From Candidatus Eiseniibacteriota bacterium (GTDB lineage Bacteria > Eisenbacteria > RBG-16-71-46 > CAIMUX01): 64,000 nt of DNA. Shown here in pieces: positions 1-64,000 of this stretch (positions are counted from its first letter, which is position 1; every line of letters starts with the position of its first letter). Made by a program: the position numbers and the translations under genes. Where the stretch lies: the NCBI GenBank assembly GCA_029569475.1, contig JAKQSZ010000007.1, positions 61,470-125,469 of the forward strand, written 5' to 3'. The notes beneath the pieces are model-generated. The model saw nothing but the letters and a program-made list of their open reading frames with translations. It ran no database searches and was not told the DNA's origin.

Positions 1-645
1 CTCGAGGCGCGCGCGGGCCAGCAGGTCGGGGTCATCGGCCGGGTACACGAAGAGCCCGGATTCATCCGCGCCCCAGTCGCGTCCGGTGTCGGACTGGAAG
101 ACGTGAAAGCCCTCGCGCGCCACCAACGCCGGCAGCCGGCTCCACCCGGTCGTGTCGGCTTCCGTCCGGTCCGTCCCGGCCCCATCGGAGACGGGCCTGC
201 CGTTTTCCACCCCGCTCTTCCCCGTTGGGTTCGCTCCTGCCGGGCCGGTTTCGATCAGCAAGGTCACGGTTCGCACGTTTCCGATCAGCGCTGAGGAGTT
301 GGCCACGACGGCGGCGTGACGCCCCTCGCAGGCGAGCAAGCCTCCTGGCCGCGGGCGGAACTCCTTTGGGGGAGCCGGGTGGCGGAGCAGCCAGGTATCG
401 TGGCCATCGTAGACGGCCAACGGAATCTTCAGCGGATCGTAGCCGGGCCATAGATCCACCCCCGCGAGCATCCGGTGGAGATCGTCCTCGAGCTGGCGGA
501 TAGGGGAGGATGCCGGCGTCGTGGCTGCAGCCACGCCCACGCCCATCGTCGAGCGGGTTCCGAGGACCAGGAGGAGTGCCAGGACAGGGACCAGACCAAG
601 GGCGGGAATGAGCGCGCGTGCGCGCCCGGGGAGCCCATCGTGCAT
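1..645 (-). CDS. Secreted protein of unknown function, C-terminus outside window
   Basis: The frame opens at ATG 645 and runs to base 1 without a stop, so only the first 215 residues are visible. AAGGAG sits a short distance upstream and fixes the start. Residues about 12-42 are hydrophobic and then Ala-rich, as in a signal peptide. The mature part contains LWPGYDPLKIPLAVYDG and ANSSALIGN, which I recognise as a conserved exported family without a known function. Family members I remember carry HEAFHVFQ, an HExxH-like site; here the matching stretch reads REGFHVFQ with Arg177 in the first His position, so a metal site would be incomplete. That comparison is from memory. The ending and any further domains cannot be judged. 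Confidence 0.7.
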   Translation of the reverse strand, partial: MHDGLPGRARALIPALGLVPVLALLLVLGTRSTMGVGVAAATTPASSPIRQLEDDLHRMLAGVDLWPGYDPLKIPLAVYDGHDTWLLRHPAPPKEFRPRPGGLLACEGRHAAVVANSSALIGNVRTVTLLIETGPAGANPTGKSGVENGRPVSDGAGTDRTEADTTGWSRLPALVAREGFHVFQSDTGRDWGADESGLFVYPADDPDLLARARLE

Positions 646-792
646 CGGAGATCTCCTTGCGATGAAGTGCTCCTTCACGATCTCGACCGCCGGTGTTTCC
701 GTCAAGCGCCGAGAGGAGGCGCACAGTGTATCATCCGGATGCCAGGGGCGGCGGACCGTTACCCGCCGTCCGCCGGGAAGGGGGCGTAGATC

Positions 793-1629
793 ATGAAAGA
801 CGAATCGTCCGGGAAGAAGCGCCAGGGAAAGCACGAACGCCGTCACGACCGTGAAGGCGGCGCCCGGGCTCAGCGACCGCGCTCCGGAGGCGGTCATGAC
901 GAGCGAGGGGACCGTCGATCGGGCCCGCGCGAGGGCGGCCCGGCGGGACGCGGTCCGCGGAGCTTCAGGCCCAAGGGAGAGTTCCACGCACCGGGCGGCG
1001 GACGTCCGGGGGGGCGTCCGGGCGGTCGTCCGGGCGGTCGTCCCGGCGGTCCCAAGGGTGGCCCGCGCCCCCACGGCAAGCCGGGCGAACGCTCCGGTCA
1101 CGGCGGGGAACGGCCGATCTTCCGCAAACCCGGGCCGCCGCGGTTCCGCGAACACCCGCCTCGGCCGCATCACGGTTCCCACGAGCGCGGTTCCATGGTT
1201 CACCTCGATCCCGATGTGGCCGCGGTCTTCCGTTCTCCCGAGGCGGTCAACCGGATCCTGCGGGCCATCATCAGCGCATTCCCCTCGGCGGGCGGGCCGG
1301 CTCGCGACCGCGGCTTCGGCGGTGGGCGCGAGTTCTCCTCCGGCTCGTCACGCGACTTCGCTCCCCGAGATCCGCGCGGCCGTGACTCCGCATCCGGCGG
1401 ACCGCGGGACGACGAGTTCGAAGCCGGGGATCACCCGAGAGGGAAAGGCGGAACGGACAAAGAGGCGCGCCGGTCGCGGAGCGGCAAGCCGAGGCCCAAG
1501 AACAAGGCCGCCGCGCCCTCGGAGGAGACGGATGCCGGGATGATGGAAGGCGACGATGAACTCGAAGGGTTCGAGGACTTCGCGGCCGATCCCACCGGCT
1601 GGCTGGACGAGCACGACGAAGAGGACTGA
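793..1629 (+). CDS. Arg/Gly-rich disordered protein with one conserved helix segment
   Basis: 278 residues. The first 130 are almost entirely Arg, Gly, Pro, His and Ser, including a tandem GGRP run encoded by a 12-base repeat at about 1009-1056. Residues about 135-165 (HLDPDVAAVFRSPEAVNRIL and following) are the only stretch that looks folded. The rest is again charged and low in complexity, ending in an acidic tail. RG-rich proteins of this type often bind RNA, but no RNA-binding domain is visible, so the function is open. It ends 20 bases before the PNGase F-like gene and may share its transcript. A G-rich ribosome site precedes ATG 793. Confidence 0.7.
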   Translation: MKDESSGKKRQGKHERRHDREGGARAQRPRSGGGHDERGDRRSGPREGGPAGRGPRSFRPKGEFHAPGGGRPGGRPGGRPGGRPGGPKGGPRPHGKPGERSGHGGERPIFRKPGPPRFREHPPRPHHGSHERGSMVHLDPDVAAVFRSPEAVNRILRAIISAFPSAGGPARDRGFGGGREFSSGSSRDFAPRDPRGRDSASGGPRDDEFEAGDHPRGKGGTDKEARRSRSGKPRPKNKAAAPSEETDAGMMEGDDELEGFEDFAADPTGWLDEHDEED

Positions 1630-1648
1630 CACCCGGATCGCCGAAGAG

Positions 1649-3583
1649 ATGCGCGTGGCCTGTGCGGTGGATGCCGTGCCCGGGACCGCCAGAGCGATCC
1701 TCACGGGGCTGATCGTCCTCATCCTGTCCATGGGAGGCCTGCCGGGTGCCGGGTCGATGCTGACGGCCCGGCCGGCCCGGGCGGAGGAGGCGAGGCCGTC
1801 CCGAACGATCACGTACCAGATCCTGTTCAACGGAGCGCCCGCCTCTGAAGAAGGACGCATCCTGGTCGAGACCTCGGGCGCTTCGGCCTTGGTGCGCCAG
1901 GTCCTGGACGGCCGACCCCTCGACAACGCCCCCGAAGAGGCCGGTTGGATCTGTTACGAGGATTCGACGACCTGGCAGACGGCGCGCTTCCGCGACGGGC
2001 GGAAGATCGCGGTGCGGACGCCCTTCCGGGATCTGCCCGCCCTCGAGATGACCGCCGATACGGCGACCGTCCTGGGACGCCTCTGCCGGAAGGCGACAAC
2101 GACGATCCGCTCGAACACCCTCGAAGTGTGGTTCGCCCCCGGCACGGACGGGGCAGGTTCTCCCTCGCTGAGTCTCGTCGTGCCCGGCGGGTTGGTGCTC
2201 AAGGTCATTCGCAATGGCAACCACGAGATCCGCGCGGTGGACATGCGCGACTCAGGGGTTCTCGAAACCGTGGTGGACGACGCCGCCGCCGCGATGCGGG
2301 AAGGGGTTTGTGCGACCTCCGCTCGTGCGGGGTGGGAACTGGTGGATCCGCCGGTCTATCGCGCGCGGGTCAATGCCGCCTACGTTACGACGGTCGATGT
2401 TCTCACCGGGCAGATCCTCAACTACTCCGATTCGCTCTCCAGTGCGGTGGGGGAAGCTGGGGTCTTGCGGTTCGCGGGGGGGACGGTGGCTGTGCGCCGC
2501 GTCCGGCTTCCCGAGATTCCGCGAGATTGCGCAGTCTTCGCCGAGTTGACGCATCGATCCAATGGCGACGCCTACGACCGCACTGGTTCGGTCTTTCTGA
2601 TCCCGGAAGAGCGGCCGGTCACTTTCCTTGCCGCGCTGCGTCGCGGGGTGGCGGCGGTCCCGGCGGTGACCGATCGGGGGGGAAGGTCGTACCAGGGGAT
2701 CGCGCTGACGGACTCCTTTGTGCCGCCGCTGGAACTGATGCGGTTCATCACTCCGTTCGGAGTCGGGCACTACAACGAGCAGGTGCAGGTGGAGGGGATC
2801 GCCTGGGAAGACTCCGCCGTGTACAAGATGGATGTCACCGATCTTCGCGACCGGCTGCGCGGCCCGGTGTGGATCGGCGTATTCATCGGCAACTACGACC
2901 CCGGCGGCCACCACGTCAGTCTCCGGCTGCGCTATTACCCGAACAACCGCACCGTCGATCCGGCCGGCCCCGAAGCAACCGCCGATGAGCTCCGCCAGCG
3001 CCAGGCTGACCCCTCGGCGGCCGGTTCTTCCGTCCGACGCCCGACCGATCCCTCGGCCGCCGGTCCTTCCGGCGCCCCCGGGGACGGGGGAAGCTGGTCC
3101 CTGCCGCTGTTCAACACGGCCAACGTCCTCGAGATGGCCGGCCAGGAGTACGGACGCCTTTTCGCCACCGACACCCTGGCGGTCACCTTCGACGTGCCTC
3201 CGGGAGTCAGCGACTGCCGGCTGCGGTTCATCACCACCGGCCATGGTGGTTGGGAAGCGGGGGATGAGTTCAACCAGAAGATCAACCACATCTTCCTGGA
3301 CGGCGTCGAGGTCGCGCGTCTCGTGCCGTGGCGGGAGGATTGCGCCACATTCCGGCGCTTGAACCCCGCCTCGGGGAATTTCTGGAACGAGCTTTCCTCG
3401 TCGGACTTCAGCCGCTCGGGCTGGTGCCCGGGCACGACCGTGAATCCGTTCCAGATTCCGCTGCCGCGGCTCACTCCTGGACGGCACGAGATTCGCGTGG
3501 CGATCGCGATGGGCGCCCCCGAGGGGGGGAGCTACAGTGCCTGGAACGTGTCCGGCGTGGTGCTGGGACGTTTCGCGTTCTGA
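1649..3583 (+). CDS. PNGase F-like peptide-N-glycanase, secreted
   Basis: 644 residues starting at ATG 1649, giving a signal peptide that ends at about ARA/EEA. The C-terminal half matches Flavobacterium PNGase F: NGDAYDR (Asp310) aligns with EWDR and its catalytic Asp60; RFITPF at 365 matches RFITPY; MDVTDL follows; GDEF (Glu540) aligns with AEW and Glu206; SRSGWCPG near 592 matches DRAGWCPG. Glu118 of PNGase F has no counterpart (it falls in VFIGNY). PNGase F removes N-glycans from Asn, so the predicted role is extracellular deglycosylation. About 290 residues after the signal precede the catalytic module and I do not recognise them. DPSAAG occurs twice in the linker near residues 455-475. 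The gene is convergent with a secreted oligopeptidase, consistent with glycoprotein scavenging. Confidence 0.8.
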   Translation: MRVACAVDAVPGTARAILTGLIVLILSMGGLPGAGSMLTARPARAEEARPSRTITYQILFNGAPASEEGRILVETSGASALVRQVLDGRPLDNAPEEAGWICYEDSTTWQTARFRDGRKIAVRTPFRDLPALEMTADTATVLGRLCRKATTTIRSNTLEVWFAPGTDGAGSPSLSLVVPGGLVLKVIRNGNHEIRAVDMRDSGVLETVVDDAAAAMREGVCATSARAGWELVDPPVYRARVNAAYVTTVDVLTGQILNYSDSLSSAVGEAGVLRFAGGTVAVRRVRLPEIPRDCAVFAELTHRSNGDAYDRTGSVFLIPEERPVTFLAALRRGVAAVPAVTDRGGRSYQGIALTDSFVPPLELMRFITPFGVGHYNEQVQVEGIAWEDSAVYKMDVTDLRDRLRGPVWIGVFIGNYDPGGHHVSLRLRYYPNNRTVDPAGPEATADELRQRQADPSAAGSSVRRPTDPSAAGPSGAPGDGGSWSLPLFNTANVLEMAGQEYGRLFATDTLAVTFDVPPGVSDCRLRFITTGHGGWEAGDEFNQKINHIFLDGVEVARLVPWREDCATFRRLNPASGNFWNELSSSDFSRSGWCPGTTVNPFQIPLPRLTPGRHEIRVAIAMGAPEGGSYSAWNVSGVVLGRFAF

Positions 3584-3594
3584 CTCCCGGCGAA

Positions 3595-5778
3595 CTACTT
3601 GATCGGTCCCCGCAGACCCAGCTGATCAAGGACGAACGCGAAGTTGAACGCCATCTCCCTGTAGTAGTCATAGCGGCCCGAAGATCCCATGTGACCCGAC
3701 ATGTTCGTCTTCAGGAACAGCGGCGCATCGTTCGTCCGGGTGGCCCGCACCTTGGCGACCCACTTGGCCGGCTCCCAGTAGGGAACCCGCGGATCGTGCA
3801 GGCCGGCGGTCACCAGCATGGCCGGGTACGCTTGGGCCCGGATGTTCTGGTAGGGATCCCAGGAGAAGAAGCTTTCGAACTCCTCCTTGACGTTCGGATT
3901 GCCCCACTCCGTGTAGTGGAACTCTGTCCCGGGTAGCGTCGGATCGAGCATGTGGTGCAGTTCGTCCACCGCGGGGACCTCCGCGACCACTACCCGGAAG
4001 AGATCCGGCCTGGTGTTTGCCACGACGCCCATGAGCATGCCGCCGGCGCTCCCGCCGTTGACGGCCAGGCGGGCTGGATCGCAGTACTTCTCCCGGATCA
4101 GGAACTCGGTGCAGTCGATGAAGTCCTCGAACGTCTTCTTCTTCTGCAGGACCTTCCCGGAGTCATGCCAGGCCGGCCCCATTTCGTCGCCTCCACGGAC
4201 GTGGGCGATGGCGAGGACGCAGCCCCGGTCGAGGAGGCTCAGGTTGAAGCTGCTGAAGGAGGCCGGGTAGCCCATGCCGTAGGCGCCGTAAGCGGTGAGA
4301 TAGAGGGGGCGGTTCCCGTCCCTGCGGAAGAGATCCTGCCGGTAGACCAGCGAGATGGGGACCTGGGCGCCGTCGCGCGCCTCGGCCATCACGAACTCCG
4401 ACTTGTAGCGGCCGGGGTCGTATCCTCCGAGCACCTCCTGCCTCTTCAGCAGCTCCAGCTCCCTGGTATCGAAGTGGTAGTCGTAGATGGAATTCGGGGT
4501 CACGAGAGAGGTGTACCGGATGCGGTACCGGTCGCTGGCGTACTCAGGATTGCCGCTGGCGTAGAAAGCGTAGGTTGGTTCGGGGAAGTCGACCTGGTGC
4601 TCCTTCCCTGATCGCAGGTCGATCACCCGCATGGTCTCGATGCCCCCGACCCGCTCGTGCACTGTCATCCAGTCCCGGAAGACGTCCACGCCGGTGATGT
4701 ACACGTCCGGGCGGTGCCCGATGTACTCCTTCCACGACCCGGCCCCGGGATCGGAGACGGGCGCGCGTACGATCTTGAAGTTCTCGGCCTCGCCGGCGTT
4801 GGTCCGGATGAAGAACTCTCCCTCCCGGTCTTCCACGCTGTACTCGACGCCCTCCTCCCGCGGCTGGATGACGCGGAAGACGCCCTTCGGGTCATCCGAG
4901 CGGAGGAAGCTCCACTCCGTCGTTTCGGGGTTGCCGACGTAGAGGTAGATGAACTTCTTGCTGCGGGATCCCCGCAGGCCGAGCCCGAAGGCCAGGTTGT
5001 CTTCCTGGAAGAGCAGGACGTCGTCGGCCTGCCGGCCTCCGAGTTCGTGACGATAGACCTGGTAGGGGCTCTCCACCTCCTCGTCGACCACCCGCGAGTA
5101 GAAGAGCGTCTTGTTGTCGGCTGCCCAGACGATGCTCTGCACGGGGTAGACATCGTCGTCGAGGATTCGGTTCTCGCGAAGGTCCTTCACCCGAAGGAAA
5201 TAGCGTTCGTTGCCGGCGGTGTCGGCGGAGAAGCAGAGGTAACGGTGATCGTGGCTGTAGGTGAGCGCGCCAACCTCGTAGAAACCGCGACCCTGGGCCA
5301 GCTCGTTCACGTCGAGGGTGACCTCCTCGGCAGCCTCCAGGGTCCCCTTCTTCCGGCAGAAGAGCGGGTAGTCCTTTCCTTCCTCGGTGCGCGAGTAGTA
5401 GTAGTAATCGCCGTCCTTGACCGGAACGCTGAGGTCGGTCTCCTTGATCCGCCCCTTGATCTCCTGGTAGAGCTGCTCCCGAAACTCCTCGGTGTCCTTC
5501 AGCGCGGCCTCGGTGTACGCGTTTTCGGCCTCGACGTAGGCGATGGTCTCGGGCTTGTCCCGGGGTACGTCCTTCATCCAGGCGTAGGGGTCCACCCAGC
5601 GGCGTCCGTGCATCTCGATCGTGTCGGGGAGTACGGGGGCTACCGGGGGCGCCATGGCAGCGGGATGGCTGCCGCCGCCCTGTTCCCCGGTTCCTGCCGG
5701 TTGGGCGCCGGCCGGCTGTGTCCGCAGAGCTGCCAAGATGGTCATCAGAACCGCCACTCGTGCGCAGGAAGACCTCAT
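3595..5778 (-). CDS. ptrB: Oligopeptidase B-like S9A serine peptidase, exported
   Basis: 727 residues from ATG 5778, preceded by GGGAGGGG; the frame continues upstream but without a ribosome site. An N-terminal signal segment (VLMTILAALRTQPAGA) suggests export, unlike cytoplasmic enterobacterial PtrB. The beta-propeller occupies roughly residues 70-460 and the alpha/beta-hydrolase domain the remainder. The triad is visible: Ser577 in GGSAGG, Asp662 in GLHDPRVPY, His696 in SGHMGSSGRY. The stretch AHVRGGDEMGPAWHDSGK is typical of oligopeptidase B and prolyl oligopeptidases. It should cut short peptides after basic residues if it keeps oligopeptidase B specificity, which is inferred. Only 11 bases separate it from the convergent PNGase F-like gene. 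Confidence 0.88.
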   Translation of the reverse strand: MRSSCARVAVLMTILAALRTQPAGAQPAGTGEQGGGSHPAAMAPPVAPVLPDTIEMHGRRWVDPYAWMKDVPRDKPETIAYVEAENAYTEAALKDTEEFREQLYQEIKGRIKETDLSVPVKDGDYYYYSRTEEGKDYPLFCRKKGTLEAAEEVTLDVNELAQGRGFYEVGALTYSHDHRYLCFSADTAGNERYFLRVKDLRENRILDDDVYPVQSIVWAADNKTLFYSRVVDEEVESPYQVYRHELGGRQADDVLLFQEDNLAFGLGLRGSRSKKFIYLYVGNPETTEWSFLRSDDPKGVFRVIQPREEGVEYSVEDREGEFFIRTNAGEAENFKIVRAPVSDPGAGSWKEYIGHRPDVYITGVDVFRDWMTVHERVGGIETMRVIDLRSGKEHQVDFPEPTYAFYASGNPEYASDRYRIRYTSLVTPNSIYDYHFDTRELELLKRQEVLGGYDPGRYKSEFVMAEARDGAQVPISLVYRQDLFRRDGNRPLYLTAYGAYGMGYPASFSSFNLSLLDRGCVLAIAHVRGGDEMGPAWHDSGKVLQKKKTFEDFIDCTEFLIREKYCDPARLAVNGGSAGGMLMGVVANTRPDLFRVVVAEVPAVDELHHMLDPTLPGTEFHYTEWGNPNVKEEFESFFSWDPYQNIRAQAYPAMLVTAGLHDPRVPYWEPAKWVAKVRATRTNDAPLFLKTNMSGHMGSSGRYDYYREMAFNFAFVLDQLGLRGPIK

Positions 5779-5992
5779 CGGCTGTCCCCTCCCTGATTGT
5801 TCGTCGCCGCCAATGCTCGGAACGGCGGGGCCGCCCCCCGCCACCCCGGGGCCGCAGCCCGCCGCCCCGGATGCGATCGGCGGGTCGAGGCCTGGACCGT
5901 CAGGTGACCTGGCAACTGGACGCATGGCCCGATGTCGGTAGGATCCATGCCCCCCCAACGTCGCGTCCGCGGCCGGCTTCCGGCCCGCGGCG

Positions 5993-6877
5993 TCAGGGCG
6001 TCTTCGATTGGCCCCCGGTCCCGGAACCGGCCGCCTTCTCCTTCTCGATCAGCTCCTGGACCTCAGCCGGCGGCTGGAAGACGTTCTCGGGCAGATCCAC
6101 GTTGATCGCCAGGGTGTCGATGGTGACCTCCATGACCTGCAATCCCCGCATCAACGACTGCTTGACCCGGAAGGGGAGCATCAGCCCGCTGACCTCGCGA
6201 TAATCCAGGGGGAAGATCTCCAGCGGGATGTCTCCCTGGTCGGTCTGGACGATGGAGGCTTGCTTGAGCAACAAGCCGCTCGAGCGGTCGAACCACAAGG
6301 TCTCGGCCTCGCACTTCTCGGGCGTTGCCAACACCTTCCAGGCCGGCACGCCGTTGACCGTGTCGGCGGCGTGCGTGTTGACCGAACGGTACCAGTCCTT
6401 CCAGTCCGTGTAGGACCCGGCCGCGGCTTCCTTCCTGGCACGCCAAAGGTCGCAGCCCTTCTTCAGCTTCGAGCCGGCCATGGAGGAGCGTTCCCAGTAG
6501 AACGTTCCGTCTCCGCCCTGTTCGATGTCGCCGAGGGCCGGAGAAGTGATCGACGCCCGGGTCCGTCCCGAGTCGGCGACCCAGGAGATGATCTCCGCGA
6601 CGAGGCCCATGGCGGGGATCTCGAAACGCCCCTTCGACCACACTGTCCGTACGCGGTCCAACGCCTCACGGCCGCCCCGGGCTTCGTTCCACTTGTCCAG
6701 GATCTGATCCGCCTCGGGCAGAGCTTCGCTCGACGGCACGGCCGCAGCGTGTGCATCCGCCGTGCCCGCCGCAGGGTCTGCGGCGGCGACTGCGGGAGCG
6801 CCCGCCAGGCTCGAGAAGACGGCAAGTGCCAGAGCGGCGGTGCGGGCCAGGGCGCCCGGCGTTTTCATCATCTTCAT
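5993..6877 (-). CDS. LolA/LppX-like lipoprotein-binding protein, periplasmic
   Basis: 294 residues from ATG 6877, with GGAGGGG upstream; the longer frame to 6979 would run into the S41 gene. A signal peptide (ALALAVFSSLAGAPAVAAA) is followed by a domain starting at ADQILDKWNEARGG and including ALDRVRTVWSKG and LWFDRSSGLLLKQ, the pattern of outer-membrane lipoprotein-sorting-type folds (half-barrel holding a lipid or lipopeptide). A related domain forms the C-terminus of the M16 protein at 8357-10612. It is the last gene of the M16-M16-S41 run, 80 bases downstream of the S41 gene. The ligand is unknown. Confidence 0.65.
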   Translation of the reverse strand: MKMMKTPGALARTAALALAVFSSLAGAPAVAAADPAAGTADAHAAAVPSSEALPEADQILDKWNEARGGREALDRVRTVWSKGRFEIPAMGLVAEIISWVADSGRTRASITSPALGDIEQGGDGTFYWERSSMAGSKLKKGCDLWRARKEAAAGSYTDWKDWYRSVNTHAADTVNGVPAWKVLATPEKCEAETLWFDRSSGLLLKQASIVQTDQGDIPLEIFPLDYREVSGLMLPFRVKQSLMRGLQVMEVTIDTLAINVDLPENVFQPPAEVQELIEKEKAAGSGTGGQSKTP

Positions 6878-6957
6878 CAGGTTGCCCCTCCAAGTGCCGG
6901 CCCGGACATGGTTCCGAGCACGGCCTGGTGTGGTGTCGGTCACTTCTGCATCTTTGC

Positions 6958-8385
6958 TCAGTGGCTGCTGTGGATCCACTGCACGGCCGCCGCCAGAGCT
7001 GGATCCTCGCCCCGGAGAAGCGCTTCCCGCGTGGGCGGCGCGAGCACGTCGGGAACAACCCCGCTGCCTTCGAGCACCGCGCCTCCCTCGGCCGTGTAGT
7101 TGGCGAAGGCATACTGGAAACCGTCGCCGTTGGGCAGCTTCACGATGGCCGAGGGCAGCGCCGCTCCTGCGGTGGCGGTTCCGAAGAGCCGTGCGCGTCC
7201 CAACCCTTGGAGCCCGCCCGCCAGGATTTCCGATGTCGAGGCGGAGAGGCCGTCGATCAGCACGGCCAGGGGGGCCGTGTACGTCCGGGCTCGCGGGTTG
7301 ATCGTGAACTTGAACTCGGTTTCCCGGGTCTTCATGACGCCGAGCCGGCGGCCCTCTCCTTCCACGAACCAGCCCGCCATTCCCATGGCCATGGCGCCGA
7401 GGCCGCCCGGGTTGCCTCGCAGGTCCAGGATCACGCCGGGGGCATCGAGGTAGGACGACATCGCCTCGTTGAACGCCGACATGACTCCCGCCGGGTCGAA
7501 GAACATCGATACCCTGATGTATCCGATCTCGCCGGGCAGCCTCCTCGCTTCGATCTCGGCATACATCGGCGGCAGGTTGCCGAACTGCGTCTTCTTTCCC
7601 GGCGGCTCGATGAGCGGAAGGCGAAGCTCAACCTGGCGGTCGCGCTCGTCGAGGAAGGTTGCGGCCACCTCGCCGCCGATCGGGCCCCGGAGCCAGGAGA
7701 TGACAGCCGAGGTGGCGAGCAGTTCGCGCGCGGTGCTTTCCTCGAACTCCTCCCATAGCTTTGGCAGAACGACTTCGGGCTTGTGATTGCGCGCCTGCAG
7801 GAGAATCCAACCCGGCCGTACCCCCACGCTTTCGGCGGGGCTTCCCGAAGCGACCCGGGTCACCACGGCGCGGCCGTCCAGGATTCGCAGATCCAGCCCG
7901 GTCACGCCCGCGCCGCTCGTCAGGATGTCGCTCGAGTCCTTGCCGCCATCCAAAGCGTCGCTCGCACCCTCGCCGTCGGCGCTCTCGGCGCCTTCCGGCG
8001 TCCTGTCGCTGTGGTCGACCGTCATTTCGCCGTAGACATCCGCGGGGATGATGCCGAAGTGGGACTGCCCGAGGGTGTCGAGCAGAGCCTGCATGACGGC
8101 ACGGGATTCAGCCCGGGTGCGGGCCTGCTCGATGCGCGGGCGGAGCGTGTCTCGGATCGCCTCCCAGGACGGCCCATAGACCTCGGGGTCCCAATGGCGC
8201 TCGCGGACCGTTGTCCAGATCTGATCGAAGGAACGGACCTCGAGAGCCCGCTCCTCCGCGCTGAGCGGACGGCCCCGGGGCGCTGGCGAGCAGGCCACGA
8301 CCAAACACGTCGCCAGGACGAACAGGAGCGGGACGAGCCCGACACCTCTGCCGGGATCAGGGGGCCGGTTTCTGGAACTCCGCAT
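6958..8385 (-). CDS. S41 (tail-specific/C-terminal processing) peptidase, lipoprotein
   Basis: 475 residues. The N-terminus has a hydrophobic segment and VVACSPAP, a lipobox, so the protein is probably lipid-anchored. A PDZ-like region (LDLRILDGRAVVTRVASGSP) lies in the middle and the S41 catalytic region follows, with GLSASTSEILAGG around residues 379-391 holding the active-site serine. S41 enzymes cut near protein C-termini in the periplasm. The start overlaps the end of the M16-LolA gene by 29 bases, so the two are likely co-translated. An insert rich in Asp, Ser and Gly lies between the helical N-domain and the PDZ region. Confidence 0.82.
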   Translation of the reverse strand: MRSSRNRPPDPGRGVGLVPLLFVLATCLVVACSPAPRGRPLSAEERALEVRSFDQIWTTVRERHWDPEVYGPSWEAIRDTLRPRIEQARTRAESRAVMQALLDTLGQSHFGIIPADVYGEMTVDHSDRTPEGAESADGEGASDALDGGKDSSDILTSGAGVTGLDLRILDGRAVVTRVASGSPAESVGVRPGWILLQARNHKPEVVLPKLWEEFEESTARELLATSAVISWLRGPIGGEVAATFLDERDRQVELRLPLIEPPGKKTQFGNLPPMYAEIEARRLPGEIGYIRVSMFFDPAGVMSAFNEAMSSYLDAPGVILDLRGNPGGLGAMAMGMAGWFVEGEGRRLGVMKTRETEFKFTINPRARTYTAPLAVLIDGLSASTSEILAGGLQGLGRARLFGTATAGAALPSAIVKLPNGDGFQYAFANYTAEGGAVLEGSGVVPDVLAPPTREALLRGEDPALAAAVQWIHSSH

Positions 8386-10612
8386 CGGAGACTCCCGTGT
8401 TGATAGCCAGGTTTTTCACCTTGAGGCTGAGGAAGGGTTCTCCCTCGATCAGCACGCTACGCGACCGCGGCCAAAGGATGTCACCCTCGGGCTGATAGTC
8501 GCCGAGCGTTTCCTGCCAGACGCCCGTGGTCCCGGTCAAGGGAGAGCGATCGCGGTACTCCATGCGGACGATGCGGTGACTTTCGCGGTCGAAGAAGATC
8601 TTCCAGCCTTCGACGGGAGCGCCCCGCACCAACACGACGTCAGCGGGCCGGCCATCGACCTCGGCGGGCTCGGACAGGGACTGCACCCGCCAGGTGTCGC
8701 CCTCCGTCATTACCGTCAGGAGGTCACGGGCGCGCGCACGGGCCGCTTCCTGCAGGTCTTCCGGCTTCATGTCGGCGAGCCCCTGCATCCCCTTCTGCCA
8801 CCCCTTGTCTCCACAGATGACGCTCGTTGCCGTTCCCATCGGCATGGCCTGATCGGAGCGTTCGCAGTCGGGCAGGCGCCGAGTCGACTTCAGGCTGAAG
8901 GGCATCTGCATTCCCTGAGCGGACAGACTGCCGTCTTCCTCCATGGTGATGTCCTTGATGGCCGCCCAGGCCGGGCCCCCGGTGGCCGCGGCCGCCGCCT
9001 TCAGCAGGTCACGTCCTCGTTCGTAGTCGGCGGGGGTTCCCTCGCCGATGGCGGCGCCGGCTGGTTCCGGGATGGAAATGTCGATCTCCTGCACAAGGCC
9101 GCGCGAATCGATCTGGGAGCGGACCACGTCTTCCTGCCCGACGAAAAGCTTCACAAACCGCGAAGGCTCGATGTAGCGGCGTGCCGCCTGGAGCACGTCC
9201 TCCGGCGTCACGCGCCGGATCTCCTCCTGGTACCTCTGTAGGAAGTCGCGCGGGTAACCGTAGAACTCGTAGGTGGCGAGGCGGTACAGCACTGCGCCCC
9301 TCGAGGACAGCGTGAAGACAAGCTGGTTGAGGATGGTGTCCCGCGCGTGTTCCAGCTCCGCCTCGGTCACGCCATCCGCCAGTATGCGCTCGATCTCACG
9401 TTCCATGTAGCCGGCGGCGGCGGCGGTGGAATCGGACTGCGTCATCGCGTAGACGAAGAAGGCCTCGGGGTGATGCATTCCCGTGCCGGCGAACGATCCG
9501 GTGGCGTAAGCCAGGCCGCGGCGGGTGCGGATCTCGTTCCAGATCCGGCTGGCCCAGCCTCCTCCCAGGATTTCGTTGAGGACCATGACCTCCGCGTGGT
9601 CGGGGTGGTCCATCCGCATCCCGAGGTGGCCCATGACCACCATGCTGTTGGTCATGTCCGCCTTCGGGGCCATGTACAGGCCCCGGGCGGCGACCTCCGC
9701 GACCTCCGGGTCAGGCGGCAGGGGAGTGGAGGACCTGCTCCAGTCGCCGAAGATCCGGTTGAGCAGTTTCTTGACCTTCCCCCGGTCAAAATCGCCGTAG
9801 AGCGTCATGATCATCCGGTCCGGATGGACGAACGACTTGTGAAAGGCGACGAGATCTTCGCGAGAGATGGCATCGATGGTGGCGTACTCGGTGTGCCTGG
9901 CATAGGGATGATCCGCGCCGAAGATCAGCTTGGGGAACTCGCGAAAGAGGATCGACATGGGCTCGTCGTTGCGCGAGGCGATGGCGGTGCGCTCCGACTT
10001 CTTCGCCAGCTCCAGCTTCTCTTCCGGAAAGGCCGGCCGGCGCAGGATGTCGGCCAGGATCGACAATCCCTCTTCCAGGTCCGAGCTCAGAGTTGACACA
10101 TAGGCGGTGCCGTCGGTGGACCCGAAGAAGAGCTCCACGCTGGCGCCGAGGCTGGCGAGCCGCCGGTCGAGCTCATCGCCCGGGGTGTTCGTGGAACCGC
10201 CGGTTCTCATGACTTCGCCGGTGATCGCGGACAGGCCCACCTTCTCCCTGGGTTCGTAGATCGCCCCCGCTCGTAGGAGCACGCGCGCGTCCACCAGCGG
10301 GAAGTCATGGTCCTCCAGGAGATAGACCACGAGGCCGTTCTTCATGACGAAGCGTTCGGGTTCCGGGACCTGGATCTGGTTGAGCGGCGGAATCGTGATG
10401 CTGTCCGGGTCCACCCAGATTGCGTCGGCCGCCCGTGCCTCCGCGAGCCCCGCCACTCCGATCGGGAACGGTCTCAGTGGTGCTGGGTCGGTCGAGAAGA
10501 GGATGGCAAGGGAGAGCTCAACGGCGGTCAGAATCGTCCAGGCGGCCAACCCGCGAGCCAGCCGCGCCACGGCCTTGCCGCGGGATCGTCTGTTCATCTT
10601 CATCATCATCAT
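8357..10612 (-). CDS. Inactive M16 peptidase-fold subunit fused to a LolA-like domain
   Basis: 751 residues if started at ATG 10612. AAGGAG touches ATG 10621 directly but lies 9 bases from ATG 10612, which therefore is the better start. After a signal segment the first ~440 residues are an M16 (pitrilysin-type) tandem fold, but the HxxEH zinc site is replaced by ITGEV, so this is the non-catalytic partner. Residues about 510-751 form a second domain (DLLKAAAAATGGPAW, ITMEEDGSLSAQG, FFDRESHRIVRMEY) like the LolA-type protein at 5993-6877. The catalytic M16 partner is immediately upstream in the same operon, 20 bases away. The fusion suggests that the peptidase dimer also handles a lipid or lipoprotein. 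Confidence 0.8.
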   Translation of the reverse strand: MMMMKMNRRSRGKAVARLARGLAAWTILTAVELSLAILFSTDPAPLRPFPIGVAGLAEARAADAIWVDPDSITIPPLNQIQVPEPERFVMKNGLVVYLLEDHDFPLVDARVLLRAGAIYEPREKVGLSAITGEVMRTGGSTNTPGDELDRRLASLGASVELFFGSTDGTAYVSTLSSDLEEGLSILADILRRPAFPEEKLELAKKSERTAIASRNDEPMSILFREFPKLIFGADHPYARHTEYATIDAISREDLVAFHKSFVHPDRMIMTLYGDFDRGKVKKLLNRIFGDWSRSSTPLPPDPEVAEVAARGLYMAPKADMTNSMVVMGHLGMRMDHPDHAEVMVLNEILGGGWASRIWNEIRTRRGLAYATGSFAGTGMHHPEAFFVYAMTQSDSTAAAAGYMEREIERILADGVTEAELEHARDTILNQLVFTLSSRGAVLYRLATYEFYGYPRDFLQRYQEEIRRVTPEDVLQAARRYIEPSRFVKLFVGQEDVVRSQIDSRGLVQEIDISIPEPAGAAIGEGTPADYERGRDLLKAAAAATGGPAWAAIKDITMEEDGSLSAQGMQMPFSLKSTRRLPDCERSDQAMPMGTATSVICGDKGWQKGMQGLADMKPEDLQEAARARARDLLTVMTEGDTWRVQSLSEPAEVDGRPADVVLVRGAPVEGWKIFFDRESHRIVRMEYRDRSPLTGTTGVWQETLGDYQPEGDILWPRSRSVLIEGEPFLSLKVKNLAINTGVSDAEFQKPAP

Positions 10613-10632
10613 CTCGCTCATCTCCTTGGCGC

Positions 10633-12165
10633 TCACGACGCCGGCTTGCGCAGCACGCCGATACAGCATTCCTGTGGGCGGAACGTATCCTGCGCCAGCG
10701 CCTTGATGTTCCCTGCGGTGACGCCGTCGACCTCGTCGAGGTAGCGGAAGAGCTTGCGCCAATCGCCCAGCTTGCCCTGGTGTTCCGCCAGCCTCTCGGC
10801 CAGCCCGCCGTTGCTGCGCAGGGCGCGGATGAACCCCGCCCGGGCTCGCCTCTTCACCTTGGCCAGCTCCTCCGGAGACGGTCCCTCGTCCTGGAAGCGT
10901 TGCAGCTCCTCCCGGATGACGGATTCGAGCTGCTCCGGGGTCGCATCCTTGGCCGCCACCGCCGTGACCATGATCAGATTGCGATACTTGTCGCCCGGGA
11001 AGCCCGCGGAGACGCTGACCTGTACCGCCAGCTTGTCTTTCTTGACGAGGCGCTCGTAGAGACGGCTGGAACGGCCGGATCCGAGGATGTCGCCCATGAG
11101 TTGGGCGGCGGCCCACTCCGGCTCGAGGGAGCTCGGGCAGGGATACCCCATCACGACCATGGGCTGGGCCTCATCCTCCACCGTGACCCGGATCTCCGCT
11201 TTGTGCTTCGGCTCCTGGGTCCGAACCGGCGGGGGCACCGTGCCCGTCCGCACTCCCGAAAAGTACTTCTCGGCGAGGCGGCGCACCTCCGCCACCTGTA
11301 CGTCGCCCACGAGCGCGATCGTGATGTTGGGGGCGATGTAGTGCGTGTCAAAGAAGCGTTGGGCGTCCTCGCGGGTGAGCGACTTCAAATCGGAGGGAAA
11401 GCCGATCAAGCCGTTGCCGTAGGGATGCGCCAGGAAACAACTGCTCCACCACACTGTGAAGAGACGTCCCATCGGCGAGGACTCGCTGAACCGCCGCTCT
11501 TCCTGGACGACCTCGCGTTCGGTGTAGAACTCCCGCAACACGGGATTGGTCAGCCGATCCCCTTCGAGGCGGGCCCAGAGCTCCAGCCGGTTGGACGGGA
11601 AGCTGCTCTGGTAGACCGTCTGGTCCATCGAGGTGTAGGCGTTGACGTCGGGCGCGCCATTGCCTTCCAGGATGCGGCTGAACTCGTTGCTCTTCACCAA
11701 CTCGCCGGCCGCCTGGCGCGCGTCGGCAAACTCCTTCTGCAGGACGGCCAGGCGGCTGCTGTCGGCTTCCTCGCCCCGGGCCGTCTCCCGGGCAATGGAC
11801 TCCCAGGCCGCATCGATCCTCTCGAGGAGGGGGGCCTCCTTCTCGAAGTCGGTGGTGCCGACGGTGCGCGTGCCCTTGAACGCCATGTGCTCGAACATGT
11901 GCGCGATGCCCGTGATGCCGGCGGTTTCGTTGACGCCTCCGGCGTTGACGTAGGTCCGGTAGGAGAAGACCGGGGCGTCGTGGCGCTCGAGCACGATGAA
12001 GGTCAGACCGTTGGCCAGGCGAAACGACTGGACCTGGGACTCCTGGTCCTTGAACCCGGTGGCTCCGGCACTGCCCGCGAACCAGAGGCCGAGGCCGAGC
12101 GCGCAGAGGGAAAGGACGAAACAGGCCGACCGGATTCTTGCCGCCGGCGGGCTGCCGTGAATCAT
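10633..12165 (-). CDS. M16 zinc metallopeptidase, catalytic subunit
   Basis: 510 residues from ATG 12165, with GGAGGT four bases before it. A signal peptide (ACFVLSLCALGLGLWFAGSAGA) targets it to the envelope. HMFEH at 89-93 is the inverted HxxEH zinc motif, and EREVVQEERR supplies the expected downstream acidic ligand. The second M16 half carries the usual structural core without a zinc site. Together with the inactive M16 subunit downstream it should form a clam-shell heterodimer that degrades peptides or specific proteins in the periplasm. First gene of the four-gene proteolysis operon. Confidence 0.9.
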   Translation of the reverse strand: MIHGSPPAARIRSACFVLSLCALGLGLWFAGSAGATGFKDQESQVQSFRLANGLTFIVLERHDAPVFSYRTYVNAGGVNETAGITGIAHMFEHMAFKGTRTVGTTDFEKEAPLLERIDAAWESIARETARGEEADSSRLAVLQKEFADARQAAGELVKSNEFSRILEGNGAPDVNAYTSMDQTVYQSSFPSNRLELWARLEGDRLTNPVLREFYTEREVVQEERRFSESSPMGRLFTVWWSSCFLAHPYGNGLIGFPSDLKSLTREDAQRFFDTHYIAPNITIALVGDVQVAEVRRLAEKYFSGVRTGTVPPPVRTQEPKHKAEIRVTVEDEAQPMVVMGYPCPSSLEPEWAAAQLMGDILGSGRSSRLYERLVKKDKLAVQVSVSAGFPGDKYRNLIMVTAVAAKDATPEQLESVIREELQRFQDEGPSPEELAKVKRRARAGFIRALRSNGGLAERLAEHQGKLGDWRKLFRYLDEVDGVTAGNIKALAQDTFRPQECCIGVLRKPAS

Positions 12166-12493
12166 GGACACCTCCATGCATCGCGGAACGGGGATGCACA
12201 TCGCGACCGTGGTATGAGTTGCCCGGAAGAGAAAACCGAGGAGCGGTTCCTGCCCGGATCACCGGGAGAGACTATCACAATCGCCGTGGCGCAAAGATAG
12301 GACGTCGCCGTCGGAATCCGTCAGCAGACATCCGTCAAACCGTCATCCGCCAACGGTCATACGCGAGGGGCCACCCCTCCTGATCACCTTCCGGCGGAGG
12401 GGCATTCCCCATTCATCTGCCAGCGGACGCCTCCGGGAGACATCCCCCATTCATCTTCCAGCGGACGCTTCCGGACCATCTCCTGGGGGACCG
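12166..12493. other. Intergenic region with a 30-base direct repeat
   Basis: 328 bases between the E1 dehydrogenase gene and the M16 operon, both on the minus strand. I see no gene. It should carry the M16 operon promoter, but I could not pick a convincing one. Its notable content is the repeat pair at 12407-12474. Confidence 0.6.
12407..12474. repeat. Two direct 30-base copies, 38-base period
   Basis: Copies at 12407-12436 and 12445-12474 match at 28 of 30 positions. They lie about 20 bases after the end of the E1 gene on the minus strand. No coding role; one of a series of unrelated short repeat arrays in this window. Confidence 0.8.
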
Positions 12494-14581
12494 TCAATAC
12501 TCCAGCAGCTCCAACGCCACCCGAGTGATCGCGTCGGCCGAGGGCAGGATCGAGTCCTCCAAGGGGGGGCTGTAGGCGTAGTGCGTGTCGGCCGTGGCCA
12601 CCCGCCGGATGGGGGCATCCAGCAACTCGAAGGAGGAGTCCGCGATCCGGGCCGCGATCTCGGCCCCGAGACCGCAAAAGTACCGGTCCTCATGGACGAC
12701 CATGATGCGGTTGGTCTTGCGCAGCGAGCTCAGGATCGTGTTCATGTCCAGAGGCTTGACCGTGCGCAGATCGATCAGCTCGGCCCGCAGGCCGTCCCGC
12801 TCGAGGCGGGACACGGCCTCGAGGCAGAGCTGAACCGTGGGGCCATAGGTCACGATGGTCAGATCGGTTCCTTCGCGGCGCACGATCGCCTCGCCGATGG
12901 GAACCGCGGGCGCCACGCCGCCGCGCAGGTGCGCCTTCTCCCGGCGGTAGAGGTACTTGTATTCGAGGTAGAGGACCGGATTCGGATCATGGATGGCCGA
13001 GCGAAGAAGTCCGCTCGCGTCGGCGGCGTTGGAGGGCGCCACGATCTTTATGCCCGGCGTGGTGAGGAAGAAGGCTTCCACGTTCTGCGAGTGGAAGAGC
13101 CCGCCCCGAACCCTCGCGCCGGCCGGGCAGCGCACGACCATGGGGACGCCGAACTGGCCTCCATGGCGGTAGCACATCGTCGCCGCGGTGTTGGCAAGCT
13201 GGTCGAAGCCGCAGGTGATGAAGTCGCCGAACTGCATCTCCGCGACCGGCCGCAAGCCCACCAGCGAGGCTCCGACGCTCCCGCCCACGATGAGGGATTC
13301 GGAGATCGGAGTGTCGATGATGCGGTCCTCGCCGAAGCGGTCCAGCAGGCCCTCGGTGACCCCGAAGGCGCCGCCGCCCATCCCGATGTCCTCGCCCAGG
13401 CACAGCACGCGCGGGTCGCGCTCCAGCTCATAGGCCAGGGTGCGGTTGATGGCGGTCAGGTAGTTCACCTCGACCAGTTCTCCCTCCGGTTCCGGAAGGA
13501 AAGGAGCCACCGGCAGCGGAGACTTCTCGGAGGCCCGGATGCCGGGAGCCCCGACGGTGCCGCCTTCCCCGGGGCCGAAGAAGACGGCCGAGGTCGCGAC
13601 CGCCGGCTCGGGCATCGGACTCGACTCGGCGAAGGACACCGCTTCCTCGAGAACCGCCCGGATCTCGCCCCGCACCTCCTCGCCAAGTTTGGCGAGGTCG
13701 AGCCCTCGCTTCTCCAGGTAGAGCTCGTAGAGCTCGATCGGATCGCGCGCGCCCCATTCCACGACCTCGTCTGCCTGCCGGTAGCGGGCCGGGTCGTGCT
13801 CGCTGTGGCCTTTGATCCGGTAGGTGACGCACTCGATCAAGGTGGCGCCCTCTCCACGGCGCGCGCGTTCGATCGCCTTCTCCATGACCTCCAGGACACG
13901 GTGGAGGTCGTTGCCGTTCGTGCGCGCCCGCTTGATGCCGTAAGCGTCGGCCCGTTCCGCCACCGTCTCCACGGCCATCTGCAAACGGAGCGGGGTGGTG
14001 AAGGCGTACTGGTTGTTCTCGCAGATGTAGATCACAGGCAGCTTGTGGATGCCGGCGAAGTTGAGAGCCTCGTGGAAGTCTCCCCGGCTGGTGGAGCCTT
14101 CGCCGAAGAAGGCCACTGCCACCCGGTCCTCGCCGCGGGTCTTGAACCCGAGGGCCGCGCCGGTGGCCACGGGCAGCGTGGCGCCCAACATGCTGGTGGC
14201 GCCGACCACACCCTTGTCGATATCGCCGGTGTGCAGGAAGGAGTCCCGGCCGCCGGAGAGGCCGGTGGCGCGCGCCAGGATTTGGGCCATCAGCAGCCGG
14301 GGCTCGATCCCCCGCATCAGGAAGACGCCCATGTCGCGGTGGAGCGGAAAGACAATGTCGTCATGGCGCAGCGGATGGCAGGCCCCGACCACCACCGCCT
14401 CCTGGCCGACGCCGGAGTAGACGCCGCCCACGACCTTGTTCTGGCGGTGGAGAATCGAGACACGCTCGTCAAACAACCGGACCAGGCAGAGCTTCCGATA
14501 GAGCTCGCGATCCAGTTCCGCCCTGGCCTCCTGGTTCTTTCCCGGAGGTGCCGAGGACTTTTCCGCCACACGCTTGGCCAC
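12494..14581 (-). CDS. 2-oxoacid dehydrogenase E1, fused alpha and beta subunits
   Basis: 695 residues with a GTG start at 14581 behind GGGAGA. Residues about 25-340 are the E1 alpha part, with the thiamine diphosphate motif GEGSTSRGDFHEAL at 160-173 and ENNQYA at 188-193. From about 365 to the end is E1 beta (LGEDIGMGGGAFG, ISESLIVGGSVG, LRTVKPLD). It should decarboxylate pyruvate or branched-chain 2-oxoacids and pass the acyl group to lipoyl E2. No E2 or E3 gene is in the window. Fused alpha-beta E1 proteins are common in Bacteroidota and related phyla. Branched-chain versus pyruvate specificity cannot be decided from sequence alone. Confidence 0.88.
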   Translation of the reverse strand: MAKRVAEKSSAPPGKNQEARAELDRELYRKLCLVRLFDERVSILHRQNKVVGGVYSGVGQEAVVVGACHPLRHDDIVFPLHRDMGVFLMRGIEPRLLMAQILARATGLSGGRDSFLHTGDIDKGVVGATSMLGATLPVATGAALGFKTRGEDRVAVAFFGEGSTSRGDFHEALNFAGIHKLPVIYICENNQYAFTTPLRLQMAVETVAERADAYGIKRARTNGNDLHRVLEVMEKAIERARRGEGATLIECVTYRIKGHSEHDPARYRQADEVVEWGARDPIELYELYLEKRGLDLAKLGEEVRGEIRAVLEEAVSFAESSPMPEPAVATSAVFFGPGEGGTVGAPGIRASEKSPLPVAPFLPEPEGELVEVNYLTAINRTLAYELERDPRVLCLGEDIGMGGGAFGVTEGLLDRFGEDRIIDTPISESLIVGGSVGASLVGLRPVAEMQFGDFITCGFDQLANTAATMCYRHGGQFGVPMVVRCPAGARVRGGLFHSQNVEAFFLTTPGIKIVAPSNAADASGLLRSAIHDPNPVLYLEYKYLYRREKAHLRGGVAPAVPIGEAIVRREGTDLTIVTYGPTVQLCLEAVSRLERDGLRAELIDLRTVKPLDMNTILSSLRKTNRIMVVHEDRYFCGLGAEIAARIADSSFELLDAPIRRVATADTHYAYSPPLEDSILPSADAITRVALELLEY

Positions 14582-14767
14582 GTTGGGTCTCCCTTTGATT
14601 TGCCGGCCCGGTCGCTGGTGCGCCGGGTAGAAGTGGATTGGACGAGGGGCCCCGTCCGGCCGGCGGCCGCCGGGACCCCGCGATCGGTCATGCCGGGCAG
14701 TGTATCGCAGACTACCGCCGAACGGCTATCGCAGAAGGCCACGAGGTCCAATCACGGTCAACTCAGG

Positions 14768-15448
14768 TCAGGACTCCCGCTTGTTCACCGCCGCGATGAA
14801 AACGTCCAGCGTCACATCGTCGCCGAGCAGCGCTCCGCCGTTATCAAGAGCCCTGTTCCACGTGAGGCCGTAATCCTTGCGATCAATCGTCCCGGCGAGT
14901 TGGAAGCCCGCTCTGACGCCGCCGGACCCATCGGGGCCGCTTCCCAGGATGGTCACATCGAGGACGACGGGCTTCGTCACGCCATGCATGGTCAGGTCCC
15001 CGTGCATCTTGTATAGGTCGGCGCGATCCGTCTTCTCGATCCGCGTGCTGGTGAAGGTGATCGTCGGATGGTTGGCCACGTCGAAGAAGTCCGGCGATTG
15101 CAGATGACCGTCTCGCTTTGCGTTCCTGGTGTCGATGCTGGAGGCCTGGATAGTGATCGACGCCTTTGACTTCTCCGGCGCAGCCTCGTCGAAATCGACG
15201 ACTCCCGAGAACTCGTTGAAGGTGCCCGACACCAGGGAAAACATGTGGCGGATCTGGAATCCCACCGACGAATGCGTGGCGTCAATGTCGTAAGCGGCCG
15301 CCTGCGCGGTTCCAGAGCCAGGTGAAGGGATGAGCAGTCCGACGGCCAGAAAGGCCACCAGCGCGAGCGAGAGGATGGTGGGCCGGTTCTGGACGACGGA
15401 TCCCATGCGAGAGAGGGAACGGCTGCGCGAGAGGGAACAGGGCATCAT
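14768..15448 (-). CDS. YceI-family periplasmic protein
   Basis: 226 residues from ATG 15448, with AGGAGG seven bases upstream. Signal peptide (ILSLALVAFLAVGLL) ending near AQA. The mature part is a standard YceI lipocalin-like barrel: DATHSSVGFQIRHM, VVDFDEAAPEKS, TFTSTRIEKT, HGDLTMHGVTKPVVLDV, DRKDYGLTWN. YceI proteins bind isoprenoid-type lipids such as polyprenols. A second, diverged YceI gene lies at 27184-27930. Confidence 0.9.
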   Translation of the reverse strand: MMPCSLSRSRSLSRMGSVVQNRPTILSLALVAFLAVGLLIPSPGSGTAQAAAYDIDATHSSVGFQIRHMFSLVSGTFNEFSGVVDFDEAAPEKSKASITIQASSIDTRNAKRDGHLQSPDFFDVANHPTITFTSTRIEKTDRADLYKMHGDLTMHGVTKPVVLDVTILGSGPDGSGGVRAGFQLAGTIDRKDYGLTWNRALDNGGALLGDDVTLDVFIAAVNKRES

Positions 15449-15510
15449 GACGGCGCCTCCTGTTGGCCCTTTGGGCCTGTTTGTTGGAATGGGAATCGGC
15501 CGCCCGTGGC

Positions 15511-18348
15511 TCAGGCAGATGATGTATCGCGGCCGATGCTCTTTGGATGTGCCGGGGCCGTCGATCGGTTGGGTTCGCCTGTGGGTTCCGGGACCACTTG
15601 TCGCTTGGAGTCGCGCCGGTCGGTGTAACCCGTGCGGAGGGGCACTTGAAGGATCAAGCTGAAGATCAGGTCGAGCAACTCCTGCGACTCGTTGATCTTC
15701 AGTTCGATACCGGGGCGTCTGCGGCCGGTGCCGGGGCGATATCCCCTCACCCGGTCACGTCCGGCGAGCCGTTCATGGTGTTCGAGCAGATGCACCAGCA
15801 GCAAGGTCAGGAGGCTGGCGCCTGGGACGTCGCCCCCGGAGGCCGGCTCCGGGCCCAGCTTCCAGTAGCTTTCGGCCTGTGCCAGCACCGCCGCGGGATC
15901 CTCGTGCGCGATGGCCTGGCTGGCCTCCTGGATGGCCTTGCGGCAGACGGCCGCGTTGGGCGCGGGGGTTCCCGACATCCCGATGGGCTGCCCGGCCGAG
16001 TCGACCGGATAGGGAAGGTTGGCCACCGTCTTGAGGTCCACCTGGGCGAGCGGCCGGCCCGCCTCCGCCGACCAGATGCTGTAGGCCATCTGCATCGGCT
16101 TGCTCATGAGGATCCCGGCCAGCAGGATCGGCGGCACGTTGGCGCCATCCAGCACCCCGACCAGGTGGACGTTGTTGAAGCAGAAGAACCCCTCCCGGTC
16201 GAGCGCGGCGGTGAGGGAGTCGCCGGTCTGCCGGAGGAAGATCTTCGGCCGCCGGTATCGGGCGAGATCAAACCCGCTCTTGAAGAGCCGCGTGACCTCT
16301 TCCCGCTCCTCCGGGAGATAGACCCAGCCCCCGGCCCACCTCACCTGATAGGGCAGCACCTCGCTGCCGCTGTGAAGCGCCCGTTGCCACTTCTCCGTGG
16401 CCGTGTCATCCCGGTGGACCAGGCGCCCGCGGCGGTCCCGCAGCAGGAACTGCGCGCGGGGCTCCTCGGCTTGCACGGTGCGCTGTCCGTGGCGCGCGAT
16501 CAGGCCTGAGTAGGTCCAGGCCACGTCCCGGATCCGCACCGGGGCGTTTTGGATGGTCGAGACGAAGGCGATCTCGCTCTCGTCCCGGAAGAGCGTCAGC
16601 AACGCCGGACCTGCCGGCGAGTACTGCATTGCCGGGACGGCGACCCGCGTTAACTCCACGAACGGCTTCCGTGCCTCCCCGCGTCCGCTCCCGCGGCCGC
16701 GCTCTCCGCCCCCGCGCCCCCGCTCTCCGCCGCGGGTGGCGGGACGGCGGAGCGTGCGGTTGCTCACCGATACCGGGGCAAGTTCGCTGCCTCCTTTCTT
16801 GCGCACCACGTAGTACGCGGTGTGCCCGGTGTTGACGCCCGACCAGACCAGACCTTCCAGCAGCCCAAGCTCCAGCAGGTCGCACTCGGTCTGCAGAAGG
16901 CGGCGGATGCGCGAGAGGTGGAATCCCGAGAGAAGCGTATCCGGGACCAGGTACGCATGCCGGCCTCCGGGGCGGCAGAGACGGATTGCCAGCTCGATGA
17001 AGAGCGGAAAGAGGCTCAGCTTGTACTGCGTGCCCGCCGGATAGAGGCGCTCGTAGTACCGCCGTTCCTCTTCGGGCGCGGCCACCCGGTCGCGCAGGCC
17101 GAAGCTGACCCAGGGCGGGTTGCCGATGACGAGGTCAAATCCGGACGGGTGCCGCTGCAACGAGCCCGGAAATCGGCGAGGCCAGTTGAACCCGGGAGAG
17201 AAGGAACTCGGCTCGATCTGCAGGGCATTGCCGATCTGGATCTGTGTCCCCAGGAAATACGGGAAGCTCCGTCCGAAGAGGGCGTCCAGCACGGCACCAC
17301 AGTCGCGCGTGCCGGCACCCGCGCCAGTTCCCGCACCCGTGCCCGGGCCAGTCCCTGCACCCGTGCCCGGGCCAGTACCTGCGCCTGTTCCCGCGCCCGC
17401 TCGCCTCCCTGCAACGGCCCCCGTTCCCGTACTCGCTCCCGAGCCATCTGCTTCCGCGGCGGAATCCCCGCCCGAGATCCAGGCGGCTGCCCAGAAGCTC
17501 AGATTCCACGCGGCGATCCGGGCCGCGCGGGGATCAAGATCCACCCCATGGAGACGGTTCAGGCCGCGCAGCTTTTGCGGGTCGCGCGGCCTTGCGCCGT
17601 TCGGGCCGGTGTCCTGGCAGAGGCGCGGGGCGGCTGCAACGAGGAACTGGCCTCCTCCACAGGAAGGGTCGAGCACGTGGAAGTCCTCGCCCGCCTCCTC
17701 GGGCTGCCAGGCGACCCGGATGATCTCCTCGGCCAGATCGGCCGGTGTGTGCACGCTGCCGGCGGATCGGGCGCCCCCCGCGTCGGGCCGAAAGCTGCGC
17801 CTTCCTCGGGGGCCTTGGATCAGACGGAAGCGAAGCGCGTGGGAGAGCACCAGTCCTGCGAGATCACCGGTGGGGCGTGGAGCATGGAGGAAGTACACCC
17901 GGCGGATGACCTCGCGGACCCGCGCCGGGGCTAGGCCGCTTTCCGCAGCGATGGCCCGGATCCGGCCCAGTCCGTCGGCGTAGGCCTGCTCACGACTCGG
18001 CGCCGGCTGGGCGCGCATCCAGATCGGGTCCTCCACGAGAGGCGCGTGCTCCCACTCCGCGAGCGCACGCAACGGCGGATCGCCCCCGAGGCCGACCCGA
18101 CGCCGGCGCCGTTCGCGCAGCGGCGATGCGACCAGGCCGAGCGCCTCCATCCGCACCAGGAGCGCCAGTTCCAGGACCAGCTCATGGGCCCGCTCGCCCT
18201 CGGCCCCCTCGTCCCCGGATGGGCTGGCCGGAGCAGCGTCGCCCCACAGCGATAGCTCCAGTTGGGGGCTCTCGACAGTTGGAGGCGGGGCGCCCGTGGC
18301 GAGCAGGAGGACCCGTCGCAACCGGTCGAGAGAGGCAGGCGAGGTCAT
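15511..18348 (-). CDS. N6-adenine DNA methyltransferase, type IIG/Eco57I-like
   Basis: 945 residues. Motif I is VLDPSCGGGQFL (225-236), motif IV is NPPW (410-413), and the C-terminal ~300 residues resemble a TaqI-type target recognition region (IFLRQTGDSLTAAL, YSIWSAEAGRPLAQVDLKTV). No PD-(D/E)xK nuclease motif is evident in the N-terminal 200 residues, so it may be methylase-only or carry a diverged nuclease. Residues about 303-348, between motifs I and IV, are almost only Gly, Thr, Ala and Pro, and a second Gly/Arg-rich run precedes RKPFVEL; both look like insertions. No partner restriction gene is present. GGAG lies six bases before the start. Confidence 0.8.
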   Translation of the reverse strand: MTSPASLDRLRRVLLLATGAPPPTVESPQLELSLWGDAAPASPSGDEGAEGERAHELVLELALLVRMEALGLVASPLRERRRRRVGLGGDPPLRALAEWEHAPLVEDPIWMRAQPAPSREQAYADGLGRIRAIAAESGLAPARVREVIRRVYFLHAPRPTGDLAGLVLSHALRFRLIQGPRGRRSFRPDAGGARSAGSVHTPADLAEEIIRVAWQPEEAGEDFHVLDPSCGGGQFLVAAAPRLCQDTGPNGARPRDPQKLRGLNRLHGVDLDPRAARIAAWNLSFWAAAWISGGDSAAEADGSGASTGTGAVAGRRAGAGTGAGTGPGTGAGTGPGTGAGTGAGAGTRDCGAVLDALFGRSFPYFLGTQIQIGNALQIEPSSFSPGFNWPRRFPGSLQRHPSGFDLVIGNPPWVSFGLRDRVAAPEEERRYYERLYPAGTQYKLSLFPLFIELAIRLCRPGGRHAYLVPDTLLSGFHLSRIRRLLQTECDLLELGLLEGLVWSGVNTGHTAYYVVRKKGGSELAPVSVSNRTLRRPATRGGERGRGGGERGRGSGRGEARKPFVELTRVAVPAMQYSPAGPALLTLFRDESEIAFVSTIQNAPVRIRDVAWTYSGLIARHGQRTVQAEEPRAQFLLRDRRGRLVHRDDTATEKWQRALHSGSEVLPYQVRWAGGWVYLPEEREEVTRLFKSGFDLARYRRPKIFLRQTGDSLTAALDREGFFCFNNVHLVGVLDGANVPPILLAGILMSKPMQMAYSIWSAEAGRPLAQVDLKTVANLPYPVDSAGQPIGMSGTPAPNAAVCRKAIQEASQAIAHEDPAAVLAQAESYWKLGPEPASGGDVPGASLLTLLLVHLLEHHERLAGRDRVRGYRPGTGRRRPGIELKINESQELLDLIFSLILQVPLRTGYTDRRDSKRQVVPEPTGEPNRSTAPAHPKSIGRDTSSA
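17305..17433 (-). repeat. In-frame Gly/Thr repeat inside the methylase gene, 24-base unit
   Basis: Encodes residues about 306-348 of the methyltransferase, built from GAGTGPGT-like octapeptides; two adjacent 24-base copies are nearly identical. It keeps the frame and sits between catalytic motifs I and IV. Confidence 0.75.
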
Positions 18349-18468
18349 CTCCCGCTCCGTTTGTCCACCGACGCTCCAACACCCGCAAGGGGCTCTGTCA
18401 GAAGTCTCAAACCGTTGTCATTCATTGACTTGAAAGCCTATATGGAACGGGTCTTCCGCGGTCTGCCC

Positions 18469-18489
18469 ACAACTTGTCAACAGAGTTGT
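18469..18489. promoter_or_regulatory. Short inverted repeat upstream of the methylase
   Basis: ACAACT and AGTTGT arms separated by 9 bases, in the locally AT-richer spacer before the methylase start. It could be an operator for a transcription factor; no regulator gene is adjacent, so this is weak. Confidence 0.25.
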
Positions 18490-18578
18490 CCTTCGGCGTC
18501 TATCGTAGGGCGTTCGATGGCTGCGTTCCCCGAGGCCGCGTGGCGGTCCATCTCCCCAGCCAGGCCCGCGCCGGGCCA

Positions 18579-21149
18579 CTACCGGACCAATGGCAAGGAG
18601 CCCCGGAACACCCCATCGGCCCCCTCCATCCGGAGGAACAGCAGCCGCGAGAAGACCCTGCGGCCGTACCGGTCGCGGCCATCCCAGGAGAGCGACCTCG
18701 CTCCGGCCGGCCACCTGAGGCCCCTGACTTCGCGACCGCCGGGATCGTAGATGGTCAGTGTTCCCGCGTCGACCGCTGAAGCGCCGGGCGGAAGGTAGAA
18801 GGTGACCTCCCCCTGTCCGTCCCATGGAGTGGGTCGAACGATCACCTGACGTTTCGCCCTCGGAGGAGTCGGTCCATCGAAGCCGATGGCGATGGGATCG
18901 CTCCAGATGAGCCACACGCCCGCGTCGGAGGGACCAGCCCGCGTGGCAAACGGACGGGCGCGCCGGGCGGTGACGTCGTCATGCGCGTGACCGGTTTTCT
19001 CCCGAGCAGCTTCCTGGAGAACGGGTTGCTCCAGGGCAGCTTCCTGGAGAGTGGCTTCCTTTGGAGCACCGTGCGGGTAACTGGATTCCTCCATAGCAGC
19101 ATCGTGGAGACTGGTTTCTTCCAAGGCGGCTTCCTGGAGCATCTCTTCCGACCTGGCGTAACGGACTCCGTACTGCGCATAGTCGGCCTGCCCCGGAGCA
19201 TCCACCATGGATTGGAACTCCTCGTATCCGCCCCGACTCTGGAGGAGGAGATCGAGACGAGGCCGTGAGGCATCCCCCCAGGTACGGCGGAGGATCTGGT
19301 ACGGCCACGATCCTGCGGGCAGCCGCCAGTTCACGCGCACCGAGTCCGGGCCTTCCCGGAAGGCTTCGATCGCCGCTTGCACGACGGGCGTGTAGAACGG
19401 CCCAGGCGCTACTGTGGAGTCCGCCTGGATGCGCCACCGTCCCGCGGGCAGGCCGGACATCCTGCCGGTGCCCGGCAGGCGCACCCGCCGGAAGGCGAAC
19501 GCACCGTCTTCGGCGGAGATGGCATGCGCGGTCACGCGTGTGTCGAGTTCCACCGCGCGCAAGCGGGCGCCCGGCACGGGCTCACCGGACGCGGCATCCC
19601 GCAGCGTTCCGGTGATGGCGCCCGAGCGCTTGGGATCGAACCAGGTGGACACCGTGTCTCCTCCGGCGATCGACACCGGCAGAGCCTCGTGCTCTCGATC
19701 TCGCCGGGGGTGGTACTGCGCGCAGAGAGGTCCGTCGGCGATGAACGCAATCTTGTACACGCCCGGGGGAATGCACGTTACCAGAAAGCGCTCCGGCCCC
19801 TGAACGGGGACTTCCAGCGTATCGGTATCGTTGTACACACGCACCACGGCCGAGCTGACGCCACTGAAGTCGGCGAGCACATCCCCTGAGACGACTCCGG
19901 CCGCCGGAGGCGGGATCTGGCAGTCACTCACGGGCGTGCCGGAGAAATCGATTCCCCAGGCCGTCTCGTTTTCCACGACCGGAACCGGCCGTGCTTGCTC
20001 GATCTGCCTCGTGTTGGGGTAGTAGAAGTCCAGGGCCGGAACATACACAAGATAGGCACCCGCGGGGAGAGCCGGGATCACGTAGAACCCGTAGGTATAG
20101 GTTTCGGTCCGATAGACACGACCGGTCTCCAGGTTGGTCGCTTCCACCGTCGCTCCGACCAGGCCGGTGCCATCGGAGCTCCGACGCACGACCCCCCGGA
20201 TCTCCCCTCCGGGATCGAGAGACAGGTTCAAACCCGTTCGCCGTTCCCCGGCCCCCACCTCTGCCCATTCCGCGTCCTGAGCCCGGCGGGCACCGCCAAG
20301 GTATTCCTCCGCATGAAGCCCGTCGCGCGGATCGACGTGGATCGTGTATAAGCCGGCCGCCAGGCCGCCGAAGAGGAACGAACCGTCCGGACCGGTGCGA
20401 GCAGACCACTGTCTCCCTTCCGAGGACAGGGCGAAGACCTCCAGGTCGCCGACCGGCCCTCCTCCCGCCGCTTCGTCGACCGAACCTTCCAGGATCGACG
20501 CCGCGGGCAGAGCCACGTCGGGAAGCGCCGTGACCTGGCCCTCCGTGACCGTGATCCTGGCTGCCTCCATCGAGTCGCGGGTGCCGGGATGGTACAGGGC
20601 GAGGACGCCGACCTCCCGCGAGAGGGGGTCGTCCGTCGCGTACCGGACGATGGCCTCTCCAGCCGGAACCCCGGATACCCGGAATCTCCCGTCAGGTTCG
20701 CTGCGAGCCAGCACGCGGATGCTGCCGCGAGTCACCCGGACCAGGACGCCTCCCCGCGGTTCGACGCCGCCCTCCGCCCCGAAGATGCGGCCTTCGATCG
20801 TCCCGCCGCCCTCGGCCAGGGAGAACAAGAGCGGTCCAGCGGAGTCGCCCGCCGCGAGCTGGACGATCGACGCCAGGGCCGAGTCGGTGACGCCGGGCAG
20901 GAAAAGCGCCGGGTAGAGCCGTGGATCCTCGAAGACCTCACTTTCCTGGGCGATGGCATTGCCCCACGCGCCCAGGATGGCGCACAGGACGAGGCAGATC
21001 TTGAAGCGCAGTATGGCCCGGTTCAGCGCCACAGCCGATGCGAGTCGCGCTGCGCACGGCCTGGCGCCTGGCGCGACCCACAGCCTGGCGCCCGGCGCGA
21101 CCCACAGCGTGGCGCCCCGCGCGGCGCAGAGTCTGGCGCCCCGCATCAT
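18579..21149 (-). CDS. Large exported surface protein with carboxypeptidase-regulatory-like Ig domains
   Basis: 856 residues from ATG 21149, which has AAGAGGA close upstream; an alternative ATG at 21233 overlaps the queF stop as ATGA but lacks a ribosome site. A repeat-rich N-terminus precedes a signal segment (ICLVLCAILGAWGNAIAQ). Then come several carboxypeptidase-regulatory-like beta domains (GTIEGRIFGAEGG, GEIRGVVRRSSDG, GAITGTLRDAASGEPVPGAR). The C-terminus (LTIYDPGGREVRGLRW, LSWDGRDRYGRRVFSRLLFL) resembles a FlgD-type Ig/sorting domain. It is probably displayed on the cell surface. It holds two in-frame repeat arrays. No enzymatic motif seen. Confidence 0.7.
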   Translation of the reverse strand: MMRGARLCAARGATLWVAPGARLWVAPGARPCAARLASAVALNRAILRFKICLVLCAILGAWGNAIAQESEVFEDPRLYPALFLPGVTDSALASIVQLAAGDSAGPLLFSLAEGGGTIEGRIFGAEGGVEPRGGVLVRVTRGSIRVLARSEPDGRFRVSGVPAGEAIVRYATDDPLSREVGVLALYHPGTRDSMEAARITVTEGQVTALPDVALPAASILEGSVDEAAGGGPVGDLEVFALSSEGRQWSARTGPDGSFLFGGLAAGLYTIHVDPRDGLHAEEYLGGARRAQDAEWAEVGAGERRTGLNLSLDPGGEIRGVVRRSSDGTGLVGATVEATNLETGRVYRTETYTYGFYVIPALPAGAYLVYVPALDFYYPNTRQIEQARPVPVVENETAWGIDFSGTPVSDCQIPPPAAGVVSGDVLADFSGVSSAVVRVYNDTDTLEVPVQGPERFLVTCIPPGVYKIAFIADGPLCAQYHPRRDREHEALPVSIAGGDTVSTWFDPKRSGAITGTLRDAASGEPVPGARLRAVELDTRVTAHAISAEDGAFAFRRVRLPGTGRMSGLPAGRWRIQADSTVAPGPFYTPVVQAAIEAFREGPDSVRVNWRLPAGSWPYQILRRTWGDASRPRLDLLLQSRGGYEEFQSMVDAPGQADYAQYGVRYARSEEMLQEAALEETSLHDAAMEESSYPHGAPKEATLQEAALEQPVLQEAAREKTGHAHDDVTARRARPFATRAGPSDAGVWLIWSDPIAIGFDGPTPPRAKRQVIVRPTPWDGQGEVTFYLPPGASAVDAGTLTIYDPGGREVRGLRWPAGARSLSWDGRDRYGRRVFSRLLFLRMEGADGVFRGSLPLVR
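18990..19139 (-). repeat. Five 30-base in-frame units in the surface protein
   Basis: Encodes five decapeptides in a row: LQEAALEETS, LHDAAMEESS, YPHGAPKEAT, LQEAALEQPV, LQEAAREKTG. The array sits between two beta domains. Confidence 0.85.
21048..21143 (-). repeat. Four 24-base in-frame units at the surface protein N-terminus
   Basis: Encodes RGARLCAA, RGATLWVA, PGARLWVA, PGARPCAA just after the start codon and before the signal segment. The strong likeness between units indicates recent duplication. Confidence 0.85.
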
Positions 21150-21229
21150 GTTCCTCTTGAGGAGCAGGCGGAACGCGGTCGACCGCTGATATCCTGGTTG
21201 CCGGCCTGGGACGCCGGCGCCGTCCTGGT

Positions 21230-21670
21230 TCATTGGATGCCGCCAGGAATTCCCGGCCGCGTCGGGCTCTGGTTGTGGATGCCGCCAGCGGTTCGCGACG
21301 GCGTCGGGCTCTGGTTGTCCCCGCGATGTTCCGCTCGCACGATCGTGTGGATCCCGCCGCGGACATAGAAGTCCCCTTCGACGCTCATCCACCTGGGCTG
21401 GCAGGCCGCGACCAGGTCGTCGAGGATGCGGTTGGTGACCGCCTCGTGGAAGTGCCCCTCGTCGCGGAACGACCAGAAGTAGAGCTTGAGCGCCTTGAGC
21501 TCGAGGCAGAGCTGATCAGGCACATATCGAATCCGGATCGTGGCGAAGTCAGGCTGGCCGGTACGCGGGCAGAGACAGGTGAACTCCGGCGCTTCGAAGG
21601 AGATCTCGTAATCCCGGCCCGGCCGGGGGTTGCTGAAGGTTTCGAGTTCGCGTCTCGGTTCGCTCGGCAT
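21230..21670 (-). CDS. queF: NADPH-dependent 7-cyano-7-deazaguanine reductase QueF
   Basis: 146 residues. QueF reduces preQ0 to preQ1 in queuosine tRNA modification. The active cysteine region is [13 protein letters not shown] and the family motif is [21 protein letters not shown], which identifies the short (type I) form. The family normally ends soon after [13 protein letters not shown]; here about 30 extra residues follow, made of two 14-residue repeats ([28 protein letters not shown]). GGGAGG precedes ATG 21670. No other queuosine gene is nearby. Confidence 0.93.
21237..21320 (-). repeat. Two 42-base in-frame units forming the QueF tail
   Basis: Copies at 21237-21278 and 21279-21320, each 14 codons. 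They extend QueF beyond its usual end and stop four bases before the stop codon region. Confidence 0.85.
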
Positions 21671-21887
21671 GTATCCTCCCGGGTCCTTCCGGCCGCCGGC
21701 CCACCTGGGGAGCGGTGGCGGTCTGGCGGGTCCCTCATCCCGTGCACCCGCCAGGTGAGGAACCCGGCCGGCCAGCCGCCCTGACCCTGGCTTGATGCTG
21801 ACCGGGCCGGACCGGCGTTGACCCCTGCGTTCGTTTCGTGGATCTTACCCGGAACAGGCCGTAACGGAAACTGGAGGAGGATCGAGG

Positions 21888-22094
21888 ATGGCGCGCACCT
21901 ACAAGAAGATCGAGATCGTGGGGACATCGGAAAAGGGGTTCGAGGACGCTGTTCAGAACGCCATTGCCCAGGCGCGCAAGACCCTGGAAGGGCTCTCCTG
22001 GTTCGAAGTCTCGGAGCTTCGCGGAAATCTGCAGGGGCCCACGATGGTCTACCAGGTCACGCTGAAAGTCGGATTCGAGGTCAAGCCGGACTGA
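21888..22094 (+). CDS. Dodecin family flavin-binding protein
   Basis: 68 residues, the normal dodecin length. The family pattern is clear: YKKIEIVGTSEKGFEDAVQNAI, TLEGLSWFEV, then an interrupted strand ending in YQVTLKVGFEV. Dodecins form hollow dodecamers that store flavins. GGAGGAGG precedes ATG 21888. It is alone on the plus strand, divergent from queF. Confidence 0.93.
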   Translation: MARTYKKIEIVGTSEKGFEDAVQNAIAQARKTLEGLSWFEVSELRGNLQGPTMVYQVTLKVGFEVKPD

Positions 22095-22119
22095 TCTGGC
22101 TCCGGCGGCCCCGCGTCCC

Positions 22120-22262
22120 AGCGCGTGTTGGTTGAAGCTTTCCGGTGAAAACGTGCGTCCGGTGCAGCCCTCGTCCGGTGAAGGGCGCGTTCCGTGAAGC
22201 TCGCGCCCGGTGACACGCGCGCCCGGACACGTGTCTGGGGTGAAGCGCGTCTGGTGAGGCGC
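22120..22262. repeat. Degenerate minisatellite, unit about 15-17 bases
   Basis: About nine imperfect copies of a GC-rich unit resembling GCGCGTCCGGTGAAG fill the spacer between the convergent dodecin and DUF4097 genes. No hairpin with a U tract stands out, so a terminator role is not supported. Confidence 0.65.
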
Positions 22263-22305
22263 GTCCGGAAGAAGCCTTTGCCATGACGCAGGCAGGACGA
22301 TCCGG

Positions 22306-23247
22306 CTACCTCTTGAGCAGCCGGACCGAGCCCGAGAAGCTGCTCAGTTCGATGGTTGCTTCCCCCGAACCGAGCGTCAGTTCCAGAGCTTTCGACAGGC
22401 GCCGGCTGCCGCCCTCGACGGCGCCTGGGAAGTCGCTTTCGATGGACCCGGAGAAGCTGCTGGCCTCGATCTCGGCCGAGGCGTCGCCGGGGAGCTCGAA
22501 CTCGACTGAGCCGCTGTGGGAGGAGACTTCGCACCGGGCGCGGGGAGCAAGATCGCCGCGAAAGACGACCGACCCTGACACCGACGAGATTTCCAGGTCG
22601 GAGTAGATGCCCGCATCGATGCGCACGGAACCGCTCACGCTGTTCGCGCTCAAGTCGGTGGCGGCTGGCATCGATTTGGCCCGGGCGGCGTGAGGGAGTA
22701 CCTCGAGACTGCCGCTGACCGTTCCGGCCTCGATGCGCTCGCTGACGCCGTGAATCCGGACCGAGCCGCTCACGGATTGTGCCCGCATGCGGCGAGGTTC
22801 GTCGCGCAGGTCGATATTGCCGCTAACGGTTTCCGCCGTGACTCCACCCGTGACTCCCGCGATCTCGAGGTCCGCGCTGACCAGCCGCACCTCCACGTCG
22901 CTTCCGCGAGGCACCTCCACCGTCAGCTTCACGTCGGCTTCGGAGCCGAACCGCCTGGAGGAGTTGGGGTGTTTGAGGTGGACGATCGTCCGTCGGCCTT
23001 CCGTCGTGAAATCGAGTTTGATCCTTTCGTCCAACGTGCCGTGGACCCGGACCTCGTTGCCGCCGCCTCCCGTCACATGGAACTCTCCCGAGATCCCCTG
23101 CACTTCCACGGTGCCATCGCCGGGGGCGGGCCGTTTTTCATCCACGGTCCGAACGGCGGCCCGGCCCGCAGCGGGGAGGCAGACCCCCAGCACGACGAGC
23201 CCGGCCAGCCAACGATATCGGCGCGAAGTAACTCTGTTGTACAACAT
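22306..23247 (-). CDS. DUF4097-type adhesin-like beta-helix protein, exported
   Basis: 313 residues from ATG 23247, with GAGGAGG upstream. After a signal peptide (LAGLVVLGVCLPAAGRA) the protein is a ladder of SVSGSV-type turns recurring about every 20 residues (SVSGSVRIHG, TVSGSLEVL, SVSGSVRIDA, SVSGSVVFRG, SFSGSIESD, SFSGSVRLL), which fits a parallel beta-helix of the DUF4097 family. It is the last gene of the ECF sigma/anti-sigma operon and is probably an envelope protein or sensor connected with that stress response. Confidence 0.8.
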   Translation of the reverse strand: MLYNRVTSRRYRWLAGLVVLGVCLPAAGRAAVRTVDEKRPAPGDGTVEVQGISGEFHVTGGGGNEVRVHGTLDERIKLDFTTEGRRTIVHLKHPNSSRRFGSEADVKLTVEVPRGSDVEVRLVSADLEIAGVTGGVTAETVSGNIDLRDEPRRMRAQSVSGSVRIHGVSERIEAGTVSGSLEVLPHAARAKSMPAATDLSANSVSGSVRIDAGIYSDLEISSVSGSVVFRGDLAPRARCEVSSHSGSVEFELPGDASAEIEASSFSGSIESDFPGAVEGGSRRLSKALELTLGSGEATIELSSFSGSVRLLKR

Positions 23248-23317
23248 CGTGAGGTCCTCCTCTGGTCTCTTCTTCGGTCTCCGCGTTGTCGGCGGGGCCG
23301 GGACTGGATCGTTCCGG

Positions 23318-24199
23318 TCAAACCTGATGTACAAGCCGGGCAGCCCAGCGCAGCAGATCCAGCTGCTTCTGGTAGACCAGCAAGAGCGATCGTTGCAGCC
23401 GCTCGTTCGCCGGGTCGGACTCCAGCGCGGCGCGCGACTCCCGGATGGCCTGGTCCAGGAGATCGAGATCCTGCCGGAAACTCGGCGGGAGCTCCGGGGA
23501 AGCCGCGGGATCGTCCGGCTCGAGGGCTGACTGGATCTCCTGCCGGGCCTTGTTCGCTTCGTCGGCCAGCGTGGCGAGTCCCGCCGCGCGCGGCGACGCC
23601 TTCTCGGCCGCGGGCACCGTCTCGGGAGTGGTCCGCTCGGACAGTTCGCCCTGCCGCAGGCTGAGGGCCAGCGCCAGGATGGCCACCCCCGCCGCGGCCG
23701 CCATTGCCCATGGCACGCGGGCGGGAGGGGCCGAGGCCGGACGTCGCCCGAAGGAAAGAAGACGGCCGAGCCGGATCGGGCGCCGCGCACCTTCCAGCTC
23801 CGTGTTGCCGTAATGGGTGGCCGGGGGGGCCGTCGGCGTGCTCCCGATCACCGGGCCGCTTCTCGTGCCGAGGGCTTCCGTGGTATCCGGCTTCCTCCCG
23901 GCAGACGCTGGGGTCTTGATCGCCGGCGTCCCCGGGATGGCCGCCCCCTCCAGGCCGGGCGACACGGGCCGGCCGCCGGTTTCGATGCGGCTCCGGATGG
24001 CTGGCCAGAGGTCCTCCGCGGGAGGTGCGACGCTCTCCCGGAGCGCGGCCGCGTCATCGAGGTAGGCTCCGATCCGGCCGAGCGCCTCCCGGCATGCGGC
24101 GCACCCCGCGAGGTGCTCTTCGATTCGCTTCATCTCCTGGCCGCCCAGGGCGCCATCCACGTAGTCGTCGAGTTGTTCGAGGATTTCCCGGTGATTCAT
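23318..24199 (-). CDS. Anti-sigma factor with N-terminal zinc-binding domain
   Basis: 293 residues. HLAGCAACREAL is the HxxxCxxC ZAS motif that grips ECF sigma factors. A single membrane segment (WAMAAAAGVAILALALSL, around residues 164-182) separates it from an extracytoplasmic helical domain rich in Glu and Ala that likely senses the signal. Its ATG overlaps the sigma stop as ATGA at 24196-24199, so the pair is translationally coupled. Confidence 0.88.
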   Translation of the reverse strand: MNHREILEQLDDYVDGALGGQEMKRIEEHLAGCAACREALGRIGAYLDDAAALRESVAPPAEDLWPAIRSRIETGGRPVSPGLEGAAIPGTPAIKTPASAGRKPDTTEALGTRSGPVIGSTPTAPPATHYGNTELEGARRPIRLGRLLSFGRRPASAPPARVPWAMAAAAGVAILALALSLRQGELSERTTPETVPAAEKASPRAAGLATLADEANKARQEIQSALEPDDPAASPELPPSFRQDLDLLDQAIRESRAALESDPANERLQRSLLLVYQKQLDLLRWAARLVHQV

Positions 24200-24765
24200 G
24201 GCTCCAACACCTTTCTCAGCCGGCGCCGGGCGCGATGCAGCTGGGCCTTGCTGGTGCCTTCGCTGATGGACAGCGCCTCGGCAATCTCCTGGTGGCGCAG
24301 GCCCTCGATGTCGTGGAGGACCAGGACCGCGCGGGCTCCCTCGGGGAGCGCGGCGATGGCCTCTTCCAGACGCCGGGTGTTCAGCCGGCGGGTGGTCTGG
24401 CGGAGGCCGCTATTGGGGAGCGTCTCTGCTTCCGGCAGCTCGTCCATGGGAATCAGCCACGCCGCGCGCCGGGATTCGGAGCGCAGCCGGTCGGTGACCA
24501 GGTTCACGGTCAGCCGATGCAGCCAGGTGGTGAAGGCGCTCTCCTCCCGGAACGTCGGGAGTTTCTCCCAGAGCCGCACGAAGACATCCTGCGTGAGCTC
24601 CTGGGCGCGGGTGCCATCGGAGACCAGGCGGAGGCAGAGCGCGTGGACGCGTCCCGCGCATGCCCGGTAGACCTGTTCGAAGGCCGGCAGGTCGCCCGCC
24701 CGCGCGAGGCGGACCCAGGCTTCGAGATCCGCTCCGTTGGTGATATCCCTGGTCGTCGTGGCCAT
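24196..24765 (-). CDS. ECF-type RNA polymerase sigma factor
   Basis: 189 residues. Region 2 is visible from FEQVYRACAGRVHAL through TQDVFVRLWEKL and TWLHRLTVNLVTDRLR; region 4 is LPEGARAVLVLHDIEGLRHQEIAEAL followed by TSKAQLHRARRRLR. It should direct transcription in response to the membrane anti-sigma factor encoded next. A candidate promoter of the type used by ECF sigma factors lies just upstream, which suggests autoregulation. Confidence 0.92.
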   Translation of the reverse strand: MATTTRDITNGADLEAWVRLARAGDLPAFEQVYRACAGRVHALCLRLVSDGTRAQELTQDVFVRLWEKLPTFREESAFTTWLHRLTVNLVTDRLRSESRRAAWLIPMDELPEAETLPNSGLRQTTRRLNTRRLEEAIAALPEGARAVLVLHDIEGLRHQEIAEALSISEGTSKAQLHRARRRLRKVLEP

Positions 24766-24794
24766 GGTGCTTCAACCCCTCCATGCTGCGGTTG

Positions 24795-24818
24795 GACGCC
24801 GGCGGGGACCGGAAGGTT
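24795..24818 (-). promoter_or_regulatory. Predicted ECF-dependent autoregulatory promoter
   Basis: On the minus strand AACC (24818-24815) is followed after exactly 16 bases by CGTC (24798-24795), the arrangement of many ECF promoters. The expected start near 24788 leaves a leader of about 22 bases holding the sigma gene ribosome site GGAGGGG. Confidence 0.55.
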
Positions 24819-24954
24819 TACCACCATCTTTCTCTCGGCGCGTTCTCCGGCCCGCGGAGCTCGCCATTGCCTCGCTGCGCCTGACCGTCTGCGCCCGCTC
24901 CACCCGGGGCCCGACGGCCGCGCCGCCGCCGTCCGGCCCGTCCTGGCAGCGGCC

Positions 24955-25752
24955 TCACGACCGGGAGGGATAGCAACCTTTCTTGGCGTCCTCGATCAGC
25001 TTGCGCACCTCGGGCGAAAAGTCCCGCTCCAGCATCCACTCCAGGTACTCGGGGTCCGCTTCGGCCACCGAGCGCAAGGTCCGTCCCCGGCGGGTCCCGA
25101 AGTTGAAGGTGACCTCGCCATTGCGCCAGGTGAACCGGCGTTCGGGATCCAGGAAGCGCGGGTCCACGCTGGGGAAGAGCTCGGCCAGGGCGGCGACGTC
25201 GTTGGGAAGCTCCGGATAGCGAACGATCTGGGCTCGCAGGACGGCCAGGGCGGCCCGGGCGTCGGCCAGCGCGCCGTGCGCCCCCTCGAGTGGATGGCCG
25301 CAATAGAAGCGATAGGCCGCGCCGAGATTTCTCGGCTCCATCTTGTGAAAGATGACCTGTGCATCCAGGACGCGCGCCTGCGAGATGTCCCATGGTTGGC
25401 CAGCCCTCTGGAACTCAAGGCGAAGCAGCGGGAGATCAAAGCGCAGGAGATTGAAGCCGGCCAGGTCGGCGTTTTCCATCCATCGGGCCAGGTCCGCAGC
25501 CAGGCGCCGGAAGGGCGGCGCGAACTCGACCATGTCGTTGGTGATTCCGTGAACCGCGACTGCTTCCTCGGGAATCGGCATCCCGGGATTCACCAGGGAC
25601 TCGAACTCCTCGGCCGCGCCGTTTGGGTGCAGTCGGACGAGGGCGATCTGAACGACCCGATCAACCGACGGATCGGCCCCGGTCGTCTCCGTATCGAGAC
25701 AGACGAGATCGCGCTGGAGACGCAGCGGATCCCCGATCCTTCCTGAGTCCAT
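24955..25752 (-). CDS. DnaQ/ExoX-like 3'-5' exonuclease
   Basis: 265 residues from ATG 25752, with AAGGAGG five bases upstream. DEDDh motifs are present: LDTETTG (Exo I), GFNLLRFDLPLL (Exo II), HGALADARAAL (Exo III, HxAxxD). The C-terminal piece (FNFGTRRGRTLRSVAEADPEYLEWML) matches the small domain found at the end of exodeoxyribonuclease X and related nucleases. It likely trims single-stranded DNA or RNA 3' ends in repair. Monocistronic in appearance. Confidence 0.88.
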   Translation of the reverse strand: MDSGRIGDPLRLQRDLVCLDTETTGADPSVDRVVQIALVRLHPNGAAEEFESLVNPGMPIPEEAVAVHGITNDMVEFAPPFRRLAADLARWMENADLAGFNLLRFDLPLLRLEFQRAGQPWDISQARVLDAQVIFHKMEPRNLGAAYRFYCGHPLEGAHGALADARAALAVLRAQIVRYPELPNDVAALAELFPSVDPRFLDPERRFTWRNGEVTFNFGTRRGRTLRSVAEADPEYLEWMLERDFSPEVRKLIEDAKKGCYPSRS

Positions 25753-25900
25753 CGTTCCTCCTTGCATTCGACATGCAGCATCTCGTATTCCATAGGGCTG
25801 CTCAAGTCCCACCGACCGACCGGGCGGGGTCGAGGGATGGCTGGGTCCGCGGCCGCGGGTCCACGCGAAGACAGGATTTCCTGAGGCGGAGGTACCCCAA

Positions 25901-27088
25901 TTGATCGATAGCACTCGTCTGAGACTGCCCGGCGCGGCCGGCCTGTTCGCCCTGGCCTTGCTCGTTCTGGCCTTGCTCGCCGTGGCTGCGCTCCCCGCGC
26001 TGGCCATTCCTCGTTACGCCGCCCGCTACCAGCAGGACTGCGGCCTGTGTCATGTCAATCCGACCGGTGGCGGACAGCGCACCGCCTACGCCGTGCAGTA
26101 TCTGGTCCCGGCGGAGATGGCCGCCCGTTCGTACACGCCCGAACAGCTCGCGGCCCTCGAGCCGCAGATCAGCAAGAACGTCAGCATCGGGCTCGATCTC
26201 CGCACGATTCACCACTACGCGGACCGCGAGGAGATCCCTTTCGACAACTTCCTCCAGATGCAGGCTTCGATGTATCTGACGGTGCAGTTGGACGCACGAC
26301 TGCTTGCTTGTATCAATCGCGGGATGTCACAGACTACCGAAGCGTACGGGATCGGTTACATGCTGCCCTTCCATGGGTATGTCAAGGTCGGCCGGTTCGT
26401 GCCCGCGTACGGCTGGCGCTTTGCCGACCACACCATGTTCGTGCGGCAGCGTCCGCTTGGACAGGGGAGGGGCATCGCGGACCTGGGCGGCGCTCCGTCA
26501 CCGAGCACCGACGTCGGAATGGAGATCGGGGCCTTTCCGGGCCGGTTCTCCGTGACCGCCTCGGTGATCAACGGCAACCTCGGAGCCACGTTCGACGACA
26601 ACGAGCGCCCCGGCTATGCCGCGCAGGCGCTCTATCGGTTCACCCGGGGTTCCGTCGGATTCGGCCTGGGAGGTTCGGTCTGGCGTAATCACGAGGAGCT
26701 GGGCCGCCGGACGGCCGCCGGACCGATGGGGTACGCGAAGCTCGGGCGCTTGACCTGGGTCGGTGAGGTCGACTGGTCCCGCCTGCGCCTCTCCGAGCCG
26801 GAGGAAGCCGCCGGTCTGGAGAAGACGTGGACAGTTTCGCACGAGGTCGGTTGGCTCATCCGGCGCGGCCTGGAACTGCGGGCCACCCATGACTTCCACG
26901 ACCCCGACCTCGACGTGAAGAACGGATCACGTTCGCGCTACGGGATTGGCCTGGAGACGATGCCGTGGCCCTTCGTGGTCGTCGAAGGCAAGGTCGACTT
27001 TCACGACGTGGACGCCCCGGACAGCGAGGATGGGGCGCAACCGCGGGATTACACGCAAGCGCAGGTCCAGGTGCATCTCTTCTACTGA
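25901..27088 (+). CDS. Outer-membrane porin-like protein with an N-terminal CxxCH haem motif
   Basis: 395 residues with a TTG start at 25901, chosen because GGAGG lies 8 bases upstream. A strong signal peptide ends near ALA/IPRY. Cys47, Cys50 and His51 form CGLCH, a covalent haem c attachment site, directly followed by a beta-rich region (GLDLRTIHHYADR, MQASMYLTVQLDARL, YGIGYMLPFHGYVKVGRF) ending in VQVHLFY with a terminal aromatic, as in outer-membrane barrels. I recall similar unnamed porin-like proteins in other phyla. One polypeptide could thus carry both a barrel and a haem. Substrate or electron partner is unknown. Confidence 0.72.
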   Translation: MIDSTRLRLPGAAGLFALALLVLALLAVAALPALAIPRYAARYQQDCGLCHVNPTGGGQRTAYAVQYLVPAEMAARSYTPEQLAALEPQISKNVSIGLDLRTIHHYADREEIPFDNFLQMQASMYLTVQLDARLLACINRGMSQTTEAYGIGYMLPFHGYVKVGRFVPAYGWRFADHTMFVRQRPLGQGRGIADLGGAPSPSTDVGMEIGAFPGRFSVTASVINGNLGATFDDNERPGYAAQALYRFTRGSVGFGLGGSVWRNHEELGRRTAAGPMGYAKLGRLTWVGEVDWSRLRLSEPEEAAGLEKTWTVSHEVGWLIRRGLELRATHDFHDPDLDVKNGSRSRYGIGLETMPWPFVVVEGKVDFHDVDAPDSEDGAQPRDYTQAQVQVHLFY

Positions 27089-27183
27089 TCCTCCATGGAT
27101 CTTCCATTTTCTTCCGTGGATTTTCCATTGGCGGACCTTGGATCCATCCTTCTATCCATGGCGATGGCCGGGCGGGAGAGCTC

Positions 27184-27930
27184 ATGAAACAAGCAAACCG
27201 AGCGAGACGACGTGACACGGCGGACATCCGGACGGGCCAGGCTTGTCTTCCGGGGGCCGGGTCGCAGCGGAGAGACCGGCAACGCGCGATCCGGACGGCC
27301 ATCGAGGCGTTGATCCTCGCGCTTGTCCTGACGGCAGCCGTGGCGCCCGCCGCGCCTGCCGCGGAGTTTGCCATCCGGCCGGGCGGGTCGAACATGGTGC
27401 GGTTCCTCTCCAAAGCCCCGTTGGAGTCCGTGGAGGGAAAGACGAGCGCCGTCACGGGAAGAGTGGTCGTGGATCCCGAACACCTGGCCGATTCGGTGAC
27501 CGTGCAGGTAGAGGTCGACCTCGCCAGCCTGGACACCGGCATCGATCTCCGCAACCAGCACATGCGGGACAACCACCTCGAGACGGCCAAGTTTCCGACG
27601 GCGGTCTTCGAAGGGGGGCGCGTCCGGGACGCCACGGCGACGCGCCTGCTTCCGGGGGAGAAGGTGACCTTCAACCTCGATGGGCAGTTCACCGTCCACG
27701 GGGTGACCCGGCCGATCACCGCCGCGGTCGAGGTCGTAGCGATCCCCGATCCGACCGCGGAGGCCGCGCAGTCGGCCGCCCTCCCCGCGATCGGCGAGTT
27801 GAAGGTGACAGCGCGCTTCGAGGTGAAGCTGTCGGATCATCAGATCACGCGCCCCCAGTTCCTCGTCATGCGTCTCGACGAGGTCCAGCGCATCACGGTG
27901 GAACTCCGCGCGATGCCCCCCGGTCGCTGA
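27184..27930 (+). CDS. YceI-family protein, second copy
   Basis: 248 residues from ATG 27184, with GGGAGA upstream; the frame opens earlier but inside the porin gene. After a long basic N-terminus and signal segment (ALILALVLTAAVAPAAPAA) the YceI fold follows: NMVRFLSKAPLESVEGKT, LDTGIDLRNQHMRD, FPTAVFEGG, LDGQFTVHGVTRPI. It is 95 bases downstream of the CxxCH porin on the same strand and may be co-expressed. Some YceI proteins carry quinones or polyprenols, which would suit a redox neighbour, but that is speculation. Confidence 0.85.
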   Translation: MKQANRARRRDTADIRTGQACLPGAGSQRRDRQRAIRTAIEALILALVLTAAVAPAAPAAEFAIRPGGSNMVRFLSKAPLESVEGKTSAVTGRVVVDPEHLADSVTVQVEVDLASLDTGIDLRNQHMRDNHLETAKFPTAVFEGGRVRDATATRLLPGEKVTFNLDGQFTVHGVTRPITAAVEVVAIPDPTAEAAQSAALPAIGELKVTARFEVKLSDHQITRPQFLVMRLDEVQRITVELRAMPPGR

Positions 27931-28196
27931 ACGGATCCAACCCGGCCGCGCCCAGGACCGCCGGCGGCGTCACATCCTACCCGGTGGTCAGCGTGGCGGT
28001 GAAGAACTCGGTGTCGATCGGGTGCGCTGCCACACCGCCGGCTCGCTTTCCGTGCGCCGCGATGCGCTGTACCCCTCGACCGCGAAGTTCGGCCAGCACG
28101 TCCAGCGCGGGAGTCAGGTCCATTGTCCCATCGCGAAATGACTGAGACGACCGCAGTCAGGGAGAGAGCCGCGCGCTTCCGGAGTATGCTCGGTTC
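27931..28196. other. Intergenic region with a doubtful 48-residue frame
   Basis: 266 bases before rtcB. On the minus strand a frame from ATG 28123 to a TAG at 27979-27977 encodes 48 residues (begins MDLTPALDVLAELRGRG) without a ribosome site or recognised homologue. The segment 28064-28109 repeats, in swapped order, two pieces of the MBOAT-SGNH gene at 40057-40101. TATGCT ending 6 bases before the rtcB ATG may be a -10 box. Confidence 0.35.
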
Positions 28197-29627
28197 ATGG
28201 AACTGAAGCGGATTCATGATCACCTCTGGGAGATTCCAAAGAGCGGCGGCATGCGCGTGCCCGGACGCGTCTACGCCGATCGCGAGCTCCTGGAACAGGT
28301 AAGGGAAGAAGGCGGCCTCCAGCAGGTCATGAACGTGGCCCACCTGCCCGGGATCGTGGGCTACTCGATGGCCATGCCCGACATCCATTGGGGATATGGC
28401 TTTCCCATCGGGGGTGTGGCCGCGACCGACCCGGATGAGGGGGGCGTGGTCTCCCCCGGGGGCGTGGGCTACGACATCAACTGCGGTGTCCGCCTCTGCT
28501 CCACGCGATTGGTGGAAGAGGACGTCCGGCCCCGAATCGATCGCGTGATTACGCGCCTCTTCCAGAAGATTCCGTGCGGCGTGGGGTCCACCGGTGGAAT
28601 CGGGCGCGTTTCCTCCGAGGATCTCGATCGGGTCATGACCCAGGGAGCAGCCTGGGCCGTCGAGCGCGGCTACGGTCAGCCCGAGCACCTGGAGTCGACC
28701 GAGGACGGCGGCGTGATGAGAGAGGCGGATCCGTCCCGCATCAGCGTTCGCGCCCGCGAGCGAGGTCTGGAGCAGATCGGCACCCTCGGGTCCGGGAACC
28801 ACTTCGCTGAACTGGGCGTGGTCGATGAGGTGCTCGACGCAGAGGCGGCCGGTGAGTTCGACCTGATCCAGGGTGGGATCACCCTCCTCATCCACACCGG
28901 CTCGAGGGGCTTTGGCTACCAGGTCTGCGACGATTGCCTGAAGGTGATGGCTCGCGCGGTGCGCACCCATGGAATCCAGCTTCCCGACCGGCAGCTTGCC
29001 TGCGCTCCGGTCCGCTCCGCCGAGGGGGAGGCCTATCTCGCGGCCATGGCGTGCGCCGCGAACTTCGCCTGGGCCAACCGGCAGGCCATCCTCGGACTGG
29101 CCGAGCAGGCGCTGCTCGAGTCGCTCGGAATCTCCCCCCGCGATCTGGGGCTGCGGCTGATCTACGACGTCTGTCACAACATCGCCAAGCTGGAGGACCA
29201 CTCCGTCTCCGGCCGGTCGCGGAAGCTGTGCGTCCATCGCAAGGGAGCCACCCGCGCGCATGTGCCGCGCGGGCGGCCCAGCCCGTGGAAGTCGGGGCAG
29301 CCCGTCATCGTCCCCGGCGACATGGGAACACGCTCCTATCTCTGCGTGGGGACCGACCGTTCCCTGGAGGAGACCTTCGGCAGTTCCTGTCACGGTGCCG
29401 GCCGCGTTCTTTCCCGCACGGCAGCCCGCAAGAAGTTCGGCAGCCGCGACCTCATCGGCGAGCTGAAGGACGACGGCATCACCGTGATGGCCCGAGGACG
29501 CGGTACCGTCGCCGAGGAGATGCGTGGGGCATACAAGGATGTCTCTCGCGTGGTCGAGGTCATGGAAAAGGCGGGCATCTCCCGCCGAGTGGCGCGGCTG
29601 CGGCCGATCGGGGTGATCAAGGGATGA
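28197..29627 (+). CDS. rtcB: RNA-splicing ligase RtcB
   Basis: 476 residues, full length. RtcB joins 2',3'-cyclic phosphate or 3'-phosphate RNA ends to 5'-OH ends using GTP and Mn. Metal-site motifs are present: MPDIHWGYGFPIGG, GVGYDINCGVRL (Cys96), GSGNHFAELG, HTGSRGFG, and SSCHGAGRVLSR with His399 as the guanylylated histidine. No archease gene is adjacent. The stop overlaps the next start as ATGA (29624-29627), coupling RNA repair to an exported thiol-related protein, an unexpected pairing. Confidence 0.95.
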   Translation: MELKRIHDHLWEIPKSGGMRVPGRVYADRELLEQVREEGGLQQVMNVAHLPGIVGYSMAMPDIHWGYGFPIGGVAATDPDEGGVVSPGGVGYDINCGVRLCSTRLVEEDVRPRIDRVITRLFQKIPCGVGSTGGIGRVSSEDLDRVMTQGAAWAVERGYGQPEHLESTEDGGVMREADPSRISVRARERGLEQIGTLGSGNHFAELGVVDEVLDAEAAGEFDLIQGGITLLIHTGSRGFGYQVCDDCLKVMARAVRTHGIQLPDRQLACAPVRSAEGEAYLAAMACAANFAWANRQAILGLAEQALLESLGISPRDLGLRLIYDVCHNIAKLEDHSVSGRSRKLCVHRKGATRAHVPRGRPSPWKSGQPVIVPGDMGTRSYLCVGTDRSLEETFGSSCHGAGRVLSRTAARKKFGSRDLIGELKDDGITVMARGRGTVAEEMRGAYKDVSRVVEVMEKAGISRRVARLRPIGVIKG

Positions 29628-30667
29628 AGATGGATCCGCGGCGGACCGCGGCGACAGGTGTCTCGCAGATGGCGACCGCGCGTGCCAGGCAGATGGCGAT
29701 CGCGCGTGCCTTGGGGATGGCGACCGCGCGTGCCTCCCTGGGGATTCGGGCCGTCACGCTGCTCGTGGCTGGAGCGTTCTGGCTGCCAGCGCTGCTCCAG
29801 TGCGGATGTGGCCGCGCTCCCCGCCCTGCGGAGATGCCGCCTCGGAGCTCCGATCACGTGCGCCTGTCCCTGACCGCCGGTTCCGGCCCGGATGGGGCGT
29901 CGAGCTACGTCGGGGTCCGATTCGACATCGAGCCGGGATGGCACCTGTACAGCCTCCTGCACAACGATTCCGGCCTTCCGCCCGAAATCCGGCTCACCCC
30001 GCCTCCGGGTTTCTCGATCGGTCCGGCTCTATGGCCGGCGCCGCGACGGCACGTGGCGGAGGGTGACATCCTCGATCACGTCTTCGAGGACACTCTCGTC
30101 GTGCTGTACAAGGTGACGCCGAAGGCGGGATCGAACACGTCGGGCGGACGCGCCCAAGGCGCCGAAGCCGGGTCTGCAGACCGCTGGCATGTGGATGCCG
30201 ATTGGCTCGTGTGCAAGGACGCCTGTCTGCCCGGGGGCGCGGAGGCCGAAGCCAGATTTTCTCTCGAGGCCTGGGCCGGCAGCCGGGATGACACGCCGCC
30301 CCTGGCGAAGGAGACTTTCCGGCGCCTGCCGCACCCGGGGCTTCCGGACGGCGCCATGGTGAAGGAACTGCCGGTCCCAGGTGGGCCGGCGCCCGCCCAC
30401 GAGGCGGAGCGCGTGTGGCTCGTGCGCGTGCCGGGCGCGCGCGCTCTGGCGTTCATGCCGGACACCGCCTGCGCCTTGTTGGCTCATCCGATCGCGGATG
30501 CGGCGGCGGCGGCTGACTCGTTGCGCTTGAGGGTGCGAAACCAGGAGAGGGTTCCCGGTGTTATCATCGCGGGTCTTTCCGGCATTCTCGAGGTCACGAA
30601 CGAAGCCGGAACTCGCTGGTATCAACTCCCGCCCACCGGAACCGATACAGGAAAGGAACCTCAATGA
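29624..30667 (+). CDS. DsbD N-terminal-domain-like exported protein
   Basis: 347 residues. After a basic, repeat-bearing N-terminus and a hydrophobic segment (VTLLVAGAFWLPALLQCGCG, possibly a lipoprotein although the lipobox is imperfect) the protein has the DsbD alpha-domain pattern: VGVRFDIEPGWHLYSLLHND, LPPEIRLTPPPGF, and DADWLVCKDACLPGGAEAE with the Cys pair. The DsbD transmembrane and thioredoxin parts are absent. It could receive electrons from, or present substrates to, the thioredoxin-fold redoxin encoded next (ATGA overlap at 30664-30667). The C-terminal 100 residues are not recognised. Confidence 0.7.
   Translation: MKMDPRRTAATGVSQMATARARQMAIARALGMATARASLGIRAVTLLVAGAFWLPALLQCGCGRAPRPAEMPPRSSDHVRLSLTAGSGPDGASSYVGVRFDIEPGWHLYSLLHNDSGLPPEIRLTPPPGFSIGPALWPAPRRHVAEGDILDHVFEDTLVVLYKVTPKAGSNTSGGRAQGAEAGSADRWHVDADWLVCKDACLPGGAEAEARFSLEAWAGSRDDTPPLAKETFRRLPHPGLPDGAMVKELPVPGGPAPAHEAERVWLVRVPGARALAFMPDTACALLAHPIADAAAAADSLRLRVRNQERVPGVIIAGLSGILEVTNEAGTRWYQLPPTGTDTGKEPQ
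29666..29737 (+). repeat. Three 24-base in-frame units before a signal segment
   Basis: Encodes QMATARAR, QMAIARAL, GMATARAS at the N-terminus of the DsbD-like protein. Same 24-base period and same location relative to the signal segment as the array at 21048-21143, but different sequence. Confidence 0.85.
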
Positions 30668-31395
30668 CCTTGCGTCTTCCCATTCGTCAGGCCGCGCCGC
30701 ATGCCGGATCCATCATGGCCTTTGGGCTCACGGCCTTGCTGTCGATCCTCCCCCTCCAGGCCGGACACGCCCACGGCGATCACAGTCACGACCACGACGC
30801 CGGTCATGCCAAGGCGACGGCCGCTCCCGCTTCTTCACCCGCGGGAGGGACCGCCGTGGTGGGCCAGAAAGCTCCGGAGTTCACCCTCAAGGACCTGGAC
30901 GGCAAGGAACACAGCCTCGCGGGCTACCTGGCCCAGGGCAAGACGGTCGTGCTGGAGTGGTTCAACCCGGACTGCCCGTTTGTGAAGCGCCATCACGAGC
31001 AGACCAAGCTGATGAAGAAGACTTCCAAGAACTTCGGCGGCGAGGTCGTCTGGCTGGCGATCAACTCCGGCGCGCCGGGCCTGCAGGGCGCCGGGCACGA
31101 ACGGAACGTCCGAGCGAAGAAGGAGTACGGGATCAACTACCCCATCCTGTTGGATGAAGCGGGCACGGTCGGCCGGGCGTATGGCGCCAAGACCACCCCG
31201 CACATGTTCGTCATCCGCAAGGATGGCGTCCTCGTCTACGCCGGCGCGATCGACGACGACAAGGCCGGCAAGAATCCACAGGCGGTCAACTACGTGGAGC
31301 AGGCCCTCAGCGCCTGCAAGTCCGGCAAGCAGGTCGAGCCGGCCTCCACCGAGTCCTACGGCTGTTCGGTCAAGTACGCCAGCAAGAGCATGTAA
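30664..31395 (+). CDS. Periplasmic redoxin (AhpC/TSA-type thioredoxin fold)
   Basis: 243 residues. Signal segment, then a His/Asp stretch (AHGDHSHDHDAGHAK) likely to bind metal, then a redoxin domain: VVGQKAPEFTLKDLDGKEHSL, VVLEWFNPDCPFVKRHH with one active cysteine, YPILLDEAGTVGRAYGAKTTPHMFVI. Family members act as peroxiredoxins or thiol oxidoreductases. A second cysteine pair near the end (SACKSGK, YGCSV) could serve as resolving thiols. Third gene of the rtcB run. Confidence 0.85.
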   Translation: MTLRLPIRQAAPHAGSIMAFGLTALLSILPLQAGHAHGDHSHDHDAGHAKATAAPASSPAGGTAVVGQKAPEFTLKDLDGKEHSLAGYLAQGKTVVLEWFNPDCPFVKRHHEQTKLMKKTSKNFGGEVVWLAINSGAPGLQGAGHERNVRAKKEYGINYPILLDEAGTVGRAYGAKTTPHMFVIRKDGVLVYAGAIDDDKAGKNPQAVNYVEQALSACKSGKQVEPASTESYGCSVKYASKSM

Positions 31396-31651
31396 TCAGC
31401 CAGCTCCACAGCGGGGGTAGCGGAGAACCTGTCCGGCGGCCGCCGGAGGCGTGGCTGCCGCCGGAGGCCCTCGCCCCGGACTCCTCCAGGGCCGCGCCGG
31501 GCGATCCCGCTGCTCCCGTCATGCGCGGCCCGCTGGTCTCGACGTCCGGCAGCCATCGAAGCCCGCGCTGATCATCCGCGTGCGGCGCAAGATCATCCAC
31601 ACTACGGACGGGGTCTTCGGAGACAGCGGCGATCCTGGGACGGCTACGGAC

Positions 31652-31657
31652 TATAAT
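31652..31657 (+). promoter_or_regulatory. TATAAT -10 box six bases before a start codon
   Basis: Perfect -10 hexamer; the ATG at 31664 falls where transcription should begin, so the transcript would be leaderless. No good -35 match is seen and no Shine-Dalgarno precedes the gene. Confidence 0.5.
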
Positions 31658-31663
31658 GTCCGT

Positions 31664-33088
31664 ATGCCTGACAAGCGGCTCGATACCCATCACAAGGCGC
31701 TTGGGATCAACCAGGATCCCGCCCGTTACGGCACCTTTGCCGAGATCGGCGCCGGCCAGGAAACGGCGCGCTGGTTCTTCCACGTCGGGGGCGCCTCCGC
31801 CACCGTGGCCAAGACGATGTCGGCTTATGACATGGCCGTCAGCGACGCGGTGTATGGCCCCGTCCAGCGGTATGTCAGCCGGCAGCGTCTCCAGTCGATG
31901 CTCGACTACGAGTACGAGCTGCTCCGCACCCGGCTGGAAGCGACCCGGGGCGGGCGAACGGCCTTCTTTGTCTTCGCCGACACCGTCACCACGGGAGCGC
32001 AGGGACGTTCGCGAAGCGGTCACGGCTGGCTGGGCATCCGCTATCAGCCCTGGCCCGGGGCGGAGCCCTGCCAGATCATCATCCATGCGCGCATGTGGGA
32101 TTCCCTCCATCTCCGTCAGCGGGAGGCGCTGGGGATCCTCGGGGTCAACCTGATCCACGCCGCGTTCTATCTCGGTGAGCGTTCCCACGAGATCGTGAGC
32201 GTCCTGATGGACGACCTGACCCGCGACCGCATGGAAGTCGACATGATCGAGTTTTCGGGGCCGCTCTTCGCGGGGATCGACAACCGGCTGATCAGCCTGG
32301 ATCTGGTCCAGAAGCGACTCACCAACGCGGTTGTCTTCCCCAGCGCCGGGGGGGTGGTCGAGCCGTCCGAGCTGCTCTACCAGAAGCCGGTGCTGATCGA
32401 GCGCGGCCGGTTCCGGCCCGTCACCCGGATCTCGCTCGACCTGCTGGAAGCGGCGCGAAGACAGATGCGGGAGGAGCAGGGACGAGAGGCCTCCGAGCCG
32501 GTGTCGCTGATGGAGCTGACCCTCCGCTCCCTGTCAGCGGGCGGCGAGGTGATCGATCACCGGGACTTCCTCGCGCGCGTGGATACCCTGCGTATTCTCG
32601 GGCGGACGGTCATGGTCTCGAACTACTCCCGCTACCACACCATGGTCGGTTATCTCCGGCGTTACACGGCGCGGCGTGTGGCGCTGGTCCTGGGAGTGCC
32701 CACCTTGAGCCAGGTGCTCGATGAGAAGCACTACCAGGACGTGGACGGGGGATTGCTGGAGGCGCTCGGCCGGATCTTTCAAGGCGACGTGCGCCTCTAT
32801 ATCTATCCCTGGCGGAATCCCGCCACCGGCGAACTGGTGACCGCCGACAACTTCGATGCGGGGCCACGGCATCGCCATCTCTACGCGCACCTGCGCAGCA
32901 ATGACTTCATCATTCCCTTGTGCGGTTTCCATCTCGGGGACCAGCCGGTCCTGCCGGGCGAGGTGTTGCGATGGATCCAGCAGGGGAATCCCGCCTGGGA
33001 GTCCGCGGTTCCCGAGCCGGTGGTCGCGGAGATCAAGAGCAAGCGGCTATTCGGGTATCCGGGAGATGCCGGGAACGAATCGGCCTGA
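31664..33088 (+). CDS. Conserved protein of unknown function, about 475 residues
   Basis: 474 residues from ATG 31664. I recognise the family by MPDKRLDTHHKALG, FAEIGAGQETARWFF, SAYDMAVSDAVYGP, RYVSRQRLQSMLDYEYELL, IDNRLISLDLVQKRLT, LMELTLRSL and VMVSNYSRYH: a widespread, strongly conserved soluble protein. Some database entries I recall label it a nicotinamide/nicotinate-nucleotide adenylyltransferase, but no HxGH nucleotidyltransferase motif is visible, so I do not adopt that. No signal peptide or membrane segment. It is monocistronic and ends 60 bases from a convergent gene. Confidence 0.75.
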   Translation: MPDKRLDTHHKALGINQDPARYGTFAEIGAGQETARWFFHVGGASATVAKTMSAYDMAVSDAVYGPVQRYVSRQRLQSMLDYEYELLRTRLEATRGGRTAFFVFADTVTTGAQGRSRSGHGWLGIRYQPWPGAEPCQIIIHARMWDSLHLRQREALGILGVNLIHAAFYLGERSHEIVSVLMDDLTRDRMEVDMIEFSGPLFAGIDNRLISLDLVQKRLTNAVVFPSAGGVVEPSELLYQKPVLIERGRFRPVTRISLDLLEAARRQMREEQGREASEPVSLMELTLRSLSAGGEVIDHRDFLARVDTLRILGRTVMVSNYSRYHTMVGYLRRYTARRVALVLGVPTLSQVLDEKHYQDVDGGLLEALGRIFQGDVRLYIYPWRNPATGELVTADNFDAGPRHRHLYAHLRSNDFIIPLCGFHLGDQPVLPGEVLRWIQQGNPAWESAVPEPVVAEIKSKRLFGYPGDAGNESA

Positions 33089-33147
33089 CCGGTGCTCCTG
33101 CGCGGCCAGCGGGACCCGACCAGCTCCCTCCCACAGGCGGCTGGCCA

Positions 33148-36129
33148 TCAGGGCAGAAGGATGACGCGAAAAGCGATCGCCCGTTCCGCGCCTCCTCGGG
33201 CGGCCTCCCGGGCCAGCAGGCGCCCAAAGTACACTCCGGCCGGACAGCGGCGTCCGTCACGATCCAACGGACTCCATGCGACCTCGTGAGGCCCGGCGGG
33301 AAACGGCCGTGCCGTTGGCGCATCCCCGACCAGGCGGCCTGCGGCGTCGTGGACGGACAAGGCGACCACGGCGGGCGAGCTCAGAAGGAATCGCAAGGTG
33401 GCGCCGAGGGCCGACGGGTTGGGGGCTGGCGTCGCGAGCAGGGTCAGGAAGGCCCCTGAATGGGAGAGCCCGGGCGCGGCCGACACGCCCGACTCGGTGA
33501 TCGTGATCCTCTGGTCGGCCGCGAGCCCGGGCGGAAGTTCCTGCACGATGCCGCCGGGCCAGTAGACCCGCAGCGTGTCCACCGTGGCGGCCAGGCCCAG
33601 ACCGAAGTGGGCCGTCGCGGCGCTCTGACCCATGAGCCCGTTCTCGGCGCCGATCTCGCGGATCTGGGTCTGTCCTCCCGCCGTCACGAGGACGCGGGCC
33701 CCGATTCCCCGGGAGTTCGAGGCGGCCCCGCGCAGATCGACCTCGAGCCAATGATTGTCCGATCCGCCGCGATTGCGGAAGAGCTTGTTCCAGTTCGTTT
33801 CGTTGGCGACGAACAGATCGAGGTTGCCGTCGCCGTCGTAGTCCGCCCAGCCAAAGCAAACGCCCAGGCCCATGTCGTCGACGGGGTAGGAGGCCAGGTC
33901 GGTGAACATCCCTCCGCCGTCGTTGCGGAAGAGCCGGTTGCGGGCGCCGCGGCAGACGAGGTAGATGTCGAGATCGCCGTCGTTGTCGAAGTCTCCCCAG
34001 GAGGCGCAGCGTCCGGGCCCGGCCGAGGACAACACCTCGCTCTCCACCTCGCTGAAGGAAGCCCCGTCGTTGCGATAGAGCATGGCGCGCCCGGAGGAGG
34101 AGACGACCAGAAGATCGAGATCGCGGTCGTTGTCGAAGTCTCCCCAGCAGGCCGACGCGCTCAGACTTCCGCCCCCCAGCGGAGGAGCCGTGACATCCAC
34201 GAAAAGGCTGTCGTCGTTACGCAGGAGCCTGTTCGAGCCGCTGCCCACCCCGGCGACGTAGAGATCGGGATCGCCGTCGCTGTCATAGTCGCCCCAGGCC
34301 GTGTCGCGGGAGTTGACCGAGTCCTGCGGCACCAGGTGCGTGATGTCGGTCCATCCCGCCTCGCCATCGTTGCGCAGGAAGATGTCCGGCTCCAACCCCG
34401 AGCGGGTGAGGTAGACGTCCAGGTCGCCGTCGCGGTCGAAGTCGATCCAGCCGGCTTCCTGCTGGTCGCCCCCCGCCGCAAGCGGCGCGGGGGTATCGTC
34501 GACGAAGACGCCCGACCCGAGATTGCGGAAGAGGCGGTTCTCCGAGCGCCGGTTCACCGCGTAGAGGTCGAGCAGGCCATCCTGATCGACGTCAGCCCAC
34601 GCCGCCGAGATCCCGTCCCGGGGGTCGGCCAGCGGCGGGCCCGAGACGTCGGTGAAGGTCCCGTCGCCGCCGTTGCGGAAGAGGCGGTCGGCTGAATCGG
34701 GCGAGGCCAGGAAGAGATCGGGGAGCTGGTCGCCATCGAAATCTCCCCAGGAGACCGCCTGCGGGCCGGGGGCGCGAAGGGCGAAGGTCGAACGGTCGTC
34801 CCAGGCCGGGGACGGCAGGTTGGGCGTGCAGCTTCCATGCTGGAAGAGCGCGTAGATCCCGCAGGCGGAGGTGAACACGCCGGTGGCGTCGTGCCCCACC
34901 CCGGGGATCACGTAGAACTGGTGCCGCGCGATGATGCCTGCGCCGAAGATCGCGCGAAGATAGCCGCGGTAGAGCAAACCCCGCTGCAGGCGGTGCTCGC
35001 CCTGGAGCATGGCCGCGCAGTTCCGCTCCAGGTACCGCTGGTTCGGGTCGATGTCTTTGCCGCCGAGAAGATACTGCACGAGGCGGCTGGAGTAGCGCTG
35101 GCGGAGCGTTTCCGCTCCCTGGTTCATGTACTCGTTGGGATCCCGCAGGCCGTACTTGTACAAGTCGTAGTCCGGACAGCGGCTGATCTCCTCGGGAGGG
35201 GGAACGGCGTAGAAGTTGTTGAGGCCCGGTGTCCACCGGGTCTCGTCGAGGTAGAGATAGCACGAGGGGTTGGCCACCACGAAGCGGAGGGTGATGCCGA
35301 ACTGGTCGCGCAGCTCCTCGACCAGCGGGGTGCCGGCGGCGTAACGGTTGACGAACTGGCCCCCCGCCGAGTGACCGGCCACCACGATCGTGGAGAGCCC
35401 GGGGCTCCTCCGGGCCAGACGATGGATCATCGAGTCGAGGACCGCAAAAGAACTGAGCGCGGCCGGCCGCGGGTGATCCAGGGTGCTGTGCGAGGAGTCC
35501 CCCTGGCGCCAGCCCATGTATTTCCAGAACAGGAACGTGTCAGGCAGGGTATCCGCGGCCACGTCGGCCTCGGTGAGGAACTGCGGGGCGATGAGGTAGG
35601 CGGTCGAGTCGGCCCCTGGCACCTCCTGGGACGCCTCCAGCACGGCTTGCAGGTAGTCGCGGGCGTTGCGCAATGTGCCGTGGATGGAGAAGACGGCCCG
35701 GGTTGCCGCGGGGTGTTCTTCCTCCAACAGCGCGGGAGAGAAGTAGGGAACGGCGAACGGTTGGCCGCTGACCTGCATGACGAAGGTGGTGTCGCTGATC
35801 TCCCGTTGCACGTCGCTGGTGTCGGCGTCATCCGCGAGAGGGAATCCGCGGGTGAGGTCCCAGCCAGGCGTCCAGTAACCCGACGGCGCGTCCAAGCCTG
35901 GTGTCGCATCGTCCGGTGGCTGGGCAAGGCTCGGCGCCCCGGCGTCGAGCGGCGGGTCTTCGGTGCCCGCTCCCGCCGTCGTGCCGAGGGCGGAGATGGC
36001 CAGGAGTCCCGCCAGCAAACCCCCGGCGGCCGCCTTCCGGTGGGGCCGAGACAAGAAACGCCCGATGAGGGACGAGGCGCGCGCCTCAGGGATGGTGCGC
36101 GATTCAGGGGGAATGCGCGATTCAGACAT
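33148..36129 (-). CDS. Exported alpha/beta hydrolase fused to seven FG-GAP repeats and ASPIC/UnbV
   Basis: 993 residues. Signal segment, then residues about 110-440 form an alpha/beta hydrolase: Ser254 in AGHSAGGQ is the nucleophile, and GVGHDATGVF near its end supplies a candidate His. Seven FG-GAP/VCBS repeats follow (WGDFDGDQLPDLFLA, WADVDQDGLLDLY, WIDFDRDGDLDVYL and so on), with DxDxDG calcium loops. Then comes an ASPIC/UnbV domain (NSRGIGARVLVTAGGQ, LRVYWPGGIVQELPPG) and a C-terminal FlgD-like domain (LSVHDAAGRLVGD). It is probably a cell-surface enzyme; the substrate is unknown. The start lacks a Shine-Dalgarno but has an extended -10 nine bases away. Confidence 0.82.
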   Translation of the reverse strand: MSESRIPPESRTIPEARASSLIGRFLSRPHRKAAAGGLLAGLLAISALGTTAGAGTEDPPLDAGAPSLAQPPDDATPGLDAPSGYWTPGWDLTRGFPLADDADTSDVQREISDTTFVMQVSGQPFAVPYFSPALLEEEHPAATRAVFSIHGTLRNARDYLQAVLEASQEVPGADSTAYLIAPQFLTEADVAADTLPDTFLFWKYMGWRQGDSSHSTLDHPRPAALSSFAVLDSMIHRLARRSPGLSTIVVAGHSAGGQFVNRYAAGTPLVEELRDQFGITLRFVVANPSCYLYLDETRWTPGLNNFYAVPPPEEISRCPDYDLYKYGLRDPNEYMNQGAETLRQRYSSRLVQYLLGGKDIDPNQRYLERNCAAMLQGEHRLQRGLLYRGYLRAIFGAGIIARHQFYVIPGVGHDATGVFTSACGIYALFQHGSCTPNLPSPAWDDRSTFALRAPGPQAVSWGDFDGDQLPDLFLASPDSADRLFRNGGDGTFTDVSGPPLADPRDGISAAWADVDQDGLLDLYAVNRRSENRLFRNLGSGVFVDDTPAPLAAGGDQQEAGWIDFDRDGDLDVYLTRSGLEPDIFLRNDGEAGWTDITHLVPQDSVNSRDTAWGDYDSDGDPDLYVAGVGSGSNRLLRNDDSLFVDVTAPPLGGGSLSASACWGDFDNDRDLDLLVVSSSGRAMLYRNDGASFSEVESEVLSSAGPGRCASWGDFDNDGDLDIYLVCRGARNRLFRNDGGGMFTDLASYPVDDMGLGVCFGWADYDGDGNLDLFVANETNWNKLFRNRGGSDNHWLEVDLRGAASNSRGIGARVLVTAGGQTQIREIGAENGLMGQSAATAHFGLGLAATVDTLRVYWPGGIVQELPPGLAADQRITITESGVSAAPGLSHSGAFLTLLATPAPNPSALGATLRFLLSSPAVVALSVHDAAGRLVGDAPTARPFPAGPHEVAWSPLDRDGRRCPAGVYFGRLLAREAARGGAERAIAFRVILLP

Positions 36130-36138
36130 AGCGTCACG

Positions 36139-36147
36139 ATTATAGCA
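36139..36147 (-). promoter_or_regulatory. Extended -10 (TGCTATAAT) nine bases before a start codon
   Basis: Minus strand; the TGn extension plus a perfect TATAAT compensates for a poor -35. Initiation would give a leader of only two to three bases for the hydrolase/FG-GAP gene. Confidence 0.5.
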
Positions 36148-36233
36148 GGAGCGGGACCGGAGCTGACAGGACGGCGATTGGAGAATCGCGGGTCAGCGGG
36201 CAGGATCGCGGCGCACGGAGAGCGAGCCGGCCG

Positions 36234-37382
36234 TCAAAGGCCGAGCCAGCTCGAGATGATGTTCCGCTGCATCTCCGAGGTTCCCGAGTAGATCGTGCTT
36301 CCCACCGAGTCGCGCACGGCGCGCTCCACCTGGTACTCCGTGGTGAAGCCGTAGCCGCCGTGGATCTGGACGGCGTCCAGGGAAGACTGGACCAGCGACT
36401 CGCTCACGAAAAGCTTGGCGATGGAGGCGTCCAACGAGGCGCTTCGGGCCCGGTTCAGGCGCCAGGCCGCGCGGTAGACCAGCAGGCGCGCCGCCTCCAC
36501 CCGCACCTTCATGTCGGCGACCCGGTTGGAGATGGCGGGGAACTTCGCGATCGGCTTGCCGAACTGCTGGCGGGTGCGCGCGTACTCGATCGACTTCTCC
36601 AGCAACCGGTCCATGTTGCCCACGTGGTAGGCGAAGAGGCAGGTGCGCTCCCAGTCCATCGAGTGCGTGAAGAGCGACGACCCGCCGCCTTCTCCGCCCA
36701 GGACCGCGTCCTCCGGCACCCGGACGTCCTCCAGGATGATCTCCCCCAATGGCGAGGTGCGCAGGCCCATCTTCTCGATCTTGTGGCCGAGCTGCAGGCC
36801 GGGGGTGTCGCGCTCGACGAGGAACGCCGTAACCCCGCCGTGGTAGCCCTTCTCCGGGTCGGTCATCGCGAAGAGGACGAGCACGTCGGCGATGGGGCCG
36901 TTGCTGATGAACATCTTGGTGCCGTTCAGCCGATAGCCCGAGCCTTCCTTGACGGCGCGGGTGGTCATGGCGAACGCGTCCGAGCCGGTGTTGGGCTCCG
37001 TCATGGCGTTGCCCGCGATGATGTCCCCCTGGCACATCCCGGGGAGGTACTTCCGCTTCTGTTCGGGCGTGCCGAACTTCGCGAGCGGGACCGCGCAGGG
37101 AAGCATGTGGGCGCACAGCGCGAAGACCAGGCCGGAGTCCTCACAGGCGTAGCCGAGCGCTTCCAGGGCCAGCGCCGTCCCGAGCGCATCCAGGCCGAGG
37201 CCGCCGTACTCCTCCGGAATCGGCAGCCCGGGCAGCCGCATGTCGCCGCACTTCTTCCAGAGGTCGCGCGAGAACAGCTGCTCGCGGTCGCGCTCGATCA
37301 TGCCGGCATTGAGCTCCTTGCGCGCGAACTGGATGATCGCCTCGCGGAGAGCCTTTTGTTCATCGCTGATGGAGAAGTCCAT
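36234..37382 (-). CDS. Acyl-CoA dehydrogenase-type flavoprotein, probable prolyl-carrier-protein oxidase
   Basis: 382 residues from ATG 37382, with AAGGGAG eight bases upstream. Full acyl-CoA dehydrogenase fold: AMTEPNTGSDAFAM, MFISNGPIADV, RQQFGKPIAKFPAI, QIHGGYGFTTEY. The C-terminal catalytic Glu of short-chain enzymes is replaced by Ser366 (IYSGTSEMQ), but Glu245 in MDWER occupies the isovaleryl-CoA dehydrogenase position, which is also the base reported for prolyl-carrier oxidases such as AnaB. It lies last in an operon with a carrier protein and an adenylation enzyme, as in pyrrole-2-carboxylate pathways. A plain beta-oxidation enzyme is the alternative. Confidence 0.78.
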   Translation of the reverse strand: MDFSISDEQKALREAIIQFARKELNAGMIERDREQLFSRDLWKKCGDMRLPGLPIPEEYGGLGLDALGTALALEALGYACEDSGLVFALCAHMLPCAVPLAKFGTPEQKRKYLPGMCQGDIIAGNAMTEPNTGSDAFAMTTRAVKEGSGYRLNGTKMFISNGPIADVLVLFAMTDPEKGYHGGVTAFLVERDTPGLQLGHKIEKMGLRTSPLGEIILEDVRVPEDAVLGGEGGGSSLFTHSMDWERTCLFAYHVGNMDRLLEKSIEYARTRQQFGKPIAKFPAISNRVADMKVRVEAARLLVYRAAWRLNRARSASLDASIAKLFVSESLVQSSLDAVQIHGGYGFTTEYQVERAVRDSVGSTIYSGTSEMQRNIISSWLGL

Positions 37383-37470
37383 CGGGTCGTCTCCCTTCTG
37401 GGCTGCCGCCTCGCGGCAGGCCGTACGTCGGCTCGATCGCCGGCTGGTTCGGGGCGCGTAAGGACGGCGG

Positions 37471-39168
37471 TCAGGGCATGGTACGGAGTGTCTGGTAGTC
37501 CGTCTTGTCGGTCGATGTCTTGGGCAGGGACTCCAGCGCGACAAACTCGTCGGGGACCATGTAGCCGATCAGGTTCTCGCCGCAGAACTGCTTCAGCCGG
37601 ATGATCGAGACCTTGCCGGAGCGGAAGGCGAGGAAGGCGCGGATCTTCACGCCGCTCTCCTCGTCGGGGACCGCGATCACCGCCGCCTCCTTCACCTCGG
37701 GGTGACGGTAGAGGGCCGCCTCGATCTCTCCGAGTTCGATGCGGAATCCGCGCTTCTTCACCATGCGGTCGCGCCGTCCGGCGAAGAGGAAGTCGCCCGA
37801 CCCGTCGAGAGTCACGACGTCGCCGGTGTGGTACCAGGAAGCGCCGCGGGCGTCGGTCGTGAGCACCGCTTCAGTCAAACCGGGCGCCCCCCAGTATCCC
37901 CGCATCACCCCAGGGCCCGAGATCCAGAGCTCGCCCGCCTGCCCGGGCGCCGCGTCCTGTCCGTCCTCATCGACCACGCGCGCGCGGTAGTGCGGACAGG
38001 TCCGGCCGATCGGATAGGGCTCGAGGCGGTCGTCCGGGATCCGCGCCGGCACCTCGAAGAACGTACAGACGTTGGTTTCCGTCGGGCCGTAGAGGTTGAA
38101 GTACCGGGGCTGGGGCCACAGCTTGCGGAGGGCGCGCAGGTGGCGGATCGGGAAGACCTCTCCGGCAAAGTGGACGATCCGCAGCCGGCTGTAGTCGTAC
38201 CGCTCCAGGTGGCCGAACTGCGTCAGGAGGCTCAGCACGGACGGGGTCGAGTACCAGCAGGTGATGCCCGTCTCGGAGATGAGACGGGCCAGCGTCACCG
38301 GATCCTTCCCGGCCGTCTCGCTGATCAGCACGAGGGTTGCGCCCTGCCTCAGCGGGACATAGATGTCCAGCACCGAGAGGTCGAAGTGAAACGGCGCATG
38401 TGAGGAGAACCTGTCCTCGTCCCGCGGCTCGAAAGCATCGCCGCACCACTCGACGAAGCACAGGGCGTTGCGGTGAGAGATCATGACCCCCTTGGGCCGT
38501 CCGGTGGAGCCCGAGGTGTAGAGGATGTAGGCCAGGTCGTCTTGGTCCGGAACCACGGTGGAGCTGGGCGGGGCCGGATCCTCGGCCTGGAGCCGGTCCA
38601 GGAGGCGCGCCAGGGGCCACGCGGGAGACTGTGACGCCGCGGCCGCTTGATCCAGCGGCGCAAGGCGTGCACCGGCGGGCGGAGTGGCCTCTTCCGGGGC
38701 GGGCGGGGTGCGCTCGACGGCCAGCAGGGCCACGTCCTCGCCCCAGCCTTCCCAGGCCTGGACGATGGCGTCCGTGCTGGCGCTTTCCACGATCACGGCG
38801 CGGACCTGACAGTCCCGCAGGATGTAGGCGTTGCGCTCGGGCGGCGCCGAGGCGTCGACCGGAACGTGCGCCGCGCCGCACTTCATGATCCCGAAGATGG
38901 CGGCCACCGCATCGATCGACTTGCGCAGGCAGATGCCCACCCGGTCGCCCGGCCGGACCCCGGCGTGCCGTAACCGGTCGCGCATCCGGTCGCTCAGAGC
39001 GTCCAGGCCCGCGTAGGTGATAGCCCCGACCCCCGGGTCCTCGACCGCGGTGTGTCCTGGCCGCCGGCGCGCGCTGGCTTCCAGATAGCCGTGGAGCGAA
39101 GCAGCGCGTCCATCCGGCCGCTCCGCCGCGCGCACGCAGGTTGCTTCCATTCCGTTCCAGCCTTCCAT
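37471..39168 (-). CDS. Amino acid adenylation enzyme, predicted L-prolyl-AMP ligase
   Basis: 565 residues from ATG 39168; AGGAGG lies 11 bases upstream inside a repeat unit. Adenylation motifs: LAYILYTSGSTGRPKG (A3), HFDLSVLD (A4 with the amino-group-binding Asp), NLYGPTETN (A5), WYHTGD (A7), FAGRRDRMVKKRGFRIELGE (A8), LPKTSTDK (A10). Reading the ten specificity positions by eye gives D-L-L-Y-H-A-L-V-C-K, nine of ten equal to the code I remember for PltF/RedM prolyl ligases (DLLYLALVCK). It should load proline on the carrier protein encoded upstream. No condensation domain is present. Confidence 0.82.
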   Translation of the reverse strand: MEGWNGMEATCVRAAERPDGRAASLHGYLEASARRRPGHTAVEDPGVGAITYAGLDALSDRMRDRLRHAGVRPGDRVGICLRKSIDAVAAIFGIMKCGAAHVPVDASAPPERNAYILRDCQVRAVIVESASTDAIVQAWEGWGEDVALLAVERTPPAPEEATPPAGARLAPLDQAAAASQSPAWPLARLLDRLQAEDPAPPSSTVVPDQDDLAYILYTSGSTGRPKGVMISHRNALCFVEWCGDAFEPRDEDRFSSHAPFHFDLSVLDIYVPLRQGATLVLISETAGKDPVTLARLISETGITCWYSTPSVLSLLTQFGHLERYDYSRLRIVHFAGEVFPIRHLRALRKLWPQPRYFNLYGPTETNVCTFFEVPARIPDDRLEPYPIGRTCPHYRARVVDEDGQDAAPGQAGELWISGPGVMRGYWGAPGLTEAVLTTDARGASWYHTGDVVTLDGSGDFLFAGRRDRMVKKRGFRIELGEIEAALYRHPEVKEAAVIAVPDEESGVKIRAFLAFRSGKVSIIRLKQFCGENLIGYMVPDEFVALESLPKTSTDKTDYQTLRTMP

Positions 39169-39172
39169 TCTG

Positions 39173-39279
39173 GTCACGCCCTCCTGATGGGGCACGTTTT
39201 GCGGTCGGGTCACGCCCTCGTGATGGGCACGCCCTGCGGACGGGTCACGCCCCCGTGATGGGGCACGTTTTGCGGACGG
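39173..39279. repeat. Three 36-base units between carrier protein and ligase genes
   Basis: Units at 39173-39208, 39209-39243 (one base shorter) and 39244-39279; a partial fourth copy runs into the carrier protein stop codon. Only the unit next to the ligase start contains AGGAGG on the minus strand, so one diverged copy may serve as its ribosome site. Confidence 0.85.
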
Positions 39280-39280
39280 G

Positions 39281-39535
39281 TCACGCCTTCTTGGACTCCA
39301 CGAACGATGCGATCTGGTCGATCGTGTTGAGGTTCCCCGCCCCGACCTCGTGGGCGGCGAACTCGAACCCGAAGGTCTCCTCCAGATAGGCCACGAGCTT
39401 GAGGGTGGCGAGCGAGTCGAGGATGCGGCCGCTGATGAGCGGGAGATCGTCGGTGAGCTGCTCAGGATCCTCGCCGGGGAGGAACTCCTTGAGGATGTAC
39501 TCCCTGACCCGGGTCTTGATGGTGTTGTCCGACAT
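39281..39535 (-). CDS. Stand-alone acyl/peptidyl carrier protein
   Basis: 84 residues. Ser41 in RILDSLATLKLV is the phosphopantetheine site. The pattern LPLISGRILDSLATLKLVAY and FGFEFAAHEVGAGNLNTID matches free carrier proteins found beside adenylation enzymes in Dlt and pyrrole pathways. AAGGAGG precedes ATG 39535, inside the last 74 bases of the MBOAT-SGNH gene, so the two overlap. It should carry the prolyl and then the oxidised acyl group. Confidence 0.9.
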   Translation of the reverse strand: MSDNTIKTRVREYILKEFLPGEDPEQLTDDLPLISGRILDSLATLKLVAYLEETFGFEFAAHEVGAGNLNTIDQIASFVESKKA

Positions 39536-42038
39536 CGGTCCTCCTTAGAGCGTTCTGGTTCTGGCGGATGGCATCGTAAAGACGGGCCGCCACCAGCCTG
39601 TGCCCCTCCGGGTTGGGATGGTCGTCCCAGGGGGCCAGGTGCAGCGACTCCGCGGGGCGGCCGTCATAGACCCCGCTCAGATCCAGGGTCAGCAGTCCCG
39701 ACGTTCGGGCCAGATCGAGGATGGCGGCCGCATCCAGGTCATAGTCGTGCTTGGACAGAATCGGCAGGAAGACGGCGACGCCCGCGACGCCGCGTTCCTG
39801 GCAGCGGGCCGCGATCTCGTGGTACGTCCACGAGAGCAACTCGGCCTTGTGCTCAGCGAGGACGCGCCTGCCGGTCGCCTCCGGGGTTCCGGGGGTGACG
39901 CCATGGCGAGCCGCGAAGGCGACAGCGCCTTCGTAGGGGACCGGGACCTTCGCATCCATCAGCTTGCAGAGCCGCTCGACCGCCAGGTGCGCGTCCAGCG
40001 GATGAATCACGTAGAAGACGGACGCGGGGGAGAAGTCGAAGACCTTGCTTTCGAGCTCGGCCAGCACGTCCAGCGCGCTGTACCCCTCCACCGCGAAGTT
40101 CAGGATCTCGTAGGAGCCGTGCGGCTCGCCCCGGGCCTCGCGATTCAGCCGTTCCTCCAGCAGCGACTCGAAATTCTCCTCCAGAAGCACGCCGCTGCCG
40201 AAGGTGTGGGAGGCGCCGACCAAAGCGATGCGGTAGGTGCCGGGCGCGGGGGTCTTCTCGTAGTCCCGGTCCCGCATCCCCCAACGGTTGATCGTGACCA
40301 GCGTGCCGCGATGGCGCGCCTGCGCCTGGGGGACCAGTTCGAGGTAAGGCAAGCCTTCCCGCAGCCGGCTGAGTTCCGGGCGGAAGCGGATCGAGCCCCA
40401 ATCCGCCGGACGCTCCATGTACACCTTCATCAGCTCGGGATTGTCCCAGCCCACGTCGTTGAGCTGTTCGTAGTAGTCCCGCTGGCGGCGCGCCTTGTCC
40501 CGGTCATTGAGGGCGGAAGACTTCACGCCCTTGATCACTGCCGCGGTCTCGGGCTCGAGGCGGGTGTAGAAGGATGGGGCGGCGACCGCCAGGAGCACGG
40601 CGACGGTGGCGCCGTTGCGTCCGACATCCTTCCAGAAGTGGAGGGGTCGCGCCGGACGTCGCTGGTAGAAGATCGAAATGGCCACGTAAGCCGCCACGCC
40701 GGCGGCCAGGGCCGGGATCAGCCAGAGATCCGCCGCCGTGGCCGTACCGAGGACGCCGAACAGAGAGGCCCAGTCGACCACCGACTCCGAGATCCAGAGC
40801 GACCAGAGGACGCAGATGGTCGCGAAGACGCCGAGCGACTTCAGCCCCGTCACCGCCATGCTGGAGAACGGGATCTTCGCCGCGCCCAGCTTGCGCCGCG
40901 CCGGCTTGACCGTCTCGCGGACGACCCCGATCGCGACCAGCACGGCCAGAACGGTCCAGAAGAGGGTGTCGCTCCACGTCAGCAGGAAGGAGCCGCGGAT
41001 CCAGAACCACTGGTAGGAGTGCAGGAACCAGGTGGCGAAGAAGACCCAGAAGGTCCCGAGCACCAGAGCCCGGAGATTGCCCAGCCGGCGGAGCTTGAAG
41101 AAGGCGGGGTAGTAGAAGACCTTCATCATGAAGTCCTTCCAGTAGATATTGATCCGCCTCCAGAAGTCCGTGAAGCTCGTGCTGAGGTAGAACAGGTGGT
41201 GCGTCTCCGGCAGGTTGAATCCGAAGAGATGCAACATGCCGATCACCATGTGAAAGAGGCCGGAGACCTGCAGGTAGAGCAGGAAGGGCCACAGCAGGTA
41301 CCGCAGGAGCTGCGGCACGTCCGTCACCGCGGTCGAGTCGATGGGCAGGTGCTGGTAGACCAGACGATACAAGATGAGCTGGATGCCGCCGCGCAGGATC
41401 CAGGAAATGCCCGTCTGGTAGATCGCGTGCCGGTCCTTCTGGTCGTAGTGCGAGCGGCAGAAGCTCTGGTAGTCGACCACGGGGAAGAGCGGGAAACAGA
41501 CATTGGGGATCATGAAGAAATAGGACACCGCGTGGGAGAACGAGGCGGGAGCGTTGCGGTGGCGGAGGTCGTAGACGTAGATGATCAACCGGAGCATGAA
41601 CATCGAGCCGAGCACCGGCCAGATCGCCGACGACCAGGGGAATGCCAGCGATCCGCTCCTTTGCAGGGCGAGAGCCAGGACGGCGGCGGCCAGGAGTCCG
41701 AGGCGGGCGGCGAAGGGAACAGGCAGATGGCACAACCCGATCAGGGCCAGACCCAGGCCGATCAGCCACGCGCCCTGGGCCAGTCCGAAGATGACGAAGA
41801 CCGAGCCGAGCGAAAGCGCGGCGAAGGCATGCAACCGCAGGCGCTGCGGCAGGAAGTAGTGGAACATGAACCCGGCCCACGTCAGCAGCGCGAGCTTCTG
41901 GAAGGCCAGACCCTCGATCTGGTACCAGCGCGTGGTCACGTAGAAGACCAGGATCAGCTGCAGGCTCAGCGCCAGGAAACGGGGGATCGAGATCTGCGTC
42001 GACGTGGCCGAGGTCGTCGTGGAAGTGCTCAAGCTCAT
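39462..42038 (-). CDS. MBOAT acyltransferase fused to an SGNH domain (DltB-DltD-like)
   Basis: 858 residues from ATG 42038, with AAGGA upstream. Residues 20-490 hold about twelve membrane segments with the MBOAT signature: SFTDFWRRINIYWKDFMMKV at 288-307 and the candidate catalytic His340 in WFLHSYQWFW. After the last membrane segment, residues about 590-820 form an SGNH domain: Ser610 in GASHTFGSG and DDHPNPEGH at 805-813. In Dlt, MBOAT DltB moves a carrier-bound amino acid across the membrane with the SGNH-like DltD; here both are one chain. The last ~30 residues overlap the carrier gene and look non-homologous. Confidence 0.85.
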   Translation of the reverse strand: MSLSTSTTTSATSTQISIPRFLALSLQLILVFYVTTRWYQIEGLAFQKLALLTWAGFMFHYFLPQRLRLHAFAALSLGSVFVIFGLAQGAWLIGLGLALIGLCHLPVPFAARLGLLAAAVLALALQRSGSLAFPWSSAIWPVLGSMFMLRLIIYVYDLRHRNAPASFSHAVSYFFMIPNVCFPLFPVVDYQSFCRSHYDQKDRHAIYQTGISWILRGGIQLILYRLVYQHLPIDSTAVTDVPQLLRYLLWPFLLYLQVSGLFHMVIGMLHLFGFNLPETHHLFYLSTSFTDFWRRINIYWKDFMMKVFYYPAFFKLRRLGNLRALVLGTFWVFFATWFLHSYQWFWIRGSFLLTWSDTLFWTVLAVLVAIGVVRETVKPARRKLGAAKIPFSSMAVTGLKSLGVFATICVLWSLWISESVVDWASLFGVLGTATAADLWLIPALAAGVAAYVAISIFYQRRPARPLHFWKDVGRNGATVAVLLAVAAPSFYTRLEPETAAVIKGVKSSALNDRDKARRQRDYYEQLNDVGWDNPELMKVYMERPADWGSIRFRPELSRLREGLPYLELVPQAQARHRGTLVTINRWGMRDRDYEKTPAPGTYRIALVGASHTFGSGVLLEENFESLLEERLNREARGEPHGSYEILNFAVEGYSALDVLAELESKVFDFSPASVFYVIHPLDAHLAVERLCKLMDAKVPVPYEGAVAFAARHGVTPGTPEATGRRVLAEHKAELLSWTYHEIAARCQERGVAGVAVFLPILSKHDYDLDAAAILDLARTSGLLTLDLSGVYDGRPAESLHLAPWDDHPNPEGHRLVAARLYDAIRQNQNALRRTDVGQHHQDPGQGVHPQGVPPRRGS

Positions 42039-42439
42039 GGTCGTCCTTGCATTGGATTGGTTCCGGGACCCCGGCGCGGCAAACAAGTTGGGAAGCACGC
42101 CCGTTGCCGGTGCAGCCGGATCAGCCTTGACTAAGTGGATCATGAGACTCTATCACCTCAGCAAGACGACGGCAAGCAAACGATGATCTTTTACAGGTGA
42201 ACAGACGTTCATTATTGGATAGTTGCACCATCTCGTTTCAATTGCCGGGGCGCAACGCTGTTGGCCCGTGTTGGCGCCGGCGCCGGTGGGAGGCGAGTCA
42301 CCCGCGTGAGCGCCCGTCGCTGTTGTGATAGACTTCTCTCCCAATTCACCATTTGTGACGAATAGGGTCATGTCCGAGCATCGGAATTGGGACGGGCAAC
42401 CAGAACTCTCGGGCAGGCCGGCAGCCAAAGGCGGTCGAA
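42039..42439. other. Divergent promoter region between MBOAT operon and tyrS
   Basis: 401 bases, AT-richer than average between about 42140 and 42240. No gene seen. It contains the predicted minus-strand promoter at 42147-42175. I could not assign a plus-strand promoter for tyrS with confidence. Confidence 0.6.
42147..42175 (-). promoter_or_regulatory. Predicted sigma-70 promoter of the MBOAT/carrier/ligase/oxidase operon
   Basis: TTGCCG (-35, 42175-42170), 17-base spacer, TAGAGT (-10, 42152-42147). The leader would be about 100 bases. Confidence 0.4.
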
Positions 42440-43810
42440 ATGAATCCGGACGAACAACTGGACATCCTGCTTCGCGGGGCGCTTTTCGCGGATGAGGTGG
42501 AAGGCGCCGAGGGAGCCCCGCCGGGGGAAGAGGTCCAAGGGAACGCCGCCGCCGGCGCCAGATCGCTCTCCGATGTTCAGGGCATCTCGCCGACGGATCT
42601 GGCGGCAGCCTCCCCGGTGGCCGCGCGTACCCTGCGCGAGCAGATGACCTTCGAACTGCGCGAACGCCTCAGGGAGGGGCGTCCGCTGCGCGTCTACCTG
42701 GGAGTCGACCCGACGTCGACCAGCCTCCACATCGGTCATCTCGTGCCGGTGCAGAAGCTGCGAGTCTTCCAGCAACTCGGCCACCAGGTGATCTTCCTCA
42801 TCGGCGACTACACCGGTTTGATCGGCGATCCGACCGGCCAGAAGAGCGAGCGCAAGCGCTTCACCCACGAGCAGCTCCGCAGCCTGGCGCAGGACTATCA
42901 GCGGCAGGCCTTCCGGATCCTGGACCCGGAGAAGACCGAGGTCCGCTACAACGGAGAATGGCTTTCCAGGCTCTCCTTCGCCGACCTCGTGGAGATCGCG
43001 GCCATCTTCCCGTTGAAGTGGGTCGTCAGCCGCCGGGACTTCCAGGACCGTCTCGCCCGCGGCGAGTCGCTGCGCCTGCACGAGACCCTGTACTGCCTCA
43101 TGCAGGGCTATGACGCCTATGCCCTGGACTGCGACGTGCAGATCGGAGGCTACGACCAGTACCTGAACATGCTGGCCGGACGGTGGATCCAGGAGCACTT
43201 CGGCAAGAAGCCCCACATCATCTGGACCTTCCCCCTCCTGATGGGGACCGACGGGCGGAAAATGTCGAAGTCCTACGGCAACTCCATCAACGTGCTGGAC
43301 ACGGCGGAGGACATGTATGGCAAGACCATGCGGATCTCCGACGCGCTCATCCCGAGCTATATCGACCTGGCCACCGACCTCGTCCCCGCCGAGGCGGATG
43401 CTTTGAAGGACCGGCTGGCCGCGCCCGGCGTCAATCCCATGGACGTGAAGAAGGAGGTGGCCGCCAACCTCGTTCGACAGTACTTCAGCGCCGCCGAGGC
43501 CGTCGCGGCCGCCGAGCGCTTCCGGGCTACCATCCAGGACAAGGAGGTCCCGGACGACGTGCCCGAGATCCCCATCCCCGAGGAACTTCGGGGTCGGAGG
43601 ATCCCGTGGCCCGATCTGCTGGTGGCTCTGCCGGTGGACGGCCGGCCGCTGGTCGCGAGCAAGGGAGAGATGCGGAGGCTGATGGCCCAGGGAGGCTTCT
43701 ACGTCGAGCAGGAGCAGGTGCGGGACGCCGCCGCGGCCTATGAGCCGCGCGCGGCAACATTGATACGGCTGGGCAAGCGCCGCTACGCCAGATTGATCCA
43801 GGCGCCCTGA
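42440..43810 (+). CDS. tyrS: Tyrosyl-tRNA synthetase
   Basis: 456 residues. Class I motifs: HIGH at 97-100 and KMSKS at 274-278. QIGGYDQYLN and LMGTDGRK frame the active site and mark TyrRS rather than TrpRS. The C-terminus (WPDLLVALPVDGRPLVASKGEMRRLMAQGGFYVEQEQV) is an S4-type tRNA-binding domain. Residues about 23-46 (acidic, Gly/Ala-rich) look like a disordered insertion near the N-terminus. Confidence 0.93.
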   Translation: MNPDEQLDILLRGALFADEVEGAEGAPPGEEVQGNAAAGARSLSDVQGISPTDLAAASPVAARTLREQMTFELRERLREGRPLRVYLGVDPTSTSLHIGHLVPVQKLRVFQQLGHQVIFLIGDYTGLIGDPTGQKSERKRFTHEQLRSLAQDYQRQAFRILDPEKTEVRYNGEWLSRLSFADLVEIAAIFPLKWVVSRRDFQDRLARGESLRLHETLYCLMQGYDAYALDCDVQIGGYDQYLNMLAGRWIQEHFGKKPHIIWTFPLLMGTDGRKMSKSYGNSINVLDTAEDMYGKTMRISDALIPSYIDLATDLVPAEADALKDRLAAPGVNPMDVKKEVAANLVRQYFSAAEAVAAAERFRATIQDKEVPDDVPEIPIPEELRGRRIPWPDLLVALPVDGRPLVASKGEMRRLMAQGGFYVEQEQVRDAAAAYEPRAATLIRLGKRRYARLIQAP

Positions 43811-43882
43811 CGCGGGCCGCGCGCTGCTCCGGGCCACGGGCGCGCCCTGACGCCGGCTCGGTTCTACTCCGCGCTACAGGCG

Positions 43883-45196
43883 ATGGGACCGGGGACCGAT
43901 CCAGGGAGTATGCGGACGAGACGAGGGCCGGCCGAATCGACGGTCCCGGGGACCCACTTCCTGGCCCGGCAGGCAATTCTTGACGATGCTGACCGGACCT
44001 TCGGCTACGAGTTGCTCTTTCGTAACAGCCTGGACAACTTCTTCCCCGGCGCCGACGCGGACTCTGCTTCCTCGCGCGTGATCTCCGACAGCTTCCTGGT
44101 GTGGGGCATCGAGGAGCTGACCGGAGGAAGCCGCGCGTTCATCAACTTCTCGCAATCGCTCATCGAGACACGGCGCCCTCTTCTGCTGCCGCGGGAACGA
44201 ATCGTCATCGAACTGCTGGAGTCCGTCCGGCCCGTTCCCGAGGTGGTTGCGGCCTGCCGGGAGTTCAAGAAACGCGGCTACCTTCTGGCGCTGGACGATT
44301 TCGTCCTCGCTCCCCACTCTGAGGCGCTCCTGGCTCTGGCCGACATCATCAAGATCGACTTCCGGCAGACCCCGGCCGCCGAGCGCGCCTCCGTCGCGCG
44401 GCTCCTGGCCAGGCGCGGTCTGATCTTGCTGGCCGAGAAGGTTGAGACATCCGAGGAGCATGACGAAGGGGTGGCCCTGGGTTACACATTGTTCCAGGGC
44501 TACTACTACAGCCGCCCGGTCACGATGTGCCGCCGGGACGTGCCGCCGCAGAAGGTGCAGTATCTCCGTTTCATCCAGGCGGTCAATGTGGCGGACATCC
44601 GAACCGACGAGCTCGCGCGGATCATCGAGGCCGATGTCTCGCTCTCCCTGCGGTTGTTGCGCTACATCAACGCCGTCGCGTTGGGCCTCCGCCGCCGGGT
44701 CCACTCGATTCGCCAGGGTCTGCACATCCTCGGCGAGAACGAGATCCGCCGCTGGGCGAATCTCCTGGCCATGGCCGAGATGGCGGCCGACAAGCCGCCT
44801 GAACTGCTGCGCGTCGCCCTGATCCGCGCGCGGATGGGCGAGCTGCTGGCGCCGCGGGCGGCGCTCGACGCGCGCGCCGCGGACTGTTTCCTGCTCGGCC
44901 TCTTCTCGCTTCTCGACGCCATGCTCGACCGCCCTCAGGAGGAGATCCTGCGCGAGCTGCCGCTGGCCGGCGACCTGCAGCGGGCGCTTCTGGGGGAGGA
45001 GAATCCGCTCGGGGACCTCCTGCGGTTGATCAAGACGCTCGAGAGCGGATCCTGGGAGGATCTGGGTCCGCTCGCCAGGCAGGTTGGTATACGCGAATCG
45101 GAGCTGCCGCCGGTGATGCAGGACGCGATCCGGTTTGCCGAGGAACTCGGCTTCCGCCAACCCTCCCACCGGACGGCGCGCCTGCGAACAGCCTGA
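43883..45196 (+). CDS. EAL-HDOD signalling protein with a degenerate EAL domain
   Basis: 437 residues from ATG 43883; ATG 43910 is an equally possible start as neither has a good ribosome site. Residues about 25-215 are an EAL fold in which the signature is YELLFRN instead of EAL, and FINFSQSL and ALDDFVL remain; the catalytic acids for c-di-GMP hydrolysis appear incomplete. Residues about 225-420 form an HDOD domain (RIIEADVSLSLRLLRYINAVA, SIRQGLHILGENEIRRWANL). Such YuxH-type proteins act as adaptors in c-di-GMP or stress signalling. No GGDEF partner in the window. Confidence 0.82.
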   Translation: MGPGTDPGSMRTRRGPAESTVPGTHFLARQAILDDADRTFGYELLFRNSLDNFFPGADADSASSRVISDSFLVWGIEELTGGSRAFINFSQSLIETRRPLLLPRERIVIELLESVRPVPEVVAACREFKKRGYLLALDDFVLAPHSEALLALADIIKIDFRQTPAAERASVARLLARRGLILLAEKVETSEEHDEGVALGYTLFQGYYYSRPVTMCRRDVPPQKVQYLRFIQAVNVADIRTDELARIIEADVSLSLRLLRYINAVALGLRRRVHSIRQGLHILGENEIRRWANLLAMAEMAADKPPELLRVALIRARMGELLAPRAALDARAADCFLLGLFSLLDAMLDRPQEEILRELPLAGDLQRALLGEENPLGDLLRLIKTLESGSWEDLGPLARQVGIRESELPPVMQDAIRFAEELGFRQPSHRTARLRTA

Positions 45197-45322
45197 GGCG
45201 AGCAGGCCTTCGCCGCACGCTGCGCCCGCGCGCCGTCTGGCCCGATGTCTGCACACCCGTCATGGCCTGACACCCAGGTTTTCCGGGCGGCCAGGTCCTG
45301 CCGTGCCTCGGAGATGCCACTC

Positions 45323-46042
45323 TCAGGACTTCGCGATTCCGATCGTCCCGCACGCGACGCGGCCTCCGGCGTCGCCCGTCGGTTGGGTCTTCAGGTCGTC
45401 CTCTTTCGCGTGAACGATCACGGCCCGGCCCAGGATCGAAGTCGGCCCGTCGAAACGGAACTTCCCGTCGACCAACTCGAGGCGAGCGTTGCCCTGGGCG
45501 TCGGCCTCGAGGTTTCCGAGGTCCCCGAGATGGCTGTGGGATTGGCCGGGAGCGCCATGGCTCTCTCCCGGAGCCATGAAGTGTCCTCCGGCGGAGGTGT
45601 AGTCGGCCGCGCTGCAGTCGCCGAACTCGTGGATGTGAAAGCCGTGCTTTCCGGGGGTGAGACCGCTGACCTCGGCGACGACGCGAACTCCTTCGTCTGT
45701 CTGCTCGAAGACTACCGTGCCCCGAACTCCGCTGCCGGCAACGCTGGAGAGAACCGCGACGGCTTTTGTCACGGCAGGCGCGGCGTGGGCGTGCGTGTCC
45801 TTGCCATGCGCATCATGGGCATGAGCATCGTGGCCGTGCGCATCCTGGGCATGGGCATCGGACGCCTTCGCATTCTGGGCATAGGCATCATGCGCCGTCG
45901 CATTCCGGGCATCGTGGGTCTGGGTATTCTGCGAACGCGGGTCCTGGGCATTTGCCGCTCCCGGGTTCTCGCTCGCCGCGGGCAGAGCGAAAAGGGCAAG
46001 AGCCAGAGCGATCGCGCCGGCCGTCAACTTGGGGTAGCTCAC
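45323..46042 (-). CDS. sodC: Cu/Zn superoxide dismutase with a His-rich N-terminal extension
   Basis: 239 residues with a GTG start at 46042 behind AGGAGA. After the signal peptide a 50-residue stretch rich in His, Asp and Ala (DAHAQDAHGHDAHAHDAHGK) precedes the enzyme. The SOD core is intact: GFHIHEFGDCS, GGHF, HLGDLGN, GRAVIVHAKEDDLKTQPTG, GGRVACG. Periplasmic SodC proteins convert superoxide to peroxide; His-rich leaders in some species help load copper. Here the leader is unusually long and repetitive. Confidence 0.93.
   Translation of the reverse strand: MSYPKLTAGAIALALALFALPAASENPGAANAQDPRSQNTQTHDARNATAHDAYAQNAKASDAHAQDAHGHDAHAHDAHGKDTHAHAAPAVTKAVAVLSSVAGSGVRGTVVFEQTDEGVRVVAEVSGLTPGKHGFHIHEFGDCSAADYTSAGGHFMAPGESHGAPGQSHSHLGDLGNLEADAQGNARLELVDGKFRFDGPTSILGRAVIVHAKEDDLKTQPTGDAGGRVACGTIGIAKS
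45785..45913 (-). repeat. In-frame His/Asp/Ala repeat in the SodC leader, ~30-base period
   Basis: Encodes residues about 44-86 with recurring HDAH/DAHA blocks. Units are imperfect. Probably metal-binding. Confidence 0.7.
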
Positions 46043-46328
46043 CTTGGATCTCCTATGGCTGATGGACGATGACTTCTACTGGTTCGGTGCATCGCGGGTT
46101 TTGTCTGCGTGGGCCGCTGCTTCCGGTCGAGGCCTCGCGAGCCGGGTTCCTCGGGAACGCAGCGTCCTTCAGGGAAGAGTACCAGGAGGCGCGGCAATCG
46201 GCATCCTGCCCGCGCTCGACGCCCGTGCAGCGGAACAGGCATCTGCCCCCACCCTTGCCGTCCTGTCTCGAGGTCGCCCGTGGGGGGCCGCCCGGCGAGA
46301 CCGGTCACGCTGCTCGCCATCGGGGACA
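46043..46328. other. Intergenic region without a supported gene
   Basis: 286 bases between two minus-strand genes. Several overlapping plus-strand frames exist but have the Arg/Ser-rich composition of shadow frames and no ribosome sites. It should hold the sodC promoter, which I could not locate. Confidence 0.5.
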
Positions 46329-48104
46329 TCAGCGGCTGCTGTCGGGCGACCTCGTGTCCGCGCTCCCTTCGGTCAGCTTGCGTAACAGCGTGTAGGGGCC
46401 ACTTTGCAGGACAACCTCGGATGAGGCGGTGAGCCACGCCGTGTCCATCCGGGCCAGGCGGCCCTCGAGCTGCGGATCGATGACCGCCCACGCGGCGCCC
46501 TGCTGCCAGAAGAGCCGGGCGCGCTCGTGCGGTTCGAGAGCGCTCTTCGGATCGAGCGTGCGCCGCATCCGCGCCGACTGCTCCTCCAGGTCGACCGACT
46601 GCGCCCAGTGCCCCCAGATGACGGTGTTGCCCGCGTAGGCCGGGATCACGCGGCTCACGGGATACGAGGAGAGGACGACATCGGAAGCCCGCGTCCGCTC
46701 GCGCAACGCGTCGAGGACGTCCCGGATCTCGTCCGAAAGATAGTACACCTCGCGCGCCGAAGGGAGCCGGCAGGTCTCGAGCTGGGTCGCCACGACATGC
46801 AGCGTCGTCGGGATCGTCAGCGCGACGGCCAGGATGATCAGCCGGACATCCCGGCACGTCGCGTGAAGGCCGATGGCGGCCAGCACGCAGATGGGAACGT
46901 GCACCCCGAAGAGGAATTTCCGCTGGAACCATACAGGCAGGTAGGCGAAGGCCAGACCAAGCGCCATCCAGAGCGCGAGCGGCCAGATGGCCGCGCCCGT
47001 CACGCCGTGGCCGCCCCGGCTGCACCGGCTGTCCGATTCCGGTCCGCGGCGCATCGTGCCGGCGCCGGGATCGCAGGCGGCGGTGGGACCGGCGACCTGG
47101 CGCCGTCTCGCCGGCCCGCGATGGGCCAACGCCAGCGTCGCGTAGATCAGCGGCAGGCCGCAGCCGATGAGAAGGGCGGCCGGCGTGGGGCTCTTCATCA
47201 GGCCCCGCTCGGCATGGGCAGCCAGGAGCGGGTGGGCCGAGGACTGCCACACGACATAGACCATCGGCAGGGCGGCCGTGGCCGCGATCGGCACCCACGC
47301 CCGCCAGGCGCGCCGGCCCAGGGACCGGACGGTGACGATGGCGATGAAGGCCGCGAGCAGGGGCGCCTGGTACGGATGGATCAACAACAGGCCCGCCAGG
47401 CAGAGTCCCGCCAGCCACCAGCAACGCGGCATGCCGTCCGATGGCGGCCGGCCTTGCGCTCGCTCGGTGCCCCGCAGGACGAGGAGGATGGTTGCCGTGA
47501 TCAAGGCGAGCGAGTACGGAAAGAGCGGGTTCCAGAGCAGCGACCAATAGGTGTTGAGGTCGACCAACTCGAGGTCCGCCGGCCGGAGCGCGCGGGCGGC
47601 GTCGCCGAGCGCCCACAGGAGCGGACCGCCGGCGCCCGACGAGAGGCCGGTCAAGGCCGCCGCCGTGATCCTGACCTTCCGCGGCAGGGCGAGCCATCGT
47701 AGCAACGCGAAGAAGGTCAGGAAGAAGAGCGCGACCCCCACCGACTTCAGGAGCAGCAGGGCGACGGCCGGCGGCAACCCCGTCGCGCGGCAAATCCACC
47801 CGGACAGGAGAAAGAAGGGCTGGAAGACGAAGCCCTCGTGGGGCAACGCCGTGTACTTGAATCGGAAGAGGAGCGCGCCGTCCATCGCCTGCCGGACCCA
47901 TGAGAGATAGGCGTAAGAGTCGTCGGGGTAGGGCGGCAGGATCCAGGTGTAGGCGGCGCCGGCCGGTGTCCAGGCGCGGGCCGCGAGATAGGGAACGATG
48001 GTGAGGAGGATCATGAAACCGATCCAGGCCCGTTCGAACCGCCGGAATTCGCGGGGCTCGCGCGAAGCCGGGAGTGCGGCTCCGCCCTGCTCCTCCTCGC
48101 CCAT
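46329..48104 (-). CDS. Polytopic membrane protein, possible GT-C glycosyltransferase
   Basis: 591 residues from ATG 48104. One membrane segment near residue 30 is followed by a loop with PPYPDDSYAYLSWVRQA, whose acidic pair resembles the catalytic loop of GT-C glycosyltransferases, then about nine further membrane segments and a soluble C-terminal part (SDEIRDVLDALRERTRASDVVLSSY). GT-C enzymes move sugars from polyprenyl phosphates; the assignment here is tentative. No Shine-Dalgarno; a -10-like TAGGCT sits seven bases before the start. Confidence 0.6.
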   Translation of the reverse strand: MGEEEQGGAALPASREPREFRRFERAWIGFMILLTIVPYLAARAWTPAGAAYTWILPPYPDDSYAYLSWVRQAMDGALLFRFKYTALPHEGFVFQPFFLLSGWICRATGLPPAVALLLLKSVGVALFFLTFFALLRWLALPRKVRITAAALTGLSSGAGGPLLWALGDAARALRPADLELVDLNTYWSLLWNPLFPYSLALITATILLVLRGTERAQGRPPSDGMPRCWWLAGLCLAGLLLIHPYQAPLLAAFIAIVTVRSLGRRAWRAWVPIAATAALPMVYVVWQSSAHPLLAAHAERGLMKSPTPAALLIGCGLPLIYATLALAHRGPARRRQVAGPTAACDPGAGTMRRGPESDSRCSRGGHGVTGAAIWPLALWMALGLAFAYLPVWFQRKFLFGVHVPICVLAAIGLHATCRDVRLIILAVALTIPTTLHVVATQLETCRLPSAREVYYLSDEIRDVLDALRERTRASDVVLSSYPVSRVIPAYAGNTVIWGHWAQSVDLEEQSARMRRTLDPKSALEPHERARLFWQQGAAWAVIDPQLEGRLARMDTAWLTASSEVVLQSGPYTLLRKLTEGSADTRSPDSSR

Positions 48105-48111
48105 GGCCGCG

Positions 48112-48140
48112 AGCCTAGCAGAGGCGTTGGGCTCATCCAA
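48112..48140 (-). promoter_or_regulatory. Candidate leaderless promoter of the membrane protein gene
   Basis: TTGGAT (48140-48135), 17 bases, TAGGCT (48117-48112), then seven bases to the ATG. Transcription would start at or beside the start codon. The -35 match is poor. Confidence 0.35.
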
Positions 48141-48225
48141 GCCGGCTCCCGTCGCGCGCGGAGGCTGAGGCGCGCCGAAAGTCCGTGGTGGTGCGCCGCG
48201 CCGGGGGCAGGCACACTGGGAGGTC

Positions 48226-51200
48226 ATGTCCGAGCAAGCCCGCAGAGCGAAATCTCGCCGCCTCCCCCTGACCGGCCCCGCAGATCAAACCGGCACGCCG
48301 GCGCCCGGATCGCGGCCGGGGGACACCAGAGCTGGTCCGGTTCGACACTGCCGGATCGAGGGGGCCCGCACGCACAACCTCAAGGCGATCTCGTGCAGCA
48401 TCCCTTTCGGGCGCTTCACGCTGGTCACCGGCGTTTCCGGTTCCGGGAAGTCGAGCCTGGTCTTTGACACGCTCCATGCCGAGGGACACCGCCGCTTTCT
48501 GGACTGCCTCTCCACCTACGCGCGCCAGTTCCTGCAACGGCCGGAACGCCCTGACGCGGACCGGATCGGTGAAATCCAGCCGCCGGTGGCCCTGACGCAA
48601 CGGAACATGATCCGCAACGCCCGCTCGACGGTGGGCATGCTCACCGAACTGGGCGACCGGCTGCAAATGCTCCTGCTGCAACTCGGGACCATGCACTGCC
48701 ACCGGTGCGGCGCGCCGATGAAGTCCATGCGGTTCGATGACGGCGTCGAGGCCATGCTCTCGGCGGATCCGGCCTTGAAGTGGATCCTGGCCGCGCCGAT
48801 CCCCCCGGGGCCGGTGCGGACGTCCGATGGATTGCCGCTCGTGTCGGAGTCCGCGGAAGGCAGACTCGAAGCGCTGGCCCGGTCCGGTTATACACGGATC
48901 TACCGGGATGGAAGGATGATCGAGTGGGAGAACGCCGGCGAGCAGGCGGTGGAGGCGATCCGTCCTGTTTCAACGGGGCGGCCAGGCGATCAGGGAGGAA
49001 GCCAGGAGCGGGGTTGGTCCGGCACCCGGCCCGCGGGCGAGATCCTCCTGGTCATCGATCGATTCGTCTCGGGTTCGCTTGTGCGCAGCCGGGCCCGGGA
49101 GTCGCTCGAGGCGGCCTGGCGCCTGGGGGAAGGGACGGCGGTGCTCTTCGCGCTGGGGCAAGCGGAGCCGGCACGGATCCTGACGGAAGGCCTGCAGTGC
49201 GAGGCGTGCGGCGCGCGCGCGGAGTTGCCGCACCCCAAGGTCCTCTCCGCCGACAGCCCGCTCGGCGCCTGCCGTCGTTGCCAGGGCTTCGGCCGTGTCA
49301 TCACGGTCGACCGGGCGAAGGTCGTGCCGGACCCGTCCCGATCGCTGCGCGGACTCGCCGTGGTTCCCCTCTCAACGGAGAGGGGGCAGGATGCCTTTCG
49401 TCTGATGCTCCGCCTTGCCCGGGCGCGCGGCATTCCGTTGGATGCCCCCTTCTCCAGCCTCGATGAGGAGCAGCGGGAATGGATCTTTCGCGGCGATGTC
49501 TCGCCCACCGGGTCGCGGACCGCCTTCTGGCCGGGAGTCGAGGGTTTCTTCCGCGACCTGGAGCGCAAGCGGTACAAGGCCCACGTGCGGATCTTTCTCG
49601 CCCGCTTCCGGGCGTATGTGCCGTGTCCGGACTGCCGCGGCTCCCGGCGCGCGCCCGAGGCGCTGCGCCTGCTGTGGCGGGGGCACACCATCGACGATCT
49701 GGAGCGGCTCTCCATCGGAGAGATCGCGGACATGGTCGACTGCGTGGAGTTGACCGCGGTCGAGGAAGATCGGTCCGGATCGCTGGTGCGGGAGACGGCG
49801 GCGCGTCTGCGCAGCCTTACGGACATCGGCCTCGGCTACCTCTCTCCCTCGAGAAGCGCGCGTACCCTGAGCGGAGGCGAGGTCCAGCGGGTACGGCTCG
49901 GCGCCGCGATCGGCAGCGCGTTGACCGAGACGTTGTACATCTTCGACGAGCCCACCACCGGACTTCACGCCTTCGACACCGCCCGGGTCCTGCGCTCGAT
50001 GCGGCGTCTGTGCGAGTCCGGCAATACGGTCGTGGTGGTCGAACACGATCCGGCTCTGCTGGAGCACGCCGATCATCTCATCGTGCTCGGGCCGTCCGGC
50101 GGAGAGGCGGGCGGATGGGTGCTGTACGAAGGACCGCCGGCGGAGTTCACCCGGCAACATCCCGGTTACTTCCGCGTCATCCCGCTCGAGGAGAACGCTT
50201 CGGAGGTCGCGGACGGCCCGGTGGCGGATGGCGTCTCCGCCGAACGCCGGCCCGCCCATGGGGCATTGCTGACGCCAGCGCGGGTAACGGATGTGATGAG
50301 ACCGGCCCGGGTCTCGGAAGAGACCGCGGCGACCAGGGTATCTGAGAGGAGTCGGCCGGCTCGGATCTCGGAGGTGGACTCGCCGGCGCTCATCCTGCGG
50401 AATGTCCGGCAGCACAACCTGGACATCCCTCTTCTCTCCATCCCCCTCGACCGCCTGGTCGTGGTTACCGGGGTTTCCGGATCCGGCAAGTCGACGCTGC
50501 TCGACGACGTTCTCTACCGCAATCTCCTGCGAGGGCGGGGCAGACCCGCCGACGAACCTGGTGTCGTGGCGTCGCTGGAAGGCGGGAGCCTGATCGGCGA
50601 AGCATTCCTTCTTTCACAGTCGCCGTTGGGACGATCGATCCGGTCCAACATCGTCACCTACCTCTCGCTCTACACCGCAGTCCGATCCCTGCTGGCCCGC
50701 ACGCCGCGGGCGCGGGCCCTCGGGCTCGAGCCCGGCGCCTTCTCGTTCAACGTTCCGGGCGGCCGCTGCGAAGCTTGCCAGGGACTGGGCACCGTGACGG
50801 TCGAAATGCACTTCCTCTCCGACCTGGAGATCGCCTGCGAGGCCTGCCGGGGCCGGAGGTTTCGCGAAGACGTTCTGGAAGTGACGTGGCGGGGACGGAA
50901 CATCATCCAGATCCTCGACCTGACCGTCAGCGAGGCGCTGGAGTTCCTGGAGGATCTCCCCGAAACCGCGGCGCGCCTCTCGCCCCTGGTGGAGGTCGGC
51001 CTGGACTACCTGAGGTTGGGGCAGAGCACCGCCACGCTTTCCGGCGGGGAAGCGCAGCGGCTGCGCGTGGCCTCTCTCCTGGCCGAAGGACGCAGCGCCC
51101 GGCGTGCCGCGGCTGCCGGCCGCAAACGTTCCGGCGGCGCATCCTCGGGCCCGGGGACCAACCTCTTCATCTTCGATGAGCCCACCGCCGGCCTGCACCC

Positions 51201-51438
51201 TCGCGACATCCACCGGCTCCTGGGCTCCTTGCGCGGCCTGCTCGCGCTCGGACACGCGGTGATCGCGGTGGAGCATCAACTCGACTTCATCGCGGCTGCC
51301 GACCATGTCATCGACCTGGGGCCGGGGGCAGGCGCCCAGGGAGGACGCCTGGTCTACGCCGGGGGACTCGAAGGGCTGACCCGGGTGGCGGACTCCGCCA
51401 CCGGTCGGGCGCTGGCGGCGCGCGGCGCGCTGCCCTAG
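48226..51438 (+). CDS. UvrA paralogue (excinuclease A-like ABC ATPase)
   Basis: 1070 residues; GGGAGG precedes the ATG. Two ABC modules: Walker A GVSGSGKSS at 69-77 and GVSGSGKST at 749-757; signatures LSGGEVQRVRL near 548 and LSGGEAQRLRV near 940; FDEPTTGLH and FDEPTAGLH Walker B regions. Zinc-finger cysteines occur as CEACGARAE/CRRCQG and CEACQGLG/CEACRG. The extra length over normal UvrA comes from a Pro-rich N-terminus and a linker insert between the two halves. The N-terminal wording (STYARQFLQRPERPDADRIG) diverges from housekeeping UvrA, so it is likely a paralogue with a drug-resistance or specialised repair role. No uvrB or uvrC nearby. Confidence 0.88.
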   Translation: MSEQARRAKSRRLPLTGPADQTGTPAPGSRPGDTRAGPVRHCRIEGARTHNLKAISCSIPFGRFTLVTGVSGSGKSSLVFDTLHAEGHRRFLDCLSTYARQFLQRPERPDADRIGEIQPPVALTQRNMIRNARSTVGMLTELGDRLQMLLLQLGTMHCHRCGAPMKSMRFDDGVEAMLSADPALKWILAAPIPPGPVRTSDGLPLVSESAEGRLEALARSGYTRIYRDGRMIEWENAGEQAVEAIRPVSTGRPGDQGGSQERGWSGTRPAGEILLVIDRFVSGSLVRSRARESLEAAWRLGEGTAVLFALGQAEPARILTEGLQCEACGARAELPHPKVLSADSPLGACRRCQGFGRVITVDRAKVVPDPSRSLRGLAVVPLSTERGQDAFRLMLRLARARGIPLDAPFSSLDEEQREWIFRGDVSPTGSRTAFWPGVEGFFRDLERKRYKAHVRIFLARFRAYVPCPDCRGSRRAPEALRLLWRGHTIDDLERLSIGEIADMVDCVELTAVEEDRSGSLVRETAARLRSLTDIGLGYLSPSRSARTLSGGEVQRVRLGAAIGSALTETLYIFDEPTTGLHAFDTARVLRSMRRLCESGNTVVVVEHDPALLEHADHLIVLGPSGGEAGGWVLYEGPPAEFTRQHPGYFRVIPLEENASEVADGPVADGVSAERRPAHGALLTPARVTDVMRPARVSEETAATRVSERSRPARISEVDSPALILRNVRQHNLDIPLLSIPLDRLVVVTGVSGSGKSTLLDDVLYRNLLRGRGRPADEPGVVASLEGGSLIGEAFLLSQSPLGRSIRSNIVTYLSLYTAVRSLLARTPRARALGLEPGAFSFNVPGGRCEACQGLGTVTVEMHFLSDLEIACEACRGRRFREDVLEVTWRGRNIIQILDLTVSEALEFLEDLPETAARLSPLVEVGLDYLRLGQSTATLSGGEAQRLRVASLLAEGRSARRAAAAGRKRSGGASSGPGTNLFIFDEPTAGLHPRDIHRLLGSLRGLLALGHAVIAVEHQLDFIAAADHVIDLGPGAGAQGGRLVYAGGLEGLTRVADSATGRALAARGALP
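50275..50382 (+). repeat. Four 27-base in-frame units in the UvrA linker
   Basis: Encodes PARVTDVMR, PARVSEETA, ATRVSERSR, PARISEVDS between the first ATPase half and the second. Frame is kept. Confidence 0.85.
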
Positions 51439-51582
51439 CCTGTGGCCGAGCCGATGCCGGAGTCGGGCGCGCCGTCCGGATGTCCCACGTGCGGACCCGC
51501 CTGGCCTGGACGAGTCGTGGCCGCGCGGGTCCTCCGGATCAGGCCGGCCGCCACCTTCCGGGGCCGGGTCAACGAGCGAAGG

Positions 51583-52431
51583 TCAGGCGACCGCCACCTC
51601 GAGTTCGCCGGCCTTGACGGCGTCGTCGTAGAGGCCGTCCCAGAACACCTTCACCCCGTCCAGCATCTCCACCCCGGCGCGGACGAAGGCCTTCTGGTCA
51701 AAACGCTCGTTGGAGAAGCACTCGCGCAGCTCGTCCCACACATGTTCGCGGTGCTGCCCCTCGATCTTGTCGTGGAAGGTGAAGAAGGCCAGCGGGAGGT
51801 TGGGGAGTTCCCTCTTCTTGATCGAATCCAGCCCGGCGATCAGGTCCTGCCAGAACCCGGCGGCGGCCCAGTTCTCGACGGCGAAGGAGGCCCCCTGGGC
51901 GGCATTGTAGTCGTCGCTGCCATAGAGGCGGTTGAGCTCGTCACAGAAAAAGAGCGTGCTCTGGCTTCCGTGGCGGCGCTTGCCCATATCGCCGAAGCTG
52001 AGCCCGAGCACCTCGCCGATCTTGAGAAGCCACTCGAAGTGGGCCGCCGGGAAGCGGAAGGTACCGCCGTCGACCGTCCCCTCGGTCGAGACCAGGGCCG
52101 GATCCGTGGCGCTTTCCGCCGCCACGCGCGCCTCTTCGCTGGCGCGGGAGTCGTCCGCCCGGCGCTTGCGGTAGATCACGCCGAGCTCGTTCATCAGGAT
52201 TTCCTTGCTCTCCCGCGCGCTCTCCAACGTGTCGGCGTTGATCACCCGGTTGAGCGCCGCGATCAGAAAGAGATTGCTGAAGACGCTGAACTGCTGGACG
52301 AAATGCCTGGTGTGGGCGACACTGAAATCCCCCTGGCGGAACCAGCGGCAATACTTGTTGTCAACCACGACCGGATGTCCGAGAAACTCCTTCTCGATGG
52401 TGCTCTTGAATGCCTCGAAATCTTGCGCCAT
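51583..52431 (-). CDS. Haem-oxygenase-like (HDO-type) helical enzyme
   Basis: 282 residues from ATG 52431, with GAGGAGA upstream. All-helical pattern of the iron-containing redox/TenA-like superfamily: TRHFVQQFSVFSNLFLIAA, KEILMNELG, HFEWLLKIGEVLG, ENWAAAGFWQDLI, FFTFHDKIEGQHREHVWDEL. The recurring Glu and His residues suit a diiron site of haem-oxygenase-like oxidases. The reaction is unknown; members oxidise fatty acids or amino acid derivatives. Convergent with the UvrA gene and divergent from the phosphoesterase. Confidence 0.72.
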   Translation of the reverse strand: MAQDFEAFKSTIEKEFLGHPVVVDNKYCRWFRQGDFSVAHTRHFVQQFSVFSNLFLIAALNRVINADTLESARESKEILMNELGVIYRKRRADDSRASEEARVAAESATDPALVSTEGTVDGGTFRFPAAHFEWLLKIGEVLGLSFGDMGKRRHGSQSTLFFCDELNRLYGSDDYNAAQGASFAVENWAAAGFWQDLIAGLDSIKKRELPNLPLAFFTFHDKIEGQHREHVWDELRECFSNERFDQKAFVRAGVEMLDGVKVFWDGLYDDAVKAGELEVAVA

Positions 52432-52659
52432 GGGGTTCTCTCCTCTGTTGGACGGGATCGCGTCCCGCGCGCTGATGCGCGGCCGCCCGGACTGCACTGG
52501 GGTCGGGCTCGCCCGGCGAACCGGGACGAAGCTCGCTGGTATGTGGCCGGTTGGAGCACGCCGGCGCGCGCCTGGAGTGGATCGCGCATCGTGCCGAACC
52601 AAGGAGTCTATCGACAACGCCGCCCATCCGACAATGGGGAAGCGATCCATGGAGAAGCC

Positions 52660-53196
52660 ATGACCAGCGGTGCGAGACTTGGAGTCTCGACGATGCCGTC
52701 AGAAACGGCCCGGCCGGCGCCTTCCACCATCCTGGTCGGCGTGATCTCCGACACGCACGGCCTCTTGCGGACCGAGGCGGTCAAGGCCCTCGGCTCGTGT
52801 GCCCGTATCCTCCATGCCGGCGACGTGGGATCGCCGCGGATCCTTGAGGAGTTGGGGAGGATCGCTCCGGTCACGGTCGTTCGAGGGAACAACGACGTCG
52901 GCGCATGGGCCGCCCACCTGCCGGGGGTAGTCCGGGTGACCATCGGCGCCGTACGCTTCGTGATCATCCATGATCTGCGCCACCTCACCGACGCGGATGT
53001 AGGGCCGGGCGTCGGCGTGGTGGTGAGCGGTCACTCCCATCAGCCGCGCATCGAGTCGAGAGGCGGGGTCCTGTACGTGAACCCCGGCAGCGCCGGACCG
53101 CGGCGTTTCCGGTTTCCGGTCACTCTCGCGCGGTTGACGATCGAGTCGGGCACGGTGAAGGCCGAACTGGTCGAGGTGGTTCAACAGCCACGTTGA
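52660..53196 (+). CDS. YfcE/MJ0936-family metallophosphoesterase
   Basis: 178 residues from ATG 52660, with GGAG upstream. Metal-binding motifs in order: GVISDTHG, HAGDVG, VVRGNNDVGAW, IIHDL, VVSGHSHQPRI. The small single-domain form hydrolyses phosphodiesters of unknown natural substrate. Stand-alone gene. Confidence 0.9.
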   Translation: MTSGARLGVSTMPSETARPAPSTILVGVISDTHGLLRTEAVKALGSCARILHAGDVGSPRILEELGRIAPVTVVRGNNDVGAWAAHLPGVVRVTIGAVRFVIIHDLRHLTDADVGPGVGVVVSGHSHQPRIESRGGVLYVNPGSAGPRRFRFPVTLARLTIESGTVKAELVEVVQQPR

Positions 53197-53301
53197 TCTC
53201 GAGACCTACGGAAGATCACTTCCCGGGTGGAGCGCACCGGGCCGCCGGGGACGAGTTCGCCTATCGACCGCGCCAGACAGAACCTGCGAGGCACCCCAGG
53301 G

Positions 53302-53814
53302 CTATCCCTGGCTCATCCTTTTCACGACCCGCAGGACTTCGCCTTCGGTCTCCGCCGCCATGAACTCCTGGCGGAAGTCGCGTCCCGAAAAGGCCTCGGC
53401 CAGCTGGCGGTAGAGCTTCAGGTAGGCGGTGTCGTCGTAGGGCGGCGCGACCATGACGAAGAAGAGGTGCGCCGGGGCGCCGTCGAGGCAATCGAACTCC
53501 ACTCCCTCGCGGGACCGGGCGAAGCCGACCAGCAGTTCCTTGGCGTAGATGGTGCGCACGTGCGGAATGGCCACCCCGCTGGAGAGACCGGTGGTGGCCT
53601 TGCGCTCCCGGTTGAGCAGGTCCTGGTAGAGCTTGTTGCGATTGCTGACCCGATTGGACCGGTTGACCAGGTCGACCAGCTCGGCCAGCACCCGCTCCTT
53701 GATCATCCAGCGGTACTGCTCGGGCGGAATCTCCGCGCGTTCTTCCGCGGGGAGATCCCGGGTCTTCAGCTCCAGGAGGATCTGCTCCTCGTTGATCAGT
53801 CGGGCAAGGTTCAT
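53302..53814 (-). CDS. PTS EIIA (PtsN-type) domain protein
   Basis: 170 residues. SSGVAIPHVRT carries the phospho-accepting His85 of the fructose/nitrogen-type EIIA domain; AHLFFVMVAPPYDDTAYLKL is a family block. Residues 1-55 form an extra helical N-terminus. With no sugar permease or HPr nearby, a regulatory role is more likely than sugar uptake. It lies downstream of korB on the same strand, 137 bases away. Confidence 0.88.
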   Translation of the reverse strand: MNLARLINEEQILLELKTRDLPAEERAEIPPEQYRWMIKERVLAELVDLVNRSNRVSNRNKLYQDLLNRERKATTGLSSGVAIPHVRTIYAKELLVGFARSREGVEFDCLDGAPAHLFFVMVAPPYDDTAYLKLYRQLAEAFSGRDFRQEFMAAETEGEVLRVVKRMSQG

Positions 53815-53951
53815 CTACGCCTTCATCTCGACGTCCGGCCTGGATCACCCATGAAGGGCATCACGGCGCGCCGCCGCGAGCGCGGGCGCCGCAAGCGCGG
53901 AACGGACCAGTTCCGCGCCATGAAGATCCGGGCCATCGGTCCCACGCTCAT

Positions 53952-54859
53952 CTAGCTGTACTGGCGGATGAGCGGTTCGATGTTGATCCGGCTGTCCAGC
54001 GAAGTCCGCCCATGCAGCCGCAGGCCTTCGGTGTACTCCAGCCGCTCGCCTTTGTAGAAGAGGCCGAGGTACATCTGCTCTTCGGTCGCCAGCTTCATCG
54101 CATTGACCAGGTCATCGCTGCGATGATCCGCCGGCAACGGGGCGGTGTGCTCCTTGAAGTATTCGTAGCCGATCGTCTTGTTGAACGTCACGCAGGGGCT
54201 CAGGACCTGAACGAAGGAGAAGCCCTTGTGCTCCATGCCCCCCTGGATGAGCTCGCCGAGTTGTTTCGGATTCGAGGCAACGGCACGCCCCACATAGGTG
54301 GCGCCGTAGGCCAGCATCTGGAGAACCATGTTGATCGGCGTTTCGACGGTGCCATAGGGGGCGCTCTTGGCTTTGGACCCGGGCTGCGAGGTGGGGGAGA
54401 CCTGGCCTTTGGTCAGGCCGTAGATCTCGTTGTCCATCACCACGTAGGTCACGTCGATATTGCGCCGGGCCGCGTGCGGCAGGTGGCCGCCACCGATGGA
54501 GAAACCGTCGCCGTCTCCGCCCACGATGAGGACGTCCAGTTCGGGTCTGGCCACCTTGACGCCGATGCCGACCGGGACGGCGCGGCCGTGCGCGGAGTGG
54601 AAGCCGTAGGCCTTGATGAAGCCGGGCATCCGACTGGAGCAGCCGATCCCCGAGACCACCACCAGGCGATCAGGGTCGATCCGCCGGCCGGCCAGGCTGC
54701 CGAAGACCGAATTGAGGACCCCGTAATCGCCGCAGCCGGGGCACCAGATGGGCTTGCGCGCGCTCTTGTAGTCGGCGGCCTTTGGAGCATCGCTTGCGGT
54801 GATGCCCGGCGAGCCCCCGCCAGTCTCCGCCGCGCGATAGAAGCGTCCCGTTACTTCGA

Positions 54860-54863
<4 letters not shown>
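53952..54863 (-). CDS. korB: 2-oxoacid:ferredoxin oxidoreductase, beta subunit
   Basis: 303 residues. Thiamine diphosphate site: WCPGCGDYGVLN, GIGCSSRMPGF, GGDGDGFSIGGGH and DNEIYGLTKGQ. With the fused gamma-alpha subunit it oxidises 2-oxoglutarate or a related 2-oxoacid to the acyl-CoA and reduces ferredoxin, or runs in the carboxylating direction. Its ATG overlaps the alpha stop as ATGA at 54860-54863. The exact 2-oxoacid is inferred. Confidence 0.92.
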
Positions 54864-56680
<1,817 letters not shown>

Positions 56681-56789
56681 CTCTCCTCCTGGGCCCTGCA
56701 GCACGACCGTCACTCCGGGATGCGCAACACCTCCGCGTCGTACCGACATGGCGCGGCGCGCACCGGTTGAGGGACGGCATTGGCCTCTA

Positions 56790-56818
56790 AGGGTAGGAGC
56801 AAAGGCGCGAGGGGACAA
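56790..56818 (-). promoter_or_regulatory. Predicted sigma-70 promoter of korAB
   Basis: TTGTCC (56818-56813), 17-base spacer, TACCCT (56795-56790). It lies in the gap between the BMC-type gene and korA, so korAB can be transcribed independently of it. Confidence 0.35.
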
Positions 56819-56938
56819 GTCGAGATCATCCGGCGGCGGCGGCGCTTCCGCTCCTTGGATCCGCGGCTGGTCGCAGACGTCTGTTGAGAGTGAGTAGGAG
56901 TCCTGCGCGGACCTTCGGTGAAGCGCCAGCCCGGCCGC

Positions 56939-57550
56939 TCAGGAACGGCCCACCAGGGAGCGGAGGCTTCGTTCGGCTGCCTCGGCCGCGGCGTCGATCT
57001 CGGCTTCGGGCCCGGCGAGATAGAGCCGTCCGAAGGCGCCGATGGGCGTGACATCGACCAGCGTGATCCGAGCTGCCTTCTCCGCTTCGTTGGCCGCGAA
57101 GACCGCGTAGGCCGCCGGTTCGGTCTCCAGGATGAAGAGCGACTGCCCAGGCAGGATCATGGAGCCGTACCGCGTGCGGTTGAGAAGCTGGGTGTGGTAG
57201 GACTCGATCGACCGGATGATCTGCGAGGAAACGATCCGGGGCGCCAGGCGGTCCGCCTCGGCATGCCCCATCGCCTGCAGTACGGCTTCGCCCGCCTGGC
57301 GGGCCTCTCCCTGGTCCTCGTGGTGCACTTCCATGACCCCGAAGGCCCGCTCAACCGCAATGGTTGCCGGGCGGCACCGGGTGGCTTTCAACGCGACATC
57401 CAGCAGACGGTGGATGCTGATCCCCGGCGCGATCTCGATCCAGAGAGAAGCCACGCCGGCCACCGGCAGAAAACCCCGCGACGTGCTGCCGATGTGCGCC
57501 GCGAGCTGCGGTTGGAGTTTGTCGAGAAAAGCGAAAGTCCTGAGTTGCAT
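56939..57550 (-). CDS. Orphan tandem-BMC-domain shell protein (BMC-T-like)
   Basis: 203 residues from ATG 57550. The C-terminal half ([20 protein letters not shown], then [20 protein letters not shown]) follows the bacterial microcompartment fold: IET-type start, AANEAEKAA in place of AADAMVKAA, then a Gly-rich turn. The first half ([40 protein letters not shown]) is a more diverged second copy, so the length and layout fit a tandem BMC-T. Shell proteins tile the facets of microcompartments. No BMC-H, BMC-P or cargo signature gene is in the window. It is preceded by a strong promoter and almost no leader. Family resemblance is from memory. Confidence 0.72.
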
Positions 57551-57560
57551 ACGCCTGTGA

Positions 57561-57589
57561 ATGCTAGGAGGCCGGTGCTCCCTTGTCAA
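57561..57589 (-). promoter_or_regulatory. Strong sigma-70 promoter, near-leaderless, for the BMC-type gene
   Basis: TTGACA (57589-57584), 17-base spacer, TAGCAT (57566-57561), then 10 bases to ATG 57550. No Shine-Dalgarno. The leader would be three to four bases. Confidence 0.6.
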
Positions 57590-57709
57590 CCGTCCGGCAC
57601 GCCGACACGCCACGCTCCCCCTCGGCCACCGCCACCGCTTCTTGGATCCTCGGAGAAGTGCGCGTTCCCCGTCGGGTCGCATCGGAGAGATAGGATGGGA
57701 ACCCGTGTC

Positions 57710-57738
57710 TTGCCACGATGTAAAGACTCAAGTAGCAT
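57710..57738 (+). promoter_or_regulatory. Sigma-70 promoter of the divergent regulator
   Basis: TTGCCA (57710-57715), 17-base spacer, TAGCAT (57733-57738), the same -10 as the divergent BMC-type promoter. The leader to ATG 57847 is about 100 bases. Confidence 0.5.
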
Positions 57739-57846
57739 AGACGTACCTGGACCACCGATGCAGTTACACCTCATGCCGCTCACATCGGACGCGTTACCTC
57801 ACAGCGTTCTTTCCTCCGGGGATCGCGTTCATTGGAGGTCGATACC

Positions 57847-59544
57847 ATGGAGCACTCTCGCGGCGCGCGCCATCCGCGCCGGGTCGGGGGACCTGACACT
57901 GCTCCCCCCGACTCCAGTGGAACACTCAACGAGACTCTCCCGAGTCCGCCCGAAACCGCCGTCTCCCCCGGTGTGAATCCCGCGGCCCGCTCCGTGGTGA
58001 ACGCGGGATCCCTTCCGGTGGTTCCAACCAACGATCCTCCGGCTCATCCTTCCTGGGCCGGGGAGCGGATCGCGGCGATCTTGCATCCGCTCACCAGCAC
58101 GCTCCTCGGCGACCCGGATCTCGGCGGAGTCGTGAGCGTCATCCTGGAAACCGCCAGGAGCGCGGTTCACGCGGATCGAGGCATCCTCTTCCTGGGTCGC
58201 GGGGACGAGGCCGGCCTCGTGCCGGTTCAGGCCGTAAGGATCGACCATGAGGAACTGGCGGGTCTGGGGAGGCTCAGCCGCGCCCTCCTGGCGCGCGGGG
58301 TGCCAGGGCAGGTTCTGATCACTGGCGACGTGCTGCGGGACCTGGGGGTTGTCGATCTTCCCCCTGTCGAAATGAACAAGATACGGACGTCCATCTGCGT
58401 CCCGCTGCAGGCTCCGTCCGGACGGGTCGGGGCCATCTACCTGGATGCCGGCCGGCCCGATGCGTTCGCCTCGGAGGCCGAGAGCACCCTGGGGTTGTTG
58501 GCGGAGGTGGCGGCCGCGATCCTCGAGAATCAACGCGTCCTCGGCAATCTCGCGCAGGAGAACCTCCGGCTCCGCCGGACGCAGTCCTCGGCGGAGGCGT
58601 TTGGACGGATCATCGGTACGAGTCAGTCGATCGACCTGGTCCGCCGGCGCGCCGCGGTGCTGGCCGAGTTGGAGAGCCCGCTGTTGCTCCATGGTCCGCG
58701 AGGTTCCGGGCGGGAGTTGCTCGCGCGAGCGATCCACGAGGCCGGGCGGCGCGCCATCCAGCCGTTTCTCGTGGTCGACTGCGGTGCGGTCAACGAGGCG
58801 AATCTCCAGGATGTGCTCTGGGGCCGCACCGGTGTCGCCGCGGCCGGTCCCCGTGGGAGCGAAACGGGGTATTTCCAGAGAGCGCGACTTGGGACCGTGG
58901 TGCTGCGGGAGGTGCAGGGTCTTGGCGCGGACTTGAGCGCTCGGCTGGCCCGGAACCTGGAGGAAGGCGTCTTCCGGCCTACCGGAGGACGCCAGGACTT
59001 CCGGATGGAGTCCCGTCTGATCCTGACAACCAGCTTGAGCCTGTCCGACCTGGTGAAGCGAGGCAAGTTCTGCGCAGACCTCTACCGCCGGGCCAGCGAG
59101 GTCACCCTGACCATCCCCCCGTTGAGGGAACGGGCGTGTGATATACCCGATCTGGTCCGTCACTTTCTTGACATGCACTCGGTCCAACGCCATCGATTCG
59201 CCGTTACGGATGTTTCCGAAGAAGCACTGCGCCTGCTCCAGGCCCAGTCCTGGCCCGGCAACGTGCGGGAACTCGAGCTGATCATCTTACGCGCGGTGAT
59301 CTCCGCCACCCGGCCGATCCTGGAGGCGGAGGACCTGCGAGCCGCGTTCGTCCCTCCACCGGAGGAGACAGTCCGCCGGCTGGGACCGTGGTCGGGGCGG
59401 GTGCTGCCTCTCGAGGAATGGGAGCGCGAGGCGATCGCCCAGGCTCTCGCCCAGACCAAGGGCAACAAGTCGAAGGCCGCGCGGTTGCTCGGAGTCCACC
59501 GGAACACCCTCGTCCGCAAGGTCCAGGAACTCCAGCTCCAATAG
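57847..59544 (+). CDS. GAF / degenerate sigma-54-activator AAA+ / Fis-type regulator
   Basis: 565 residues from ATG 57847; GGAGG lies eight bases upstream, so the TTG at 57832 is not used. A disordered N-terminus is followed by a GAF domain (about 75-240), an AAA+ domain (about 260-490) and a Fis-type helix-turn-helix (AQTKGNKSKAARLLGVHRNTL). The AAA+ part is broken at key places: Walker A reads GPRGSGRE with Arg289 in place of Lys; Walker B reads GTVVLREV with Arg354 in place of Asp; the GAFTGA loop that contacts sigma-54 is missing. LTIPPLRERACDI and WPGNVRELE persist. It should bind DNA and a GAF ligand but not remodel sigma-54 polymerase. Confidence 0.85.
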   Translation: MEHSRGARHPRRVGGPDTAPPDSSGTLNETLPSPPETAVSPGVNPAARSVVNAGSLPVVPTNDPPAHPSWAGERIAAILHPLTSTLLGDPDLGGVVSVILETARSAVHADRGILFLGRGDEAGLVPVQAVRIDHEELAGLGRLSRALLARGVPGQVLITGDVLRDLGVVDLPPVEMNKIRTSICVPLQAPSGRVGAIYLDAGRPDAFASEAESTLGLLAEVAAAILENQRVLGNLAQENLRLRRTQSSAEAFGRIIGTSQSIDLVRRRAAVLAELESPLLLHGPRGSGRELLARAIHEAGRRAIQPFLVVDCGAVNEANLQDVLWGRTGVAAAGPRGSETGYFQRARLGTVVLREVQGLGADLSARLARNLEEGVFRPTGGRQDFRMESRLILTTSLSLSDLVKRGKFCADLYRRASEVTLTIPPLRERACDIPDLVRHFLDMHSVQRHRFAVTDVSEEALRLLQAQSWPGNVRELELIILRAVISATRPILEAEDLRAAFVPPPEETVRRLGPWSGRVLPLEEWEREAIAQALAQTKGNKSKAARLLGVHRNTLVRKVQELQLQ

Positions 59545-59742
59545 CAGAGCCCGGGCCACAGAGCGGCCCTCCATGGGACTTCTCGCGCAGGGCCAGGATC
59601 GAACACCGGACCGCACGACGCGCGCCCCCGCGAACCCGAGCGGATCCGGATTGGGTCTGGCTTGGCTTCAGCCCTGACCCGACAGTGCACGCACGACGTT
59701 AGACAGAGGTTTGGGGTTGGCTGGGGGTAGCTTCGGGTTGGC

Positions 59743-60825
59743 TTAGCCGGTCGAGGGGGGGGCGCCTGGCTTGTGCTCCGCGCGCGGAGTGCGCGGGGCG
59801 AGCTGGGCCCATTCGATCATCCGCCGCGCGCCTTCGAGGTCCGAGTCCAGGAAGCGGGCCAACTCGTCCTCGTCCGCGATCCCGTTGCCATAGGCGGCGA
59901 GAGCCAGGTTGACGTAGCGGACGGGCAGGACCAACCCGGGGCTGTCGTCCCTCGGATCGCCGTCGGCGGGAGCGGAACGGCGTTCGTCCGGGAAGGCCGG
60001 GATCGGGAGGGGCGGCAGGCCAAGATCCTCGAGCCGGCGGGCGACGAGCGAGGCCGGCGCCTCGAAGACGCGGGCGATCTGCTCCTCCCGTGGATCACCG
60101 GCCGTTTCTGTGGGGCCGGGCGCGGCCAGCTGAGCGAGGAGAGCGCGGATGACCGCCGCGGGCATGAGCAGCGCGCGGGCAAAACGATCCGCGCGTTCCT
60201 CTTCCGGAGCCGGTCGCGCGTTGGTCAGGTTCCGTGGCTCCCAGGAACAGCAGCGCGGCCGGTAGGGGCTGACGTCCGCGACCAGGTGGCCGAACTCGTG
60301 GCTCAGCACAAAGGAAGCCCTGGGATCGTCGGCGGTTGTCCCGACCACAATGGCGGGGCCGACTTCGCCGGTGTAGCGGAAGGCTCCCCAGAGAAGATCA
60401 TCGCGGTCGTTCACCACGCCTTCGCGAAAGAAGACCTTGATGCCGAGGTCATCGAGTACCCCCGCGAGTTCGCCGGAGGGGCCCGGCTGCCAGTCGATCA
60501 GTCCGAGTTCCTCGGCCGCCAGCCGTTCCCCCTGCTCCGCCATCGACAGGTCCGGCGCCAGCGCGGTCTGCAGGTGCACCGGCAGGTCATAGAGGATGTC
60601 CCCCTGAATGATGCGTTCCAGGAAGGCGAAGCACCGCGAGAGATGGACGAACTCCCTCAGCAGAACACCCTGCTCGGCCCCCGGGTCCGGAGCGTTCACG
60701 AACCCGGCGGCCTCCGGAGCGAGAGAAGCCTGGATCTCGGGCCGGAAGGGGTATCCCGGATGATCTCGAAGCCGGGGCGGCCGGCGCTCCCCATTCTCTC
60801 TCGCATCGCGATCCGCCGGCTTCAT
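59743..60825 (-). CDS. ImmA/IrrE-family metallopeptidase
   Basis: 360 residues. SHEFGHLV holds HEFGH (His176, His180) and EEERADRFARALLMP supplies the third ligand, the standard ImmA/IrrE arrangement. Such peptidases cleave repressors in mobile elements or stress responses, usually with an XRE regulator beside them; none is present. Instead it is the last gene of an OMP-BtpA run, its ATG overlapping the BtpA stop as ATGA. The N-terminal 130 residues and C-terminal 100 residues are extra. Confidence 0.85.
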   Translation of the reverse strand: MKPADRDARENGERRPPRLRDHPGYPFRPEIQASLAPEAAGFVNAPDPGAEQGVLLREFVHLSRCFAFLERIIQGDILYDLPVHLQTALAPDLSMAEQGERLAAEELGLIDWQPGPSGELAGVLDDLGIKVFFREGVVNDRDDLLWGAFRYTGEVGPAIVVGTTADDPRASFVLSHEFGHLVADVSPYRPRCCSWEPRNLTNARPAPEEERADRFARALLMPAAVIRALLAQLAAPGPTETAGDPREEQIARVFEAPASLVARRLEDLGLPPLPIPAFPDERRSAPADGDPRDDSPGLVLPVRYVNLALAAYGNGIADEDELARFLDSDLEGARRMIEWAQLAPRTPRAEHKPGAPPSTG

Positions 60826-61670
60826 CGAGCATCCACCGTACGCGCCCGGCGAACGGCCTCCAGGAAGGCGCGTGCCCGCGCGGGGTCGACCGGCGCCCCG
60901 GTGAGTCCCGCTTCCTTGATCGAAGTGCCCACGATGACCCCTTCGCAGACTTGGAGCAGATCGCCGATGTTCTCGCGGGCCACGCCGCTGGCCGCGAGCA
61001 ACGGCACCCCCGCCAGGGCGGCGCGAGCCAAGCGCAGACGGGCCAGGTCCGGAGGCGCGCCGGTGCGCGGCCCCGTCACCAGAACAGCGTCGGCCAGGCC
61101 GCGCTCGACCAGGTCCCGGACCTCATCTTCCAGAGGGCGGGGGGCCAGCGGAAGGCCGTGCTTGACGGAAGCGTCCGCCCACACCTGCACCTGCGGCGCC
61201 AGCCGCGACCGCATCCGCAACGTCTCGTGAGCCTGGCCTTCGAGGATCCCCTGGTCTGTCAGGGTGGCGCCGCAGTGCACGTTCACGCGCACAAAAGCCG
61301 CGCCGACCGCGCCCGCCACCGCGATCGCCGTGGAAGCGTCATTGCGCAGCACGTTGACGCCCCAGGAGATCTCGGGCCCCATCGTGGAGATGAGGCGTTG
61401 CGCGATCGCTGTCATGGACGCGGCGGTTTCCACCGGAACCCGGTGAGGGTGGAAGGGCAGGTCCCCATAGTTCTCGATGAGCAGAACCTTGAACCCGGCC
61501 TCGACCAGCGTTCGAGCATCGGCCAGGGCTCGCTGGAAGACCATCTCCATCGAGCCTTCCCACCGGGGGCTGCCCGGCAGTGGCGCGAGGTGGATCATCC
61601 CGACCACGGGTTGTCGCGCGTCCAGCAGGGCCGCTCCGGCAGGCTGGAGGGATCCTGGCACGTTGGTCAC
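60822..61670 (-). CDS. BtpA/SgcQ-family TIM-barrel protein
   Basis: 282 residues with a GTG start that overlaps the previous stop as GTGA. Family blocks: VVGMIHLAPLPGSPRW, VLLIENYGDLPFHP, GVNVLRNDASTAIAVAGAVG, FVRVNVHCGATLTDQG, ADASVKHGLPL, GTSIKEAGLTGAPVDPARAR. BtpA was first connected with photosystem I stability in cyanobacteria; in other bacteria the function is unknown and may be nucleoside or sugar metabolism. Confidence 0.9.
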   Translation of the reverse strand: MTNVPGSLQPAGAALLDARQPVVGMIHLAPLPGSPRWEGSMEMVFQRALADARTLVEAGFKVLLIENYGDLPFHPHRVPVETAASMTAIAQRLISTMGPEISWGVNVLRNDASTAIAVAGAVGAAFVRVNVHCGATLTDQGILEGQAHETLRMRSRLAPQVQVWADASVKHGLPLAPRPLEDEVRDLVERGLADAVLVTGPRTGAPPDLARLRLARAALAGVPLLAASGVARENIGDLLQVCEGVIVGTSIKEAGLTGAPVDPARARAFLEAVRRARTVDAR

Positions 61671-62296
61671 CGCAAGAATGTGTAGGTCACCAGGAACTTC
61701 AGCTCGGGGTACTCGTCCGTGATCCCGAGCTTCAGGTCCAGACGGACCGGATTCCCGGATACCGGCATGGTCCAGCCGATGATGGCCGCGAGCCCCAGAT
61801 CGGTGTCGTCGTGGCCGTCGCGGGTGATCACGTGATTGTTGTCCCGATAGGTGATGTCATCAGCCCGCCAGTGGACCAGACCGAGCGATCCGCCGAAGTA
61901 GAAGGCGCCGGCGTCTTCCACCGGGACGTCGTAGACGACGTCGCCGTTGATCGTGAATACGGTCAGGTCATCCCCGAAACCGATGTCGACGTTCGGGACC
62001 AGGCGGAGGTTCTCCGCCGGCTCGCTCAACCCCATGTGAACGCCAAGGACGAGCTGGTCAGGGTCGGAGGAGAGTCCGCCCCGCACGCCCCAGCCGTTCA
62101 CGCGCATGGGATCGGCCAGGGCCGGGGATCCGGCCGCCAGGAGCGACACCAGCACAACCCAGAAATGCACGTTCCTGTCCGCGGTGGCCGCACGCAGGGC
62201 CGAGGCCGCCAGTTTGAGGAACCGGCTCTCTCCCCCGGCCGTGGCGGCGGACATGGAGCTTCGATGGGATTCCCCACACTTCGCGCGAGAGATCAT
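61667..62296 (-). CDS. Small outer-membrane beta-barrel protein
   Basis: 209 residues from ATG 62296, with GGAGGAGG upstream. An N-terminal basic stretch and a signal segment (FWVVLVSLLAAGSPALAD) precede about eight amphipathic strands (WGVRGGLSSDPDQLVLGVHM, FTINGDVVYDVP, FYFGGSLGLVHW, RLDLKLGITDEYPELKFLVT), ending TYTFLR. It fits an OmpA-like eight-strand barrel. A downstream ATG at 62254 is possible. Coupled to BtpA by a GTGA overlap. Confidence 0.7.
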   Translation of the reverse strand: MISRAKCGESHRSSMSAATAGGESRFLKLAASALRAATADRNVHFWVVLVSLLAAGSPALADPMRVNGWGVRGGLSSDPDQLVLGVHMGLSEPAENLRLVPNVDIGFGDDLTVFTINGDVVYDVPVEDAGAFYFGGSLGLVHWRADDITYRDNNHVITRDGHDDTDLGLAAIIGWTMPVSGNPVRLDLKLGITDEYPELKFLVTYTFLR

Positions 62297-62463
62297 AAGC
62301 CTCCTCCAAGCATCCGTACCTGCGCTGGTCTCCTTGCCGGGAGCGCCGGAGCCGGAATCGACCGTCCGACCGAGGTACGGGTTCGGCGGCCCCGGGCGTC
62401 CCGCTCGTGATCGTAGCGGCCCGGAAAGAATCGGGCCAGCACGGACCGAAGCTGGAGGGCGAA

Positions 62464-64000
62464 TCACCTCAGCACAATCCGGCCCTTCCGGATGTCGTCT
62501 CCCGCCGTGAACCTGTAGAAATAGATGCCCCGCGCAAGTCCTGCGGCGTCCCAGCGGAGGCTGTGATGGCCGGCCTGTGCCCAACCTTCCGCAGGTTCTG
62601 CGATGAGCCTCCCGGACACGTCGAAGATCCGGAGCCCGACCGCGGACCCATGCGGCAACCCGTAGCGAAAGACGACCGCCTCCGCCCCGGGATTCGGGGC
62701 AGGCGAGGACCACGTGAACGCCGACGGCGGGCCCAACTCGTCCGCGCCGGATACGGGTTCGACCATCAGGTCCACCACGACCATCGTGGGGTTCTCGTCA
62801 GGATCGTTGTTCAGGATCACCAGGTACGCGCGGTGCGCGCCCGCCGACAGGCCCTCCGCATCGATGATCACCTGAACGTCCGCGGTATCGCCCGGGGCAA
62901 CAGCCCCCTCGGTCGGGACCGTCCGCAGCCAGGGCACGTCCCAACGCGGGTTGGTCTGGTCTCCCCGCGCGGCATCATCGTGCCGCCGGCCCAGGAGCCG
63001 ATGCTCTCTCGCGATCGCCGACATCTCGCGAACAGACAGTGAGCTGTCGGCCGGCACCTCGAGGATCTCGTACGCGATCGGCGCCGAACCCGCGCTGTAA
63101 ATGTGGAGAGTGGCCGAAGTCGAGTCCTGGGGCGCGGCCAAGAACTCCATGTGCAGCGGGAACACGTCGATATCCGACTCGCCGGAAACGACCAGGGTTC
63201 CGGACTGATCCGTGGTGTAGCCGTTCTCGCCCCCAGAGCCGTGATCGTTGCCGTCCAGGTCGGCGTAGGTCCAAGCTCCGTTGGCGCCGTGCTTGAACCG
63301 AAACGCGAAGTCGTAGTTCCCGGGGACGAAGATCGTGAGGCGAGCCCCGTACACGTCCCGGTCTCCATCGTCGTCGATATAGGCGCCCTCGACCCAGTTC
63401 GAATCCGGCCACGACCCGGGGAACATCCCGTCGGGGCCATAGCCCAGGTCCGCCAGGATGTCTGCCCCTTGGCCCGGAGGACTGGTCACCCCTGCCTCGG
63501 AGACCGCGCCAATGATGTCCGGCGTTTCGGACCCGGCACCGACGTGGATGCTGTCCGGGGAGACGAGGGAGCACCAGTCAACCAGCACGCAAGGGCCCTC
63601 CCGGACTTCCACGTCGTCGACGGCCCAGTCTCCATAGCGGAACACGAACCGCAGGCGGAAGAAGGGGCTCCTGTAGTTGGCGAGATCGAGTTCGACGCGC
63701 GTCCACGAGGAGGAAGGAGAGACAGTGGCAAGGCTGCTCCAGTTCCTTCCGCCGTCGCCGGACACCTCGACCCGCGGGGAAGGGGAGGCGCCACCCTTGT
63801 GCCAGAACGCAAGCCGCGGGCAAGCGGACGAGGAAAGATCCAGAGTGCCGGCGGTGGTCAGGGCGTAACTCACCGCTCCTCCACCATAGTTCACCTCCCA
63901 GGAGTGGGAAGGGCTGTGGAAGTCGCTGCTGACGAGATTCCAGGCCGAGGGCAACCAGTTGGCCTCGGTCAGGGGCCCGCCTTCCATGTCGTCCGCGAAG
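62464..64000 (-). CDS. Secreted multidomain protein with FlgD-like C-terminal sorting domain, N-terminus outside window
   Basis: The frame is open at base 64000, so only the last 512 residues are seen; they begin FADDMEGG, typical of the inside of a longer protein. First comes a lectin/MAM-like beta domain (LAFWHKGGASPSPRVEVSGD, RLRFVFRYGDWAVDDVEV), then beta-rich regions (DGMFPGSWPDSNWVEGAYID), and an Ig-like C-terminus (PAPNPGAEAVVFRYGLP, VGLRIFDVSGRLIAE, LRWDAAGLARGIYFYRF, RKGRIVLR). That ending resembles T9SS or FlgD-type sorting domains. Function unknown; likely surface-displayed or released. Confidence 0.78.
   Translation of the reverse strand, partial: FADDMEGGPLTEANWLPSAWNLVSSDFHSPSHSWEVNYGGGAVSYALTTAGTLDLSSSACPRLAFWHKGGASPSPRVEVSGDGGRNWSSLATVSPSSSWTRVELDLANYRSPFFRLRFVFRYGDWAVDDVEVREGPCVLVDWCSLVSPDSIHVGAGSETPDIIGAVSEAGVTSPPGQGADILADLGYGPDGMFPGSWPDSNWVEGAYIDDDGDRDVYGARLTIFVPGNYDFAFRFKHGANGAWTYADLDGNDHGSGGENGYTTDQSGTLVVSGESDIDVFPLHMEFLAAPQDSTSATLHIYSAGSAPIAYEILEVPADSSLSVREMSAIAREHRLLGRRHDDAARGDQTNPRWDVPWLRTVPTEGAVAPGDTADVQVIIDAEGLSAGAHRAYLVILNNDPDENPTMVVVDLMVEPVSGADELGPPSAFTWSSPAPNPGAEAVVFRYGLPHGSAVGLRIFDVSGRLIAEPAEGWAQAGHHSLRWDAAGLARGIYFYRFTAGDDIRKGRIVLR

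Follow-up and report, generated by a model that had tools for sequence, protein, structure and literature searches.

The stretch of DNA analysed here (the window) comprises 64,000 nucleotides of contig JAKQSZ010000007.1 (GCA_029569475.1) from a Candidatus Eiseniibacteriota bacterium, positions 61,470-125,469 of the forward strand; all feature coordinates are counted from its first letter. At 36234..42038 on the minus strand lie four adjoining genes, encoding an MBOAT-SGNH fusion, a free carrier protein, an adenylation enzyme (A) and an ACAD-type flavoprotein, in agreement with the operon that a sequence-only reading had described. The genes and the residues of interest are as follows.

36234..37382, minus strand: ACAD-type flavoprotein, placed in the prolyl-carrier dehydrogenase group by HMM, PDB matches and tree
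36648..36650, minus strand: codon of Glu245, at the catalytic base position of prolyl-carrier dehydrogenases (E in 46/46 rows)
37471..39213, minus strand: stand-alone adenylation enzyme with the proline-type code DLLYHALVCK, above the TIGR01733 cut-off
39281..39535, minus strand: free carrier protein of 84 residues, with the phosphopantetheine serine in the motif DSL
39462..42038, minus strand: MBOAT-SGNH fusion of 858 residues (from predicted fold and homologues), with a membrane acyltransferase half at about residues 40-430, further helices, a YYE loop at 522-524 and an SGNH half at about 560-832
39618..39626, minus strand: codons of D805-D-H807, the putative SGNH block V
40209..40211, minus strand: codon of S610, the putative SGNH nucleophile (conserved 80/80)
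40470..40475, minus strand: codons of Y522 and Y523, candidate acyl-shuttle tyrosines in the loop between the membrane and SGNH halves
41019..41021, minus strand: codon of H340 (conserved 80/80), the presumed MBOAT histidine by analogy with the MBOAT family

The four-gene set recurs as neighbours across several bacterial phyla, so that the adjacency in related genomes on which the sequence-only reading had staked itself is found there. Scoring of 7996 candidates gave 3292 homologues of the fusion. At 80 fusion loci, a carrier match is present at 65 and the complete set of fusion, carrier, A and ACAD at 45; the ACAD gene lies directly behind the A gene in 44 of the 52 loci with room for it, with a median gap of 6 nt between matches. 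Among 349 genomes examined, the A gene stands beside the fusion in all 13 that bear one. Of 11 genomes in which the fusion is unlinked or lies at a contig end, 6 show no prolyl-type A gene at a threshold of E 1e-60, and no prolyl-type ACAD was found genome-wide for 3 of the 6 loci that have A and lack an ACAD in reach. The full set is present in strain-named records of Mesorhizobium, Pseudothauera, Methylomonas, Microvirga and Aromatoleum, and its product chemistry can therefore be sought in culture; fusion, carrier and A also occur in Anaerolineales (L034, L047, L055). Beyond the core genes and the frames antisense to them, there is no fifth conserved gene in the flanking frames of the 80 loci and the window, where clusters reach at most 11 loci by a crude frame picking that sometimes chose antisense frames. 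The largest of these clusters contains a GT4-like gene. An FG-GAP gene behind the window operon was considered and left out of the set, having a tblastn match at one locus in 80 (L056). Our literature search found no description of these four parts combined, nor did the sequence-only reading know of one; each part by itself is of a known kind.

The carrier scores 22.7 bits against PF00550 (cut-off 20.8), and the motif DS[ILMV] is kept in all 66 aligned carriers, that of the window included. It is thus, as in the Dlt system, a free carrier with a phosphopantetheine serine. Its score against NF052616 is 109.6 bits, below the cut-off of 130; an ornithine-lipid lead from this model was followed to PMC12493201 and dropped, the operon in the accessible part of that paper having no named carrier gene.

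For the pocket piece of the adenylation enzyme, two entries bearing the name L-proline--[L-prolyl-carrier protein] ligase, 6o6e and 7thn, are the best matches; they score 131.6 and 82.6 bits, and D-alanine ligases score lower (73.9 and 68.3). The stand-alone L-proline code L(L/F)YLALVC, as given in the accessible text of PMC3874040, is exact in 42 of 53 family sequences, with the window enzyme one residue away (H for L), whereas the two aligned D-alanine ligase chains read DLMVFCTVA and DLMTMCTVA. Against TIGR01734 the enzyme scores 272.6, for a cut-off of 559.85. Specificity for D-Ala was rejected on the proline-type code and the higher scores of the prolyl ligases.

The flavoprotein has its best PDB match in 4irn (405.6 bits), which we take to be the two-electron enzyme AnaB, followed by 5zw0 (343.1 bits). 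It does not reach the NCBIfam equivalog cut-offs for PigA (NF053553, 467.9 against 500) or RedW (NF045652, 428.4 against 650). 6cxt, presumably a pyrrole-forming enzyme, also falls below both (430.4 and 392.3), whereas 5zw0 is PigA-like by HMM and passes the PigA cut-off (702.4). In a tree with a small set of references (two of the prolyl type, a single acyl-CoA dehydrogenase and a paralogue, their long branches flagged by the program), the window family groups with 5zw0 and 6cxt, apart from the acyl-CoA dehydrogenase and the paralogue, with support of 100/99. Every row with a residue at position 245 has Glu there, and all 45 readable rows have Ser at 366; the E of 5zw0 corresponds to an A in PDB 6af6. 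Both enzymes bear out the sequence-only reading, which had described a prolyl-type code together with Glu245 and a Ser366 in place of the short-chain-type Glu; the groupings it had named as counter-cases, A with D-Ala or other ligases and ACAD with beta-oxidation enzymes, did not appear.

In a comparison of predicted structures, the best match of the membrane half of the fusion is DltB, making it an MBOAT of DltB fold with a conserved His. Pfam MBOAT (PF03062) matches none of 25 family members at E 0.1, although their predicted fold is MBOAT-like, and a profile of the family alignment found no MBOAT among PDB sequences, so that fold comparison alone showed it. N297, H340, Y522, Y523 and S610 are identical at all 80 loci, N297 likely being the Asn partner of H340. 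D805 is kept at 78/80 and H807 at 79/80, and the family thus has the Ser, Asp and His expected for SGNH catalysis. The predicted structure has pLDDT below 50 across loop 522-532, where the motif is mostly RGYYExL and does not match FXYXXF, the hexapeptide of the PatA/PatB and DltX-type acyl-Tyr shuttle in the accessible sections of PMC12148441. By analogy with PatA and DltX of that source, Y522 or Y523 may nevertheless carry the acyl group. Export by the fusion protein is suggested by the fold prediction together with its invariant residues.

Halogenase-like frames occur at 6 of the 80 loci. The L053 protein has its best PDB match in the flavin-dependent halogenase 5bva (235.9 bits; PltA 118.2), and all five halogenase-like proteins scored stay below the NCBIfam cut-offs; the L013 gene, whose best match is the flavoprotein/dehydrogenase 3nix (349.1 bits), was not counted as a halogenase. 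GT4-like genes are found at 18/80 loci, six of them Mesorhizobium and four Microvirga. Within 24 kb around the window operon neither a halogenase-like nor a GT4-like frame was found. Glycan gene sets lie in the flanks of L005 and L053, and L005 has a lipid-linked-sugar row (PMT_2, UbiA, HAD, GtrA) with no relative at any other locus, other Mesorhizobium included. PF13692 has 358 matches in 14 genomes (about 77.9 Mb); the corresponding 14 loci have about 222 kb of flanks, in which at least 10 of the proteins scanned match it (8 of 86 in one scan and one more each from two others), where simple arithmetic on density leads one to expect about one. Genes of this kind cluster, and the GT4 profile picks up no more than 4 of these loci.

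What, then, does this operon do? On balance we favour a carrier-dependent system in which proline is activated, oxidised, most likely to pyrrole-2-carboxyl, exported, and esterified outside the membrane, most likely on a glycan. L-proline, once activated by the adenylation enzyme, would be loaded by it onto the phosphopantetheine arm of the carrier; there the flavoprotein would oxidise the prolyl group, in the most likely case removing four electrons. The MBOAT half would then take the acyl group from the carrier on the cytoplasmic side and pass it through the membrane to Y522 or Y523; S610 of the SGNH half would accept it and esterify an acceptor, for which a sugar hydroxyl on a glycan, whether at the surface or secreted, is the likeliest candidate. 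The carrier is the probable donor because of its presence at most fusion loci and because, at L059 and L080, a carrier and a fatty-acyl ligase-like gene stand next to the fusion. An aromatic pyrrole fits the halogenase-like genes at some loci, and the GT4-like genes and the glycan gene sets support a glycan acceptor. The route from proline to an exported pyrrole group that had first been suggested is thus upheld in part, by the A type, the ACAD group and the linkage; its pyrrole end point and acceptor we infer, as we do each chemical step, the topology and the tyrosine shuttle. What the analysis shows is the gene set with its conservation, the code, the invariant residues and the fold prediction. 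Counted against this explanation were 4irn being nearer than 5zw0, the missed PigA, RedW and halogenase cut-offs, the window lacking halogenase-like and GT4-like frames, the mismatch of the YYE loop with FXYXXF, the genomes without prolyl-type A or ACAD, the share of Mesorhizobium and Microvirga among the loci with GT4-like genes, the lack of a report of such a glycan ester among the literature matches listed, and the unique L005 row.

That last point slightly lowered the standing of the favoured explanation and of the more tentative reading given below, and raised that of the first alternative, rather unlikely in our judgement, in which the acyl group ends up on a lipid or on a small natural product that is secreted, the operon being a compact tailoring cluster for such molecules. 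Against it, known MBOAT-SGNH pairs act on envelope polymers according to the accessible part of PMC12148441, and no PKS or NRPS family is among the matches listed for the scanned flanking proteins, which argues weakly, since only 25 of the 111 families in one scan were listed and annotation of the flanks is partial.

Oxidation might also stop after two electrons, with pyrroline-carboxyl (dehydroproline) exported, or plain L-prolyl at loci without an ACAD. The match to 4irn favours this, as do L024, L055 and L064, where fusion, carrier and A are in the genome and a prolyl-type ACAD was not found. The product would then be a cationic or imine ester, closer to D-alanylation. The halogenase-like genes suit an aromatic pyrrole instead, and the window enzyme outscores 6cxt on the PigA model; we regard an earlier stop as unlikely.

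A role for the fusion as an ordinary acyltransferase that uses acetyl-CoA and stands beside a pyrrole cassette by chance is very improbable: MBOAT-SGNH pairs other than Dlt evidently use acyl-CoA (PMC12148441, accessible part), and 15/80 fusion loci, many at contig ends, have neither carrier, A nor ACAD, but gene order and carrier linkage are kept across phyla, and the fusion is also paired with a carrier plus fatty-acyl ligase-like genes. Fatty-acid degradation with a generic ligase, suggested by two parts from the large ACAD and AMP-ligase superfamilies, was rejected on the proline code, the separate tree group, the conserved E245 and the Ser found where the short-chain-type Glu would be.

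The best-known acyl groups attached to bacterial envelopes are acetyl and D-alanyl. Export of a proline-derived aromatic ring in several phyla would be a new kind of surface chemistry and would link envelope modification with the carrier chemistry of natural products, and the one-chain MBOAT-SGNH enzyme would offer a direct test bed for the proposed acyl-tyrosine relay. More tentatively, a widespread, undescribed envelope decoration may exist in which pyrrole-2-carboxyl, halogenated at some loci, is placed on extracytoplasmic glycans by a one-chain MBOAT-SGNH exporter whose shuttle is the invariant Tyr-Tyr pair; because this exporter would read the carrier protein, cassettes for pyrrolyl and for fatty acyl groups would be interchangeable.

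The Dlt system (DltA, DltB, DltC, DltD, DltX) shares with this operon a stand-alone A enzyme, a free carrier, a DltB-like MBOAT fold and a final SGNH transfer. Here, however, the code is of the proline type instead of D-Ala, an oxidising flavoprotein is added, MBOAT and SGNH form one chain in place of a separate DltD, and most occurrences of the full set are in phyla generally regarded as Gram-negative. Proline is turned into a pyrrolyl-carrier by the trios of prodigiosin (PigI/PigG/PigA), pyoluteorin (PltF/PltL/PltE) and clorobiocin and by RedM/RedO/RedW; these resemble our set in A code, carrier, prolyl-carrier dehydrogenase group and, at some loci, halogenase-like genes, whereas our set is linked to a membrane acyltransferase and its flavoprotein misses the PigA/RedW cut-offs. 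PatA/PatB peptidoglycan O-acetylation likewise combines MBOAT and SGNH with a candidate acyl-Tyr shuttle between them, in contrast to the single fused chain found here, with YYExL instead of FXYXXF and probably a carrier instead of acetyl-CoA. Finally, in the AT3-SGNH fusions OafB and OatA one chain is also thought to move an acyl group across the membrane to its fused SGNH domain, the present fusion differing in its MBOAT fold and, probably, in a carrier-bound acyl donor.

The MBOAT-SGNH fusion heads a minus-strand operon whose products would load L-proline on a carrier, oxidise it there to a pyrrole-2-carboxyl group, and export this group and esterify an acceptor with it. The four genes are, in order:

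39462..42038, minus strand: MBOAT-SGNH fusion protein, 858 residues
39281..39535, minus strand: free carrier protein
37471..39213, minus strand: stand-alone adenylation enzyme, code DLLYHALVCK
36234..37382, minus strand: acyl-CoA-dehydrogenase-type flavoprotein (ACAD)

The first two genes overlap by 74 nt, the following gaps are 67 and 88 nt, and AAGGAGGA precedes the carrier start. One of the fusion homologues with 54-61% identity carries the label Candidatus Eisenbacteria. On the same strand, 104 nt behind the ACAD gene, a gene at 33148-36129 encodes seven FG-GAP stretches, a UnbV/ASPIC domain and a FlgD-Ig tail below cut-off; it has a match at one of 80 loci. A long hydrophobic frame at 46329-48227 (minus strand) has no Pfam match and, judged by eye, could encode a GT-C-type enzyme.

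A scan of a genome collection gave 228 fusion relatives, the best 80 of which were examined by tblastn with the window proteins as queries. Carrier, adenylation enzyme and ACAD all lie beside the fusion at 45 of these 80 loci; the others have carrier and adenylation enzyme (9), carrier and ACAD (2), carrier only (9) or none of the three (15). L054 falls in the carrier and adenylation enzyme class solely because its ACAD (364 bits) was just below the 50% identity limit. Contig ends close off many incomplete loci, the exceptions on the 3' side being L036, L057, L058, L065, L067, L072 and L080. The full sets come from nine named phyla and one unclassified locus.

Full-set loci by phylum (n = 45)
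Pseudomonadota: 28
Planctomycetota: 4
Hydrogenedentota: 3
Gemmatimonadota: 3
Acidobacteriota: 2
Rhodothermota, Verrucomicrobiota, Calditrichota, Myxococcota: 1 each
Unclassified: 1

Among the 54 loci with a strong adenylation enzyme match, 52 have room behind that gene, and in 44 of these the ACAD directly follows it. Two of the other eight (L042, L049) carry the ACAD on the carrier's other side. For the remaining six, a RedW-model match of 414-426 bits is found elsewhere in three genomes, and the same search gives nothing above 268 bits in the other three. The threshold for a prolyl-type ACAD was set at 350 bits or more because the RedW model also matches 9 of 14 control genomes, always below its cut-off, and the values of that scan drop from 353.6 to 284.5. 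Two to four MBOAT-SGNH matches per locus also occur, several in tandem (L014, L018, L044, L052, L064); such multiple fusions may serve several acceptors or sites for a single acyl group.

The association also holds among relatives of two genomes, both picked for carrying the operon. Among 150 relatives of Pseudothauera (G003), six genomes have the fusion and six the adenylation enzyme (E 1e-110); five genomes have both, with the two genes adjacent by coordinates in every one (hypergeometric P 6e-8). In G043, the sixth genome with a fusion, carrier and adenylation enzyme follow the fusion; in G109, the sixth with the enzyme, the contig edge holds the end of a fusion gene. In 199 kin of Mesorhizobium (G002), all seven fusions adjoin an adenylation enzyme; an eighth genome (G287) has the enzyme, at 44% identity, and no fusion. 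For 11 genomes with no adenylation enzyme at the fusion locus, a prolyl-type enzyme is present elsewhere in five, and none is found at E 1e-60 in the other six. Two loci, L090 and L092, pair the enzyme with an ACAD 44-45% identical to that of the window, with no fusion in the 4 kb fetched, and are perhaps other users of proline chemistry.

The window adenylation enzyme scores above the TIGR01733 cut-off and below that of TIGR01734 (DltA). For its in-frame pocket piece, the top two PDB matches are L-proline--[L-prolyl-carrier protein] ligases (131.6 and 82.6 bits), followed by D-alanine ligases (73.9 and 68.3 bits). L(L/F)YLALVC, which one paper gives as the consensus of stand-alone, not modular, L-proline domains (PMC3874040), is exact in 42 of 53 sequences, comprising the window and 52 loci after exclusion of weak matches (L059, L067) and matches containing a stop (L071, L078). 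In the window and L045, His replaces one Leu of the code.

The best four PDB sequences for the ACAD are 4irn (prolyl-ACP dehydrogenase), 5zw0 and 6af6 (L-prolyl-PCP dehydrogenase) and 6cxt (butyryl-CoA dehydrogenase), presumably the tetrabromopyrrole enzyme Bmp3; the next, an acyl-CoA dehydrogenase, scores 299 bits. With four weak-match loci (L016, L018, L040, L056) left out, residue 245 is Glu in all 46 rows having that position, and all 45 rows readable at residue 366 have Ser there. An unrooted tree of 49 rows, with long reference branches and five of seven Mesorhizobium rows left out, separates the family and both prolyl references from an acyl-CoA dehydrogenase and one paralogue (support 100/99). 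The window ACAD is below the curated PigA and RedW cut-offs, as is 6cxt.

Does this enzyme proceed to the pyrrole, or stop after two electrons at a pyrroline-carboxyl group? The high score of the window ACAD to 4irn speaks for the pyrroline, but halogenase-like genes stand at some loci, and halogenation would fit an aromatic ring; we consider the pyrrole distinctly the more probable product. A profile finds eight halogenase-like frames at 6 of 80 loci, seven of the eight having been used to build it; those seven contain WxWx[IL] (7/7) and FxxPx[FY]SxG (5/7). The L053 protein matches the flavin-dependent halogenase 5bva (235.9 bits), which we take to be Bmp2, and five such proteins all have the CmlS halogenase as best NCBIfam model, far below cut-off.

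A halogenase-like gene at L013 was dropped, its PDB match being a plain flavoprotein. At L047, a short frame (2065-2247) between adenylation enzyme and fusion has a flavin-halogenase-like start (GGGPAGSAAAT) and then breaks off. Mutually related Na/H-exchanger-type genes adjoin halogenase-like genes in two different phyla (L053, 8068-9510; L062, 4300-5604), perhaps serving halide or pH handling.

For the pyrrole-2-carboxyl group, our best guess at the acceptor is a glycan. In Mesorhizobium ventifaucium (L005), a row of PMT_2, UbiA, HAD and GtrA genes precedes the fusion, and behind the ACAD lies a GT4 gene; the best NCBIfam model for UbiA, below cut-off, is decaprenyl-phosphate phosphoribosyltransferase. 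No relative of this row occurs at any of the other loci, not even those of other Mesorhizobium. At L053 there are two GT4 genes, a weak GT9 match, and SIS and inositol-phosphatase genes, and a polysaccharide-export-type gene lies near the Microvirga operon (L060). By a GT4 profile, 18 of the 80 loci have GT4-like genes; the window operon has none beside it.

At L059, L080 and L067 the proline cassette is replaced by a fatty-acyl ligase-like gene (best NCBIfam model PRK09192 or PRK07768, below cut-off), with the carrier also present at L059 and L080. From these three loci only, we infer that the carrier is what the fusion recognises and that the ligase sets the acyl group; such loci may encode a version of this exporter that receives fatty acyl groups from the carrier.

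Among the matches listed, searched by titles, abstract starts and term counts with few subscription journals covered, no report connects an MBOAT with the carrier chemistry of proline or pyrrole, and none describes a bacterial polysaccharide esterified with pyrrole-2-carboxyl; this absence is weak evidence. The available part of a review (PMC9558356) gives AlgI, PatA, DltB and WssH as examples of bacterial MBOATs and mentions none of the present kind. The window carrier (39281-39535) scores 109.6 bits to NF052616 (cut-off 130), a carrier tied by NCBI to the ornithine-lipid genes OlsH/OlsI; the available part of the OlsH paper names no such carrier gene. In a predicted model of the fusion, the SGNH half (residues 530-824) has as its best PDB match CgnD of crocagin biosynthesis, a likeness that also covers the stretch ahead of the core SGNH fold.
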